DNA from: Dehalococcoidia bacterium
GTDB lineage: Bacteria; Chloroflexota; Dehalococcoidia; Dehalococcoidales; RBG-16-60-22
Assembly (NCBI GenBank): GCA_030615035.1
Contig: JAUXAC010000001.1
Span: 71,429-135,428, forward strand
DNA: 64,000 nt
Direction of reading: 5' to 3'
The notes below the pieces were generated by a model, which was not told where the DNA came from, searched no databases, and was given only the letters and a program-made list of their open reading frames with translations. This document shows positions 1-64,000 of the stretch, piece after piece; position 1 is the first letter of the stretch, and the number at the start of each line of letters is the position of its first letter. Position numbers and translations under genes: made by a program.

Positions 1-1
1 A

Positions 2-97
2 ACCCCTGAGGAAATATCTCGGGTGAGGGCTTCAGCCACCGGGCAGTATCTGGGTAGGGTGCTGACTAGAAATATTGAGCCGGCTTTAACCGGTTAA
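2..97 (+). CDS. uvrA: UvrA excinuclease subunit A, C-terminal tail (partial)
   Basis: Only the last 31 codons and the stop are inside the window; the gene begins upstream. The residues TPEEISR and, a few positions on, TGQYLGRVL match the tail of UvrA that follows its second ATPase domain, where the family has GTPEE and TGQYL. UvrA is the damage-sensing ATPase of UvrABC nucleotide excision repair. The identification rests on about 20 informative residues, so another ABC-type ATPase with the same tail is possible but unlikely. Confidence 0.7.
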   Translation, partial: TPEEISRVRASATGQYLGRVLTRNIEPALTG

Positions 98-159
98 CTA
101 TGCTACTGGACTTATTTTGATTTTACTAGTAAAATTGACTGGAAGTGAGGGAAAAACCA

Positions 160-711
160 ATGAACCGGGAAGAAGCGCTTGACTCGATTAAAGCTAATGT
201 AGAGAACAGAAATTTAGTAAAGCATATGCTGGCTACCGAGGCTATTATGTGGGCTCTAGCCAGGCGCTTTGGCGAGGATGAGAAGGAGTGGGGTCTTACC
301 GGGCTACTGCACGATATAGATGTTGAGCTTACCGAGGGTGATATGGCCAGCCATAGCAAGCTGGGGGCTGACCTGGCACAGGAACTGGGAGCTAGTGAGA
401 CTATGGCTCACGCCATTCTCTGCCATAATGAGAGACACGGCGTCTCCCGTGAGACAAAACTTGATAAGACTCTATTTTGTACTGACCCGTTAACCGGCTT
501 AATTATTGCTGCCGCCTTGGTTCGCCCCGATAAGAAATTGGCTGGCCTTGAGCCTAACTCGGTGAAGAAAAAATTCAAGGAAAAGAGCTTTGCCGCTGGG
601 GCGAATAGGGAGCAAATTGCTTTGTGCAGCGAAATTGGACTTGAGCTTGATGAGTTTATCGAGCTGGGGCTGGAGGCAATGAAGGGAATTGCCGATGACC
701 TGGGACTATAA
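160..711 (+). CDS. HD-domain (HDIG-type) phosphohydrolase-like protein
   Basis: A protein of 183 residues with a metal-binding HD fold. A histidine in HMLATEA, then LLHDIDVEL, then HSKLGAD and CHNERH give the H...HD...H...H pattern of small HDIG proteins. Members often hydrolyse phosphomonoesters or nucleotides, but the substrate here cannot be read from sequence. I chose the ATG at 160 because GGAAGTGAGG lies about ten bases upstream; a GTG at 145 lies inside that ribosome-binding site and is rejected. It follows uvrA by 62 bases and is convergent with sbcC (4-base gap). No signal peptide or membrane segment is visible. Confidence 0.8.
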   Translation: MNREEALDSIKANVENRNLVKHMLATEAIMWALARRFGEDEKEWGLTGLLHDIDVELTEGDMASHSKLGADLAQELGASETMAHAILCHNERHGVSRETKLDKTLFCTDPLTGLIIAAALVRPDKKLAGLEPNSVKKKFKEKSFAAGANREQIALCSEIGLELDEFIELGLEAMKGIADDLGL

Positions 712-715
712 ATTG

Positions 716-3286
716 CTAGCTTACTGACAGTGTCGAGCCTTCGGCAGTTTTGATGACATCAATCCGGGTGGGGAAGGCATCTCTAAGTTCCTCAATGTGA
801 GTAATGACGATTATCTTGTCAAAATCGTCTTGAATGGAGTTTATCGCCTCTTTAAGTTTCTCTATGCCGGTGCTATCTTGAGTACCAAAGCCTTCGTCAA
901 TAATTAGGGTCGGAAGTGGTGCTCCGGCGCGTCTGGCTAGTAGCTTGGACAGAGCAATGCGAATGGCAAAGTTGATGCGGAAGGCTTCACCACCACTAAA
1001 CATTTCGTAATTGCGCATCCCCAGTTCGTCAGAAATATTGATATCCAGAGTTTCAATAACATCGCCCTTCTTTGATTCTCTCTGGGTTTCAAACTTCACA
1101 TGCATTCTATTGTCCGTCATGCGCCCCAGTAGCCTGTTGGCTTCAACTTCAATTTCAGGGAGTGCCATTTCAATAAGCAGGGCTTGTATTCCCCCTTTGC
1201 CGAAGGCTTTAGCCAGTTCTTTATAAATACTTTCCTGCTTTGAAGCTTGAGCCAGTAACCCTTCCTTCTCCTTCTTTTTTATCTCTAGTTCATCGCAACG
1301 CTCCAGCTTTGTCTTTATACCCCACAATGTCTCCTGGGCTTGCTTTTGTTGTGCCGCCAGTGTCTGGTGCTCACTTTCTGCCTGGACTATATCGCTTAGT
1401 AGCTGGGGAAGTAAGTTGAGTTCTACGGTCAGGTCTTGCCTTTTTTGATTATCAACCTCTAGACTGCTTCGCAGTTCATGAGCCGCTGCCTCAGCTTTTG
1501 AAGCCGCCTCCTTTTCCTGGACAATGAGCCTGTCAGCTTCCTCCAATTTTCGCTTGGGAGTTTCATACTGTTCTAGGTTGGTCAGCTGATGCCGCACCTG
1601 TTCGTGCTTCTCCGAATCGTAATCAAGTTTGGCTAACTCACTTTCAAGCTCCCTTAGTGCTTCTTGCTCGGCAGTGGCAAAATCCTTCTTGGCTAGATGC
1701 AGTTCAATTTCAGCTAAATTTTCTCTTTCCTCAGCTAACTGTTTATCCGCCTCTTCAGATTCAGCCATCTCTTTCCTAAGGATGCCGGCTCTACTTTGTA
1801 CCGAGACTTTCTCCTGATTTAGCGGTACCTCTAGCTGAGATATCTCCTTTCCCAGCGACTCAAGCTCTATTTTCTTTTGGGCTAGCTCGACTTGACTTGA
1901 TTTCAGGGATTCGGATTTGCTGTCTCTTTCGGCACTGTATTTTGACTCAATAAGCTGTAGGTTGTTTATCTCGAGCTTCCTTTCACATAACGGGCATTTA
2001 GCTTCAGTTTGGGTGGACAGGAGGTCAAGTTTTTCCCCTGCCTCCTTTATTTCCTTTTCTAGCCGGGTTTTATTAGATTCCAGGTAATTGACCTGAGTCT
2101 GTAGTTCCTGGTTGGCTTGTCTTTTTCTGCGCAATACTTCTTCTTGCTCCGCCAATTGGCTTAGTTGAGTCTGGAGCTGCTGTAACTGATTTTTGAGCTG
2201 GGATAGTTTCTGTGACTTGGCTTCCAGTTCTTCTATCTTGCTTCGAGTCACCGCATGCTCAGAGAGTAGGCCTTGTCCAGCCTCCTTTATTTTGCTTTCT
2301 ATCTGCGATTTTTGCCTTTCCATATTGACCGACTGCCTGAACTTTTGCTCAAGCTCATCACACAGTTTCTTTACTTCGATAAACTGAGTATAGCCTTCTT
2401 CTATAGTGGAACGTCGGGCGATTAGCTCCTCATACTCCTTGAGCCGGAAGTGATGTTGTTTAATCTGCTCATCCAGGAGTTCCAGGCTTCTTTCCCTCTC
2501 CCTTATGTGTGTCTCTAGCTGGTCTAGTTGCATCTTCTTTCTTTCCAGAACTTCTTTTTCCTGTCGTATCTCATTTAGTCTGGTTTCTTTTTCCTTTGCT
2601 ACCTTTTCTATTTGGGAGAGTTCACTCTGCGCTTGTTCAAATTCGGCTTGGTAGGTTGGCTTTTGGTCTAATTCATCACTGATATCTTTGATAGTGCTTT
2701 CCAGTTGTGCCTTTTCCGTTTCTTGCTGTTTAGCCAGCTCCTTGGCCTGTCCTTCAAGTTCATCATAGACAGAAAGCCCTAGAATGTTGCCCAGCACTTC
2801 CTTGCGCTCGGCTGGTCGTTTGTTGGTAAACCTATCAGCATTGCCTTGCTTCAGTAAAGCACTATTGATGAAGGTTTCGTAGTCTATGTGAAGCTTATTA
2901 ATAATTTCTTGCTGTGTTTGGGCGATACTATTGCCGGTAATTGACCTGAAGCCATCCCCGGCAGCTATCTGAAAATCCAGGAGGCTTTGCCCTGAACTAC
3001 CTCGCCGCTTGGGCTTGGAACGTTTACGTATGATGCGGTAAGTCTGTTGCCCGACGGTAAAGTCAAACTCCACCTCCATTTCTCTCTGATTGGAGTGGAC
3101 CAGGTCATCATCGCTTTTGGCCCTGGCTTGTCCCCACAGTGCCCAGGTCATAGCATCAATTAAGGCTGACTTACCGTTGCCATTATCCCCCGACAGGCAG
3201 GCAGTATGGATGCCTTCAAAGTGGAGCGGTGGCACATTATCCCGGTAGCACATAAAGTTGTGCATCTTTAATTTAACGGGAATCAT
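716..3286 (-). CDS. sbcC: SbcC/Rad50-type DNA double-strand-break repair ATPase
   Basis: An 856-residue SMC-like ATPase. Walker A (GDNGNGKSA, residues 33-41) is at the N-terminus. Two long Glu/Gln/Lys-rich coiled-coil arms flank a zinc hook CPLC at 431-434. The C-terminal lobe carries the ABC signature FSGGEAFR and Walker B LIIDEGFGTQD. The family dimerises through the hook and works with the SbcD/Mre11 nuclease on hairpins and broken ends. No sbcD is adjacent: upstream is a 319-base gap and then ffh on the other strand, so the partner must be elsewhere. Length is in the Rad50 range (about 850-1000). Confidence 0.93.
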   Translation of the reverse strand: MIPVKLKMHNFMCYRDNVPPLHFEGIHTACLSGDNGNGKSALIDAMTWALWGQARAKSDDDLVHSNQREMEVEFDFTVGQQTYRIIRKRSKPKRRGSSGQSLLDFQIAAGDGFRSITGNSIAQTQQEIINKLHIDYETFINSALLKQGNADRFTNKRPAERKEVLGNILGLSVYDELEGQAKELAKQQETEKAQLESTIKDISDELDQKPTYQAEFEQAQSELSQIEKVAKEKETRLNEIRQEKEVLERKKMQLDQLETHIRERERSLELLDEQIKQHHFRLKEYEELIARRSTIEEGYTQFIEVKKLCDELEQKFRQSVNMERQKSQIESKIKEAGQGLLSEHAVTRSKIEELEAKSQKLSQLKNQLQQLQTQLSQLAEQEEVLRRKRQANQELQTQVNYLESNKTRLEKEIKEAGEKLDLLSTQTEAKCPLCERKLEINNLQLIESKYSAERDSKSESLKSSQVELAQKKIELESLGKEISQLEVPLNQEKVSVQSRAGILRKEMAESEEADKQLAEERENLAEIELHLAKKDFATAEQEALRELESELAKLDYDSEKHEQVRHQLTNLEQYETPKRKLEEADRLIVQEKEAASKAEAAAHELRSSLEVDNQKRQDLTVELNLLPQLLSDIVQAESEHQTLAAQQKQAQETLWGIKTKLERCDELEIKKKEKEGLLAQASKQESIYKELAKAFGKGGIQALLIEMALPEIEVEANRLLGRMTDNRMHVKFETQRESKKGDVIETLDINISDELGMRNYEMFSGGEAFRINFAIRIALSKLLARRAGAPLPTLIIDEGFGTQDSTGIEKLKEAINSIQDDFDKIIVITHIEELRDAFPTRIDVIKTAEGSTLSVS

Positions 3287-3372
3287 TTTTCAGTTCCTCA
3301 TGATGACCTTTGTTTATCTATTTTAGCATAATTAGTAATTAAGAAAATTATTAAAAATTCTTTCTCAGGGTA

Positions 3373-3401
3373 TTGACAAATGGCATTTAATAGTCTATAA
3401 T
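3373..3401 (+). promoter_or_regulatory. Perfect consensus sigma-70 promoter upstream of ffh
   Basis: TTGACA at 3373-3378, a 17-base spacer, and TATAAT at 3396-3401. Both hexamers match the housekeeping consensus exactly. Transcription should start near 3408 and run toward ffh, leaving a leader of about 200 nt. Confidence 0.85.
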
Positions 3402-3407
3402 CTGGAC

Positions 3408-3605
3408 ACTTGGCATCAGCAAGCTTGCTCTCACCTTTTCCTCCTTTCCTAGGGAGACTAAGGGGGCAGAGACGATAAGGCAAGGCCAAGCATTAGCGAA
3501 TATCTATTCCCATTTAGAACAAAGCTTTCTTAGTCTCCCTATGCCCAAAAAAGGAATCTCAGTTTGACGGCTAAGGTTTCTCCCGTTTAGAATGAGCTCG
3601 GTTAA
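3408..3605 (+). other. Long structured leader or small RNA upstream of ffh
   Basis: This stretch holds no convincing gene. It contains a perfect 13-base inverted repeat, TAGGGAGACTAAG at 3450-3462 and its complement at 3529-3541, separated by 66 bases, plus a short palindrome AGCAAGCTTGCT near 3418. A run of six A follows the second arm, so there is no terminator on this strand. With the perfect promoter just upstream, this is either a structured 5' leader of ffh or a stable RNA. The signal-recognition-particle RNA loop (GGAAG...AGCAGCC) was looked for and is absent. Confidence 0.45.
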
Positions 3606-4934
3606 ATGTTCGAGATTCTTAGTGGCAAGTTAGGCACAGTATTTCGCCGGTTGGGCAGCAAGGGCAGGCTTGGTGAAAAGGATATAGATGAAGCCCTGCG
3701 CCAGGTGCGTTTAGCCCTTCTGGAAGCGGATGTAAACTTCAGGGTGGTCAAAGATTTCACCACCAGAGTGAGAGAGCGTACACTTGGTGTTGAGGTACTG
3801 CAGAGCCTAACTCCAGCCCAGCAGATAATCAAAATCGTTAATGAAGAGCTTATTGCTACTCTCGGTGGGGGGCAGAGTCGCCTGGAATCATCACCTCAAC
3901 CTCCATCGGTAGCCATACTGGTTGGACTGCAGGGCAGTGGTAAGACTACTACTGCAGCCAAGCTGGCACTTCATCTAAAGCATTCCGGACAGCGCCCTTT
4001 GCTGGTGGCTGCCGATAACCGCCGGCCAGCAGCTGTAGAGCAGCTACTTATCTTGGGTAAACAGCTTGACATTCCAGTTTATAGTGAGGCTCCTGGCGCC
4101 ACGAGTCAGGATATCTGTGCTCATGCTCTGGCTAAAGCCAAGGCTCTAGCTGCTACCTGGGTTATAGTTGATACGGCGGGTCGCCTCCACATAGATGAGG
4201 CAATGATGGCAGAGTTAGCTCAGGTTAAAAGAGAGCTAAAACCAGTTGAGATACTGCTGGTAGTTGATGCTATGACCGGTCAGGATGCGGTGCGGATAGC
4301 CGAGGACTTTCATTCTCGGGTAAGTCTAACCGGGCTTATCCTGACCAAGATGGATGGGGATGCCCGGGGTGGGGCAGCCCTCTCTATCCGCTGGGTTAGC
4401 GGCGTCCCGATTAAATTCATTGGTATTGGTGAGAAGATTGATGCCTTTGAACCTTTCTACCCTGACCGTTTGGCATCACGCATCTTGGGGATGGGTGATG
4501 TACTTACCTTTATTGAGAAGGCTGAGGCGACCTTTGATGAACAGCAGGCTGAGGAGCTGAAAAAGAAGGTACAGACGGCCAGTTTCGGTTTAGATGATTT
4601 CCTCTCCCAGCTAAGGGCAATTAAGAAAATGGGTCCGGTAGCGCAACTGGTTGAGATGCTGCCTGGTTTGTCGCAGTTAGCGGGACGTCTACCCGAGGGT
4701 ACTGAAGAGAAGCAGCTAAAGAAGGTTGAAGCAATTTTACTTTCTATGACTCCTGAGGAGAGGCATAATCCAGTCATTATCGGTGGTAGCCGACGCCGTC
4801 GCATTGCTCGGGGGAGCGGGGTAACTCCACAGGATGTTAATCAACTCCTCAATCAATTTCACCAGATGCAGAAGCTGATGAAGATGGGGGTAAGAGGTAA
4901 ACTGCCCCGGAATTTAACGGGGATGTTCCGGTAG
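3606..4934 (+). CDS. ffh: Signal recognition particle GTPase Ffh (SRP54)
   Basis: A 442-residue SRP54 homologue with an N-terminal helical domain, a G domain (GLQGSGKTTTAAKLA near residue 106, then DTAGRLHID, TKMDGDARGG) and a C-terminal M domain rich in Met and Gly that ends in QMQKLMKMGVRGK. It binds the SRP RNA and ribosome-exposed signal sequences and targets them to the membrane with FtsY. The length is typical (430-460). The Shine-Dalgarno is weak (GAG ten bases upstream), which is unusual for a highly expressed gene and may relate to the long leader. It is convergent with rpoD, whose stop is 3 bases away. Confidence 0.97.
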   Translation: MFEILSGKLGTVFRRLGSKGRLGEKDIDEALRQVRLALLEADVNFRVVKDFTTRVRERTLGVEVLQSLTPAQQIIKIVNEELIATLGGGQSRLESSPQPPSVAILVGLQGSGKTTTAAKLALHLKHSGQRPLLVAADNRRPAAVEQLLILGKQLDIPVYSEAPGATSQDICAHALAKAKALAATWVIVDTAGRLHIDEAMMAELAQVKRELKPVEILLVVDAMTGQDAVRIAEDFHSRVSLTGLILTKMDGDARGGAALSIRWVSGVPIKFIGIGEKIDAFEPFYPDRLASRILGMGDVLTFIEKAEATFDEQQAEELKKKVQTASFGLDDFLSQLRAIKKMGPVAQLVEMLPGLSQLAGRLPEGTEEKQLKKVEAILLSMTPEERHNPVIIGGSRRRRIARGSGVTPQDVNQLLNQFHQMQKLMKMGVRGKLPRNLTGMFR

Positions 4935-4937
4935 CCT

Positions 4938-6488
4938 TTACTCCAGATAGTCCTTTAACTTTCGGCTTCGGCTGGGGTGACGTAGTTTACGCAGCGCCTT
5001 GGCTTCAATCTGGCGAATTCGCTCCCTGGTTACACTAAATTCTTTTCCCACTTCTTCCAGAGTCCGGCTTCGCCCATCCTCCAGACCGAATCTAAGCTGG
5101 AGCACTCGCTGCTCACGGGGAGTAAGGGTGTAGAGCACATCCTCAATTTGCTCCTTCAAGAGTTGCTTGGAGGCAGCATCAACCGGTGGCAAGGCATTTC
5201 TGTCCTCTATAGAGTTACCCAAGGGACTGTCTTCCTCTTCACCTATTGGTGACTCTAGTGATATTGGCAGTTGTGATACCTTGACTATCTCTCTAACCTT
5301 TTCTGGAGATATTTCCATTTCTTTGGCAATTTCGGTAGAGGTGGGCTCCCGTCCATATTCTTGGGCAAGGCGACGACTTGTTTTGAGCAATCGATTAATG
5401 GTCTCAACCATATGGACCGGGATGCGAATGGTACGCGCTTGATCGGCTATGGCTCGGGTGAGAGCTTGACGAATCCACCAGGTAGCATAGGTGCTGAACT
5501 TGTAACCTTTCCGATAATCAAATTTCTCCACGGCTCTCATTAGCCCAATATTCCCCTCCTGAATGAGGTCGAGGAGAGACATACCCCGTCCGATATGTTT
5601 CTTAGCTACGCTAACTACCAGACGCAGGTTGGCTTCAATGAGATGCCTTTCTGATTTTTTAGCCTCGTACTCGATATTCCTCAGGTATGCTTCGAGTCGC
5701 TTTTCATAAGCCTGAATAGAGCTAATGAAAGCACTATCCGTTATCAGTGCCTCTATATCAGTTAGAGAGACACTATCTCCGATAGTAGCCAGGACTTTCT
5801 TCGGTAATAGCTTGCTATCTAACGACAGCTTAATAAGAATTTGTTCTGCTTCCGGTATGGACTTACCTATTTGAAAGGCGGTAGTAAAGATTAGTTGTTG
5901 GTCGATGGTATTACTAACGCTATCTCGTAATCTGGCATCAGAGATACTCTCTATGAAACCGGTTGTTGGTGTTAAGTCCAACTGCTTTTGGAGGAGACGG
6001 ATAACAGAGGAAGCCTGCCCAACTTCCTTGAGCATCATAAGTATTATGTCGGTTGCTGAAGGCGACCTCCCATATCTCTGTAGGTATTGTTGTCTTATCT
6101 CGTTGAGGTGTTTACCCTCCTCCACCCTTCTGGCTAAGACTTTTTCGTCGTCAGCGGTGAGCAGGTGCACTCTACCAATCTCATGGAGATATATACGAAC
6201 CGGGTCATCGGTTATGTCTTGCTCATCCTGTACTTCTGGTGGTGCTCTTAATTCTAAATCTGCCGGGGATTCCGGTTTCTCAATCTCGAGGTGCTTTGCC
6301 TCATGCCATGGTTTGCCCGGCTTAGTTACACTTTCTTGTTCTAATTCTTCATCAAGCTCCTGAGAGGAGGCAAATAGACCATCTGAAGATTTTAACTCAG
6401 GGGTTGGTTCTTCATCTGGGGACAGTTCTTTATCGCTCTCATCTTCGGGAGGGAACCGGGAGTGGTTCTTATCTTTTTCTAGGCTCAT
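4938..6488 (-). CDS. rpoD: RNA polymerase primary sigma factor (sigma-70 family)
   Basis: 516 residues. An acidic N-terminus of about 90 residues precedes region 1.2 ([16 protein letters not shown]). Region 2 includes [20 protein letters not shown] and [17 protein letters not shown]. Region 3 follows, and region 4 ends in the helix-turn-helix [21 protein letters not shown] spacer of about 110 residues between regions 1.2 and 2 is typical of primary sigmas. The start has a strong Shine-Dalgarno (AAGGAGGTGAGG). It is the last gene of dgt-dnaG-rpoD, echoing the classic macromolecular-synthesis operon in which primase and sigma are co-transcribed. Confidence 0.96.
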
Positions 6489-6491
6489 TCC

Positions 6492-8261
6492 TCACCTCCT
6501 TGTCTCCGACCTCCTTTGGCCTTTTTTGGTAAAAATTTCTCTCAGTTGAACGCTGGGCTCTATCCCTTCCTCTTTAAGCTTCGCCAGGTCAGCACCAGTG
6601 CCTCCTGACTCCGCTTCGGAGGCAAATACTTCAGCCCTCTTTGCTTCCAGGTTTTTAAAATATCTTTCCTTCAATCTACGGTTATAATCGGCGTATCGCT
6701 CTTCTACCTTATTAGTTGGCAAGTTTCTGTTTATAAGGGAATCAAAGTACTCATGAATAGACTCATCCAGTTTTTCCTTGAGTTTGGTCAGGTCATCAAC
6801 CTGCTGCCAGGTGATAAAGATTTCTCGGTTTTCGCTATTTTCAAAATATTCTGGAGGAAATTCTTCGCCACCACCTTTAAATTCAGGGTGTTGCAGCATC
6901 AGAGCCAGGCAGTTTTCCTCCAGAGGGCTGGACACAACCGGGTGCACCACACGGGTAGTGGCTGCCTGCCTCGGTGTTTGAGCCCTGCGCCTTGCCAGAT
7001 ATTCCTTTAGACTAGCCTCCACGCTATTATAGCTGGTTCCAATTAACTTAGTCAATTTTCGCAGGTAGTGGTCGCGGCGGATATTATCCTTTATCTCGGC
7101 AATGATGGGTAACAGCTTATCGGCGGCTAAAGATTTATCTCTGGCGGTAGTCAGGTCAAGTTTAGAGCTAACCACATCGAAGGTGTAATCAACTATGGGC
7201 AGGGCATCTTCTGTCAGTTGCTGCCAGATTTTGGCATCTTCTTTAATAACATCGTCGGGGTCTTTGCTCTCAGGTAGTATGACGACTCTCAGTTCAGCCC
7301 CGATGGTGTTTTCATAACCTACCCCCCGTAGCATGGCTTCTCCCCCGGCAACATCAGCATCAAGAGCTAAAATCATATTCTTGCTTAGCCTTTTTAGAGA
7401 ACCGACCTGTTTCTCGGTGACCGAGGTGCCCATAGAGGCAACCACATTGTTGAAGCCATTTTGGTGGGCGGTGATAACATCCATGTAGCCCTCTACAATC
7501 ACCGCTACCTCTTGCTGCCTTATGCTAGCAGCAGCAAGGTTTACGCCATAAAGGCTGCTACTCTTATCAAAGAGTGGTGTCTGCGGTGAGTTAACATACT
7601 TGGGTAGGGAATCATCAAGCACCCTCGCCCCAAAACCAATAACACGTCCCCTGGTATCCAGTATGGGGAACATTAGCTTATTGCGAAATCGGTCATGAGT
7701 TTTACCATCCTCTGCTTCTATTATTAAGCCAGCGTTGAGCATTTCACTTTCGGCATAGTCTCTTTCCAGCAGATACTGCTTTAGGGATTCCCAGCTATTC
7801 AGACTAAAGCCCAGCTGAAAGTCAGCGATGGTTTTTGCGGTGAACCCCCGGCTGGCTACGTAACTTCGTGCCTTTTCTCCCTCTGGAGAGTTGAGAAGCA
7901 GGTTATGAAAATATTGGGCAGCCGCCTCATTAATTTGATGTAGCCTTTCTTTCTCTCCCTTCCTCCCTTCTCGCTCAAACTTTGATGGGATGGTGACCCC
8001 TGCCCTTTCGGCGAGGAGACGCAGCGTCTCCCCGAAGTCCATACTCTCCTTCTTCATCACAAAAGAGAAAACATCCCCACCGGTATTACAGCCGAAGCAA
8101 TGCCAGCTCTGCTGCTCGGGATAGACGAAGAAAGAAGGGTGTTTTTCGCTGTGGAAGGGGCATAGTCCGGCCAGGTTCCGTCCCGCTTTTTTCAATGCGA
8201 CGTACCGGCTGACAACCTCAACAATGTCTGTTTTTTGTTTTACCTCGTCTATAACGCTCAT
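6492..8261 (-). CDS. dnaG: DNA primase DnaG
   Basis: 589 residues. The N-terminal zinc-binding domain has CPFHSEKHPSF and CFGCNTGGDVF (C-x2-H...C-x2-C). The central RNA-polymerase/TOPRIM core has VEGYMDV and ALDADVAGGEA, carrying the metal-binding acidic residues. The C-terminal part is the helicase-interaction region and is less conserved. It makes RNA primers for DnaB-driven replication. Its start overlaps the dgt stop by 4 bases, and rpoD follows after 3 bases, so the three genes are probably one transcript. Confidence 0.96.
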   Translation of the reverse strand: MSVIDEVKQKTDIVEVVSRYVALKKAGRNLAGLCPFHSEKHPSFFVYPEQQSWHCFGCNTGGDVFSFVMKKESMDFGETLRLLAERAGVTIPSKFEREGRKGEKERLHQINEAAAQYFHNLLLNSPEGEKARSYVASRGFTAKTIADFQLGFSLNSWESLKQYLLERDYAESEMLNAGLIIEAEDGKTHDRFRNKLMFPILDTRGRVIGFGARVLDDSLPKYVNSPQTPLFDKSSSLYGVNLAAASIRQQEVAVIVEGYMDVITAHQNGFNNVVASMGTSVTEKQVGSLKRLSKNMILALDADVAGGEAMLRGVGYENTIGAELRVVILPESKDPDDVIKEDAKIWQQLTEDALPIVDYTFDVVSSKLDLTTARDKSLAADKLLPIIAEIKDNIRRDHYLRKLTKLIGTSYNSVEASLKEYLARRRAQTPRQAATTRVVHPVVSSPLEENCLALMLQHPEFKGGGEEFPPEYFENSENREIFITWQQVDDLTKLKEKLDESIHEYFDSLINRNLPTNKVEERYADYNRRLKERYFKNLEAKRAEVFASEAESGGTGADLAKLKEEGIEPSVQLREIFTKKGQRRSETRR

Positions 8262-9301
8262 CTTCGGAGTCCTTTAGCCAGCCTCAGGGCATATTGGTCG
8301 GTCATACCGGCGATATAGTCAACTGCTCTCCGCTCCGTATCATCACTATAGGCACGGTATTCTAATGGCAGCTTGTCCTCATGTTCTTTAAGGTAGTCGT
8401 ATAGCCGGCATACCGTTTCTCTGGCTTTTTCCGCCTCCTCTTGCGCTGCTTGCAGGTTATACACCCGCTCAAAAAGAAATTCACGGAGATTATCTGTCGC
8501 CTCTAGAACCTGTTGACTCATACTTATAGCCGGTTTACCTGTTATAATTTTATCACAACCTCTGGCTGTCCACGAGTTTTCAATAATATCACTGACCATG
8601 GTATTGATGCGTTGTGAATGGGAGATACCAAGTATTTTGACAGCTGAAATTGGCAAGTCACGCTCAGTGATAATGTCGGCTCTTATGGCATCACCAATGT
8701 CATGGTTGATGTAAGCAATCATATCAGATAGCTTGCACACCTCACCCTCAAGAGTATCTACTTTTCCCCACCCCTCTCCCAGGATTTCTTCCCTTGTTTT
8801 GGAGTGATTCAGGATACCGTCTCTCACCTCCCAGGTAAGATTAAGTCCCTGACCATCTTTTTCTAAGAGGTCAACAACCCGCAAGCTTTGCTCATTATGT
8901 CTGAACCCTTGGTGGTAGAGTTCATTTAGGACGTCCTCACCCACATGCCCGAAAGGAGTGTGCCCCAGGTCATGACCTAAGGCAATTGCCTCGGTCAAAT
9001 CCTCATTAAGGTTCAGGGCTCGAGCTATGGTGCGGGCTATTTGAGAAACTTCTAGAGTGTGGGTAAGCCGGGTTACATAGTGGTCACCCAGGGGGGCAAT
9101 AAAAACTTGAGTCTTATGCTTGAGACGCCGAAAAGCCTTGCTGTGGATAATGCGGTCCCGGTCGCGTTGGAAGACAGTGCGTATCGGGCAGGGCTCTTCG
9201 TGTTTAAGCCTGCCTTGTGACAGCTTACTTTTCACGGCATAAGGAGAGAGGTTTTCTTCCCTTTCTTCACTCATTTCGCGAATATTAAGCTGCTTAATCA
9301 C
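8258..9301 (-). CDS. dgt: Deoxyguanosinetriphosphate triphosphohydrolase-like protein (dNTPase)
   Basis: 347 residues with the HD-type dNTPase signature: FRRLKHKTQVF, RLTHTLEVSQIARTIA, IALGHDLGHTPFGH and a downstream histidine/aspartate set. These proteins cleave dNTPs to nucleoside and triphosphate and help set nucleotide pools, which suits co-transcription with primase. The frame opens with GTG at 9301; an ATG at 9274 is an alternative, and neither has a clear Shine-Dalgarno. The short family (about 340 residues) lacks the E. coli Dgt insertions, so substrate preference may be broad. Confidence 0.9.
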   Translation of the reverse strand: MIKQLNIREMSEEREENLSPYAVKSKLSQGRLKHEEPCPIRTVFQRDRDRIIHSKAFRRLKHKTQVFIAPLGDHYVTRLTHTLEVSQIARTIARALNLNEDLTEAIALGHDLGHTPFGHVGEDVLNELYHQGFRHNEQSLRVVDLLEKDGQGLNLTWEVRDGILNHSKTREEILGEGWGKVDTLEGEVCKLSDMIAYINHDIGDAIRADIITERDLPISAVKILGISHSQRINTMVSDIIENSWTARGCDKIITGKPAISMSQQVLEATDNLREFLFERVYNLQAAQEEAEKARETVCRLYDYLKEHEDKLPLEYRAYSDDTERRAVDYIAGMTDQYALRLAKGLRR

Positions 9302-9376
9302 TGAGTTTCTAATCTCTCTTTTGCTCTGGCGACTATCTCTCTGGTTGGGTTGATGGGATTAATGTTGGCAGTGTTT

Positions 9377-9385
9377 ATTATAACA
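9377..9385 (-). promoter_or_regulatory. Extended -10 promoter for dgt-dnaG-rpoD
   Basis: On the minus strand TGT-TATAAT gives a TGn-extended -10 element with the consensus hexamer at 9382-9377. No good -35 lies 16-18 bases upstream, as is normal for extended -10 promoters. The start would be near 9370, giving a 70-nt leader. Confidence 0.5.
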
Positions 9386-9450
9386 TATCCCCTCTCCCCT
9401 TAATAAATCTTAGAGAAGGTGAGATTAATAACCGCTCTGCATTATTTCAG

Positions 9451-9480
9451 TTGACAATGATATTTTACCTAGCGTAGAAT
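9451..9480 (+). promoter_or_regulatory. Sigma-70 promoter for the 9515 gene
   Basis: TTGACA at 9451-9456, an 18-base spacer, and TAGAAT at 9475-9480. The predicted start is near 9487, about 28 bases before the ATG. Confidence 0.7.
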
Positions 9481-9514
9481 TAATGTGCTGGCTGAGAAAT
9501 AGGGAGGTTCGGTT

Positions 9515-10063
9515 ATGATAGAGATGACCATCGACAGCATTCGGGTTAGTTTAATGAACTATCAGCGAGTGGTGATTTTGAGGGAAAAGAAGGCAGGACG
9601 TTACCTACCTATTTGGATTGGCGCTGCGGAAGCAGACGCTATAGCCGTAAAATTACAGGGTGTTACCGTGCCGAGACCTTTAACTCATGACTTGCTTCGC
9701 TTGGTTATTGATTCGCTGGGGGCTACTGTTGACTCTATTATTGTTAACGACCTTAAAAGCGATACCTTTTTTGCCAAAATTATTCTTAATGTGGATGGAG
9801 GGCAGGTAGAAATTGACTCTCGCCCCAGTGATGCCCTGGCGCTGGCGGTAAGGGCTGGAGTACCTATTTTTGTTGATGAGGCGGTTTTGGATAAAGCTGG
9901 TATTCTGCTGGATGAGGAGACGGGAAAACCTGTTCTTGAAGAAACGGGAGAAGCTGGTGGTAAGGACAAGAAGGTGAGCGAAGAGGAAATGAAGAAGCTC
10001 TCGGCTTTCTATGACTTCATTAGTACTCTTGATTTGGATGACTTTGATAAGCGCAAATCTTAA
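9515..10063 (+). CDS. Bifunctional nuclease domain (DUF151/BFN) protein
   Basis: 182 residues. The N-terminal ~140 residues match the BFN/DUF151 fold: RVVILREKKAGRYLPIWIG, then PLTHDLLRLVIDSLGA, then DSRPSDALALAVRAGVPIF. Plant and bacterial members have RNase and DNase activity; the biological role in bacteria is unclear. The C-terminal ~40 residues are charged and probably disordered; I see no UVR motif, which some relatives carry there. GGGAGG precedes the ATG by about 7 bases. The 10094 gene follows after 30 bases and is likely co-transcribed. Confidence 0.87.
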   Translation: MIEMTIDSIRVSLMNYQRVVILREKKAGRYLPIWIGAAEADAIAVKLQGVTVPRPLTHDLLRLVIDSLGATVDSIIVNDLKSDTFFAKIILNVDGGQVEIDSRPSDALALAVRAGVPIFVDEAVLDKAGILLDEETGKPVLEETGEAGGKDKKVSEEEMKKLSAFYDFISTLDLDDFDKRKS

Positions 10064-10093
10064 GCTGGGGCTTCATGGTTTCAGAGGCTGCTG

Positions 10094-10417
10094 ATGGAAG
10101 AGAGACTTATCAAAAGATTGATGACTTCTATGAAATGTGACTCTTGTGGGCACCATTACGAAGCATATAATGTTGATGTTATTGGTCACCGTGAAGACCT
10201 GTGGTTTTTGAAAGTACTTTGTTCAGCTTGTCATACTCAATGTCTAGTGGCGGCTGTAGTTAAGGAGGATAAGGTACTTGGGGCGGTTACTGACCTCACG
10301 AAAGCAGAGCTGCATAAATTCAGAGATAATGTGATTGAGGGGGATGATGTGCTGACTATGCACAATTTCATGAAGGAATTTGATGGGGACTTCTCTCAGC
10401 TTTTTGGTCAGAAGTAG
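10094..10417 (+). CDS. Small zinc-ribbon-like protein of unknown function
   Basis: 107 residues. I do not recognise a named family. CDSCGHHYEAY and, 30 residues later, CSACHTQC give two CxxC knuckles of a probable zinc ribbon (residues about 15-50). A helical, acidic C-terminus follows (TKAELHKFRDNV...FMKEFDGDFSQLF). There is no signal peptide or membrane helix. It sits 30 bases behind the BFN-domain gene and ends just before an intrinsic terminator, so the two form a two-gene unit. A nucleic-acid- or protein-binding role is plausible but unproven. Confidence 0.8.
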   Translation: MEERLIKRLMTSMKCDSCGHHYEAYNVDVIGHREDLWFLKVLCSACHTQCLVAAVVKEDKVLGAVTDLTKAELHKFRDNVIEGDDVLTMHNFMKEFDGDFSQLFGQK

Positions 10418-10465
10418 TCTCGGGTATTAAGGCACGGTTATTCTTCTAACTCTGATATTGATAGT

Positions 10466-10505
10466 AAAGGGCCCTAGATATTGAAAATGTTAGGGCTCTT
10501 TTGTT
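10466..10505 (+). terminator. Intrinsic terminator after the 9515-10417 unit
   Basis: An 11-bp stem pairs 10466-10476 with 10491-10501 (one G-U pair, core GGGCCCTA / TAGGGCTC) around a 14-base loop. It ends in a T-rich run. It separates this unit from the ATP synthase promoter. Confidence 0.75.
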
Positions 10506-10530
10506 GGTAAACAATCTCCAAAAAACTAGC

Positions 10531-10559
10531 TTGACCTCGTGGAACAGATTTGATATGCT
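10531..10559 (+). promoter_or_regulatory. Sigma-70 promoter of the ATP synthase operon
   Basis: TTGACC at 10531-10536, a 17-base spacer, and TATGCT at 10554-10559. The predicted start is near 10566, about 20 bases ahead of the first atp gene. Confidence 0.65.
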
Positions 10560-10586
10560 GCTCACAGTCAGAATATTGAGGCTGGC

Positions 10587-10811
10587 ATGAGTAAATGGGT
10601 AGCAGCCCTAAGGCTGGTTGGAGTGGGTTTTTTCATTGGCGGGTCGATTGTGCTGGGTGTGTTCGCCGGCCTCTGGCTTGATAGTAAACTGAATACTAGT
10701 CCTATCCTGGTGATAGTCGGGTTGGTTCTTGGAATTGTGATTGCTTTTTATGGTGTTTACCAGATGCTTCTGCCCCTCATTGGTAACAAACAAGGCAAGG
10801 AGAATAGCTGA
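10587..10811 (+). CDS. atpI: AtpI/AtpZ-like small membrane protein of the ATP synthase operon
   Basis: 74 residues with two predicted membrane helices (about 8-28 and 38-60) and the small-residue-rich start GVGFFIGGSIVLGVFAGLWLD. This is the usual first gene of bacterial atp operons; homologues help assemble the c-ring or act in cation transport. It ends in TGATG, so its last base overlaps the atpB start. The family is short and weakly conserved; the assignment rests on topology, the AtpZ-like core and position. Confidence 0.82.
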   Translation: MSKWVAALRLVGVGFFIGGSIVLGVFAGLWLDSKLNTSPILVIVGLVLGIVIAFYGVYQMLLPLIGNKQGKENS

Positions 10812-11770
10812 TGCCTAAACGGGGCTGTTTAGGTTTCTCTCTTCCCATTTTAGCTGGGATTTTGCTTGTCTTCCTCTTACTTTTTGTAGTTGGCTTTATT
10901 ATTGGTCCTCTGGGCAGGAGTATGCTCGGTGACCTCGGGTTGCCAAGCTGGCTTAGTGTTCCCCAGCCAGAGCCTCGCCTTCCCCCCGAAACAATCTTTC
11001 ATCTGTTCGGCTTTCCTATTACCAACAGTATTATCGGCGCTTGGCTTACCATAATTTTCTTGGTTGGCTTTTCCTACGTGATTACTCGCCGAATGAGGGT
11101 GGTGCCGGGTAGATTGCAGAGTGCCTTTGAATTTCTGCTCGGCTGGCTCTATAACCTCTGCCAGCGTGTTGCCGGGGAGGAGTATGGACGCCGATTCTTC
11201 CCCGTGGTAGCCACTATCTTTCTGTTCGTCGCCTTTAATGCCTGGCTGAGCCTGATTCCTGGGTTTGGCTCAATAACGGCTGCTACTGTCGAGGGTGAAC
11301 ATGTGCATTTGCTTAGGGGTGCCAATACCGATATAAATATGCCTCTGGCACTGGCACTGGTGTCCTTTATCTTCGTTGAGTATTTTGGATTAAGATCACT
11401 GGGGATTCGTTATCTGGCCAAGTTTATTAATGTGGGACAGTTTTTTAGAAGTGTCGCCCAGATGGTTAGAGGTGGATTTCGTGCCGGATTTAGTGGACTA
11501 ATCACCGGGTTTATCCATATTTTTGTCGGCTTCATGGAAGCGTTGAGTGAATTTGTGCGCATCGTCAGTTTTACCTTCCGTCTTTTTGGTAATATGACGG
11601 CAGGAGAAATACTGCTGCTAATGGCTGCTTTCCTGATTCCTTGGGTGTTTGCCTTACCGTTTTATGGACTTGAATTGCTCATTGGCTTTGTCCAGGCACT
11701 TATCTTCGGCGGGCTAACCCTGGTATTTCTTACCTTGGCGGTGGCTCATCATGGGGAGGAGGCAGCTTGA
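10811..11770 (+). CDS. atpB: F0F1 ATP synthase subunit a
   Basis: 319 residues, several membrane helices. The conserved helix reads VSFTFRLFGNMTAGEILL and includes the arginine that faces the c-ring carboxylate in proton translocation. LSLIPGFGS and the C-terminal GLELLIGFVQALIFGGLTL are also typical. The N-terminal ~65 residues include an extra hydrophobic segment (about 7-32) and then an acid-poor loop, as in a-subunits of several Gram-positive and Chloroflexi lineages. It forms the two half-channels in the membrane. Confidence 0.95.
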   Translation: MPKRGCLGFSLPILAGILLVFLLLFVVGFIIGPLGRSMLGDLGLPSWLSVPQPEPRLPPETIFHLFGFPITNSIIGAWLTIIFLVGFSYVITRRMRVVPGRLQSAFEFLLGWLYNLCQRVAGEEYGRRFFPVVATIFLFVAFNAWLSLIPGFGSITAATVEGEHVHLLRGANTDINMPLALALVSFIFVEYFGLRSLGIRYLAKFINVGQFFRSVAQMVRGGFRAGFSGLITGFIHIFVGFMEALSEFVRIVSFTFRLFGNMTAGEILLLMAAFLIPWVFALPFYGLELLIGFVQALIFGGLTLVFLTLAVAHHGEEAA

Positions 11771-11816
11771 CATAAGGAGTATTTTGCTTCGGGCAATTAT
11801 TAAAAGGAGGTAGAGA

Positions 11817-12047
11817 ATGGATCCAGCAACAATGAAATTACTGGCAGTGGGATTAGCAGCTAGCCTGGGGCTATTGGGACCGGCGCTAGCCATTGGACTT
11901 ATTGGCTATTCCGCTCTGCAGGGCTTGGCCCGCAACCCGGAGGCAAGTGGTCCCATAATGACTAATATGATACTGGTTACCGCCTTTGCCGAGGCTATCG
12001 GGATTTATGCCCTGATTATCGCCATTATCCTGGTTATGGTTGTGTAG
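11817..12047 (+). CDS. atpE: F0F1 ATP synthase subunit c
   Basis: 76 residues forming a two-helix hairpin with the polar loop LARNPEA. The second helix has the ion-binding carboxylate in VTAFAEAIGIYAL. The first helix (LAASLGLLGPALAIGLIGY) lacks the Gln/Glu seen in sodium-binding rings, so the sequence suggests protons as coupling ion. AAAGGAGG lies 5-6 bases before the ATG, a strong site as expected for the multi-copy rotor subunit. Confidence 0.95.
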   Translation: MDPATMKLLAVGLAASLGLLGPALAIGLIGYSALQGLARNPEASGPIMTNMILVTAFAEAIGIYALIIAIILVMVV

Positions 12048-12068
12048 TGATTATTTAAGGAGGCTATT

Positions 12069-12176
12069 ATGGGACAGGATGGGATACCTATTTCTATCGC
12101 AATTATCATTGCGTCAGCAATTTTAGGAGCAGTATTTCTGATTGGTATGATGTTTCTAGCTGTATTCTCTGTCTAG
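12069..12176 (+). CDS. 35-residue single-pass membrane protein inside the atp operon
   Basis: ATG at 12069 is preceded by AAGGAGG with 5-6 bases between, as strong a ribosome site as that of atpE. The 35 codons encode a short polar start (MGQDGIPIS), then an almost entirely hydrophobic stretch of Ile, Ala, Gly, Leu, Met and Phe to the end. It fills the gap between atpE and atpF with no overlap. I know no standard ATP synthase subunit of this kind at this position. The good Shine-Dalgarno, in-frame length and operon position argue for expression; the function is unknown. Confidence 0.65.
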   Translation: MGQDGIPISIAIIIASAILGAVFLIGMMFLAVFSV

Positions 12177-12224
12177 GTGCACTTCAGGCGCTTTAAGAGG
12201 AATTTATATATCAGGAGAGAAAAA

Positions 12225-12734
12225 ATGGGGGGACTCGCTGACCTTGGTATAAACTTACCAGTATTAGTGGCGCAAATTGTCAATGTTGCTATCCTGTTTG
12301 GTCTTTTGTATCTGGTTGCCTATAAACCAATTATGAGAATGCTTGATGAGCGTTCACGGCGGATTAAGGAGAGTATGAAGCAGGCTGACGATATTAAGGA
12401 GCAGGCAGCTCATGCTGAAGAAGAAGTTAAAAAACAACTTGAAGCTGCAAGTAGCGAGGGGCAGGCGAGAATAGCACATGCTGTAAAAATTGGCGAAGAA
12501 GTCAAACAAAAGGCACAGCAAGAGGCCAGACAGGAAGCGGAAACCCTTATCGCCCGAGCCCGCACCGAGATTCAACGGGAGCGGGACGAGGCTATTGATG
12601 AACTGCGCAAGGAGGTTGCCGACTTAACTATACTGGCGGCGGGAAAGGTTATTGACCGTTCCTTAGATAAAAAAGCACATCGCCAGCTTATTGACAAAGT
12701 ACTGGAAGAAAGCACAACCCTGAAAAAGAAGTAA
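12225..12734 (+). CDS. atpF: F0F1 ATP synthase subunit b
   Basis: 169 residues. One N-terminal membrane helix (VLVAQIVNVAILFGLLYLVA) ends in the typical YKPIMRMLDERSRRIKE. A long charged helix rich in Glu, Lys, Ala and Gln follows and would form the peripheral stalk. I start at ATG 12225 because AGGAGAG lies five bases upstream; the frame is open back to a GTG at 12177 but those 16 residues are basic and unlike family members. It holds the a-subunit to F1 through the delta subunit. Confidence 0.94.
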   Translation: MGGLADLGINLPVLVAQIVNVAILFGLLYLVAYKPIMRMLDERSRRIKESMKQADDIKEQAAHAEEEVKKQLEAASSEGQARIAHAVKIGEEVKQKAQQEARQEAETLIARARTEIQRERDEAIDELRKEVADLTILAAGKVIDRSLDKKAHRQLIDKVLEESTTLKKK

Positions 12735-12757
12735 TTTGTTACAGTTAGGGAGATACC

Positions 12758-13297
12758 GTGGCTAGAAGAGGTTATGCTAGGCGCTACTCCCAGGCAGTAT
12801 TTGAGATTGCTCTGGAGACAAAAGAATTAGACAGGTGGCAGCCTGACCTGAAAAAGGTTGTCAGCGTGGTCGGGGATGCCGCGTTTATGGCTTTGCTGGA
12901 GAGTCCTAGATTTCATTTTGAGGATAAGGCCAGACTACTATCCGAACGACTGAGGGGCATAAACCCTATGGCGTTAAACTTGGTTCTTTTATTGGTAACC
13001 AGAGGCAGGCTGAGTATAATCGGTGATATTGCTGATGGGTATCAACGGCTGCTGGATAGCTACCGTGGCATTGAGTCGGCTGAGGTTACTACTGCTGTTC
13101 CCCTTGATGATAAAGATAGGGTAAAGTTAGCCGAACATCTTGGTGCCATGGTGGGCAAGAAGGTAAGGCTCAAGTGTGAAGTGGACCCCAGCTTGATAGG
13201 CGGAATTGTAGCTAGAATTGGTGATAAATTGCTGGATGGCAGCACCCGTAGTAAATTGATGGCTTTAAAGAGAGAGTTAGTTGCGGCAGGGAGATAA
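12758..13297 (+). CDS. atpH: F0F1 ATP synthase subunit delta
   Basis: 179 residues of the OSCP/delta family: ARRYSQAVFEIAL at the N-terminus, a middle LVLLLVTRGRLSII, and the C-terminal pattern VDPSLIGGIVARIGDKLLDGSTRSKL. It caps the F1 hexamer and binds the b-subunit stalk. The start is GTG with GGGAGA 7 bases upstream. The stop is followed by a 204-base gap holding a copy of the dispersed repeat before atpA. Confidence 0.94.
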   Translation: MARRGYARRYSQAVFEIALETKELDRWQPDLKKVVSVVGDAAFMALLESPRFHFEDKARLLSERLRGINPMALNLVLLLVTRGRLSIIGDIADGYQRLLDSYRGIESAEVTTAVPLDDKDRVKLAEHLGAMVGKKVRLKCEVDPSLIGGIVARIGDKLLDGSTRSKLMALKRELVAAGR

Positions 13298-13319
13298 TCA
13301 GAGGTTGCTCGGGGGGAAG

Positions 13320-13495
13320 TTTGAAGGGGCTTCACCCCTTCAAAGCCTAGACTTTCCCCATCTCCTTTGAAGGAGAGATATACAAGAGGAGAGTCAAAGA
13401 GAGGCGAAGCCTCTCTTATATACCCATTCCCCTTCCCCTTGATAAGAGAAAGGGGATAAAGGGGATAGGGTTACTAAGTATAAGGGGGTAAGGTA
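13320..13495 (+). repeat. Dispersed hairpin repeat, copy 1 (between atpH and atpA)
   Basis: Contains the 9-bp stem AAGAGAGGC / GCCTCTCTT with a GAA loop at 13397-13417, then a pyrimidine-rich arm (CCCCTTCCCCTT) and a purine-rich arm, then GGGATAGGGTTACTAA. The right end GGGGGTAAGG serves as the ribosome site of atpA. The left part has its own GAAGGGGCTTCACCCCTTC hairpin. Confidence 0.85.
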
Positions 13496-13501
13496 GATTA
13501 A

Positions 13502-15013
13502 ATGACTACAAGAGGACAGGATATCGTTTCCGTTATTAAACAGCAGATTAAGCAGTTTGGCGTGGCGGTAACCATGGTGGATGTGGGCACTGTGATTGAG
13601 GTTGGTGATGGCATTGCTCGGATACACGGGTTAGCCGCTGCCAAATATAATGAACTGCTTCAGTTCTCCAATGAAATTATGGGCATTGCGCTGAACCTGG
13701 AAGAGGATAGCGTGTCTGCTATTGTCCTTGGTGACTATACCAAAGTTAAAGAAGGCGATGAGGTGCGTTGCACCGGTCGGATTGTTGAGGTGCCTGCGGG
13801 TGAGGCACTTATCGGGCGAGTAGTTGACCCCTTGGGTCGTCCCTTGGACGGCAAAGGCACGGTTAAGACTGATAAGACTCGACCTGTAGAGCGGGTTGCA
13901 CCCAATGTTGTACTGCGTAAGTCGGTAGATACCCCGGTGCAAACCGGTATTAAGGCGATAGACAGCATGATTCCTATAGGTCGAGGGCAGAGAGAACTCA
14001 TTATTGGTGACCGGTCAACGGGTAAGACGGCAATCGCCCTTGATACCATTATTGCGCAAAAAGGTGGTGATTTAACCTGTATCTACGTCGCTATCGGTCA
14101 GAAGCAATCTAAAGTGGCGCAGGTGGTAGCCACCCTTGAGGCTCACGGAGCCATGAAGCATACCGTTGTGGTTGCGGCTAGTGCTTCTGAATCGGCGGCT
14201 CTGCAATATCTGGCTCCTTATGCCGGCTGTGCTATAGGCGAGGATTTTATGGAACAGGGAAAAGATGCCCTGGTTATCTATGATGACCTTTCCAAGCATG
14301 CCTGGGCTTATCGCCAGCTTTCTTTATTGCTGCGCCGTCCCCCCGGACGGGAGGCCTATCCAGGCGATGTCTTTTATTTGCACAGTCGCCTGCTGGAAAG
14401 AGCCGCCAAATATGCACCAGAATATGGTGGCGGTTCTCTTACTGCCTTACCTCTTATTGAGACACAGGCTGGCGATGTCGCTGCCTATATTCCAACTAAT
14501 GTAATCTCTATTACCGATGGCCAGATTTATCTGGAGACAGACCTGTTTAATGCTGGTATCAGGCCGGCATTGAATGTGGGCTTATCAGTATCTCGAGTGG
14601 GGAGTGCCGCACAAACTGAAGCAATGAAAAAAGTGGCGGGTAAACTTAGACTGGAGCTGGCTCAATATCGTGAGCTATCTGCCTTTGCCCAGTTTGGCAC
14701 CAGTGAACTGGATAAGACAACAAGGGCTCAGCTTGACCGTGGCCAGCGAATCACTGAAGTCCTAAAACAACCCCAGTCTGTTCCTATGCCGCTGGAAAAG
14801 CAGGTTATGATTCTGTATGCGGTAATTAACGGTTATCTTGATGATGTAACTATAGACAAGGTTACTGCTTTTGAGGTTGATTTCCATAAATTTATGGAGG
14901 CAAATCACCCTGAAATAGGCAAGTCTATTACCAAGAAAAAGGAAATCGACGCCAAGACTGAAGAAGCTCTAAAGAAAGCCATCTTGGAGTTCAAACAAAG
15001 CTTTTCGGGGTAG
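13502..15013 (+). CDS. atpA: F0F1 ATP synthase subunit alpha
   Basis: 503 residues. The N-terminal beta barrel includes [12 protein letters not shown]. The nucleotide domain has [13 protein letters not shown] (Walker A) and the noncatalytic-site segment [17 protein letters not shown]. The family signature [17 protein letters not shown] lies near residue 360. The length is standard. It alternates with beta in the F1 hexamer and binds regulatory nucleotide. The ribosome site (GGGGTAAGG, about 11 bases before ATG) lies in the end of the repeat copy that separates it from atpH. Confidence 0.97.
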
Positions 15014-15019
15014 ATTCGG

Positions 15020-15203
15020 CGGGGTGAAGTCCTTTCAAAAGAGTAAACTTCCCCCTCCTTTAAGGAGTAGATATTATAAAGAATAAAGGAGAGTTAAAGA
15101 GAGGCGAAGCCTCTCTTGGGTAACCTCCCCTTTCTCCTTGTCAAGGGGAAGGGGGATAAAGGGGGATAGGGTTACCAAGCAAAATATTAAGAGGGTGAGG
15201 TCG
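15020..15203 (+). repeat. Dispersed hairpin repeat, copy 2 (between atpA and atpG)
   Basis: Carries the AAGAGAGGC-GAA-GCCTCTCTT stem at about 15098-15118, then GGTAACC and a long pairing of CTCCTTG with CAAGGGGAAGGGGG, then GGGGGATAGGGTTACC. GGTAACC and GGTTACC bracket the second hairpin. The right end GAGGGTGAGGTC supplies the Shine-Dalgarno of atpG. Confidence 0.87.
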
Positions 15204-15207
15204 AAGA

Positions 15208-17536
<2,329 letters not shown>

Positions 17537-17538
17537 TA

Positions 17539-17964
17539 ATGGCTTTTATCAGACTTGATATTGTTACTGCGGAGCGGTCGGTTTATGCCGAGGATGTGGA
17601 TATGGTTATCGCTCCCGGTGTTGAAGGGCAACTGGGAATTTTGCCACACCATGCCCCTTTGATGACTACATTGCAGGCGGGTGAACTGCGGGTAAAGAAG
17701 GGAGGGGAGGAAGTCTCTCTGGCTATTTCCGGTGGCTTCCTTGAAGTACGACCCGACAGGGTCGTGGTTCTGGCTGATACTGCGGAGAGGGCTGGGGAAA
17801 TTGATATGGCTCGGGCGGAAGAAGCAAAGCGCCGGGCTCAAGAGCAACTAGCCGCAAGGCAAGCCCCCGGGATTGATGAGACTCGGGCTGAAGCATCACT
17901 TCATCGGGCACTGGCTCGCATCAAGGTAGCGGAAAAAGTGAAGAGAAGAAGGCCAAGGGTCTAA
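17539..17964 (+). CDS. atpC: F0F1 ATP synthase subunit epsilon
   Basis: 141 residues. The N-terminal beta sandwich ([36 protein letters not shown]) is followed by a C-terminal helical hairpin ([12 protein letters not shown]...[12 protein letters not shown]). It links gamma to the c-ring and can inhibit hydrolysis. It starts 2 bases after the atpD stop and closes the operon. No strong terminator is visible in the 44 bases before the convergent khpA gene. Confidence 0.94.
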
Positions 17965-18008
17965 TCCAGGTCTTCCAAAAAGCAGCGGCTAATTAAACAG
18001 AGAGTCCT

Positions 18009-18236
18009 TTAGATAATCTCGAGTCTAACTTTGGTGCCGGCTTTAGCCGCTTTTACCCTGAGTAAGGTGCGTATGGCTTCAGCTATTCGACCTTGCTTGC
18101 CAATGACTCTCCCTTTATCCTCATCGGCAACCTGTAGCTTAAGCGTTATGCCGTTCTCATCATTTTCTTCTTCGACTTTCACGTCATCAGGTGCATCAAC
18201 GATTGATTTGGCGATGTACTCTACGAGTTCTTTCAT
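18009..18236 (-). CDS. khpA: KH-domain RNA-binding protein (KhpA family)
   Basis: 75 residues, a single KH domain with the GxxG loop in [18 protein letters not shown]. Preceding this is an acidic strand ([19 protein letters not shown]). Such proteins bind RNA and, with KhpB, affect cell-envelope and ribosome assembly. Its ATG overlaps the rpsP stop by 4 bases, a conserved pairing in many bacteria. Confidence 0.92.
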
Positions 18237-18502
18237 GTTTTCTCCTTACTTGTTTTGGACTTTTCTACAATACCTGCCGTTGTTAGTAATCTGGCAGCTG
18301 TATCTGTTGGTTGCGCCCCTTCTTTTAACCAGCGTAGTGCTTTTTCTTCATTGATAACTATCGTTTCCGGGTCAGTGAGAGGATCATAATGTCCAATGAT
18401 TTCAATAAATGCTCCATCACGGGGTGCTCGGACATCAGCAACAACAAGCCGATAACTTGGCCTCTTCTTGGCACCTACACGTCGCAATCTAATCTTTACC
18501 AT
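18233..18502 (-). CDS. rpsP: 30S ribosomal protein S16
   Basis: 89 residues. [20 protein letters not shown] and the following [16 protein letters not shown] are diagnostic of bS16. The C-terminal region includes [19 protein letters not shown]. It is an assembly protein of the small subunit. It is transcribed together with khpA from the promoter at 18548-18576. Confidence 0.97.
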
Positions 18503-18547
18503 TCTTATCCAGTCTTATCCAGCCTTTCCTACGTAAATTACCTAAAT

Positions 18548-18576
18548 ATTATGCATCATAGATAGGAGATTGTCAA
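18548..18576 (-). promoter_or_regulatory. Sigma-70 promoter for rpsP-khpA
   Basis: On the minus strand, TTGACA at 18576-18571, a 17-base spacer, and CATAAT at 18553-18548. It is divergent from the nfi promoter, with the two -35 elements 16 bases apart. Confidence 0.7.
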
Positions 18577-18592
18577 TGGTAGAAAAACATAG

Positions 18593-18621
18593 TTGTCAGG
18601 AGAACGGATTGAGGTTATAAT
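18593..18621 (+). promoter_or_regulatory. Sigma-70 promoter for nfi, +1 on the start codon
   Basis: TTGTCA at 18593-18598, a 17-base spacer, and TATAAT at 18616-18621. The expected start, 6-7 bases after the -10, coincides with the GTG at 18628, implying a leaderless mRNA. Confidence 0.65.
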
Positions 18622-18627
18622 CGGGGT

Positions 18628-19350
18628 GTGAAAATAGAGAGATTGCACAGTTGGCAGGTCAGCATTACTCAGGCTTTAGATATACAGCTGGGGTTGGCAG
18701 CCAGAGTGTCTAAAGTTAGTGAGGTTACCACCCCCCGTTTTATCGCCGGTGTGGATATATCGGCAAGCAAAGCACAGGAGATGGCTACTGGAGCTGTGGT
18801 TATCTTGAGTTATCCTGAACTCAGACTGGTGGAAACAAAAATAGTGAACGAGAAGCTTAACTTTCCTTACATCCCTGGGCTTTTGTCTTTCAGAGAATCG
18901 CCATTGGTACTGGCTGCCTGTGAAAAGCTTGCAATTACTCCTGACCTTATTCTGGTTGATGGTCAGGGAGTTGCCCACCCCCGACGAATGGGCCTCGCCT
19001 CCCATCTGGGACTCTTCCTGAACACACCAACGATTGGTTGCGCCAAGTCCCGTCTGTGTGGCAGCCATAAAGTACCCGGGGTTGAGCCGGGTAGCTATGC
19101 TGAATTGATAGATAATGGTGAAATCATAGGGGCAGTCCTGCGGACCAAGCTCGGGGCAAGTCCCGTCTTTGTTTCCATAGGTCATAAGGTTGACCTCCAA
19201 ACTGCCATTCACTGGGTGCTGAAATGCTGCCGGGGCTATCGCTTGCCCGAGCCGGCTCGGCTTGCCCATTTGGCGGCGGGAGGCAATTTGGAGCCGGTAA
19301 GAGACACTGTAATGTCTGAAGCAGACTATCAAGGGAAACTTTTTGCTTAG
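18628..19350 (+). CDS. nfi: Endonuclease V (deoxyinosine 3'-endonuclease)
   Basis: 240 residues. Family motifs are present in order: FIAGVDIS (catalytic Asp), FPYIPGLLSFRE (wedge), LILVDGQGVAHPRRMGLASH and GCAKSRLCG. It nicks DNA one base 3' of deoxyinosine. The start is GTG, and the -10 element sits 6 bases upstream, so no Shine-Dalgarno is possible. It is 14 bases ahead of prfB and may be read through into it. Confidence 0.94.
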   Translation: MKIERLHSWQVSITQALDIQLGLAARVSKVSEVTTPRFIAGVDISASKAQEMATGAVVILSYPELRLVETKIVNEKLNFPYIPGLLSFRESPLVLAACEKLAITPDLILVDGQGVAHPRRMGLASHLGLFLNTPTIGCAKSRLCGSHKVPGVEPGSYAELIDNGEIIGAVLRTKLGASPVFVSIGHKVDLQTAIHWVLKCCRGYRLPEPARLAHLAAGGNLEPVRDTVMSEADYQGKLFA

Positions 19351-19364
19351 AAGAGTGAGGACAG

Positions 19365-20463
19365 ATGCAGGAGTTAACAGATAAGCTAGAAGATTTGCGG
19401 TCTAGGATTTCTATGGCACTGGTGCATCTTTGACATTGCCACCAGAGAAAAAGAAATCGCTAAACTGGAAAAACAATCAGCCCAGCCTGATTTTTGGCTA
19501 GACCAGGTCAAGGCGCAGAACGTTATGCGCCGGTTAGCCGAACTGAAAAGAGTAGTACAGATATGGTGGGAACTGGAGAAAAGGGTGGCTGACATTACTG
19601 AGTTAATCTCTCTGACAGAAGAAGACGCCTCACTTCAGGCAGAGATTCGGGCCGAGGTAGAGAAGATAGCTTCCACGCTTGACGAATTGGAATTCCAGAT
19701 GGCTTTTAGTGGTGAGTATGATGCTAGGAATGCTATTCTGGCTGTTCACGCTGGTGCCGGGGGCACGGAGTCTCAGGACTGGGCAGATATGCTAATGAGG
19801 ATGTATCTTCGCTGGGCTGAGCGCCGTGGTTATAAGGCAGAGGTATTGGACATTTCTCCAGGTGAGGAGGCTGGGGTAAAGAGTGTGGTTATTGGGATTG
19901 ATGGTGATTATGCCTTTGGCTACCTGAAATCGGAACACGGCGTCCATCGACTGGTTCGCCTTTCTCCTTTTGATGCTGACCATGCTCGGCATACTTCCTT
20001 TGCCTTGGTGGAGGTTATGCCTGAAGCCCAGGTTGATGTTGATGTTAAGGTAGAGCCTGATGATCTGAAGGTTGATGCGTTCCGGTCTAGCGGACCCGGG
20101 GGACAGCATATGCAGAAAACAAGCAGTGCCGTCAGGTTGACCCACCTGCCAACAGGGCTGGTGGTTACCTGCCAGAGTGAGCGTTCTCAGTACCAGAATA
20201 AAGAAATTGCCTTGAGAATACTTCAATCTCGCCTGCTGGAGTTAGAGCTGGCCAAGAAAGCTGAGGAAAAAGCCAGGCTCAAAGGAAAGCGCATAGCCGC
20301 TGGCTGGGGTAACCAGATTAGAAGTTATGTTCTCCATCCGTATAAAATGGTGAAAGACCACCGGACTGATTATCAAACCGGCAACCCCGAAACGGTGTTA
20401 GACGGAGAATTGGATGACTTCATAACCGCTTATCTCAGGTCTGGTATGGGTAAAGAAGAATGA
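19365..20463 (+). CDS. prfB: Peptide chain release factor 2, with programmed +1 frameshift
   Basis: Joined from 19365-19430 (22 codons) and 19432-20463 to give 365 residues. Frame 0 reads to CTT TGA C at 19428-19434, the classical RF2 site; slipping one base continues in the frame DIATREKEIAKLEK. The RF2 stop-recognition SPF motif is in RLVRLSPFDADHARH, and the catalytic GGQ is in SGPGGQHMQKTSSAVRLTH. RF2 ends translation at UGA and UAA, and the frameshift lets it control itself. AGTGAGG lies 4 bases before the ATG. The stimulatory Shine-Dalgarno is weak here. Confidence 0.95.
19421..19434 (+). promoter_or_regulatory. RF2 programmed +1 frameshift site
   Basis: CTT TGA C at 19428-19434 is the conserved slippery stop. 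GGTG sits three bases before the CTT codon, the spacing of the E. coli stimulator AGGGGG but with weaker pairing to 16S rRNA. Confidence 0.9.
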
Positions 20464-21554
20464 TAAAAAAGTTGAGCTTATTAGCCTTAGTTGTTTGCCT
20501 GTTTCTGGTTTTATTGAGCCCCATCTCGGTTCAGGCCAGTGATGGACCGATAATACTGGGTAAATCGGTTGAGGCAGAGTTTCCTTTAAAGCTTAACTTT
20601 AGCTTCTCAGCTGAGAGTGATGTCAATATCACTGATGTTCGTCTTCACTATACTGTTGACCGGGCAAGTTTCGCCCAGGTAATCAGCGAGGTCTATATTG
20701 AGTTTGTGCCGGCAACTACAGTTGAAGCTGAATGGGCTTGGGATATGCGGAAAACAGGTGGATTGCCTCCCGGGAGTATTGTGGAGTATTGGTGGACAGT
20801 AGAGGATGTTGGAGGTAATAGAGTTGAAACCAAACCAGCCCGGGTGCAGTTTAATGATACTCGTCATTTATGGAACAACTTAACCGAAGGTGAGGTAACC
20901 CTGTATTGGTATGAGGGGAACCAGCCCTTCGCCGATGAGATAATGACGACGGCTCAACAGGTATTGGCTCGACTGGCTGAGGATACCGGTGCTGAACTGA
21001 AGAAGCCGGTGGAGATATATATCTACGCTAGTACTCAGGATTTGCTGGGAGCCATGATTTTCCCTCAGGAATGGACGGGAGGAGTAGCTTTTACCAGACA
21101 TGGTGCTATTGCCATTGGGATACCCCCGGATAATCTTGACTGGGGGAGGCGGGCGTTAGCTCACGAGTTGACCCATCTGGTTATACATCAGATGACCTTT
21201 AATCCCTACAATGACCTGCCTACCTGGCTTGATGAAGGTTTAGCCATGTATGGTGAGGGAACACCGGAGCCAATATATGCTACCGTACTCGCTAAGGCAA
21301 TAGCTGAAGATAGCCTTATCTCGGTGCGCAGTCTATCTAGCCCCTTTTCTGCCCATGCCGAAGAAGCCGTTCTCGGCTATATCCAGAGTTATAGTCTGGT
21401 TGAGTTTCTTATTAGTAATTACGGGCAGAGCCAGATGCTTGAGTTGTTGAATGCCTTCGGTGAAGGCAGTAGCTATGATGGGGCGGTGAACAGGGTTTAT
21501 GGCTTTGATATGGATGGTCTGGATAGTTTGTGGCGCCAGTATATCGCGGAGTGA
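20460..21554 (+). CDS. Secreted gluzincin metallopeptidase (peptidase MA-like)
   Basis: 364 residues. A signal peptide occupies residues 1-26 (LVVCLFLVLLSPISVQA). The zinc site is HELTH at 235-239 with the third ligand probably Glu259 in WLDEGLAMY, the arrangement of peptidase-MA-like proteins. An immunoglobulin-like region (about 30-130) precedes the catalytic domain. It is probably exported and processed by signal peptidase I; no lipobox is present. The ATG overlaps the prfB stop in ATGA. The substrate is unknown. Confidence 0.82.
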   Translation: MIKKLSLLALVVCLFLVLLSPISVQASDGPIILGKSVEAEFPLKLNFSFSAESDVNITDVRLHYTVDRASFAQVISEVYIEFVPATTVEAEWAWDMRKTGGLPPGSIVEYWWTVEDVGGNRVETKPARVQFNDTRHLWNNLTEGEVTLYWYEGNQPFADEIMTTAQQVLARLAEDTGAELKKPVEIYIYASTQDLLGAMIFPQEWTGGVAFTRHGAIAIGIPPDNLDWGRRALAHELTHLVIHQMTFNPYNDLPTWLDEGLAMYGEGTPEPIYATVLAKAIAEDSLISVRSLSSPFSAHAEEAVLGYIQSYSLVEFLISNYGQSQMLELLNAFGEGSSYDGAVNRVYGFDMDGLDSLWRQYIAE

Positions 21555-21578
21555 TGAGCCTCGGTTAAGGTAGTAACG

Positions 21579-22271
21579 ATGGTGAAGAAGTCATTTACAA
21601 TTCATGACTTGCCGATTTCGGAGCGACCCAGAGAAAGACTGCAAAAGTTTGGTGTAGAAGCTCTTTCGGCTCAGGAGATTTTAGCTCTAATTCTGGGGCG
21701 AGGCATTGCCGGTGAATCGGTGATGGTAACCGCCCAGAGGCTGCTGAGCCAGTTCGGTAGCCTTAAAGGCATTGCTGGCGCCGCGGTGGAGGAGCTGGCT
21801 CAGGTGAGAGGGATTGGCATTGCCAAAGCATCTCAGATTAAGGCGGCTTTTGAATTAGCTAACCGCTTGGAGAGTTATTCGGAGAGCGGGGACAGACCAT
21901 TGGTCAAGACCCCTGACGATGTCACTGGTTTGGTCCAAGGTAGGCTAAGGGGCAAAAAGAAGGAATATTTTCTGGCGCTGCTACTGGATACAAGAAATAA
22001 GTTGATAAGAATGGCGGAGATTTCGGTCGGCAGTCTGGATGGCAGCATTGTTCACCCCAGAGAGGTATTCAAGGAGGCAGTATCGGCTAGTGCTGCCTCG
22101 GTTATTTTTGTCCACAATCATCCTTCAGGCGACACCGAAGCTTCAGAAGATGACATAAAGTTAACAAAAAGGCTGGCTGAAGCCGGGGAGATTATGGGTA
22201 TAGATGTCTTGGACCATATCATTATCGGCGGTAAGAAATACCTCAGTTTGAAGCGGGAAGGCTTGTTTTGA
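21579..22271 (+). CDS. radC: RadC-family JAB-domain protein
   Basis: 230 residues. A helix-hairpin-helix-like N-terminus (ALSAQEILALILGRG, LAQVRGIGIAKASQI) precedes a JAB/MPN metalloprotease-like domain with FVHNHPSGDTEASEDD. The name comes from an old E. coli mapping; the family's true activity is unsettled and a role in DNA repair is doubtful. It lies 24 bases after the peptidase gene. Confidence 0.93.
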   Translation: MVKKSFTIHDLPISERPRERLQKFGVEALSAQEILALILGRGIAGESVMVTAQRLLSQFGSLKGIAGAAVEELAQVRGIGIAKASQIKAAFELANRLESYSESGDRPLVKTPDDVTGLVQGRLRGKKKEYFLALLLDTRNKLIRMAEISVGSLDGSIVHPREVFKEAVSASAASVIFVHNHPSGDTEASEDDIKLTKRLAEAGEIMGIDVLDHIIIGGKKYLSLKREGLF

Positions 22272-22288
22272 TTTTGTTATAGAGCTAA

Positions 22289-23875
22289 ATGATGAAAAGA
22301 ACATTATATATACTTCTTTCGGCATTATTTTTATGCAGCCTGCTTGCTGCTGGCTGTCAGCTCGGGCAGGAAGTTCCAACTGCTGAAGGGGAGCTTAATC
22401 TATACGGTATTGACCCGATAACACTTGACCCGGCGGTTTCCGGCGAGATGACCTCCCACGAGTATATAGCGCAGATATTTGGTGGTTTGGTGCGCCTGGA
22501 TGATAATCTGGAACCGGCACCGGATATTGCCGAGAGGTGGCAGGTTGGCGATGACGGCAGGACTTATACCTTCTACCTGCGGAAGGATGTTAGCTTCCAT
22601 GATGGTCGGGAGGTTAGGGCTGAGGACTTTAAGTACTCCCTGGAGCGCGCCTGTGACCCGTCTACCGGCTCTCTGACCGCCGCCACCTACCTTGGTGATA
22701 TTGTCGGGGTAGAGGAGGTGCTGGCGGGTAAGGCTGAGGAAATTCGCGGCGTCAGGGTTATTGATGAGTATACGCTTCAGATAACTATTGATGCCCCCAA
22801 ATCCTATTTCTTGTCCAAGCTGACTTATCCCACTGCTTTTGTTGTTGATAGAGCCAATGCGGAATCGGGTGGGGGGTGGTGGCGGCAACCGAACGGCACC
22901 GGTCCATTCAAGCTCAGGGAATGGCAGAAAGAAAATTTGCTTGTTCTGGAGAGGAACGAGCTTTACTATGGAGAGCCGGCGAAGGTCAATTCAGTTGTCT
23001 TCCAGCTGTGGGGTGGTGTGCCGATGAATATGTATGAGACTGGCGAAATCGGTGTCACCAGTGTCTATCTTCATTACATTGATAAGGTTACCGATAAATC
23101 CGGTCCCTTTTATCAGGAGCTACAGGTAGTGCCTGAGCTAAGCTTCTTCTACGTTGGTTTTAATGCTACCAGACCGCCGTTTGACGATGTTAATCTGCGC
23201 CGTGCCTTCAGTCAGGCTATTGATAAGGACAAATTGGTTTCCCTGGCGTATAAGGATACGGTGCGGCGGGCGGATGGTATCTTGCCACCGGGTATGCCCG
23301 GTTTCAATGAAGATTTGTCCGGGCTGAATTTTGATGTAGATGGGGCAAAGGAACTGATTGCTGACTCCAGGTATGGCAGTGTGTCTGAGTTGCCACCAAT
23401 TACTATCACAACTTCGGGCTGGGGAGGACTGATATCCCCGGCGCTGGAAGCTGTTATCCATGAGTGGCGGCGGAACCTGGGGGTGGAGGTAAAGGTTAGG
23501 CAGTTGGAGCCGCAGAGGTTTTTATATCACCTCAAGCAGGAAAAGGATGAGATGTATTTTATCGGCTGGATAGCTGATTATCCCCATCCGCAGGATTTCC
23601 TGGATATTTTGTTTCATACCGGGGTTGACAATAACTACGGCGAGTATAGTGACCCTGAGGTAGATGCTCTGCTGGAAGAAGCCGGTGTGGAGCTGGATTT
23701 TGACCTGAGCCTGGCATTATATCAGCAGGCGGAGCAAAAGCTGGTTGACGGTGCTGCCTGTGTGCCTTTATGGTTCGGGCAGAATCATATTCTGGTTAAG
23801 CCTTACATTGAGGGGTATGACCTGAATCCGATGGGTTTTGCCATGCTGAATAAGGTCTCTATCAGGCCTGATTGA
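22289..23875 (+). CDS. Oligopeptide ABC transporter substrate-binding lipoprotein (family 5)
   Basis: 528 residues. A signal peptide ends in the lipobox LAAGC with Cys23 as lipidation site. The mature part is a DppA/OppA-type binding protein: DPAVSGEMTSHEYIAQ, YTFYLRKDVSFHDGREV, and the late-domain NLRRAFSQAIDKDKLV. It would tether outside the membrane and deliver a peptide or similar solute to a permease. No permease or ATPase is next to it, so it works with a transporter encoded elsewhere or acts alone. A repeat copy and tRNA-Ser follow. Confidence 0.9.
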   Translation: MMKRTLYILLSALFLCSLLAAGCQLGQEVPTAEGELNLYGIDPITLDPAVSGEMTSHEYIAQIFGGLVRLDDNLEPAPDIAERWQVGDDGRTYTFYLRKDVSFHDGREVRAEDFKYSLERACDPSTGSLTAATYLGDIVGVEEVLAGKAEEIRGVRVIDEYTLQITIDAPKSYFLSKLTYPTAFVVDRANAESGGGWWRQPNGTGPFKLREWQKENLLVLERNELYYGEPAKVNSVVFQLWGGVPMNMYETGEIGVTSVYLHYIDKVTDKSGPFYQELQVVPELSFFYVGFNATRPPFDDVNLRRAFSQAIDKDKLVSLAYKDTVRRADGILPPGMPGFNEDLSGLNFDVDGAKELIADSRYGSVSELPPITITTSGWGGLISPALEAVIHEWRRNLGVEVKVRQLEPQRFLYHLKQEKDEMYFIGWIADYPHPQDFLDILFHTGVDNNYGEYSDPEVDALLEEAGVELDFDLSLALYQQAEQKLVDGAACVPLWFGQNHILVKPYIEGYDLNPMGFAMLNKVSIRPD

Positions 23876-23915
23876 GACTGTTTATTGAACCCCTTAATAT
23901 TTATTTGGTGACCCA

Positions 23916-24080
23916 CCCCTCGAAGAGTCTTCGACCTTTATCCCCCTCCCTTTGACTCTCCTTACTTCGGGTTAACGATGGATTGGTATTTAAGAGGGGC
24001 ACTAGCCTCTCTTTCTAAAATCTTCCCCTTCCCCTCATCAAGGGGAAGGGGACACAGGGGATAGGGTTACCTAATAATAA
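23916..24080 (+). repeat. Dispersed hairpin repeat, copy 3 (degenerate)
   Basis: The left end GGTGACCCACCCCTC and the right end GGGGATAGGGTTACC form imperfect terminal inverted repeats. Inside are a decayed first hairpin (AAGAGGGGC...GCCTCTCTTT) and the second stem CTTCCCCTTCCCCT / AGGGGAAGGGG. Confidence 0.75.
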
Positions 24081-24081
24081 A

Positions 24082-24171
24082 TGGCGGAGGGGGTGGGATT
24101 CGAACCCACGGTCCCCATACGGAGACAGCGGTTTTCAAGACCGCCTCCTTAGGCCTCTCGGACACCCCTCC
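24082..24171 (-). tRNA. tRNA-Ser(UGA)
   Basis: A 90-nt class II tRNA. Acceptor stem GGAGGGG pairs with CCCCTCC, the discriminator is G and the CCA is encoded. The anticodon loop is CTTGAAA with anticodon TGA. A long variable arm follows, and the T-loop reads GGTTCGAATCC. UGA anticodons decode UCA and wobble on other UCN codons. It lies near serS, whose product would charge it, although the genes are separate units. Confidence 0.97.
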
Positions 24172-24291
24172 CGTAGCCAATTTGCATGTTAGAGGGGATG
24201 ACACGCTGATTCTGTTGATCCAGCTTGATCCAGCTTTGGAGTATTATGTATCAGGGGCAGGCTTCGATATTCTGAAACCTGCACCCTCTGG

Positions 24292-24501
24292 TTAGGCTTC
24301 TTCTGTTATCACCTTTACATTTATTGCTCGGGGTCCTTTAAACCCTTTCTCCAAGTCAAACTCTACACTGTTGCCCTCTTCCAGGTTGTCAAAATTTACA
24401 TCCTGCAAAGCGGAGCGGTGGAAGAAGACTTCTGTTTCATCTTCTCCAGTGATAAACCCGAATCCTCTTTCCTGGATAATCCTCTTTATCTTCCCTTTCA
24501 A
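24292..24501 (-). CDS. Cold-shock-domain protein
   Basis: 69 residues, an OB-fold cold-shock domain with the RNA-binding motifs ERGFGFITGEDETEVFFH. The start is TTG at 24501, preceded by AAAGGAGGT with seven bases between. It probably acts as an RNA chaperone; whether cold induces it cannot be told. Its leader is about 100 nt. Downstream, GCAGGTTTC and GAAGCCTGC can pair into a hairpin near 24257-24283 but without a U-run. Confidence 0.92.
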   Translation of the reverse strand: MKGKIKRIIQERGFGFITGEDETEVFFHRSALQDVNFDNLEEGNSVEFDLEKGFKGPRAINVKVITEEA

Positions 24502-24608
24502 GTTTTTACCTCCTTTAGTTAGCCCTTCTTTACTCTATAGAGCACGGCCTTAAATTCAGGATACCTCTTTATCCGCTATAATTTCACCTCCTATATGCGC
24601 CTTGTTAT

Positions 24609-24637
24609 AGAATAAGAGAATGAGATGGGATTGTCAA
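24609..24637 (-). promoter_or_regulatory. Sigma-70 promoter of the cold-shock gene
   Basis: On the minus strand, TTGACA at 24637-24632, a 17-base spacer and TATTCT at 24614-24609. The start near 24602 gives a 100-nt leader that contains a second Shine-Dalgarno-like AGGAGGTGAAATT with no ATG after it. Confidence 0.65.
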
Positions 24638-24695
24638 AATATTTTTGTTTTGTATACATTGGCGATAATTTAATAGCCTCCGAAATAGTTCTGGC

Positions 24696-25943
24696 TCATT
24701 TTATTACCTTCTCCCCCACAAACGGCTGGAGAACCTCGGGGACTAGGATGCTGCCGTCTGCCTGCTGGTAGTTCTCCATTATGCCAATCATCACTCGGGG
24801 CAGGGCTAGCCCGGAACCGTTCAGGGTATGGACAAATTGGGGTTTGGCGTCAGGGGCGGGGCGGTAGCGCATGTTGGCTCTTCTGGCCTGGAAATCGGTG
24901 CAGTTGGAGCAGGAGCTTACTTCCAGCCACTCTTCACAGCCGGGAGCCCACACCTCAATGTCATAGGACTTGGTGGAAGCAAAGCCCAGCTCGGAAGTGT
25001 TGAGCATTGAAACGCGATAGGGTAGTCCCAGCCTCTGGCAGACCTCCTCGGCGTCGTTTACCATCTTTTCCAGCTCCTCATTGGAGGTTTCCGGCTCGGT
25101 GAATTTATAAAGCTCAACCTTATCAAACTGGTGCCCTCGCTTGATGCCGCGGGTGTCCTTCCCCGCTGACATCTTTTCCCGGCGGAAGCAGGCGGTGTAG
25201 GCAACATAGTGAAATGGCAGGCTTCCCGGCGGTATGATTTCATCACGGTGGAGGTTGGTAATTGGCACCTCAGCCGTAGGCACGAACCAGAAGTCATCTT
25301 CCTCATCGTGGTACAAGTTGTCGGCAAATTTGGGCAGGTTGCCCGAAGCTACCATACATTCCCGCTTGACCATAAATGGCGGATATACCTCCTGATAACC
25401 GTGCTCGGTGGTATGGAGGTCGAGCATAAAGGAGATGAGGGCTCTTTGCAGTCGGGCGCCCAGTCCCTTGAGCACATAGAAGCGGGTGCCCGATAGCTTT
25501 ACCCCTCTTTCGAAGTCAATGATGCCCAGTGATTCACCAAGTTTCCAGTGGGGGGCTGGCGTAAAGCCAAAGTCTTTGGGTTCTCCCCAGGTGCGCACCA
25601 ACACGTTGTCCTCTTCACCGCTGCCCACGGGGACGGCAGGGTGGAGCACATTAGGCACTTGCAGTAGTAGCTCCCCTAGCTGGTTATCCAGTTGCCTGAC
25701 CTCTTCTTCTAGCTCTCTTATCATGACGCGCAGGTTGCGTGCTTCTTCGGTAGTCTCCTTGTCCACTTTCCTTTCTCGGGCAGTCTCTTTACGGGTATGC
25801 CTCAAGCTTTCCAGCTCAAGTATCTTCTGCCGGCGCTCCGAATCAAGCTGTAGAATCTCGTCCAGCGGGGCACTATCCTGTCGATTCTTCAGCACTTGTC
25901 GCACTGTGTCGGTATTGTCGCGGATAAATTTCAGGTCGAGCAT
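24696..25943 (-). CDS. serS: Seryl-tRNA synthetase
   Basis: 415 residues. The N-terminal 110 residues form the antiparallel coiled coil that grips the long arm of tRNA-Ser. The class II core has FRREKMSAGKDTRGIKRGHQ (motif 2) and GSGLALPRVMIGIMENYQ (motif 3). Length is typical. AGAGGAG lies eight bases before the ATG. It follows lysS by 12 bases, probably on the same transcript. Confidence 0.97.
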   Translation of the reverse strand: MLDLKFIRDNTDTVRQVLKNRQDSAPLDEILQLDSERRQKILELESLRHTRKETARERKVDKETTEEARNLRVMIRELEEEVRQLDNQLGELLLQVPNVLHPAVPVGSGEEDNVLVRTWGEPKDFGFTPAPHWKLGESLGIIDFERGVKLSGTRFYVLKGLGARLQRALISFMLDLHTTEHGYQEVYPPFMVKRECMVASGNLPKFADNLYHDEEDDFWFVPTAEVPITNLHRDEIIPPGSLPFHYVAYTACFRREKMSAGKDTRGIKRGHQFDKVELYKFTEPETSNEELEKMVNDAEEVCQRLGLPYRVSMLNTSELGFASTKSYDIEVWAPGCEEWLEVSSCSNCTDFQARRANMRYRPAPDAKPQFVHTLNGSGLALPRVMIGIMENYQQADGSILVPEVLQPFVGEKVIK

Positions 25944-25955
25944 TAGCTTCTCCTC

Positions 25956-27437
25956 TTACGGCTTCTCTCTGAGCTGGGGGAATAAGATTACCTCGCGGAT
26001 TGACTGCTGATTGGTTAGCAGCATCACAAGCCGGTCAATACCGACGCCCAGCCCACCGGCAGGGGGCATGCCATACTCCAGTGCCAGCAGAAAGTCTTCA
26101 TCAATCGTCTCGGTTACCTCACCTTTCAGTCGGCGCCCCTTTTGCTGTTGCCGGAAACGCCGCCTTTGTTCCTCGGGGTCGTTGAGTTCGGTGAAAGCGT
26201 TGGCAATCTCCATCCCGCCGGCAAAGGCTTCAAAGCGCTCTACCATGCGGTCGTCGTCAGGTTTCGTCTTGGCCAGGGGCGACATCTCTACCGGATAATC
26301 CAGAACAAAGGTAGGCTGCATAATGTTTGGCTCAACGAAGGTGGAAATTAGCTCATCTATAAGCCTGCCCCGGTCTTTCTGTGGGTCGACTTCCATTTTT
26401 AACTTTAGCATCTCGGCTCTAAGCGAGTCGGCGTCACGATATTTGGTGAAGTCAATGCCACTGTATTTTATGATTGCTTCGCGAAGGCTGAGGCGTGCCC
26501 ACGGTGGCTTGAGGTTGAGGGTGTTGCCGTTAAATTCAATCTGGTCGGCGCCCAGTACCTGACGACTGACTTCAGCTACCATTTCCTCCAGCATCTTCAT
26601 CACGTCATTATAGTCAGCATAAGCTTCATAGCTTTCCAGCATGGTGAACTCGGGGTTGTGCTTGGTGGAGATGCCTTCATTGCGGAAAATGCGACCCAGC
26701 TCGTAAACCTTGTCCAGACCACCGATAATCAATCGCTTGAGATGGAGTTCAAGGGCGATGCGCAGGTAGAAATCCTGGTCAAGAGTATGGTGGTGGGTGG
26801 TGAAGGGGCGAGCCAGGGCACCTCCGGCGGATGGTTGCAGCACCGGTGTTTCCACTTCTATAAAACCACGCTGGTTGAGGAATTGTCGTATCGCGGCAAT
26901 AACTTGGCTGCGCACCTTGAAGGTCTCTTTGGCTTCAGGGTTACTGATTAGGTCTAGGTAGCGTTGTCGGAATCGCTTATCTACATCGCTGAGCCCGTGC
27001 CACTTTTCCGGCAGGGGCTGGAGCGACTTAGCCAGCAGGGTGAACTCTCCTACCCAAACGGTAGGTTCACCACTCTTTGTCCTTAATAAGCTGCCTTCGG
27101 CTCCGATGATATCACCGATATCTAAATTCTTAAATAATTGAATTTGCTCCTCATTAAACTGGTCTATATCCTGGAATAACAGCTGAATCTTTCCTGAGCC
27201 GTCACGAATGTCAGTGAAGGCACTCTTGCCCATTCGCCTTATTGCCATAACCCTTCCGGCAACACTGACTTCCTCCTCCTTGGTCAAGCCTGCCTCGTTC
27301 CGCTTGAGCAGTGCTACCGCCTCCTGTGTGGTGTGGCTGCGGTGATAGCTACGAGGATAAGGGTTAATGCCGCGGGCACGAAGTTGTTCTAGCTTTTGCT
27401 GCCGTTGTCGCGTTATTCGGTCTAATCTGCTTGCCAT
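25956..27437 (-). CDS. lysS: Lysyl-tRNA synthetase (class II)
   Basis: 493 residues. The N-terminal OB fold binds the anticodon (VSVAGRVMAIRRMGKSAF). The class II core has GRIFRNEGISTKHNPEFT (motif 2) and GLGVGIDRLVMLL (motif 3). I start at ATG 27437 (MASRLDRI), where AGGACAGAG lies upstream; the frame is open 18 codons further but those residues are unlike the family. Confidence 0.96.
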   Translation of the reverse strand: MASRLDRITRQRQQKLEQLRARGINPYPRSYHRSHTTQEAVALLKRNEAGLTKEEEVSVAGRVMAIRRMGKSAFTDIRDGSGKIQLLFQDIDQFNEEQIQLFKNLDIGDIIGAEGSLLRTKSGEPTVWVGEFTLLAKSLQPLPEKWHGLSDVDKRFRQRYLDLISNPEAKETFKVRSQVIAAIRQFLNQRGFIEVETPVLQPSAGGALARPFTTHHHTLDQDFYLRIALELHLKRLIIGGLDKVYELGRIFRNEGISTKHNPEFTMLESYEAYADYNDVMKMLEEMVAEVSRQVLGADQIEFNGNTLNLKPPWARLSLREAIIKYSGIDFTKYRDADSLRAEMLKLKMEVDPQKDRGRLIDELISTFVEPNIMQPTFVLDYPVEMSPLAKTKPDDDRMVERFEAFAGGMEIANAFTELNDPEEQRRRFRQQQKGRRLKGEVTETIDEDFLLALEYGMPPAGGLGVGIDRLVMLLTNQQSIREVILFPQLREKP

Positions 27438-27513
27438 CTCTGTCCTAATAATATAGCAAAAAGACTGGGAGTTCCAGACCCTCAGTCGCATATTATTGTA
27501 TGTTATTTCTGAC

Positions 27514-28308
27514 TTACAGTAAAGCGCTTCGGTTAGGTATTAGTTGCTTAGTTTGTTCCCTTAAGGTATCCAGCCAGGCAACTGACTTTACCTCCCGTTC
27601 CAGGAGATATTTGAGGTAGCCACCCATTACCTCTTCTAACTCACGAGATAATTCTGCATCTATTTTTAGCCGGCTGGCAGTATTATAATCACTGCTCTGC
27701 ATTAGCCGCAGCACTTTTTGTGCATTAACCGAGAGGGGATAGGTTAAAGGCTGGCTCGGACTGCAATTCGGGCACAGCATTCCGCCAGCACCCGGGCAGA
27801 ACGAGTTGGTAGCTGGCTCTAGTGCTATGTGACAGGAGACGCACTGCTGAAGTTGGGGTCGGTAGCCGACTTCATTGAGGAGGTGCAACTCAAAGTAGCG
27901 TAAAGTCAGTTCTTTATCATTCGCCTGGCATAAATACTCCATTGACTCCAGCAATAACTGGAACAGGGGGTGGTTCTCAATATGGTCGGCGGTAAACTGG
28001 GTGACTAGCTCGGTGATATAGAGGGCGCACGAACTAAGCCACAGGTCACTCTTCAGCGGCAGGAAGCTATTTATGGTTTGGCTGCCGGTTATTGTATCCA
28101 GGTTTCGCCCTCTGGCCAGTGAAACCAGACTGTAGGTGAGCAGTTCCAGGTGTCCGGCGAGTTTGCTTCTGGGACGTCTGACTCCCCTGGCTACCGCCTG
28201 AATCTTACCCAGGCGTGGGGTGTAGAGGGTAAGGATTCTATCCGCCTCACCCAGCTTGGTCTTCTTAATGATTATGGCTTCAGTTTGGTAATTCCGCGGC
28301 TTGGACAT
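27514..28308 (-). CDS. recO: DNA repair protein RecO
   Basis: 264 residues. The N-terminal OB fold (YQTEAIIIKKTKLGEADRIL) and the C-terminal helical domain flank a zinc cluster CVSCH...CPGAGGMLCPNC. RecO loads RecA onto SSB-coated DNA with RecR, which is encoded two genes upstream on the same strand. The pairing supports a repair operon, although lysS and serS follow. Confidence 0.94.
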   Translation of the reverse strand: MSKPRNYQTEAIIIKKTKLGEADRILTLYTPRLGKIQAVARGVRRPRSKLAGHLELLTYSLVSLARGRNLDTITGSQTINSFLPLKSDLWLSSCALYITELVTQFTADHIENHPLFQLLLESMEYLCQANDKELTLRYFELHLLNEVGYRPQLQQCVSCHIALEPATNSFCPGAGGMLCPNCSPSQPLTYPLSVNAQKVLRLMQSSDYNTASRLKIDAELSRELEEVMGGYLKYLLEREVKSVAWLDTLREQTKQLIPNRSALL

Positions 28309-28337
28309 TTCTCCCCACTATTATTAAATTGCACAAA

Positions 28338-28823
28338 TCATTCGGTAAACCTCCCGTCATCTTTTGACGTCGAAAGTTTATGCACCCTTTTCTCAAGCCA
28401 GCCTATTTTCACTACTTCTCTCATATCAAATTCCGGCACATAAGGTTTGATATCCAGAAGGGGAGTTCCATCTACAATGTCTATATCTTGAATATGGAGT
28501 ATTCGCCCTTCAATCTTAATCAGACGCACTACGGAGACGCCGATTGGGTTTGGCCTGCTTGGCCCTCGCATGGCAAAGATTCCGCGCACTTCGTTATCCA
28601 TATATGGCTTTGCTTCCAGGGACGCCCCTCGGGACAAATGAAAGTGGTATATCAGAATAATGTGAGAAAAACCGCCAACATCCTTTAAGCCTTTAGCATA
28701 TTCAGGGAATATCTCAACTGTCCCGCCGATACCCCTGCCACTGGCTGGTTGTATGGGCGTCCCTTTGGGTTCTTTGAATGGGGAATGAATGACTCCGATT
28801 GGCTTATACTTTATCTCGTCCAT
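28338..28823 (-). CDS. trmO: TrmO/YaeB-type tRNA (adenine-N6)-methyltransferase
   Basis: 161 residues of the UPF0066 fold: YKPIGVIHSPF at the N-terminus, then GPSRPNPIGVSVVRL and the late DIKPYVPEFD. TrmO methylates the N6 of t6A37 in tRNA-Thr(GGU) with SAM. It sits between recR and recO with 12 and 29 base gaps. Confidence 0.88.
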   Translation of the reverse strand: MDEIKYKPIGVIHSPFKEPKGTPIQPASGRGIGGTVEIFPEYAKGLKDVGGFSHIILIYHFHLSRGASLEAKPYMDNEVRGIFAMRGPSRPNPIGVSVVRLIKIEGRILHIQDIDIVDGTPLLDIKPYVPEFDMREVVKIGWLEKRVHKLSTSKDDGRFTE

Positions 28824-28835
28824 AAAATCTCGCCG

Positions 28836-29447
28836 TTAAAACTCCTGCCTGCCCTCAATGGCTTGGGTCAGGGTAACATCATCAGCGTATTCCAATTCGG
28901 TGCCGAAGGGTAGTCCCCGGGCAAGGCGGGTAACCCGTATCCCCAGGGGTGAAATCAGGCGGCTAAGATACATGGCGGTTTGTTCCCCTTCAAGATTGGG
29001 GTTGGTGGCCAAGATGGCCTCGTTTACTGAGCTGTCCTGCAGCCGACTTAGCAGTTCCTTGATTCTTATATCATCGGCGCCTATTCCCTCGGTAGGTGAG
29101 ATGGCGCCGTGGAGTACGTGGTACAGTCCCTTATAGATCCCGGTATGTTCCAGAGCCAGAATGTCCTGGGGCTGTTCCACAATGCAAATCTTACTACGGT
29201 CGCGCTCGTCACTGCGGCAGGTGGGGCAGGGGTCAGACTCGGTAACATTAAAGCAGGTGGAGCATAAGACAACTTTCTGTTTTAGCGAGAGGATAGCTTC
29301 GGCGAGGAGTTTGGTCTGTTCATCAGGGGCACGCAGGAGATGGTAGGCAAGTCGCTGGGCACTTTTTGGTCCGATGCCAGGTAGCTTGTTGAACTCCTGG
29401 ATGAGCTTATTGATGGCTTCGGCGGCGGGAATGAGATTCTGGTCCAA
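28836..29447 (-). CDS. recR: Recombination protein RecR
   Basis: 203 residues. The HhH motif is in [17 protein letters not shown], the four-Cys zinc finger in [16 protein letters not shown], and the TOPRIM domain begins [16 protein letters not shown]. The order dnaX-ebfC-recR is conserved in many bacteria and is seen here. Confidence 0.97.
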
Positions 29448-29468
29448 TCTTGATTCTCCTTGACTATA

Positions 29469-29774
29469 TCAGGTCAACCCTGGGATTTTGAGACCCCCGG
29501 TCAGTCCGCCAAGGTGCTCGGCGGCAATTTCCTGGGATTTGGCGATGGCTTCACTTACCGCTGTCAATACCAGGTCTTCCAGAAGCTCGACATCATCAGA
29601 ATTTATCACTTCTGGTGATATTTTTACTGACTGTATTTTTTGTTGACCGTTCATAGTAACCTTAACGGCGCCTCCGCCTGAGCTGGCTTCAACAGTGATA
29701 TTGCTTAACTCCTCCTGGGCTTGAGCCAGCTTTGATTGAAGTTTCTGGGCTTGCTGCATGATAAACTTGTTCAT
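29469..29774 (-). CDS. ebfC: YbaB/EbfC nucleoid-associated protein
   Basis: 101 residues, a long N-terminal helix (MQQAQKLQSKLAQAQEEL), then the DNA-binding strand set with VKVTMNGQQKIQSVKI and a C-terminal helix. It forms dimers that bind DNA. The start overlaps the dnaX stop by 4 bases, the usual dnaX-ebfC linkage. Confidence 0.94.
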   Translation of the reverse strand: MNKFIMQQAQKLQSKLAQAQEELSNITVEASSGGGAVKVTMNGQQKIQSVKISPEVINSDDVELLEDLVLTAVSEAIAKSQEIAAEHLGGLTGGLKIPGLT

Positions 29775-31486
29775 TTCTCCTCCGTATCAATAATCTGGGC
29801 GCCTATCTTTAGTGCTTCCTCTATCAGGTGGTTGTCTTCCGGCTCATAAATACAGCGCACACGGCAGGAATGCCCCAGAAAGCTGCTGATGATTTTCTCG
29901 GCTATCTGCTGGTTCTCGGGTTTCTCCATGTTCTCTTTATGGAGAGGATACTTGAAGGATAATACTACTGTGTCTCCGTCAATAGCTTGGGGCTTGGCGC
30001 TCCTGAGTAAAGCTGCTGCCGGAGTTCGACTAATACTGGCCGGGGCGTCTCTGATAAATTGCCTCCAGTTCGCTTGCAGTTGTTCGATTTCACCACCTGG
30101 TTCTGATAGAGTGGTGGGGGTACTTTCTGCCGTTGGCGGTGTTGGTTCCGATGTAATGGCTGGCTCGACCTGTTCTTGAATATCTTTAGCCGTTTTCGTA
30201 GTTTGCTCTTCGGCTTTTTTCACGGTTGCATGTGCTTCCTCGGCTTTTCCTGGAGCTTCGTCGACTGATTTCGGAGTTGGTTCTTCAGCTTTCTTGGCCG
30301 GTTTAGGTTTGGCTGCTGGTTGTTTGGGCTGAGGTACAGGCGCTGGTGGGGTAGCCATCTCTACGGGTTGGCGTGGTTCATATTCAACCTGACTGGGAAG
30401 TTCTTCCTCGGTTGGAGACAGGGTGCAGTCAACCAGCGCTAACTCCAGAGGTAGCGTAGAATAGTTATCAAAACCAGGCTCAAGCTGACCGAAGAGCTTG
30501 ACTGCCTTCAATATCTGTGGTAGTGAAGCCTTGGCGGCTAAGTCCTTCAATTCAGTTATGTCCTCAGCCGGAAGGTCTATAGCCTCATCGGAGCCAGTTT
30601 TTATTAGGAGCAGTCCTCTGAGATATTCTACCAGTTCTCGATTGAATTGACGCAAATCCAGTCCATCGCTATTAACACTGTTTATGGTAACCACCCCGGC
30701 AGAAACATCATTATTAATAATGTGCTTAACCAGCTCTTTGGCTCGCCAGTCACCAGTGATACCCAGGACAGTCTGAACCTGCTGGAGTTCAATCTTGGAA
30801 CCATAATAAGTAGTTAGTTGCTCCAGCAGGTTTTCGGCATCTCGCAGGCTACCGGTGGCAGCCCTGGCGATGAGCCGCAGTGCTTCTGGCTCCGTGTGAA
30901 TACCTTCGGTGCTACAGATACGGGTCAGTTTGCTCACCACATCTGCCTGAGAGATGCGTCGGAAATCAAAGCGCTGGCACCGTGACAGAACGGTGGGTAG
31001 AACTTTATGGATTTCGGTGGTAGCCAGGATAAAGATAATATGTGGTGGCGGTTCCTCCAGCGTCTTGAGTAGGGCATTGGAGGCTTCTTTGGTAAGCATG
31101 TGGACTTCGTCTATGATATAGACTTTGTAGCGGGCTTCGTTGGGAGCATAGTTGACCCTCGCACGGAGCTCTCGGATTTCATCGATACCCCGATTGCTGG
31201 CAGCATCAACCTCAATAACATCCAGAGCTCTCCCCTCGGTTATTGCCTGGCACATAGAGCAGGTATTACACGGCTCGCCCTTGCCATTGGTAAGACAGTT
31301 AACCGCCTTAGCTAAAATACGCCCGGTGCTGGTCTTACCGGTGCCTCGGGGACCGCAGAAAAGATAGGCGTGAGATATGTGACCGCTACTCAGGGCATTG
31401 TGTAATGTCTGGGTTACCTGTTCCTGGCCGACTACATCAGCTAAGGTTTGGGGACGCCACCTACGATAAAAGACCTGGGAAGTCAT
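29771..31486 (-). CDS. dnaX: DNA polymerase III gamma/tau subunit
   Basis: 571 residues. The clamp-loader AAA+ domain has GPRGTGKTSTGRILAKAV, a zinc motif CNTCSMC, YIIDEVHMLTKEASNALLK and SRCQRFDF (arginine finger). A Pro/Lys/Glu linker (about 365-460) leads to a C-terminal domain. No slippery A-run for a short gamma form is evident, so only the full product is expected. TATAAT lies 7 bases before the ATG. Confidence 0.96.
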   Translation of the reverse strand: MTSQVFYRRWRPQTLADVVGQEQVTQTLHNALSSGHISHAYLFCGPRGTGKTSTGRILAKAVNCLTNGKGEPCNTCSMCQAITEGRALDVIEVDAASNRGIDEIRELRARVNYAPNEARYKVYIIDEVHMLTKEASNALLKTLEEPPPHIIFILATTEIHKVLPTVLSRCQRFDFRRISQADVVSKLTRICSTEGIHTEPEALRLIARAATGSLRDAENLLEQLTTYYGSKIELQQVQTVLGITGDWRAKELVKHIINNDVSAGVVTINSVNSDGLDLRQFNRELVEYLRGLLLIKTGSDEAIDLPAEDITELKDLAAKASLPQILKAVKLFGQLEPGFDNYSTLPLELALVDCTLSPTEEELPSQVEYEPRQPVEMATPPAPVPQPKQPAAKPKPAKKAEEPTPKSVDEAPGKAEEAHATVKKAEEQTTKTAKDIQEQVEPAITSEPTPPTAESTPTTLSEPGGEIEQLQANWRQFIRDAPASISRTPAAALLRSAKPQAIDGDTVVLSFKYPLHKENMEKPENQQIAEKIISSFLGHSCRVRCIYEPEDNHLIEEALKIGAQIIDTEEK

Positions 31487-31493
31487 TTCCTTT

Positions 31494-31499
31494 ATTATA
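31494..31499 (-). promoter_or_regulatory. -10 element with predicted start at the dnaX ATG
   Basis: On the minus strand TATAAT at 31499-31494 leaves 7 bases before the ATG at 31486, so +1 would fall on or next to it. No good -35 was found at the usual spacing, which lowers confidence. Confidence 0.35.
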
Positions 31500-31696
31500 C
31501 CCTATATATTGTGACGTTTCTAGCGAGTCTTTACGTAGATAGACGCTGAATTTTCACGCACCGAACTGATAGTTAAAGATAGCTCAGGCACAATGGGGAT
31601 TTGGGTGGTCATAAATGCCAGATTTACATTGCCAAGTCTATGTAATAATCGGCACTCCGAACAGTAAAACTGACGAAATAGGCTTATATTGGCTAA

Positions 31697-32872
31697 TTAT
31701 AGTAACGAAGGTATGTCTTTTGAAGCGTCTTCAATTACTTTAAGTTTGACCTCTGTTTCTTCTTGTCTCTTTTTAAACTCAGGGATAAGTTCGGTCGATT
31801 TAGCATAATAGTCCCTGACCTTTTCCACATCGCTAAGTTCAGACAGAATTACAGTAACATCCAGTACGCCTCTTTCTCTGGGGTAATCACCGTTTCTTAT
31901 TAAAGCCTCTGGAGCTAAATCCCTCATATAATCCCCGAGTGCCTTAATTAAGTCCATATTCATTTCCTTAGACGGCGCCGAGATGAGATACAGAGCTCTC
32001 TTTGAATCTTTGGGATTGCACTTAAGCGATAGCTCACTTATCGCTTCGTCCATGGCTTGAATTCCTTTCAGCGTTTCGTTGCCCTTTTTCCTGAAATCGC
32101 GTGACCGTTCCCGGGGAAACCTGATTAATGGTAGCTCCGATTTCCCATAACCTATTACTGACCATCCGGTTATAGTCTGTATTATGTCTCCGGCATCAAG
32201 CACCCTCGACGCAATGTATTTGGATTTTTTCTCCTCACCGGCACAGAGTAAGTTATAAAATGGGTCAGCAATCATTTCATTAATTTTAGCTAGGTTCTGC
32301 TTAATCGATGAATCTTTTCTAACGAACCTTTGGTTATCAACGAGAAATACCGCATCAGCTACTGAATAGGTAGATTTAAGGCATGTGGCTGAGTTATATA
32401 CGGTCCTATCCTCTGTCGTTTCTTCATGCTCAAAGGGCAGAACGATAAGATTATATACCGGCTTATCTATATAACGTTCCTTTATATGTTGTGTTATTAC
32501 CGGAATTGCTCCGGAGCCGGTGCCGCCAGCAGCGCCAGCGATGAATAAGAAAGCATCTGTCTCAAAGAATCGCTTGGTTGTTCTTAGAGCATCTATAACT
32601 TTATCGGCATCCTCTCTGGCTATCTCAGCTCCCAGTTCATTTATCTTGCCGACGCCGTGCCCACCAGTCTTGCGACTTCCAATGAGAATTCGGTGCCGGT
32701 AATCGCCTTTTATATTGGTTAAGCCACTCAAGTCAGCAGCATCAGTGTTAACGGCGAAGGTGCCCGTAACTATCTCGATTCTACGCTGACTACGCGCTTT
32801 TCTATTCAGTCGGGCAAACTCATCAGCAATCCTGCCACCACATTGTCCAAAACCTGCAACCACTAATTTCAT
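31697..32872 (-). CDS. FtsZ/tubulin-superfamily GTPase, paralogue 1
   Basis: 391 residues. Tubulin-superfamily landmarks: GFGQCGGRI at residues 7-15 (nucleotide loop T1), NTDAADL at 42-48 (the FtsZ NTDAQAL loop), the signature GGTGSG at 116-121, and LDAGD at 225-229, in the place of the FtsZ T7 catalytic loop with both aspartates kept. It lacks the C-terminal FtsZ tail that binds FtsA. It is therefore FtsZ-like but not the division FtsZ. The gene is one of two near-identical-length paralogues bracketing coiled-coil genes. It has its own promoter and AGGTGAG ahead of the ATG. Confidence 0.85.
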   Translation of the reverse strand: MKLVVAGFGQCGGRIADEFARLNRKARSQRRIEIVTGTFAVNTDAADLSGLTNIKGDYRHRILIGSRKTGGHGVGKINELGAEIAREDADKVIDALRTTKRFFETDAFLFIAGAAGGTGSGAIPVITQHIKERYIDKPVYNLIVLPFEHEETTEDRTVYNSATCLKSTYSVADAVFLVDNQRFVRKDSSIKQNLAKINEMIADPFYNLLCAGEEKKSKYIASRVLDAGDIIQTITGWSVIGYGKSELPLIRFPRERSRDFRKKGNETLKGIQAMDEAISELSLKCNPKDSKRALYLISAPSKEMNMDLIKALGDYMRDLAPEALIRNGDYPRERGVLDVTVILSELSDVEKVRDYYAKSTELIPEFKKRQEETEVKLKVIEDASKDIPSLL

Positions 32873-32899
32873 TTCTCACCTCAGCATTAAAGTTTAACT

Positions 32900-32929
32900 A
32901 TTTTAAGCATACTTACAGGATAATGTCAA
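32900..32929 (-). promoter_or_regulatory. Sigma-70 promoter of tubulin-like gene 1
   Basis: On the minus strand, TTGACA at 32929-32924, an 18-base spacer, and TAAAAT at 32905-32900. The spacer and flanks resemble those at 37072-37101. Confidence 0.7.
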
Positions 32930-33038
32930 TCCTTTTGTTGTTACAAGGTGATAATGCCCGTAGTAATAAAGTCCATAGTAATAATGTCAGGGTAAGATTA
33001 CAAAATGGTTCTATCATCCCCGTTTTTACTTAATTTGG

Positions 33039-35174
33039 ATGGCAAACTGGTCTACTAGCACTCTGAATAAGAAAGGGCTATTGAAAAATTTGCAAGCCTA
33101 TAATAGAATTAGTAACACTAGAGGTATTGAAGGGATGGTTAGAGAAATATCTAGGGAACTCTTAAACGACGCGGAACATAATATTGGTGCCTTTGAAAAA
33201 GCGGTAGCCAGGGCTGAGGAATTAAGCAAGGCAGCCAGGGAAGCAACTGAAACGTCGGCAAGAGCCTCCCAAGAAGCGATAAGAAAGGCTGAGAAAATAA
33301 GCAAGGAAGCCAGAGAGGCGGCTGAAGCCTCGGCAAGGGCTTCCCGGGAAGCGGTAAGTAAGGCTAAGAAAATAAGCAAAGAGGCTAAGGAGGCAGCTGA
33401 GGCATCAATCAGAGCTGCCCAGGAAGCAATAAGTCGGACTGAGGAAACAGCCAAGGTCCCCAAGGAAACGGCTAAGGCAATAGCCAGAGCCTTCCAGGAA
33501 GCAATAGCCAGAGCTGAGGAAATAAGCAAGGAAGCTATGGAAGCAGCCGAGGCATCACTTGCAGCGTCACAAGAAGGATTAAGCCGGGTTAGTGAAATAA
33601 GTGAAGAAGCTAGGGCAGTGGCTGAGGCGTCGGCGAAAGTAGCTAAAGAAGAGCTAAACAAGGCTGAGGAAGCAGGTAAGACAGCCAGGGAAGTAGCTGG
33701 GGCGTCAACCAAAACGGCTAAGGAAACGGCAAACCGGGCTGAGAAAATAAGTAAAGAGGCTAAGGAGGCAGCTGAGGCATCAACCAGAGCGGCTAGAGAA
33801 GCGTCAAGTCGGGCTGAGAAGGCAAGCAAAGCGACCAAGGAAACTGCTGATGCCTCGGCGAGAGCGGCTCAGGAAGTGGCACTCAGAGCCGAGGTAATAA
33901 GTAGGGAGGCTAAGGAAGTGGCTGAGACTTCACTGGGAGTCTCCCAGGAAATAATGGGTAAGGTCGGGGAAATAAGTAAAGAAATTAAGCAGACGGCTCA
34001 GGCATCAACCAAAGCATCTCGAGAAGCGATGAACCGGGCTGAGGCAGCAAGCAGGGAAGCCAGAGAAGTGGCTGAAGCATCAGCCAGGGTCGCCAAGGAA
34101 GCAACTGAAGCCTCAACCATAGCCTCCCAGGAGACAATAAGTAAAGCCGAAGAGATAAGTAAAGAGACCAGGGAAGCAGCTGAGGCGTTGGCCAGAGCCT
34201 TTGCGGAAGCGATAAGCAAAGCCGAAGAAATAAGTAAAGAAGCCAAAGAAGCAGCTGAAACGTCAACTATAGCCTCTCAGGAGGCAATAAATAAAGCCGA
34301 AGAGATAAGCAAGGAGACCAGGGAAGCAGCTGAAGCCTCAACCATAGCCTCCCGGGAAGCGATAAGCAAAGCCGAAGAAATCAGCAGAGAGGCTAAGGAG
34401 GCTACTGAGGCGTCAGTCACGGCTGCCAAAGAAGCTGTTGAAGCCTCAACAAGGGCATCTCAGGAAGCATCTGAGGCATCAACCAATGCATATCAGGAAG
34501 CAATAAGCAAAGCTGAAGAAATAAGTAAGAAGGCTAAGAAAACTACTGAAGCGTCAGCCAGGGCTGCCAAACAAACTGTTGAAGCAGTGATAAGGGCGTC
34601 TCAGGAAGCGGTTGAGGCATCAACCAGAGCCTCCCAGGAAGCGATAGCCAGAGCCGAAGAAATAAGTAAGGAGGTTAAGGAGGCTGCTGAGGCATCGGCT
34701 AAAGTTGTCAGGGAGGCAGCCGAAGTGACGGTTAGAGCTGCCAAGGAGGCTACGGAGGTATCCACAAGAGTCGCTAGGGAAGCGGCTAAGGTGTCAATGA
34801 GAGCCTTCGAGGAGGCGATAAACCGGTCTGAGGCAACTGGCAAAGTAGCTCAGGAGACGGCTGAGTCATCGCTAAGAGCCTTCGAGAAAGCAATAGGCAG
34901 AGCTGAGGAAATAACTGAGGAAGCCAAGGAGGCTACTGAGGCAATAGGCAAACCGGAAGTTGAAGTGACTGAGTCATCGATAAGAGCCTTTGCGGAACCG
35001 ATAGGCGGAGCTGAAGAGACTAGTGTAAAAGAAAAAAGAGGGACTGGAAAAGCTAAAGGTAAGGGAAAAGTTGAGGCGCGTTTGGAATTCCTGGCCAGGA
35101 TGTATGAGGCGAAGAAAACCAAACAAGCTGAAGAGGAGCCCACGGTAGAAGATACGGAGGCAGTCGAGGAATAG
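33039..35174 (+). CDS. Long Ala/Glu/Lys-rich repeat protein (helical rod)
   Basis: 711 residues. After a ~55-residue head, residues 58 to about 640 are repeats with a 25-residue period (KAEEISKEAKEAAEAS is the core), about 23 units, some carrying 11-residue steps (EASTRASQEA). The composition is Ala, Glu, Lys, Ser and very few aromatics: a near-continuous amphipathic helix. The tail is basic (GKAKGKGKVEAR), then acidic. No signal peptide or membrane segment. No clear Shine-Dalgarno precedes the ATG at 33039; ATG 33135 is an alternative. I recognise no named family; a filament or scaffold role beside the tubulin-like proteins is inference. Confidence 0.85.
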   Translation: MANWSTSTLNKKGLLKNLQAYNRISNTRGIEGMVREISRELLNDAEHNIGAFEKAVARAEELSKAAREATETSARASQEAIRKAEKISKEAREAAEASARASREAVSKAKKISKEAKEAAEASIRAAQEAISRTEETAKVPKETAKAIARAFQEAIARAEEISKEAMEAAEASLAASQEGLSRVSEISEEARAVAEASAKVAKEELNKAEEAGKTAREVAGASTKTAKETANRAEKISKEAKEAAEASTRAAREASSRAEKASKATKETADASARAAQEVALRAEVISREAKEVAETSLGVSQEIMGKVGEISKEIKQTAQASTKASREAMNRAEAASREAREVAEASARVAKEATEASTIASQETISKAEEISKETREAAEALARAFAEAISKAEEISKEAKEAAETSTIASQEAINKAEEISKETREAAEASTIASREAISKAEEISREAKEATEASVTAAKEAVEASTRASQEASEASTNAYQEAISKAEEISKKAKKTTEASARAAKQTVEAVIRASQEAVEASTRASQEAIARAEEISKEVKEAAEASAKVVREAAEVTVRAAKEATEVSTRVAREAAKVSMRAFEEAINRSEATGKVAQETAESSLRAFEKAIGRAEEITEEAKEATEAIGKPEVEVTESSIRAFAEPIGGAEETSVKEKRGTGKAKGKGKVEARLEFLARMYEAKKTKQAEEEPTVEDTEAVEE

Positions 35175-35236
35175 GTAGGTGAGAGGTTGATTATTGGTCA
35201 GTGTATCAACAAAATTGGTAAAGGAGGTACTACCCT

Positions 35237-35794
35237 ATGACGGACAAAAGGAAGCGAGCCAGGAAGGCTAGTAAGAAGGCTGAAGAGGCAACTGTGCAAC
35301 CACTTGAAGAAGTTCAAGAGCAGGTTGAGCAGGTCGCCAAGGAAGCCGAGGAGCAGGTTGAACAGGCTGCTGAGGAAGCTGAAGAGCAACTTGCGCGACC
35401 ACTTGATGAGGTTCTGGGGCAAGCCGAGAAAGCATACGCAGCCTATATGGAAGCTCAACGGCAAGTGGCAAGCGCTTATAGAGTGAATGAACAGCAAATA
35501 GCAAAGGCCTATAAGAGGGCAGAGCAGCAAGCCAAGAATGCCTGTGATGAGAGTATAAGGCAGGCCTTAAAAGCCCGTGAGGAAACTATGACGCAAGCCC
35601 TGAAAGACCGTGACGATGCTATAGCGCAAGCCGGAAGGGCTTATAAGAAAGCAAGAGAGCAAGCCGAGGGAGCCTGTGAAACCAGCATAGAGGAATCCTG
35701 GAAAAAGCGGGAGGAGGCTGCAGAACAAGCTTGGCAACTGCGTGAAGAGACTATAGAGCAAGCCTGGAATATCTATTCTAAACTCTCAAGGTAA
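35237..35794 (+). CDS. Second coiled-coil protein of the tubulin-like locus
   Basis: 185 residues. The N-terminus is basic (DKRKRARKASKKA), then Glu/Gln heptad-like stretches (EQVEQVAKEAEEQVEQAAEE). The C-terminal half is a 44-residue unit present twice: one copy starts AYKRAEQQAKNAC, the other AYKKAREQAEGAC. 44 is four hendecads, matching the 11-residue steps of the neighbour. AAAGGAGGT lies eight bases before the ATG, a strong site. It follows the long rod gene by 62 bases on the same strand. Confidence 0.85.
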   Translation: MTDKRKRARKASKKAEEATVQPLEEVQEQVEQVAKEAEEQVEQAAEEAEEQLARPLDEVLGQAEKAYAAYMEAQRQVASAYRVNEQQIAKAYKRAEQQAKNACDESIRQALKAREETMTQALKDRDDAIAQAGRAYKKAREQAEGACETSIEESWKKREEAAEQAWQLREETIEQAWNIYSKLSR

Positions 35795-35866
35795 AAGAGG
35801 AAGTCCTTCATTCAGATTAAATAGCTAGCCTGATACGTTGTTATTTAATAGCCTTAGGCTGGGCAA

Positions 35867-37042
35867 TTATAGCAAGGAGGGTATATCCTTTAGGGTAACC
35901 TCAATTCCTTTATATTTGCTTTCTACTCCTTCAAGTCTCTTTTTAAGAGTAGAAATGAGGCTGATTGTTTTAGTAAAGTAGTCCCTGACCTTTTCCACAT
36001 CGCTTAGGTCGGACAGAATTACGGTAATGTCCAGAGAGCCTCTTTCCCGGGGGTAATCGCCACTCCTTATTACCGCCTCCGGGGCTAGACCTTTTATATA
36101 AGTACCGAGTTCCTTAATTAAGTCCATATTCATTTCCTTGGCTGGCGCCGAGACGAGATATAGGGCTCTCTTCGCATCTACGGGATTGCACTTGAGTGAT
36201 AATCCAATTATAGCTTCGTCCATGGCTTGAACTCCCTTTTGGGCTTCAGTAGCCTTATTCCTGAAATCGCGTGCTCGTGTAAAGAGAGATTTAGCAAGCG
36301 AAAACTGCGTTTTCCCGTAGCCTATAACTGTCCATCCGGTCACAGTCTGTATTATATCACCGGCATCAAGTATTTTTGCCCCGATGTATTTGTGCTTTTT
36401 CTCCTCACCGGCACAGAGTAAGTTGTAAAAGGGTGCGGTTATTGTGGCATTAATTTTAGCCAAGTTACTTCTGAGCGATGAATCTTTCATGATATACCTT
36501 TGATTATCAACAAGGAATATCGCATCAGCCACCAGATAAGCAGATTTAAGACAGGTGGCGGCGTTATATATAGTTCTTTCCTCTGTTGTCTCTTCATGCT
36601 CAAAGGGAAGGACAATAAGGTTATATACTGGCTTATCTACGTAGCGCTCCTTTATGTGCTGTGATATTACTGAGATTGCTCCAGAGCCAGTACCGCCAGC
36701 AGCACCAGCGATAAGCATGAAGGCATCCGCCTCAGCGAATCGCTTGTCTGTTCTTACAGTGTCTATAACCTTGTCGCCATCTTCTCTGGCTATCTCCGCC
36801 CCCAGTTCATTTATTTTGCCGACGCCATGCCCGCCAGTCTTGCGACCCCCGATAAGGATTCGGTGCTGGTAATCGGGCTTTATGCTGGTTAGTCCACTCA
36901 GGTCAGCAACATCAGTGTTAACAGCAAAGACACCACTAACTATATCAATGCCGCGCTGGCCGCGTGCTTTTCTGTTCAGTCGGGCAAACTCGTCAGCAAT
37001 CCTGCCGCCACATTGTCCAAAACCTACAACTATTAGTTTCAT
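35867..37042 (-). CDS. FtsZ/tubulin-superfamily GTPase, paralogue 2
   Basis: 391 residues, exactly the length of paralogue 1 and alignable by eye without gaps, with roughly three quarters of positions identical (counted only by eye). GQCGGRI, NTDVADL, GGTGSG and LDAGD are all kept. The main differences lie at about residues 245-270 and 355-385, so the two could form heteropolymers or separate filaments. It is convergent with the coiled-coil gene ending at 35794 and has its own promoter. Confidence 0.85.
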   Translation of the reverse strand: MKLIVVGFGQCGGRIADEFARLNRKARGQRGIDIVSGVFAVNTDVADLSGLTSIKPDYQHRILIGGRKTGGHGVGKINELGAEIAREDGDKVIDTVRTDKRFAEADAFMLIAGAAGGTGSGAISVISQHIKERYVDKPVYNLIVLPFEHEETTEERTIYNAATCLKSAYLVADAIFLVDNQRYIMKDSSLRSNLAKINATITAPFYNLLCAGEEKKHKYIGAKILDAGDIIQTVTGWTVIGYGKTQFSLAKSLFTRARDFRNKATEAQKGVQAMDEAIIGLSLKCNPVDAKRALYLVSAPAKEMNMDLIKELGTYIKGLAPEAVIRSGDYPRERGSLDITVILSDLSDVEKVRDYFTKTISLISTLKKRLEGVESKYKGIEVTLKDIPSLL

Positions 37043-37071
37043 TTCTCACCTTTATGCGAGGCAACTGTACT

Positions 37072-37101
37072 ATTTTAGGCATTCTTACCCAGTAAAGTCA
37101 A
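37072..37101 (-). promoter_or_regulatory. Sigma-70 promoter of tubulin-like gene 2
   Basis: On the minus strand, TTGACT at 37101-37096, an 18-base spacer, and TAAAAT at 37077-37072. The AGGTGAGAAATGAAA start context is the same as in paralogue 1. Confidence 0.7.
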
Positions 37102-37127
37102 TTTTTGTCAGTGGTACTATCTGGCTA

Positions 37128-37205
37128 CTTGTCTCCCTTACCTCCTTCCCATATTAAGGAGAAGGGAAACGTAGATGAGAGAGGGGCTTTACCCTTTCTA
37201 AAATC
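37128..37205 (+). repeat. Possible decayed copy of the dispersed repeat
   Basis: CTCCTTCCC...AAGGAGAAGGGAAA followed by GAGAGGGGC resembles the hairpin elements of the family but the order is different and no right end is present. This may be a remnant. Confidence 0.35.
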
Positions 37206-37232
37206 TCTTCTCATTTAAGCGTCTGTTATCAG

Positions 37233-38249
<1,017 letters not shown>

Positions 38250-38284
38250 CTACCCCCTTAGTAATTTTTGTGCAGTCGCTCCCT

Positions 38285-39307
38285 TTAGCCGAGAGCCTGC
38301 TGGCTACATTTTAAGCTTCGCCGACCCCTCTGCAGCATATCAAGAAAGGCCTCAACTCGCGTTTTGGTATGCTGAGTTAAGAAAAAGTCATCGTTTCCCT
38401 CCAGAGTCAAGATAGGTAAGTCAATAGCATCTCGAAAGATAATATCACCAATGCCTCGGTGGCAGAATGCCTGGACGTAGTGAATAACCCCGTCAGCCTG
38501 CCGCCGGCGGAGCTCGGTGGTGATATCCTTCACCCGCTCATATATGGAGTAGGGGTAAGTATAATTGGAGTACTGCTCAGCCAGGGCGCCTCCGGGCTCG
38601 GGCATGGCGAACTGACGTTGAATTTCATTGAATACCACCCTGGCGTTGTTACTCTCTAGGTAGTGATAAAGGTCACGCCCATAAACAGAAGGCACACCGA
38701 TATATGCTAGTCTGAAATAGTCTGATGTATATGGCTGGCGTTGGCGGCAATCAGCCAACAACCTTTGTAACTGAGAGTAGTATCTATGGTGGTCTTGATT
38801 GAAATCAGAAGTAGAAACCAGCCATAGGTGGTTTTCCCAGCCACTGACCAAACCGTCTCTCCAGGTAAGTTGGTCGAGTTCTAAGGCTAAGTTGCGACTC
38901 TGCTGAAGCTCACTTCTAATTATGTTAGCCGCTTCCAGTGTGGTGCCCAGGGTCTCGGCTAATGTCCCTAAGACAGACTGCATTCGCTGGGGAGCGGGTT
39001 GGTCAGGGTAGGCGAAGGGTATAGCCTTAATCCCTTTAAGCTTGAGCACTTCCATTAACATAATGGTATTGGAGCAATCGCCGCTGGTAACGCAGAGGAC
39101 GGTATTAATTCCGTAGTCCATACATACTCCGTAGATTCCCTTGATCCAGCTACAGCAGTTCAGGGGGAAGCCTGCCTTCTCGGCAATATTAACCAGTCGT
39201 TCTGGGTTGGGGTCATTAATGAAGACATTATTCAGGTCAACCGGCTGATAGCCAGCAGCAAGCAATATTTCTATAGGAATGGTGGTGGTAATGCCGATTT
39301 TATTCAT
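38285..39307 (-). CDS. 2-hydroxyacyl-CoA dehydratase subunit D (HgdB/BcrC-like)
   Basis: 340 residues. ATTIPIEILLAAGYQPV-type start (TTTIPIEILLAAGYQPVDL) and a Cys set near residue 50 (CCSWIKGIYGVC, then CVTSGDC) match the D-component family of iron-sulfur dehydratases. These normally pair with a second subunit and an ATP-dependent activator; neither is next to it. Solo copies are known but their substrates are not. The gene sits between eno and gapA on the same strand. Confidence 0.78.
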   Translation of the reverse strand: MNKIGITTTIPIEILLAAGYQPVDLNNVFINDPNPERLVNIAEKAGFPLNCCSWIKGIYGVCMDYGINTVLCVTSGDCSNTIMLMEVLKLKGIKAIPFAYPDQPAPQRMQSVLGTLAETLGTTLEAANIIRSELQQSRNLALELDQLTWRDGLVSGWENHLWLVSTSDFNQDHHRYYSQLQRLLADCRQRQPYTSDYFRLAYIGVPSVYGRDLYHYLESNNARVVFNEIQRQFAMPEPGGALAEQYSNYTYPYSIYERVKDITTELRRRQADGVIHYVQAFCHRGIGDIIFRDAIDLPILTLEGNDDFFLTQHTKTRVEAFLDMLQRGRRSLKCSQQALG

Positions 39308-39314
39308 AAGAGCT

Positions 39315-41122
<1,808 letters not shown>

Positions 41123-41148
41123 CTTATGAATACATTAGATGTATAGGG

Positions 41149-41178
41149 ATTATATCACTTGAGTATGGACTCTGGCAA
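41149..41178 (-). promoter_or_regulatory. Sigma-70 promoter of the SLOG-eno-gapA run
   Basis: On the minus strand, TTGCCA at 41178-41173, an 18-base spacer, and TATAAT at 41154-41149. The start near 41142 is about 20 bases before the first ATG. Confidence 0.65.
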
Positions 41179-41230
41179 AGTGTGATTGTTTAGGGACCTA
41201 TCTCTCTGACTCCCTTCTCTTGGGATTTAT

Positions 41231-41365
41231 GGTGACCTTACCCCCTCTTAAACATCCTCCACATTATTAATTCAGAGCAAAGAGAGTCCAAGAGAGGCGA
41301 AGCCTCTCTTCTAATATCCTTCCCCCTCTCCTTTTAAGGAGAGGGGGATAAAGGGGGTGAGGTCA
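41231..41365 (+). repeat. Dispersed hairpin repeat, copy 4 with terminal inverted repeats
   Basis: The left end GGTGACCTTACCCCCTCTTA is an inverted partner of the right end, which here reads GGGGGTGAGGTC. The GAGAGGC-GAA-GCCTCTC stem is at about 41291-41310, and the second stem (CCCCCTCTCCTTTTAAGGAGAGGGGG) follows it. Confidence 0.8.
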
Positions 41366-41385
41366 ATAAGCAGTCTCGCAAAGAG

Positions 41386-41961
41386 TTAGTTATATTTATT
41401 CATGGCTGCGGTCAGCCCTTCGCTAAGGAGGTTAAGGATAGCCTCGCTAACTTTAGGTATGACCTGAGTAATAGTCTTCCTTTCTTCAGGAGTAAAATCA
41501 TTGAGCACATAGGCAACAACCTCGGCTTCCCTGTCTTCGGCAGAGCCTTCAGCTGGTCGTCCGATGCCCACTCGAAGGAGTGAGAAATCCCCGCTGCCCA
41601 ATTCTTTAGCGACGGAACGGACCCCCTTATGTCCAGTCCAGCCGACGCCACGGCGAATGCGAATTTTACCCAGAGGAAGGTCAAGGTCGTCGTGAATGAC
41701 CAGAAGGTCTTTGAGGCTGATGTTAAACTTATTCACCAGCCGAATTACCGACTCACCGCTTAAATTCATGTGGGTCTGAGGTCTGGCCACTATCAGCTTG
41801 TTGCCAGCAACCTCACCTGTGCCAGTCCGGGCTTGACCCTGCTTTTTGTCAAACCGGATGCCCTGTGTCTTGGCGAAGTGCCTGAGGCACATAAAGCCTA
41901 TGTTATGACGGTTACGGGCATAGATTCGCCCCGGATTACCCAGGCCTACGATTAATTTCAT
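41386..41961 (-). CDS. pth: Peptidyl-tRNA hydrolase
   Basis: 191 residues. GLGNPGRIYARNRHNIGFM with the catalytic histidine, VARPQTHMNLSG, and the loop GKIRIRRGVGWTGHKGVRS. Frees tRNA from stalled peptidyl-tRNA. It follows ligA by one base. Confidence 0.95.
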   Translation of the reverse strand: MKLIVGLGNPGRIYARNRHNIGFMCLRHFAKTQGIRFDKKQGQARTGTGEVAGNKLIVARPQTHMNLSGESVIRLVNKFNISLKDLLVIHDDLDLPLGKIRIRRGVGWTGHKGVRSVAKELGSGDFSLLRVGIGRPAEGSAEDREAEVVAYVLNDFTPEERKTITQVIPKVSEAILNLLSEGLTAAMNKYN

Positions 41962-41962
41962 A

Positions 41963-44011
<2,049 letters not shown>

Positions 44012-44087
44012 TCAGCACTCTCTTTGAAGCTCTTTATATAAGTATAACATAGCGTTTAGCTAGGCAAAAGCTAATAACTTTATATAG

Positions 44088-44232
44088 TAGGGGGGAAGCC
44101 CGAAGGGGCGTCAGCCCATACTCTGGAGCTATAATCAGGAGTGTCCAAGAGGGGCGAAGCCTCTCTTATATATCCTTTCCCCCTTCCCCTTACCAAGGGG
44201 AAGGGGGATAAAGGGGGATGGGGTTAATAAAC
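44088..44232 (+). repeat. Dispersed hairpin repeat, copy 5
   Basis: Carries GGGGCGAAGCCTCTCTT, then the stem CCCCCTTCCCCTT / AAGGGGAAGGGGG and GGGGGATGGGGTTA. The left part has GAAGGGGCGTCAGCCC, a variant of the first-hairpin region in other copies. It ends 3 bases before the cobU stop. Confidence 0.83.
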
Positions 44233-44234
44233 AA

Positions 44235-44801
44235 TCAAATAGCCTTGGCAGGTTTTATCCGCACAGGTATACCAGCTGCCATCAGATAAATTTCGTCAAC
44301 ACATTGTGCCAGTACCTGGTTTGCCCTGCCCAGCAAATCGCGATATAATCTGCCGATTTTATTATCGGGCACCAGTCCGAGGCCAACCTCGTTGCTAACA
44401 ATAATGAAGTGAGCCTTAACCTGATTAATACAATCAACCAGTTCGTCAATCTCAGCCATAACCTCTTTCTCAATGAGCGGGGCGTCAATTAACTCACCGG
44501 TGGGGTCGCTGTATTGACTGAAAATGTTATTAACCAGGAGTGTTATGCAATCAACAATTACTGTTTGTGCTTTACCGATTTTTTGACGAATCTGGTTACC
44601 TATATGTGTGGTAACCTCAAGGGTGCTCCAGGTAGCTGGCCTTGTCTTACGGTGCTCCTCAATGCGCTGTCGCATTTCTTCGTCGCCAGCTACTGCCGTA
44701 GCTACAAAAAGCACCGGTTGAGCTGACTTTAAGCCAAGCTCCCGGGCAAAATGACTCTTACCACTGCGGGCACCACCAATTATTAGAATATTTTTCAACA
44801 T
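44235..44801 (-). CDS. cobU: Adenosylcobinamide kinase/guanylyltransferase
   Basis: 188 residues. IIGGARSGKSHFARELG (P-loop) and IVDCITLLVNNIFSQY. CobU phosphorylates adenosylcobinamide and then adds GMP, activating it for the lower-ligand step. It is the last gene of the cobalamin run. Confidence 0.94.
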   Translation of the reverse strand: MLKNILIIGGARSGKSHFARELGLKSAQPVLFVATAVAGDEEMRQRIEEHRKTRPATWSTLEVTTHIGNQIRQKIGKAQTVIVDCITLLVNNIFSQYSDPTGELIDAPLIEKEVMAEIDELVDCINQVKAHFIIVSNEVGLGLVPDNKIGRLYRDLLGRANQVLAQCVDEIYLMAAGIPVRIKPAKAI

Positions 44802-44805
44802 ATTA

Positions 44806-45483
44806 TCACTTAGTCCTCAACTCTGTGTCCAAGATATCTAGAAACCAGTGTGTGTCTCTAAAGACCTTCCTTGTTTTTAAGATTTCCATACGTTTCTTAA
44901 ATAGGGGACCATCAATGACAAGGGTATGATACTCTCCAGCTTCACCGCACGGTGTAATGTCCTTTATCTCCTTTAGTTCGTCTAAATGCTTTATGAAATT
45001 CAGGTCTATCCTTTGCCCTAGCCATTCCCTGCCAAAAAGGTCAGCTTTAGTTGCAATTATAACTGCCTCAAACCCCAAATCTATGAGGTCTCTCAGTATT
45101 TTATTCTGGCTCTCTCCCCACAAGGGTAAATGGGGGACAATATCTACTTCCTGACACACTCTCTCCACCCATTGCCGGTGTTCCTCAAAGTCAATATCGC
45201 CAAAGACTCCGCCTTTCACCCCCTCCTGTTTGAAGGTGTGGAGCATACTTTTAAATTCAGCTTCATAGTTATCCCAGGTAGTTCGCCGTTGGACCAGTGG
45301 GATTCCCACAGCCAGCGACTGCACCTGCAATACTTCGGCAGGTAGTCCATGACTGCGTGAGCGCTTGCCGTCTTCGGTTACCGTGTTGGCTAAATAACGA
45401 ACTTTTAGACCGCTAACTATTGCCCGGTAACAGGCGAGGCAGCTATCTTTTCCCCCACTCCACGAGGCAAAAACCTGCTGCAT
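44806..45483 (-). CDS. COG2102 (DUF71) ATP-pyrophosphatase-like protein
   Basis: 225 residues. The PP-loop is SWSGGKDSCLACYRA, and the later GEYHTLVIDGPLF is the diphthine-ammonia-ligase-like C-terminus. In eukaryotes and archaea the family (Dph6) amidates diphthine; bacteria have no diphthamide. Comparative genomics has predicted a second subgroup in B12 salvage, and the position between cobC and cobU fits that. The exact reaction is unknown. Confidence 0.85.
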   Translation of the reverse strand: MQQVFASWSGGKDSCLACYRAIVSGLKVRYLANTVTEDGKRSRSHGLPAEVLQVQSLAVGIPLVQRRTTWDNYEAEFKSMLHTFKQEGVKGGVFGDIDFEEHRQWVERVCQEVDIVPHLPLWGESQNKILRDLIDLGFEAVIIATKADLFGREWLGQRIDLNFIKHLDELKEIKDITPCGEAGEYHTLVIDGPLFKKRMEILKTRKVFRDTHWFLDILDTELRTK

Positions 45484-45495
45484 GGTAATCTCCTG

Positions 45496-46101
45496 TTATC
45501 CTAAATGAGAAATATCATTTAATAAGTTCAGTATTGCTCCCTGGGGGTATGTTTCCAGTATGCTGAGGGAGGCTAAGTCAAGGCGAATCTGCCGCCAGTG
45601 TTGTATTCTTATCCCCAGCAAGTGGCAAATCAGTAGCCGCAGTGGTGCGCTGTGGGCAACAATAAGTATTGTTTCCTCCTGAGTATGTTTCTCCAGTTTC
45701 TCCAGAAATTTACTTACCCGATTGTTGAGCTCAGTAATACTCTCGCCGCCGGGATACTTCAGTGTAAGACTCCGCTTGGACCACGCTTTAGCTACCTCTG
45801 GATAAAGCTGGCTTACCTCCTTGAAGGTCAGCCCCTCAATTTTACCGAAATCAATCTCGCGTAGTTCAGGGCAGGTTACGATATCAACTTGATGATTGGT
45901 GGCAATAATCTTGGCGGTTACTGACGCCCGTTGCAGGTTGCTGGTATAAATAGTATCAATCTTCTGTGTTGCCAGGCGGTTGCGTAATCGCTCTGCCTGT
46001 CTTATCCCGTCGGCACTCAGCTCAACGTCAGTCTGCCCCCAGTATCTCCCGGCACTATTTAGTTTAGTATTACCGTGTCTCACCAGAAGTAACTTGGACA
46101 A
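45496..46101 (-). CDS. cobC: Alpha-ribazole phosphatase-like histidine phosphatase
   Basis: 201 residues. The phosphoglycerate-mutase fold has the catalytic LLVRHGNTKLN and the later IVAHSAPLRLLI. CobC removes a phosphate from alpha-ribazole phosphate in lower-ligand assembly; context decides this over a generic phosphatase. Confidence 0.85.
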   Translation of the reverse strand: MSKLLLVRHGNTKLNSAGRYWGQTDVELSADGIRQAERLRNRLATQKIDTIYTSNLQRASVTAKIIATNHQVDIVTCPELREIDFGKIEGLTFKEVSQLYPEVAKAWSKRSLTLKYPGGESITELNNRVSKFLEKLEKHTQEETILIVAHSAPLRLLICHLLGIRIQHWRQIRLDLASLSILETYPQGAILNLLNDISHLG

Positions 46102-46114
46102 TTATCTCTCCTGA

Positions 46115-46861
46115 CTAGGCTAGCCCCAGCCGGGCTAGCAGAGTAACTAGAATTAGCACACCAACTTCAGCTACCTCATTTATCGCACCGTAAGTATCGC
46201 CGGTAAGCCCGGAGAACTTGCCCTTGAGATAGGCTGCCATTGCCACTGCCATAACCCAGATAAGAAACATTATCGCCAGACCGGCCAATTGAGCTAACCC
46301 TACCACCACTACTAAGGCGATGAGCGTTGCCATGGTGAACCTTAGCCAGCTGGTTCCCTGCTTGAATGCTTTCCCCAGACCTGATGGCTTGGCATAAGGG
46401 TAGGCGAAAATGGCATAGACCGTTGCCCAGCGACTTATTACCGGCATAAGCACTAGGGTTGTCATCATTAGCGGCAACGGAATACTATTCAGGGATACAT
46501 ACTTAACTAGCAACAGTAGCACGATGCCGACAATGCCAAAGCCACCGACTCGGCTGTCATGCATTACCCGCCATCTATCTTCAGCTGTCTTGTGACCGGC
46601 TATTCCGTCGCAGGTATCAACAAAACCGTCAAGGTGTAGTACCCCGGTAATTACCACTAGAGAAACAATCAGCAGTGCATTAACTACCGCTGAAGGTAAA
46701 ATAAGACCGAATAGCCAGTCCAGACCAACTAAAACAAGCCCGATGATAAACCCGACCACAGGAAAGTAACCTGTAGAACGCCCTAGTTCTTCCGGGCTGA
46801 CCTCACGTCGCCAGGGTATAGGTATAGTGGTCAGAAATTGTAACGCAGCTAAGAATCTCAA
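46115..46861 (-). CDS. cobS: Adenosylcobalamin-5'-phosphate synthase
   Basis: 248 residues with several membrane helices. FLTTIPIPWRREVSPEELGRS and LHLDGFVDTCDGIAGHKTAE (aspartate-rich loop) are characteristic. CobS joins GDP-cobinamide to alpha-ribazole at the membrane. Its start overlaps the cobT stop by 4 bases. Confidence 0.94.
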   Translation of the reverse strand: MRFLAALQFLTTIPIPWRREVSPEELGRSTGYFPVVGFIIGLVLVGLDWLFGLILPSAVVNALLIVSLVVITGVLHLDGFVDTCDGIAGHKTAEDRWRVMHDSRVGGFGIVGIVLLLLVKYVSLNSIPLPLMMTTLVLMPVISRWATVYAIFAYPYAKPSGLGKAFKQGTSWLRFTMATLIALVVVVGLAQLAGLAIMFLIWVMAVAMAAYLKGKFSGLTGDTYGAINEVAEVGVLILVTLLARLGLA

Positions 46862-47928
46862 TTGCCTGTTTCATCTCCTTCCGATACACCAGCCTCGGCA
46901 AAGGTAGTCATCTCGGCGAGAATCTTGGTTGCAGTCTCCGCCAGAAATATTCCCAGCGCAGCACCAGTGCCCTCACCCAAACACATGCCCAAATTGAGTA
47001 ACGGTCTAAGTCCAAGATACTCAAGTAATAGCCGGTGACCTGACTCAGCCGAAAGATGGGCGGGGATAAGGTAATCCGCCACAGCTGGTGCCAGTGCCGT
47101 GGCAATAAGGGCAGCTGCCCCGGAAATAAAACCATCAATAACCACTGGAGTGCGATTAGCCGCTGCTCCCAGCATTACTCCAACCAGCCCGCCAATCTCA
47201 AACCCGCCTACCTTTGCCAGCACATCCAGGGGTTGTGTTGGGTCAGGGTGGTTCACCGCCAGAGCCTGCTTAATCACTTCTACCTTGTGGGCAAGCTGCT
47301 TGTCGGTTAGCCCGGTACCTCGACCGGTAACTTCAGCTACCGGTTTTCTAGCCATAACGGCACAGATAGCGCTACTGGCGGTGGTATTACCGATGCCCAT
47401 ATCACCGGTGCCCACTATATCAAGACCCTTAGCTACCTCGGCGGTTACTATTTCAATCCCGTTCTCTATTGCCTTCACCGCCTGCTCAGCGGTCATAGCC
47501 GGACCGAGAGCCATATTCCGGGTACCAAAGCCAACCTTTCTCGATAAAAGCTGGGGATTGGGTTTCAGTTCGGTGGCTACTCCCATATCAACCACGGCAA
47601 CTCTGGCGCCTACCTGATGGGCAATGATATTGATTCCCGCCCCACCGCGGAGAAAATTGTCAACCATCTGGGCGGTAACTTCCTGGGGCCAGTTACCTAC
47701 CTTTTCCGCCACCACACCATGGTCGCCAGCCATGGTAATGATGGCTCTGTGCTTGATTTGGGGTATAGGCTTACCCTGAATGCCAGCCAGCTGAATTGAC
47801 AGTTCCTCCAGCCTGCCCAGACTGCCCTGCGGCTTGGTCAGTGTGTCCTGCCTGGCTCGGGCTTTCGCCATTGCCTCTTCGTCCAGAGGCTTTATCATCT
47901 CAATTGTATGTTGTATAAGATTGTTCAT
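46858..47928 (-). CDS. cobT: Nicotinate-nucleotide--dimethylbenzimidazole phosphoribosyltransferase
   Basis: 356 residues. KPQGSLGRLEELSIQLAGIQ, GDHGVVAEKVGNWPQEVTAQ and GIGNTTASSAICA are CobT signatures. It makes alpha-ribazole phosphate from NaMN and a base. ATG 47928 is chosen; the frame is open 13 codons further upstream, but those would overlap the promoter at 47939-47967. Confidence 0.93.
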   Translation of the reverse strand: MNNLIQHTIEMIKPLDEEAMAKARARQDTLTKPQGSLGRLEELSIQLAGIQGKPIPQIKHRAIITMAGDHGVVAEKVGNWPQEVTAQMVDNFLRGGAGINIIAHQVGARVAVVDMGVATELKPNPQLLSRKVGFGTRNMALGPAMTAEQAVKAIENGIEIVTAEVAKGLDIVGTGDMGIGNTTASSAICAVMARKPVAEVTGRGTGLTDKQLAHKVEVIKQALAVNHPDPTQPLDVLAKVGGFEIGGLVGVMLGAAANRTPVVIDGFISGAAALIATALAPAVADYLIPAHLSAESGHRLLLEYLGLRPLLNLGMCLGEGTGAALGIFLAETATKILAEMTTFAEAGVSEGDETGN

Positions 47929-47938
47929 ATATAAGGCT

Positions 47939-47967
47939 AATGTATTTTGTGGAGGTAAAAAAGTCAA
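47939..47967 (-). promoter_or_regulatory. Internal sigma-70 promoter just upstream of cobT
   Basis: On the minus strand TTGACT at 47967-47962, a 17-base spacer, and TACATT at 47944-47939. The start would be near 47932, only about 4 bases before the cobT ATG. Confidence 0.5.
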
Positions 47968-48004
47968 GGTTGTGTGCCGAGATTGCTTGGTAACTTATCC
48001 TCCT

Positions 48005-49090
48005 TTATTGCTTTAATGCCTTGATTGCAGCGATGAACTTTTGGCACTCGGGCATGGTGCGGGGAGCAATGCGAATATATTCAGGCAATCCAAAGGAAGT
48101 GCAATCACGCACCAGAATACCATGTTTGAGTAAAGCAGTGCGGAATCTTTTGGCGTTGCCTACCTTCACCAGGAAGAAATTCGTGTCTGACAGAAGTGGT
48201 TGGAAACCAAGTCGGCAAAGCTCATCTACGAGGAAGTGTTTTGCCTCTTTAATCTTCCTTTTGCTCCGCTCGAGATAGTCCATATCTTCTAAAACGATAA
48301 CCCCTGCTTTCTGGGCAACGATATTGACATTCCAGGGAGGACACACCCGGCGCAGACTACTGATAATCCCCTGATTGGCGACAGCGTAACCCAAACGCAG
48401 TCCAGCTAGGGCATAATCCTTGCTAATGGAGCGTAAAATAATCACATTGCCTTCAGAAATCAATCCAATAGCCGACCAGTTATTGTCGACGAAGCTAATG
48501 TAAGCCTCGTCCAGGATGAATAGGCTATTCCTATTGGCAGCTAAAACCATCTCAACCTCTTGCCTGGTGAGATATTTACCGGTGGGAGTATTGGGGTTAC
48601 AGATAAAGACTGCTCTGGGGCGGTGTTGCCTGATGAGGTTAACGGTTTCTCCCAGCCTTGGCGCAAAGTTATCTTCTGCTCTCCCCCGTTGCTTAACCGG
48701 TTTAGCCCCGGCGATTTGGCAGGCAACTTCATACTCGCCATAGGTTGGCTCAAGTATCAAGACCCGGTCTTCCTGTCTGAAGTAGACCAAAGCGATGAGG
48801 CGGATAAGTTCTGTAGTACCACTTCCCGCCAGAATGTTATCTGTACTTACCCCCAGCTTTTCCGAAAGTTGCTGCCGGAATTCGGTTGCCTCCGAGTCTG
48901 GATATTGCTCAATGGGGGCGGTATAGATAATTTCTCTTACCCTTGGCGGGGGCAAAAATGGGTTAGTGCAGACACTAAAGTCAAGAACTGACTCGGGAGT
49001 GATTCCCATAGCCATTAGTTCAGCATAATTGATACCACCGTGAGGGCAGACTTTTAGCTTTTCAACCTCAGGTCTACGTCGTAAGGACAA
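48005..49090 (-). CDS. cobD: L-threonine-phosphate decarboxylase (CobD, aminotransferase fold)
   Basis: 361 residues. The PLP lysine is in LRSISKDYALAGLRLGYA; CNPNTPTGKYLTRQEVE and IRIAPRTMPEC also fit. CobD makes the aminopropanol phosphate arm. A histidinol-phosphate aminotransferase is the main alternative; the corrinoid context favours CobD. The start overlaps the cbiB stop by 17 bases. Confidence 0.85.
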   Translation of the reverse strand: MSLRRRPEVEKLKVCPHGGINYAELMAMGITPESVLDFSVCTNPFLPPPRVREIIYTAPIEQYPDSEATEFRQQLSEKLGVSTDNILAGSGTTELIRLIALVYFRQEDRVLILEPTYGEYEVACQIAGAKPVKQRGRAEDNFAPRLGETVNLIRQHRPRAVFICNPNTPTGKYLTRQEVEMVLAANRNSLFILDEAYISFVDNNWSAIGLISEGNVIILRSISKDYALAGLRLGYAVANQGIISSLRRVCPPWNVNIVAQKAGVIVLEDMDYLERSKRKIKEAKHFLVDELCRLGFQPLLSDTNFFLVKVGNAKRFRTALLKHGILVRDCTSFGLPEYIRIAPRTMPECQKFIAAIKALKQ

Positions 49091-50006
49091 AGTGAACTCC
49101 TCCTACTGTGAAACATATTAAGACCCAGACCAGCATGGCTATTTGCGCCAGTTTTAATGAGTTATCAATGGTCTCTGGCACTAGTGGTGCATTTACCTTG
49201 CCTAATTTGTAGCATCCCACCTTTTCTAGCTGCACATTGAGGGCACCGGCAACTGCTGCCATGGGCCAGCCAGCATTGGGGCTCTCGGTTTTGGCATGCT
49301 CCCTGAGGGCGACATGCCAGGATTTATGCCCGTCTCTTCGGGACAAAAAAGTGGCTAGAACCAGAAGTAGCACCGTCAACCTCGCTGGTATGAAGTTAAG
49401 TATATCATCCAATCTGCTGGCAAATTTGCCCAGATACTCATATTTCCTGTGATAGCCTACCATAGCATCTAGAGTATTGACCACCCGATAGGCAATGGCT
49501 CCCGGGACACCAAGCAGCAAAAAATAAAACAAGGGGGCAATAAAGCTGTCGCTGGTGTTCTCTGCCACTGACTCCACAGTAGCCGATACCAGTAACGGCT
49601 TGGGCAGCCCCCGGGTATCACGACTGACTAGCGAGCGCAACTCAAAGCGCGCTTCATCCAGTTTATCTTCCATCAAAAGCCTCTTGATTCCGAGTGCGGC
49701 TCGCCGCAGTTCTCTTAAAGAAAAGGTGGATTTAAGCAGCACTGCCCCGACAATCACATAAGCCGCAAAGCTAAAGCTCTTTAGATAGAGAAGTGCAAAA
49801 TAGGCAGGAACTGCAAAAAGTCCTACCGTGACCAGAACTATTCCTGACCCGTACAAAAACTGCGCTAAGGCAGATTGACCGGTGTTACCCTTTTCCAGAA
49901 GTGAAATGACCTTTCCCATCCATACCACAGGATGTATGGTGCGTAGAGGTTCGCCTAAAACCAGGTCAAAGGTTAAAGCCAGCAACACTATGAGCAGAAT
50001 GTCCAC
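49074..50006 (-). CDS. cbiB: Adenosylcobinamide-phosphate synthase CbiB
   Basis: 310 residues, several membrane helices. VLGEPLRTIHPVVWMGKVI, ENTSDSFIAPLFYFLLLG and ESPNAGWPMAAVAGALNVQL are typical. CbiB attaches aminopropanol phosphate to adenosylcobyrate. It precedes cobD with overlap and follows btuD by 4 bases. Confidence 0.94.
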   Translation of the reverse strand: MDILLIVLLALTFDLVLGEPLRTIHPVVWMGKVISLLEKGNTGQSALAQFLYGSGIVLVTVGLFAVPAYFALLYLKSFSFAAYVIVGAVLLKSTFSLRELRRAALGIKRLLMEDKLDEARFELRSLVSRDTRGLPKPLLVSATVESVAENTSDSFIAPLFYFLLLGVPGAIAYRVVNTLDAMVGYHRKYEYLGKFASRLDDILNFIPARLTVLLLVLATFLSRRDGHKSWHVALREHAKTESPNAGWPMAAVAGALNVQLEKVGCYKLGKVNAPLVPETIDNSLKLAQIAMLVWVLICFTVGGVHFVLTT

Positions 50007-50010
50007 GGTG

Positions 50011-50826
50011 TTAAACTATACCTCCTTCAGGCTTCGCCGATTTGTTGTTACCGGCACTGAGCAGAACCGCGGGCAGGCCGTTAAGCGGATGGGTGTAGAC
50101 ACAGCTCTCAGCTCCATAGACCTCCTTGATATTACCGGGAGTGATGACCTCCCTGGGTGTTCCCTCAGCATGAACTCGCTCGTTATTTATCAGGACTAAC
50201 CGGTCGCAGTATTGCGAGGCAAGGTTTAAATCATGAAGGGCAGCCAGAACTGCCAGGTTATTCTCCAGGCAGAGATTCTTAATCAGGTCAAGGATTTCAA
50301 CCTGACGACCGATATCCAGATTTGCAGTCGGCTCGTCCAGAAGAATCGCTTTTGTCTCCTGAGCCAGAACCCGGGCAATGAGTAGGCATTGTATCTCCCC
50401 GCCGGAAAGCTCGCCTACTCTTCGCCCGGCAAGGGAGCAGGTCGCTGTCTTTTCCATAGCTTGCCATGCGATAGCTATTTCCCTTGGCCCTTCATACTGA
50501 AAAAGACTGAGGTGGGGATTCCGACCCATGAGCACTATCTCAAAAGCGGTAAAGGCACTGGGCAAAAGTGGCATCTGTGGGACTACACCGAGCAAGCGGG
50601 CTAAATCTCTTCTTGGTATCTTGGTTACATCCTTCCCGTCCAGAAATACTTTCCCTGAGATAGGAGAGATAACCCGACTTAGCGTCCGGATAATGGTTGA
50701 CTTGCCACAGCCATTCGGCCCGATAAGCCCCACCATCTCTCCGGGGCTCACTTGAAAGGTCAGTTCTTTTAACACTACCTTGCGACCATAGCCGAGCCAG
50801 ACATTCTGCAATTCTATCTTAATCAT
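50011..50826 (-). CDS. btuD: Corrinoid ABC transporter ATPase BtuD-like
   Basis: 271 residues. Walker A is GPNGCGKSTIIRTLS, the signature LSGGEIQCLLIARVLAQ and Walker B AILLDEPTANLDIGRQ. It powers the BtuC permease. Iron-siderophore ATPases are closely related, so the substrate is inferred from the riboswitch and cob genes. Confidence 0.9.
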   Translation of the reverse strand: MIKIELQNVWLGYGRKVVLKELTFQVSPGEMVGLIGPNGCGKSTIIRTLSRVISPISGKVFLDGKDVTKIPRRDLARLLGVVPQMPLLPSAFTAFEIVLMGRNPHLSLFQYEGPREIAIAWQAMEKTATCSLAGRRVGELSGGEIQCLLIARVLAQETKAILLDEPTANLDIGRQVEILDLIKNLCLENNLAVLAALHDLNLASQYCDRLVLINNERVHAEGTPREVITPGNIKEVYGAESCVYTHPLNGLPAVLLSAGNNKSAKPEGGIV

Positions 50827-50833
50827 GTTAGCC

Positions 50834-51892
50834 TCAGAAAATTATCTTTCTCTTGCGCCGTAATAAGTAGAGGAAGAAAGGTGCTCCACAAAGGGCAGTG
50901 ATTACTCCTACCGGTATCTCCGTAGGTGCCAGAACTGTGCGTGCTATCAGGTCGGCAAGGATTAGGAAAATGGCACCGGTGAGAACCGACAATGGTAGCA
51001 GAAAACGGTGGTCGGCACCCCAGATTAAGCGCACCGCGTGAGGAATGATGATACCGACAAAGCCGATGGTGCCCACGAAAGAAACGGCAGCAGCAGTAAT
51101 CAGAGTAGCCGCCACCAGTAGTACCAGCTTGAGCCTTTCCACATTGATCCCTAGTTGCTGAGCCTGCTCCTCATCAAGCTGCATTATATTAAGTGGACGA
51201 GCATAAAGCAGGATAACGACTACCCCCACCAGCACATAGGGAAGAACAACCCTCACCTCTGACCATTGGCTCAAGGAGAAGCTACCCATTAGCCAAAAGA
51301 TAATGCCGTGCATCTTCTCCCCGCTGGAAATGATGAGATAGGAGACGATTGACCCTAAAAGCGCTCCTAAAGCCACACCAGCGAGAATAAGCGTGGTCAC
51401 AGGTATGGTTTTGCCTACCCGGGCTAAATTATAGACAATGGCGGTGCTAATCAGTGCCCCACTGAAGGCGAGCAGGGGAATAATACCAAACCCCATACCG
51501 TGCCAGGTGGTCGGTAGTAAAAAGCCAATGACTGCCCCCAGCGCTGCTCCCTGAGCGACCCCAATAAGGTAGGGGTCGGCCAGTGGATTGCGGAAGAGTC
51601 CTTGGTAAGTAGCCCCGGCGATGGCTAGGGCAGCACCGACAATTCCTGCCAGAATAACCCTGGGCAAGCGTATCTCCAGAATTATGGTCTCCAGGGTGCC
51701 GGTCCAGGTAGGGGTCATCTCGACCAGAGGTAATTTGGAAAGCAGGATGCTGGATGTAGTTAAGAAGGGAATCTTAACGCTACCCACGGTGGTAGCCAGT
51801 GCCACCATCACCACCAGCAGGATGAAAAGCCCTAGGATACCGTACAGCCGACCATGCCATCGAGCAGGGTGGATTGGCGGAGCAGTGTTCAC
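50834..51892 (-). CDS. btuC: Corrinoid ABC transporter permease BtuC-like
   Basis: 352 residues, about ten membrane helices (FecCD family). IRLPRVILAGIVGAALAIAG, GATYQGLFRNPLADPYLIG and IGFVGIIIPHAVRLIWG are signature stretches. It forms the channel of the vitamin B12-type importer and overlaps the btuF gene by 4 bases. Confidence 0.92.
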   Translation of the reverse strand: MNTAPPIHPARWHGRLYGILGLFILLVVMVALATTVGSVKIPFLTTSSILLSKLPLVEMTPTWTGTLETIILEIRLPRVILAGIVGAALAIAGATYQGLFRNPLADPYLIGVAQGAALGAVIGFLLPTTWHGMGFGIIPLLAFSGALISTAIVYNLARVGKTIPVTTLILAGVALGALLGSIVSYLIISSGEKMHGIIFWLMGSFSLSQWSEVRVVLPYVLVGVVVILLYARPLNIMQLDEEQAQQLGINVERLKLVLLVAATLITAAAVSFVGTIGFVGIIIPHAVRLIWGADHRFLLPLSVLTGAIFLILADLIARTVLAPTEIPVGVITALCGAPFFLYLLRRKRKIIF

Positions 51893-52818
51893 CGGGCCCC
51901 CTTAAATAATTCTGGGTGTATGAACTCGGCGAATTTTTCTAGCCCGTCAACTATCCGTGGTCCGGGGCGACTAGCCAGATTAGCGTCTACCCCATATACC
52001 TGATCGTTAATACGGGCATCCATATCGCTCAATCTCTCGTCATTCTTAGCAAACTGAAGAGGCAAGTCCTCACCGCTACCGTGCCCACCGCCGGCAATCA
52101 TTACCTGGGGGTTGGCGGCAATGAATGCCTCAAAACTTATATCGGCATAACCAGTAAGGTCTCGGGCAATATTTATTCCTCCCGCCTTGTCAATCAGGTC
52201 GTCCTGCAGGGTTTCTGAACCAGATGCCATCAAAGGGTCATGCCAGACAATGTAGAAAACCCTTGGTCTTTGACCCTCAGGCAGCCCACCTGTTTTGTCA
52301 GTAACCGCCTTAATCCTGTTCTCCATCTCTGCTACCAATCCGGAAGCCTCCTCTTCTTCCCCGGTAATTTCCCCAACTAAGTTGATAGCTTCCAGTACTT
52401 CATCAAGAGTCTTCGGATTTAAAGCAAAAACAGTTATTCCTTTCCCCTCAAGCTGCGGAATGATTCTTTTCTCATGGATTGAGGTGGCTAATATCAGGTC
52501 TGGAGAAAGAGCGACCAATTCCTCTATATTCGGTGTACTAAAACCGCCTATGCTGGGTTTCTCTTTAACTTCTGAAGGGTAATCGCAATAGTCGGTTACT
52601 GCCACAACCCTATCCGCCAGACCTAATGCGAATAGAATCTCGGTATTGCTCGGGGCGAGGGAGATGATTCTTTGTGGGATTCCGTCCAGCTTGACTACTC
52701 TCCCTAGCTGGTCTATTACCTCACCTGTAGATGGTGGCACTTCTTTTGGGGGTGGTGTGCAAGCCGCAAAAAGACTCAAGAGGAAAATGCCAATACTTAG
52801 TGCCATTAGTCTCATCAT
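51889..52818 (-). CDS. btuF: Corrinoid-binding lipoprotein BtuF-like, copy 1
   Basis: 309 residues. Lipobox LFAAC. The periplasmic-binding-like fold reads RIISLAPSNTEILFALGLAD and VVAVTDYCDYPSEV. I start at ATG 52818 (another ATG follows at once) because AAAGGAG lies eight bases upstream. It captures corrinoid outside the membrane for BtuCD. A second copy precedes it. Confidence 0.88.
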   Translation of the reverse strand: MMRLMALSIGIFLLSLFAACTPPPKEVPPSTGEVIDQLGRVVKLDGIPQRIISLAPSNTEILFALGLADRVVAVTDYCDYPSEVKEKPSIGGFSTPNIEELVALSPDLILATSIHEKRIIPQLEGKGITVFALNPKTLDEVLEAINLVGEITGEEEEASGLVAEMENRIKAVTDKTGGLPEGQRPRVFYIVWHDPLMASGSETLQDDLIDKAGGINIARDLTGYADISFEAFIAANPQVMIAGGGHGSGEDLPLQFAKNDERLSDMDARINDQVYGVDANLASRPGPRIVDGLEKFAEFIHPELFKGAR

Positions 52819-52848
52819 CAAAATAACTCCTTTACTCAACTACACTTG

Positions 52849-53775
52849 CTAAAATCGCTCAGGATGGAAGTCTTTTGCCAATTGTTCGATGGTTTGGCCG
52901 ATACGGGGGCTAGGTCGGCAGATTAGGTCGCAAGAAATGACAGCGATTCTGCCCTTCTTGACCGCAGTTAAATCTCCCCAGCCTTCTTGCTCTTTTATCC
53001 TTGCCTTAGCCTCTTCCTCGTCTTCGCCGCATACAACAATTATATCTGGGTCGAGTTTAATCAGGGTTTCTAGGTCAAGTTGAAAGTAATCCTTATCAGT
53101 GTCAGCGAAAATATTCCTTCCCCCAGCAAGCCGATAGACGTCAGTCTGGAAGGATACACCACCTATAGTTCCGACAGGGTCTAAACCCATCACTCTGAAG
53201 ATAGTAGGCCTTTTCTCTTCGGGGATATCCTTGATTTTCGCCTCAACCTTCTCAATCCTTGCTTCTACATCCTTCCTCAACTGTTGGGCAGCGGCGGAGC
53301 TTCCCGTCAGCTTTCCAATTCTCTCGAAGGATTCTAAAACATCGTTTACTGAATTGGGGTAAAGCCAGAATACTGTTTGCCCCTTTTCTTCAAGTTTCGT
53401 AACCACTGATTTCTGCAAAGTGCCAACGGATAGTATGAGGTCAGGTTTTAGGGCGATGATTTTCTCTGGGTCTGCGGTAGCAAAGCCACCAATCTCTTCT
53501 TTTTCCTTTGCCTCTTCTGGATAGTTACAATAGCGAGTAACTCCCACAACTCGGTCGCCGAGGCCTAAGGCAAACAGTATCTCGGTATTGCTCGGAGCAA
53601 GGGAAACGATTCTTTGTGGGATTTTCTCTAGTTTAACCACCCTGCCCATCTGGTCGGTAATTTCAATTAGATAGGATGTCACCTCTTTGGGGGGTGGTGC
53701 ACAAGCCGCAAAAAGGGCAAGGACTATGACCAAAACTAGAAAAAACACTCCCAATCTGCACGGTTTACTCTTCAT
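52849..53775 (-). CDS. btuF: Corrinoid-binding lipoprotein BtuF-like, copy 2
   Basis: 308 residues, a paralogue of the downstream gene: lipobox FAAC, RIVSLAPSNTEILFALGLGD, VVGVTRYCNYPEEA. The start is ATG 53775 with GGAGG six bases upstream; a longer frame would run through the riboswitch terminator at 53802-53829 and is rejected. It is the first gene behind the riboswitch. Confidence 0.88.
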   Translation of the reverse strand: MKSKPCRLGVFFLVLVIVLALFAACAPPPKEVTSYLIEITDQMGRVVKLEKIPQRIVSLAPSNTEILFALGLGDRVVGVTRYCNYPEEAKEKEEIGGFATADPEKIIALKPDLILSVGTLQKSVVTKLEEKGQTVFWLYPNSVNDVLESFERIGKLTGSSAAAQQLRKDVEARIEKVEAKIKDIPEEKRPTIFRVMGLDPVGTIGGVSFQTDVYRLAGGRNIFADTDKDYFQLDLETLIKLDPDIIVVCGEDEEEAKARIKEQEGWGDLTAVKKGRIAVISCDLICRPSPRIGQTIEQLAKDFHPERF

Positions 53776-53801
53776 TCTTCGCCTCCAATTATTTTGTAAA
53801 T

Positions 53802-53829
53802 AAAAAAACCCCTCGCTCCAGCCGAGGGG
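53802..53829 (-). terminator. Intrinsic terminator of the cobalamin riboswitch
   Basis: On the minus strand CCCCTCG and CGAGGGG (53829-53823 with 53815-53809) form a 7-bp stem with a 7-base loop, then seven T's. It sits between the aptamer and the first btuF gene, as expected of a terminating expression platform. Confidence 0.92.
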
Positions 53830-53882
53830 ATGTAACAAAAAGACCTACCCCTCCCCGCGGAGTGATGTAGGATACCCAGGGG

Positions 53883-53993
53883 CTGGCGTTCTGGCTTTTG
53901 GCGGCTTATCCGTCAATCACAGTGGCGCGGCCGCGTCGGACTTTCACCGACTTGCTTTCCATTTATGCCCTCGCTCACGCTCGGGCACCCCTG
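53883..53993 (-). promoter_or_regulatory. Cobalamin riboswitch aptamer
   Basis: On the minus strand, GGGGTGCCCGAGCG, GAAAGCAAGTCGGTGAAAGT and CGCGCCACTGTG match the AdoCbl aptamer, including the B12 box (GCCACTG, complement of 53918-53926). The GCCAGAACGCC near the 3' end fits the final stem. A terminator follows, so excess cobalamin should stop transcription of the btu-cob locus. Confidence 0.95.
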
Positions 53994-54016
53994 CTTACCT
54001 ATTCTCTTTTGGTTAA

Positions 54017-54060
54017 AGAATACCGTAATTTGAATAAAAATGCAAGAGGTTTATTGTCAA
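54017..54060 (-). promoter_or_regulatory. Promoter region of the btu-cob locus
   Basis: Two overlapping options on the minus strand: TTGACA at 54060-54055 with a weak -10 around 54037-54031, or TTGCAT at 54045-54040, 17 bases, then TATTCT at 54022-54017. Either start would place the aptamer at the 5' end of the RNA. Confidence 0.5.
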
Positions 54061-54079
54061 AATATTTTCAACAAAGATA

Positions 54080-54237
54080 AGGGGAGCGTAGGTTAGAGAG
54101 GGGCAAAGCCTCTGATATGCTCAGGGGGTTTTAGGGGGACGAAGTCCCCCTACCATAACCTCCCCCTTCCCCTTGCCAAGGGGAAGGGGGATAAAGGGGG
54201 ATGGGGTTACTAAATAGAACCTGAGGGGGTGAGGTCA
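54080..54237 (+). repeat. Dispersed hairpin repeat, copy 6
   Basis: Includes GGGGGACGAAGTCCCCC, where the first-hairpin stem has changed sequence on both arms but still pairs, then CCCCCTTCCCCTTG / CAAGGGGAAGGGGG, GGGGGATGGGGTTACTAA and the full right end GGGGGTGAGGTC. Confidence 0.85.
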
Positions 54238-54259
54238 GTAAAAAATCTCAGAAAATTAT

Positions 54260-55450
54260 CTATTTTTCCTTTTTAATCTTGCTAACCCATAGCTGGGGAT
54301 AGGTGGCAATAACCTGCCTCAAGGCTTTCAGCTTATTTCTGATATCCTTGGCAACTTCCTCATCAGTAAGAAGCTGCTTGAGCTGTGCTTGGTCAAGGCT
54401 TAACACTTTGTTCCACAAACCCTCCGGTTCAAGTAATGCTCTGACCTCATCCTCGCTGAAGCCTGTCTTCTCCACGAGCTTATATGTAACATCATGCTCG
54501 GTGCCGTGAACCCGGTTTAACCCCTCGGACTGGCAGAAGTCAATAATCGTCTGTTTTGCCTCGTCAATTTTTTCTTGGAGCTCTTTCAATTGAGCCTGAA
54601 GAGAAGCATACTTCTCAACAGCATCGGCTGCCGCTATTCCGGGCAGGATGCCTTGCTGGGTTAACTCCGGAGTGACTGCCATGTATTTGTGCCGGTAGTA
54701 GGGGCAGTGCTCTGGGAAATCACAGGGGCAATACTGGCTTTCAATAGCTGGGAATCTCTCCTTGGCAATATTTTCCGCTACCTCCAGCACCAGCTGCCTG
54801 GCTTGCTCCAGTCGTGTCTCGTTCCTCGGTTCACAACTACAGGGGGTATTTGACCTCAGGTGATACAGGGTAAGTTTCCCCACCGGAAGCTGCCAGGTCT
54901 GCTCTGCAGCCAGTTGATATAGAGTCAATTGGAGGTCTTTTTCTAAATCGCCGGTGGTAAATAGCTCTTTACTTGTCTTATAGTCAACTATGGATAGCCT
55001 GCCACTCTCCAGCTTATCCACTCTGTCAATAAAGCCGGTGAACTTCACCCCTTCAATATCAATGTGAAACATTCGCTCCACAGCTACCGGTACCCGGAAA
55101 TCGGCACTGTGAATTTCCCAGAACTTAGACAGTATCTCTCTTCCATAAGTCTTATATTTTGTTTCCTCCTCGGTTGACTCATATCCCGCAGAAAGCCAGT
55201 TCTGCTCATAAAACTGCAATAACTCGTCCAGTGATGGCGGTGGGGGCACTCTTGTCCTGAAAAAATACTCAACACACTGGTGCATAGTTGTGCCAAAGCT
55301 AAAATACCACCTGTCCTTTGGCTCCAGACCATCAATGTATTGCAGTTTGTAGCACAAGGGGCAGGACTGATACAGGGAAATCTGGGTGAAGCTTAGCGGT
55401 CTAATTGCTCTCCTCCGTTTGTTTTCATCAGCAAAGAATTGGTGTAGCAA
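54260..55450 (-). CDS. PD-(D/E)XK nuclease with probable iron-sulfur cluster
   Basis: 396 residues. The catalytic core is GFIDRVDKLE then LSIVDYKTSKEL (D...D-x-K). Cysteines CPLC near residue 31 and CPCDFPEHC about 220 residues later match the four-Cys iron-sulfur cluster of AddB/Cas4-type RecB nucleases. A helical C-terminal tail follows. The start is ATG 55450. No CRISPR array or helicase gene is nearby, so an accessory repair role is more likely than Cas4 in adaptation. Confidence 0.82.
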   Translation of the reverse strand: MLHQFFADENKRRRAIRPLSFTQISLYQSCPLCYKLQYIDGLEPKDRWYFSFGTTMHQCVEYFFRTRVPPPPSLDELLQFYEQNWLSAGYESTEEETKYKTYGREILSKFWEIHSADFRVPVAVERMFHIDIEGVKFTGFIDRVDKLESGRLSIVDYKTSKELFTTGDLEKDLQLTLYQLAAEQTWQLPVGKLTLYHLRSNTPCSCEPRNETRLEQARQLVLEVAENIAKERFPAIESQYCPCDFPEHCPYYRHKYMAVTPELTQQGILPGIAAADAVEKYASLQAQLKELQEKIDEAKQTIIDFCQSEGLNRVHGTEHDVTYKLVEKTGFSEDEVRALLEPEGLWNKVLSLDQAQLKQLLTDEEVAKDIRNKLKALRQVIATYPQLWVSKIKKEK

Positions 55451-55481
55451 GGGGTATTGATGTCACCCATAGTTATCTAGA

Positions 55482-55510
55482 ATTATAAGATACAAGAGAA
55501 GGCTTGTCCA
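55482..55510 (-). promoter_or_regulatory. Sigma-70 promoter of the nuclease gene
   Basis: On the minus strand TGGACA at 55510-55505, a 17-base spacer, and TATAAT at 55487-55482. The start near 55475 is 25 bases before the ATG. Confidence 0.6.
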
Positions 55511-55556
55511 TTAGCCAATTTGATATTTCAGCCCAAATTAATTAGCATTAAAGAAG

Positions 55557-56249
55557 ATGGAAATATCGATTGCAGTTGCTTTCAGTGCCGGGCTATTATC
55601 TTTTCTGTCACCTTGCGTGTTACCTTTGGTGCCGGTGTATCTGGCTAGCTTGGTTGGACCTGAAATATTTGGTGACCGGGTTACTGTGAACCGTCTCCCA
55701 ATATTCCTCCACTCTCTTAGCTTCGTAGTTGGCTTCTCTCTGATTTTTACTACTATGGGAGCAATTGCCGGACTAACTGGATTTGCCATTAACCCCAGTT
55801 TAGCCCTGCTCAATAAAATATCTGGCAGCCTGCTGATAGCTTTTGGTCTATTCATGCTGGCTGCCCTGAAGGTGCCGTGGTTAAACTTTGAAAAGCGCCT
55901 GACCCCATCCCTGGGCAGCACTACTGGTTATTTGCGCTCATTTATTATCGGAGCTACTTTTTCCTTGGCTTGGATAGCCTGCGTTGGCCCTATACTGGCG
56001 GGCATACTGGCACTTGCCTTGAATTCAGCAACAGCGTGGCGCGGAGCTTATCTGCTGGCAATCTTTTCCTTGGGACTGGGGCTCCCTTTTCTGATTGTAG
56101 GAGTAGCTTTTGATTCTATTACTCCGTTATTAAAGCGTATTCATCGTTATTCTAACTTAATCTATCTTATCAGCGGTTTACTGCTCATAGCGGTAGGTGT
56201 ACTTGTTCTAACCAACAACCTAATCTGGCTCTCCTCACTTACTGCGTAA
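55557..56249 (+). CDS. ccdA: CcdA-type thiol-disulfide membrane transporter
   Basis: 230 residues, six predicted membrane helices. The redox cysteines are in LSFLSPCVLPLVPVYL and in AWIACVGPILAGILAL. CcdA passes reducing power from cytoplasmic thioredoxin to outside partners, here probably the TlpA-like lipoprotein that follows after 20 bases. Confidence 0.93.
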   Translation: MEISIAVAFSAGLLSFLSPCVLPLVPVYLASLVGPEIFGDRVTVNRLPIFLHSLSFVVGFSLIFTTMGAIAGLTGFAINPSLALLNKISGSLLIAFGLFMLAALKVPWLNFEKRLTPSLGSTTGYLRSFIIGATFSLAWIACVGPILAGILALALNSATAWRGAYLLAIFSLGLGLPFLIVGVAFDSITPLLKRIHRYSNLIYLISGLLLIAVGVLVLTNNLIWLSSLTA

Positions 56250-56269
56250 AATTCTATCTTGGGGGAACT

Positions 56270-56803
56270 ATGGATAGAGTACTAAAAGTAATACTGGTAT
56301 TAATACTGGCCTCAGTGCTGGGCTCGGGATTGGTAATGGCTGGTTGCTCTGCTCAAGGCCCGCAGGTAGGTAGGCTAGCACCGGACTTTCAACTTCAAAG
56401 TCTTGATGGTCAAACTGTCTCCCTCAGTGATTTCCGGGGTAAGCCAGTATTAATCAACTTCTGGACAACTTGGTGTCCCCCTTGCCGGTTTGAAATGCCC
56501 CTTATACAGGAAATATACGAGGACAAGGAATGGTCAGGCAAGGGGCTGGTAATACTGGCTATTGATATAATTGATGATCTCCGCGGTGAAAGCCCCGCTA
56601 AGGTAAAGGACTTTATACAAAGTCATAGTTTTTCCTTTTTGGTGCTACTTGACATCAATCAGAATTTAGCTCTGGAGTATAACATTCGTGCCATTCCTAC
56701 CACCTTCTTCATTGATAAAGATGGTATAATCCAAGATATAAAAGTTGGTGCTTTTTCAGGTAAGACGGAAATAGAAAGGCGACTGATTAAGATTATTCCA
56801 TAG
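56270..56803 (+). CDS. TlpA/ResA-like membrane-anchored thioredoxin
   Basis: 177 residues. Lipobox VMAGC with Cys26. The thioredoxin domain has WCPPC at 68-72 (FWTTWCPPCRFEMPL), then RAIPTTFFIDKDGII with the cis-proline. It reduces periplasmic-side disulfides and is coupled to CcdA. Cytochrome c maturation is one possible use, but no heme-handling genes are near. Confidence 0.91.
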   Translation: MDRVLKVILVLILASVLGSGLVMAGCSAQGPQVGRLAPDFQLQSLDGQTVSLSDFRGKPVLINFWTTWCPPCRFEMPLIQEIYEDKEWSGKGLVILAIDIIDDLRGESPAKVKDFIQSHSFSFLVLLDINQNLALEYNIRAIPTTFFIDKDGIIQDIKVGAFSGKTEIERRLIKIIP

Positions 56804-56835
56804 TTAATAAGTCATAGGTGGAAAGGAGGCTGGAT

Positions 56836-57147
56836 ATGGGGGATATTCTAAATGAAGCCTACGGGATAGTCCAGTGCAAGGAGTGCCCGTGGTATAAGTC
56901 ATGCGTGATGCCAATGAGGTTCACCGCTGAAGACATTCGCCGGCAACTGGAGTCATCAGCTCCGGGGATGAATATCTCACAGCAGGCTGACCTCGGCATG
57001 CAGAACCTGTTATCCAGTATGGCAACGGCTGCCCAGAATTCTCTACTGGAGGGCTGTCCCATTTTCATTGAGCGTTTGCGTTCAAATCCTGAGCTGGCTC
57101 AGCGCCTGAAAGAGATGATGCAAAGTTGGGGTAAGGAGGAGGAATAG
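56836..57147 (+). CDS. Small Cys-containing protein of the ccdA-tlpA unit
   Basis: 103 residues, family not recognised. CKECPWYKSC near residue 14 may bind a metal or form disulfides; a Cys lies later in EGCPIF. The rest is helical (NLLSSMATAAQNSLLEG). I start at ATG 56836, eight bases after AAAGGAGG. No signal peptide. It follows tlpA by 32 bases. Confidence 0.72.
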   Translation: MGDILNEAYGIVQCKECPWYKSCVMPMRFTAEDIRRQLESSAPGMNISQQADLGMQNLLSSMATAAQNSLLEGCPIFIERLRSNPELAQRLKEMMQSWGKEEE

Positions 57148-57162
57148 AAAGTAGTGGACACC

Positions 57163-57357
57163 AAAGGAGAGTCAAAGAGAGGCGCTGTAGTCACCACGGG
57201 GAACAAGCCTCTAGATATGCTTATAGGGAGTTTTAGAGGGACAAGGTCCCTCAACATACTTATCGGGAGTTTGAGAGGGACGAAGTCCCTCTCTCACCAC
57301 CTCCCCCTTCCCCTTATCAAGGGGAAGGGGGATAAAGGGGGATGGGGTTACTAAACA
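57163..57357 (+). repeat. Dispersed hairpin repeat, copy 7 (expanded)
   Basis: The longest copy. The first hairpin is opened by an insertion of about 18 bases between GAGAGGCG and AAGCCTC. Two ~40-bp tandem units (TAGGGAGTTTTAGAGGGAC and CGGGAGTTTGAGAGGGAC) follow, then the second stem and GGGGTTACTAAAC. Confidence 0.85.
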
Positions 57358-57422
57358 ATATCATAGTTGGCTGATAGAAAAAGGGTGGCAGCGGGGTAGA
57401 ATGGTTACATTTGGAGGAGAGT

Positions 57423-59447
57423 ATGGCCATTCCTAAGTTTGATGAGTTATGTATCAATACTATGCGGTTTCTGGCAGTGGACGCTGTGCAGAAGGCTAAC
57501 TCTGGTCACCCCGGAGCGCCTATGGGTGCGGCAGCAATGGCTTATGTGCTGTGGGACCGGTTTCTCAAGCATAACCCCAGTGACCCAAAGTGGCCTGACC
57601 GGGACCGGTTTATCCTCTCCTGTGGGCACGCCTCAGCCATGCTTTATGCTCTTCTCTACCTTACCGGGTATGACCTGCCACTGGAGGAAATCAAGCAGTT
57701 CCGACAGTGGGAGAGCAAGACACCGGGTCATCCAGAGTATGAGCCTGCCCTTGGTGTGGAGACAACCACCGGGCCATTGGGTCAGGGATTTGCCAACGGT
57801 GTGGGAATGGCTATCGCTGAACGGTGGCTGGCAGCAAACTATAATCGACCCGGGCATGAAATCATCAACCATTACACCTACGCCATTGTTTCCGATGGTG
57901 ACCTCATGGAAGGCATCTCCTCAGAAGCAGCCTCACTGGCGGGAACGCTGCGCCTGGGTAAGCTTATCTATCTGTATGATGACAATGACATATCTATCGA
58001 AGGAAGTACTGACATTACCTTCACCGAGGATGTATCTCGGCGCTTCAAGGCCTACGGCTGGCATGTCGTTGGACCTATTGATGGTATGGATGTAACTAGT
58101 GTGGATAAGGCAATACGTATGGCTCAGGCAGAGAGTAGCCGCCCCAGCCTCATCATATGTCGGACTATCATTGGCTATGGCAGCCCTAATAAGGCAGGCA
58201 CTGGCTCCGCCCACGGCGAGCCACTGGGCGAAGAGGAAGTGCGCTTGACTAAAGAGCGCTTGGGATGGACATATGAGCAAACCTTCACTGTCCCACCTGA
58301 GGTTCTGGCTCACTTCCGCCAGGCGCAGGAGCGGGGCAGACATTATCAGGAAGAGTGGCAAAACAGATTTGAGGCTTATCGCCAGGCTTATCCTGATGAA
58401 GCCCGTCAGCTGGAAGAAGACCTGCGGGGAGACCTGCCGGAAGGATGGGATAATGACCTGGCTGGTCTGTTCAAGAGCGAGGACAAACTTGTTGCCACCC
58501 GTGCCGCTTCTGGGCGGGTGATGAATACCATTGCCCCCAGGGTCCACTCCCTGATGGGTGGTTCCGGTGACCTGTCTCCATCAACCAAGACCATCCTGAA
58601 GGACAAAGGTGACTTCGGTGTCAATAACTACCGTGGCTACAACCTGCACTTCGGCGTCCGGGAACATGCCATGGGCGGCATAGCCAGCGGTATGGCTCTC
58701 CACGGCGGCATTATTCCCTATACGGCAACTTTCCTTGTCTTTTCTGATTATATGCGCCCGCCGATACGCTTGGCAGCAATGATGGGGCTTCGGGTGATAT
58801 ATATCTTCAGTCACGACTCCGTCGGCCTGGGGGAGGATGGCCCGACGCACCAGCCCATTGAGCAACTTATGGGTCTGCGAACTGTTCCCAATCTGGTGGT
58901 GCTTCGTCCCGCCGATGCTACTGAGACGGTAGAGGCGTGGAAAGTAGCCCTGCAGCGTCGTCACGGTCCGACAGCCTTGATGCTCAGTCGTCAGAGCCTG
59001 CCGGTGCTTGACCGGAAAGCTCTGGCTTCCGCCAGCGGTGTTCATCGTGGTGGGTATGTCCTCTGGGAAGCAGCGAATCCGCCAGCTGCCATACTCATTG
59101 GTACTGGCTCTGAAGTCCACATCGCTCTGGAAGCCGGAAAATTGTTACAGAAGAAAGGCGTCGCTGCTCGCGTCGTCTCGCTGCCTTCCTGGGAGCTGTT
59201 TGATGCCCAGTCAGTAGAGTATCGTAATAGTGTTCTACCTGCCAGCATACCGGCGCGCGTCTCTATAGAGGCAGGTGTGACGCTGGGATGGGAACGATAT
59301 GTGGGCCCAGAAGGTGTGGCTATTGGTTTGTCTCGCTTCGGAGCGTCGGCTCCGTGGCAGGTAATTTATGAGCAGTTGGGCCTGACCGCCCGGCACATGG
59401 CGGACGAGGCTCTGCGTCTGCTAAATGGGGGAAAGAGCCCAAAATGA
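57423..59447 (+). CDS. tkt: Transketolase
   Basis: 674 residues. N-terminal thiamine-binding core: [33 protein letters not shown] and [14 protein letters not shown]. The Pyr domain and C-terminal domain follow ([20 protein letters not shown]). The start is ATG 57423 with GGAGGAG 3 bases upstream. It moves two-carbon units in the nonoxidative pentose phosphate pathway. Its end overlaps pgi by 4 bases. Confidence 0.96.
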
Positions 59448-61045
59448 TAAATTCCCCCGATGTGGCAGCAACTCTGGCTGACCTCCAAAAACGAGAAGTG
59501 ATAGCACGTGTCTGGCGAAAAGACCATACCGTCTGGAAGCCAGAGCCTGGAGAAATTGCTGATCGCCTGGGGTGGCTTACCGTTACCGACCTGATGACTG
59601 AGCAAATACCAGCCCTGACCTCTTTTGCCGAAGAAATACGGAATGCTGGTTTCCGTAATGTGGTTCTGCTGGGCATGGGTGGTGCTGCTCTGGGGTCGGA
59701 GGTATTGCGCCAGACCTTTGGCAGTGCCGTTGGCTATCCTGAACTCATTGTGCTGGACTCCACCGTACCCGCCTGGGTGCAGGCAGTAACGGAGTCAATT
59801 GACCCGACACGTACTTTGTTCTTGGTCTCCTCCAAGTCTGGCGGCACTATTGAGACCCTCTCCTCTTATAAATACTTCAGAGACCTGGTGGAGCAGGCGG
59901 CAGGGAAGAAGCGGGCTGGGCAGAATTTTGTGGCGATAACCGACCCCGGAACACCGCTGGTTAAGCTGGCAGGAGAGGCAGAGTTCCGGCGTGTCTTTCT
60001 GAACCCGGCTGATGTCGGTGGACGCTACTCTGCCTTGTCTTACTTCGGCTTGGTTCCGGCGGCGCTGATGGGGATTGACATTGCGGCGCTACTTGAACAG
60101 GCAAACTACATGCGGGAACGGTGTGCTTCCGACGTGCCAGCCAGCGAAAACCTCGGTGCTTTGCTGGGAGTAACCATGGCTACCCTCGCCCGACAGGGGC
60201 GAGACAAGTTCACCCTCGTCACCTCACCCTCCATTGGCAGCCTGGGGCTGTGGATAGAGCAGATGCTTGCTGAGAGCCTCGGTAAGGACGGTAAGGGTAT
60301 CATACCGGTTGCGGGTGAGCCCCTGACGGCTCCCGCCTGTTACGGGGATGACCGATTGTTCATGTATCTACGCATGGAAGGCGATGACAACTCTGCTGTT
60401 GACACGGAAATAGAGCAAATCAAGTCCTCTCGACAGCCGGTGATGAACCTGGAGCTACGAGAGCGTTACGACCTGGGAGCCGAGTTCTTTCGCTGGGAGT
60501 TCGCCACGGCTGTAGCTGGCGCAATATTGGGTATTCATCCTTTTGACCAGCCCAATGTGCAGGCGACTAAAGACTTAACAGTGCGCGTTCTGCAGGAATA
60601 CCAGGTATCTGGGCGCCTCCCCGTGGTGACGACTTCTCATTCTTTCGCTGACCTGCTGGCTGAGGCCAGGCAGGGTGATTACTTGGCCATCATGGCTTAT
60701 GTCCGCCAGACGCCCGAAGTGGACCAGGCACTGGCAGAACTTCGCCGGAAGGTGACGAAGCAGTACCGCATTGCCACGACTCTGGGTTATGGGCCACGTT
60801 TGCTGCACTCCACTGGACAATTGCACAAGGGTGGCCCGAATACTGGCCTGTTCCTCCAGCTTACAGCCGACCATGAGAAAGACCTGCCCATCCCTGGCGA
60901 ACCTTATACTTTCGGTGTGTTGGCTGATGCCCAGGCTCTGGGCGACCTTCAGACATTGCAGTCGCTGGGGCGGCGAGTTGTCAGGATTCATCTGAGTTCA
61001 GGTGACGGGGCAACTATCAGGACTCTGGTCGGCAAACTGGTGTAG
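59444..61045 (+). CDS. pgi: Glucose-6-phosphate isomerase, like the C-terminal half of TAL-PGI fusions
   Basis: 533 residues. The isomerase motifs are [32 protein letters not shown] and [20 protein letters not shown]. It starts with [20 protein letters not shown], which reads like the linker of bifunctional transaldolase/phosphoglucose isomerases but without the transaldolase half. Interconverts glucose-6- and fructose-6-phosphate. Co-transcribed with tkt. Confidence 0.9.
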
Positions 61046-61078
61046 CCAGAGAGAGAAATGGCTATTGAATACTGTGTC

Positions 61079-61726
61079 CTAGCTCTCTTGGGCTAGTGCC
61101 TGAAGATGGCGGAAACTCTCCCCGGGTTGTGGTTGCCGGAATATAGCACTGCCCGCGTAGATGACATCAACTCCGGTCTGGGCAACCTCGGTGATATTGC
61201 TCTCCTTTATGCCGCCATCCACGCCTATTTCCATATCAGGTCGGGTACTGCGTAGTTCTGCTACCTTGTCCATGACTTCGGGTATGAACTTGCTGCCATA
61301 GAAGCCGGGGTGAACCGTCAGAAAGAGTATACTGTCTACTTCGTCGGCCAGAGGGAGAAAAGAAGAAACGGAGGTATCCGGGTTTACAGCTAGTCCTACC
61401 CCCAGCCCCAGGTCTCTGGCTAGAGAGATGACTTCTCGTGGTGAATCGGTAGCCTCATAGTGAAAGACCACCTTCTGTGCCCCCGCCCGGTGAAAGCCGT
61501 GCAGGTAGTCCTCTGGGTGCAGCACCATGAGATGGACTTCCCAGTTTAGCCTCATAGAGAGACTGGCCAGATGCTCCAAAGTTATGCTCTGTGACGGCAC
61601 GAAATGCCCGTCCATGATGTCAAACTGCACGTAATCAGTGAAGACCTCTGCCTGGCGCACCATAGCCTCCAGGGCTTTGGGGTCGTCGGTGAGAATGGCG
61701 GGCACCACCCGGGTGAGTTTAGCCAT
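61079..61726 (-). CDS. rpe: Ribulose-phosphate 3-epimerase
   Basis: 215 residues, a TIM barrel: VQFDIMDGHFVPSQSITLE, VHLMVLHPEDYLHGFHRAGA, FLTVHPGFYGSKFIPEVM and IGVDGGIKESNI carry the metal and phosphate ligands. Convergent with pgi; interconverts ribulose- and xylulose-5-phosphate, supplying transketolase. GAGAGG lies five bases before the ATG. Confidence 0.96.
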   Translation of the reverse strand: MAKLTRVVPAILTDDPKALEAMVRQAEVFTDYVQFDIMDGHFVPSQSITLEHLASLSMRLNWEVHLMVLHPEDYLHGFHRAGAQKVVFHYEATDSPREVISLARDLGLGVGLAVNPDTSVSSFLPLADEVDSILFLTVHPGFYGSKFIPEVMDKVAELRSTRPDMEIGVDGGIKESNITEVAQTGVDVIYAGSAIFRQPQPGESFRHLQALAQES

Positions 61727-61784
61727 TATACCTCTCGCTGAAATACTCGTGCTGGCGTGCCATTACTGGCTGATAGCAATAGTA

Positions 61785-61814
61785 ATTGTAGGGGTGGGGT
61801 GTGTGCTGTGTCAA
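61785..61814 (-). promoter_or_regulatory. Sigma-70 promoter of rpe
   Basis: On the minus strand TTGACA at 61814-61809, an 18-base spacer, and TACAAT at 61790-61785. The start near 61778 is about 52 bases before the ATG. Confidence 0.75.
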
Positions 61815-61819
61815 GGGTG

Positions 61820-61878
61820 CATACTTCCCCTCATTAAGGGGAAGGGGGAGAAAGGGGGATGGGGTTACTAGGTTACCA
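61820..61878 (+). repeat. Dispersed hairpin repeat, copy 8 (second hairpin only)
   Basis: Only the second module is present: CTTCCCCTCATTAAGGGGAAGGGGG followed by GGGGGATGGGGTTACTA. It abuts the rpe promoter. Confidence 0.8.
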
Positions 61879-61904
61879 AATAAAACCTGGAGGGCTAGCC
61901 ACTC

Positions 61905-61945
61905 AGAAAAAAGTGGAGAACACTTCCTGCAAAGTGCCCTCCACT
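61905..61945 (-). terminator. Intrinsic terminator upstream of the rpe promoter
   Basis: On the minus strand a 14-bp stem pairs 61945-61932 with 61925-61912 (AGTGGAGGGCACTT / AAGTGTTCTCCACT, two G-U pairs) around TGCAGG, then a T-run. It ends the transcript predicted from 62179-62207. Confidence 0.8.
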
Positions 61946-62172
61946 GGTCAACCAAATTTTTCCTCGAACTCAACTCTCCCCCGGTGATCACCACCGAATT
62001 AAGTCTCTCCTTTGGGAGATTGACTCCAGCTTATTCTTACGAGCCGAGTTCGGGTTCCGCCTGCCCTGCCGTCAGGCAGGGCATCACCTGTCCACCTGCC
62101 AAACTCCAAATATCTCATGAAGCCTCATAGCACTCCTCCTCAAATTGGATTCGGCTGCACCACGAGCCTTTC
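61907..62172 (-). ncRNA. Candidate small RNA or tiny mRNA between rpe and 16S
   Basis: A transcription unit of about 265 nt with its own promoter and strong terminator but no normal gene. It holds a hairpin GCCCTGCC-TGAC-GGCAGGGC (about 62060-62083), a palindrome GGTGATCACC (61983-61992) and the terminator stem. It could be a regulatory RNA or encode tiny peptides. It does not match the tmRNA, RNase P, SRP or T-box cores that I looked for. Confidence 0.4.
62084..62128 (-). CDS. Possible 14-residue leader peptide
   Basis: ATG at 62128 follows AGGAGGAG by four bases, the spacing of a real start. It encodes MRLHEIFGVWQVDR and stops just before the GCCCTGCC hairpin. There are no runs of a single amino-acid codon, so classical attenuation is not obvious. 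Too short to trust without expression data. Confidence 0.25.
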   Translation of the reverse strand: MRLHEIFGVWQVDR

Positions 62173-62178
62173 ATTAAT

Positions 62179-62207
62179 ATTTAAGCACTTTTTGTGTCAA
62201 GTGTCAA
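62179..62207 (-). promoter_or_regulatory. Putative promoter of the rpe-16S intergenic RNA
   Basis: On the minus strand TTGACA at 62207-62202, a 17-base spacer and TTAAAT at 62184-62179. A second TTGACA begins 7 bases further on (62200-62195). Confidence 0.45.
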
Positions 62208-62348
62208 ATGAATTCTGGCTTAACCTGGGACTAAAAAGAGGCTTCAAAACCGACAAAACCGACCACTTTCGATAAGATACTCACTCTTTCGCTTCAATCA
62301 ACTTGAAGTTTCTCGCTCCGAGGTTCGTAACTTGCAGGTAGCACAGTA

Positions 62349-62377
62349 TTGACAAATAAATGGGACTGTGATAATAT
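62349..62377 (+). promoter_or_regulatory. Ribosomal RNA promoter
   Basis: TTGACA at 62349-62354, a 17-base spacer and TAATAT at 62372-62377. The start would be near 62384, leaving about 70 nt of leader before mature 16S. The bases between 62208 and 62348 show nothing else recognisable. Confidence 0.8.
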
Positions 62378-62452
62378 TCTAATGCTTTAGGAAAAGCATT
62401 TAGCACCTTAACAACTGGATAGCGGAAGGAAGGTTCAAACAGAGTAAAAGTT

Positions 62453-63960
<1,508 letters not shown>

Positions 63961-64000
63961 AGGGAGAGAATGGGTGTTAAGCCTATAATCTCCTAGGTCG

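Follow-up and report, generated by a model that had tools for sequence, protein, structure and literature searches.

The question raised by this locus is whether two tubulin-like GTPases and the helical repeat proteins encoded between them constitute a cytoskeletal system in bacteria of the Dehalococcoidia. The window, meaning the whole stretch of 64,000 nucleotides that was analyzed, had been proposed in a preliminary description to carry such a system as a module of four genes. This layout was borne out: GTPases A and B, of 391 residues each, are encoded on the minus strand and flank C and D on the plus strand. The span given for the module, 31697..37101, reaches slightly past B (37042). Flanking genes were named from their own sequences and gaps were taken from the open reading frame (ORF) coordinates, resulting in the following features.

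29771..31486, minus strand: dnaX homologue, conserved flank on the side of A
31697-32872, minus strand: GTPase A, CetZ-like, 391 residues, C-terminal KDIPSLL, immediately upstream of dnaX
32873..33038: A/C intergenic gap, 166 bp between divergent starts
33039-35174, plus strand: C, rod of 711 residues with 25-residue repeats
35013..35150, plus strand: conserved C-terminal segment of C around RLEFLARMY, candidate docking helix
35237-35794, plus strand: D, helical hendecad-repeat protein of 185 residues, optional component
35795..35866: D/B gap, 72 bp, 3′ ends facing
35867-37042, minus strand: GTPase B, CetZ-like, 391 residues, C-terminal KDIPSLL, the C-linked paralogue
37233..38246, minus strand: gapA homologue, conserved flank on the side of B

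Judging from the divergent starts, the 166-bp gap is likely a shared promoter region for A and C.

A and B are 75% identical. Both matched PF00091, the tubulin/FtsZ GTPase domain (A: 114.2 bits, E 1.2e-32; B: 110.8 bits, E 1.3e-31; cut-off 33), and PF21011, CetZ_C (A: 63.9 bits, E 1.6e-17; B: 62.1 bits, E 6e-17; cut-off 21.6). The best structural matches of the predicted GTPase fold (AF2 pLDDT 85.8 for A) were CetZ1 and CetZ2 of Haloferax volcanii (PDB 4b46, 4b45). The signature GGTGSG was kept in both proteins, and the following loop motif reads NTDAADL in A and NTDVADL in B. Among 23 aligned relatives, the GGTGSG loop (G116-G121) and residues D226, G228, and D229 of the T7 motif LDAGD were invariant. 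The tubulin signature, the NTDAADL-type loop, and the acidic T7 residues initially claimed are thus all present, and with matches to PF00091 and CetZ_C the proteins do not fall into an unrelated GTPase family devoid of catalytic T7 residues. Identity as division FtsZ was rejected, since the two GTPases scored 61.4 and 56.1 bits against TIGR00065, far under its cut-off of 295.2, and since a true FtsZ adjoins ftsA elsewhere in the related genomes (loci examined). By sequence and predicted fold, A and B are CetZ-like GTPases of the tubulin superfamily.

Both GTPases end in the conserved peptide KDIPSLL. The proposal that they lack a division-FtsZ tail held for the long linker and the RRP extension, which are missing; it did not hold for the very end, where this short conserved peptide is present. 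Of 108 GTPases scoring at least 500 bits against profile A1, 105 carry a C-terminal [IVL]Px[LVIF] and the remaining three carry KD[IV]PSL followed by an extension. At lower A1 scores the tail is rarer (1/13 at 300-500 bits, 3/8 below 300 bits). FtsZ tails from four loci read LDIPSFMRRP, LDMPSFLRRP, LDIPAFLRRP, and LDVPSFLRRP, summarized as LD[IVM]P[SA]F[LM]RRP; the GTPase tail resembles them in part, as a D-[IVL]-P-x-L-like C-terminal peptide of DIPSLL form, shortened relative to the pattern LD[IV]PxF[LM]RR and lacking both Phe and RRP. A role of the tail as coil-binding site is disfavored and C is probably not its partner, because GTPases without a coil carry KDIPSLL equally. Known partners of the FtsZ tail are FtsA, ZipA, and SepF. 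FtsA is encoded beside FtsZ in genomes of this group, and SepF was not detected in 12 of 12 genomes by a search that was positive in 7 of 14 controls. Judged from these sequences, the GTPase tail probably tethers filaments to an adaptor, for which FtsA is therefore the best candidate.

Lag autocorrelation recovered both the 25-mer repeat of C and the hendecad repeat of D that had been read from the sequence. In C, identity was 0.43 at lag 25, compared with 0.145 on average after shuffling (z 22), and lag 11 was also high (z 10.8); in D, lag 11 gave the peak (z 8.1). For charged residues, the periodicity peaked at 3.58 residues (C) and 3.66 residues (D) per turn. C is rich in Ala and Glu, and the 3.58-residue periodicity was found for its small-plus-hydrophobic residues as well; large hydrophobic residues alone showed no significant periodicity. 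The AF2 model of C, usable for secondary structure only, has a near-continuous helix at residues 46-630 with low confidence (mean pLDDT 52.6, pTM 0.20), followed by a disordered stretch and by a short helix at 675-697, its best-predicted part (pLDDT ~80). This helix holds the motif RLEFLARMY, of which R, L, and M are invariant in 28 aligned sequences. If residues 46-630 formed a single straight helix, C would be ~88 nm long. A long helix rich in Ala can, however, also turn back on itself or associate with lipid. The motif R[LM]xxLxxM[YFL] occurs in 42 of 1623 ORFs examined, none with an A+E+K+R+Q fraction below 0.40; both this pattern and that of the GTPase tail were defined post hoc, with the sequences already seen. 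Complete C genes encode 464 to 823 residues in the 52 loci described below (a filter of 387 residues or more was applied for alignment). Indels in the alignment of C orthologues span 25 or 11 columns, which suggests that the rods lengthen or shorten by entire repeat units. Among relatives of D, indels comprise 11 residues.

One alternative is that C, as an amphipathic protein similar to phasins or apolipoproteins, coats lipid bodies or polymer granules, and that the GTPase positions these bodies. The window's C indeed scored 40.5 bits against Phasin_2 (PF09361), over the curated cut-off of 24.9, six of 18 orthologues matched at E 0.01, and a weak match to ApoLp-III was obtained for one distant C. 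However, 12 of the 18 orthologues remained without a Phasin_2 match, and PhaC_N was found in none of 12 related genomes (the control being thin, positive in Caulobacter only among 14), so that the phasin reading of C was judged weak. The absence of significant periodicity in its large hydrophobic residues is, moreover, unlike a strong lipid-binding face. A coat function is hence distinctly improbable, and C is discussed below as a rod.

Genome contigs were scanned for related loci, resulting in 52 loci. The four-gene order was found in 18 of these, 17 of them with the intact order B> <D <C A> and one, L036, with A split. Variant orders were present in five (two A> B> <D <C, two without A, one without D), contig ends interrupt six, and 23 show an A-type gene alone, some on short contigs, where 'A-type' denotes the best score and not a clade. 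In L036, from a metagenome bin, A is divided into two ORFs (L036:7835-8892) by decay or sequencing error. Gene order is thus conserved in relatives, common although not universal, and the four genes were rejected as the unit: B and C are the tight pair, A is a separate paralogue, and D is optional. A usually sits without any coil at gapA-dnaX, the conserved chromosomal site of the cassette in most complete loci.

For phylogenetic analysis, further loci from relatives were added. Complete and distinct GTPase sequences numbered 129, drawn from 100 loci, those interrupted by contig ends being excluded, and were thinned at 93% identity to 108. A more careful tree of 96 rows was obtained by omitting 12 long-branch rows. 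The B clade comprised 35 rows and was supported by an SH-aLRT of 99 in the 108-row tree and by a bootstrap of 100 and an SH-aLRT of 99 in the 96-row tree. An Ala/Glu-rich coil lies tail-to-tail with the GTPase in 35 of 35 rows, and in each a motif-bearing C-type rod is either this facing coil or located just past D. In 34 rows the rod carries R[LM]xxLxxM[YFL] near its end and lies at most 900 bp away; in the 35th, L100, a contig end truncates the coil, which shows RVEFLARMY and a match to the C-terminal profile. The facing coil of L079 and L134 was verified by sequence inspection.

The C-terminal-segment profile of C, A5, gave matches in 24 of 294 genomes of the class, 23 of which lie at most 1.3 kb from a CetZ_C match, with ~0.005 expected per genome; the 24th match is weak (E 0.003, 16 columns). 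A C-motif match beside a CetZ_C gene was present in 23 of the 67 genomes with CetZ_C. Since many genomes thus have CetZ-like genes and no C, CetZ-like function in itself does not require the rod.

B, D, and C also occur as a unit apart from A (L069, L070, L072), and B and C are found tail-to-tail beside unrelated genes in L079, L088, L091, L132, and L134. These two sets of loci bear on the reading that A, B, and C share a neighborhood that was inherited without function, the locus being quiet and the proteins having no physical partnership. Conservation of the gapA-dnaX site with or without coils would agree with it, but the tail-to-tail order of B and C is kept away from that site at all eight loci, and linkage in 23 of 24 genomes greatly exceeds the expected frequency. 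We therefore give this reading little probability and retain a B-C partnership; as gene pairing does not prove binding, the partnership itself is what we infer. In genome G003, two near-identical blocks of ~6 kb (L069:5314-11335, L070:5264-11285), each with B, D, C, and a 550-residue protein, lie far from its A gene; by their sequence, they are a recent duplication in which the pair moved as a unit.

In TubZ systems, a filament GTPase is paired with a dedicated partner. By analogy, the GTPases could serve in DNA partition or transport with the coils as cargo adaptors, and TubZ and CetZ may share ancestry (PMC9871819). The cassette, however, occupies a conserved chromosomal site, gapA-dnaX, in most complete loci, and no DNA-binding gene is present between A and B, which makes a TubZ-like role highly improbable.

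D is the least constant component. Pairs without D occur, for example, in L018, L079, L085, and L132-L134, and D matches were obtained in 23 genomes, 12 beside CetZ_C, three weak or distant, and eight that adjoin a helix-turn-helix gene and have no CetZ_C close by. Among these eight, neighbors were inspected in L118 and L121 and the other six were only scanned. As a D-like protein is found apart from the GTPases in eight genomes, D can work without CetZ. In L118:6667-8575 and L121:5744-7681, the D-like gene lies between the helix-turn-helix gene (HTH_17/MerR-like) and a gene for a protein of 355-383 residues. An identity of the latter as DivIVA was suggested by sequence and dropped, having no Pfam support.

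Scaffold formation is ascribed to crescentin, FilP, and Scy, which are long proteins with helical repeats. C and D might form an independent, intermediate filament-like scaffold comparable to those of crescentin or FilP, which B positions or regulates, perhaps as a switch and not as a filament. The long helical repeat of C, the hendecads of D, the occurrence of D-like proteins away from any GTPase, and a weak similarity of D to the polarized growth protein Scy (E 0.0075, far under cut-off) would fit such a scaffold. Against it, 23 of the 24 genomes with a C match have a CetZ-like gene alongside, the exception being the weak match mentioned above, and a polymer-coupled GTPase is favored by the T7 catalytic residues kept in B. 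We consider an independent scaffold unlikely and proceed with B as a putative filament-forming GTPase that would be served by C.

Other members of the family were found outside this pairing. No coil was flagged within 500 bp in L082, L083, L098, and L101-L103, nor in a third subfamily (L107-L117). The proteins of the former six loci stand alone, score ~120-138 bits to CetZ_C, above the cassette GTPases, and carry neither the IPSLL tail nor a coil; on this sequence basis they are a second, more archaeal-like bacterial CetZ group. L067:6754-10512 encodes a divergent CetZ-like GTPase (280 bits to A1, tail AKGIPRLA) and, downstream on the same strand, an Ala-rich coil of 628 residues with a C-terminal hydrophobic, transmembrane-like helix. 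A coil with a similar start and a hydrophobic end is located in L086:1210-2448, ~3.2 kb from another CetZ-like gene. Both could represent a membrane-anchored version of the rod.

Among the 294 genomes of the class, CetZ_C was found in 67, MraY in 134, and neither in 93. No genome had both (0/294; Fisher p 6e-22, which is overstated as species are not independent), and this exclusion may reflect a single ancestral loss only. MraY was absent from eight of eight related genomes. In line with the premise that the hosts lack peptidoglycan, relatives with these genes thus lack MraY, with the qualification that absence in a single genome is weak evidence, as completeness of the genomes is not given. 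In a sample of the phylum, CetZ_C was present in 19 of 251 genomes, all among those of the class search. For MreB, no match over cut-off was obtained in 12 genomes; matches under cut-off occurred in 12 of 12, some at the ftsA position and others in ORFs of ~640 residues, which are probably DnaK. Bactofilin exceeded its cut-off in one of 12 genomes. The hosts appear to be bacteria without murein that have lost the cell wall.

Dehalococcoides species are important organohalide-respiring bacteria. With the B-type GTPase of L079, a protein recorded as 'cell division protein FtsZ [Dehalococcoides mccartyi]' shares 99% identity, and another, assigned to Dehalococcoides at genus level, shares 97%. 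A convergent C-type coil is present in G055 (L079) and G019 (L081), G104 has the C motif at the same distance from its CetZ_C gene, and the A-type gene of L078 adjoins a gapA-like gene. A protein search with the Dehalococcoides-type C gave a single match, which does not bear the D. mccartyi name, so that the presence of C in D. mccartyi rests on gene neighborhood and on the match of the GTPase to named proteins. In a paper on D. mccartyi networks, three genes are annotated as ftsZ, one of them beside ftsA (PMC5102406); the remaining two, we infer, correspond to A and B. Relatives are named 'tubulin/FtsZ family protein' or 'Tubulin-like protein CetZ' in the databases, and some CetZ-like proteins (P0121, P0009, and others) 'cell division protein FtsZ' or 'cell division GTPase FtsZ'. 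Such cell division labels hide a second, different system, which matters for the reading of expression and proteome data. P0226, which shares 62% identity with the Dehalococcoides GTPase, is listed under a Bathyarchaeota archaeon bin, by transfer or as a mis-binned contig.

The following arrangement would account for these observations. B would assemble head to tail into GTP-dependent protofilaments, hydrolysis being completed by the two acidic T7 residues of the next subunit. C would be the dedicated rod partner of B, consisting of a long helix-rich part, a flexible linker, and the short conserved C-terminal helix, which may dock on the B filament or on a shared adaptor. D would be a shorter helical addition in some lineages. 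Through KDIPSLL, the GTPases would tether the filaments to an adaptor, with FtsA as candidate, and the assembly would act under the membrane as a scaffold or shape system in cells without murein or detectable MreB. That a GTP-driven, CetZ-like filament of B and the dedicated rod C form such a system in bacteria without murein is the reading we moderately favor. The Phasin_2 match of C, the low confidence of its model, and the non-independence of the genomes weigh against it. More tentatively, and with some doubt, it can be extended: in cells without murein, MreB, and SepF, C rods whose length differs between lineages might crosslink or space FtsA-tethered B filaments, polymer and rod together replacing the wall in setting shape, and the pair would be at work in cultured D. 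mccartyi as well.

The pairing of B with C suggests that these bacteria have a skeleton of their own, and it bears on the maintenance and determination of cell shape in the absence of murein. Throughout the B clade, a rod partner is encoded alongside in genomes without MraY. Because the pair occurs in genomes matching the cultured, organohalide-respiring Dehalococcoides, the general question of shape becomes a two-gene test.

To our knowledge, CetZ has been studied almost only in archaea. CetZ1 and CetZ2 of H. volcanii have the same GTPase domain, CetZ_C, and overall predicted fold as A and B, and likewise form a second type of tubulin-family protein besides division FtsZ, in several copies per genome. 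A and B differ in being bacterial, in being only ~30% identical to them, and in ending in KDIPSLL, where Haloferax CetZ1 ends in INDDEDEL; moreover, B is paired with a rod, and no such pair is given for archaeal cetZ neighborhoods in passages of one report (PMC9856176). CetZ-like proteins as such are not new to Dehalococcoidia, as Santana-Molina et al. (2023) name Chloroflexota-Dehalococcoidia in one sentence among CetZ-like groups and place Dehalococcoidia among the sparse, paraphyletic groups matched by the CetZ_C model (PMC9871819). These are very probably the same proteins as the A and B type. Sections 7 and 8 of that paper are silent on gene neighbors, the two paralogues, the tail, and cell-wall loss; unknown coiled-coil neighbors are noted there for other, archaeal tubulin-like proteins (PMC9871819). 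Among the open-licence papers listed, none announces the pairing of B with C, the tail, or a connection with wall loss. What seems new is therefore the co-encoded rod partner in bacteria without murein, together with the tail, since CetZ-like GTPases were already known.

Division FtsZ shares with A and B the superfamily and GGTGSG, is set apart by the scores described above, and has a tail of partial resemblance. With phasins, the window's C shares a Phasin_2 score over the curated cut-off; 12 of 18 orthologues gave no match at E 0.01, and PhaC was not found in 12 genomes. C and D resemble crescentin, FilP, and Scy as helical repeat proteins without a significant family match, but differ from them in the linkage of the coil to a tubulin-family GTPase. 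Under the more tentative extension given above, C would be a structural rod of a CetZ-type cytoskeleton, comparable to a microtubule-associated protein.
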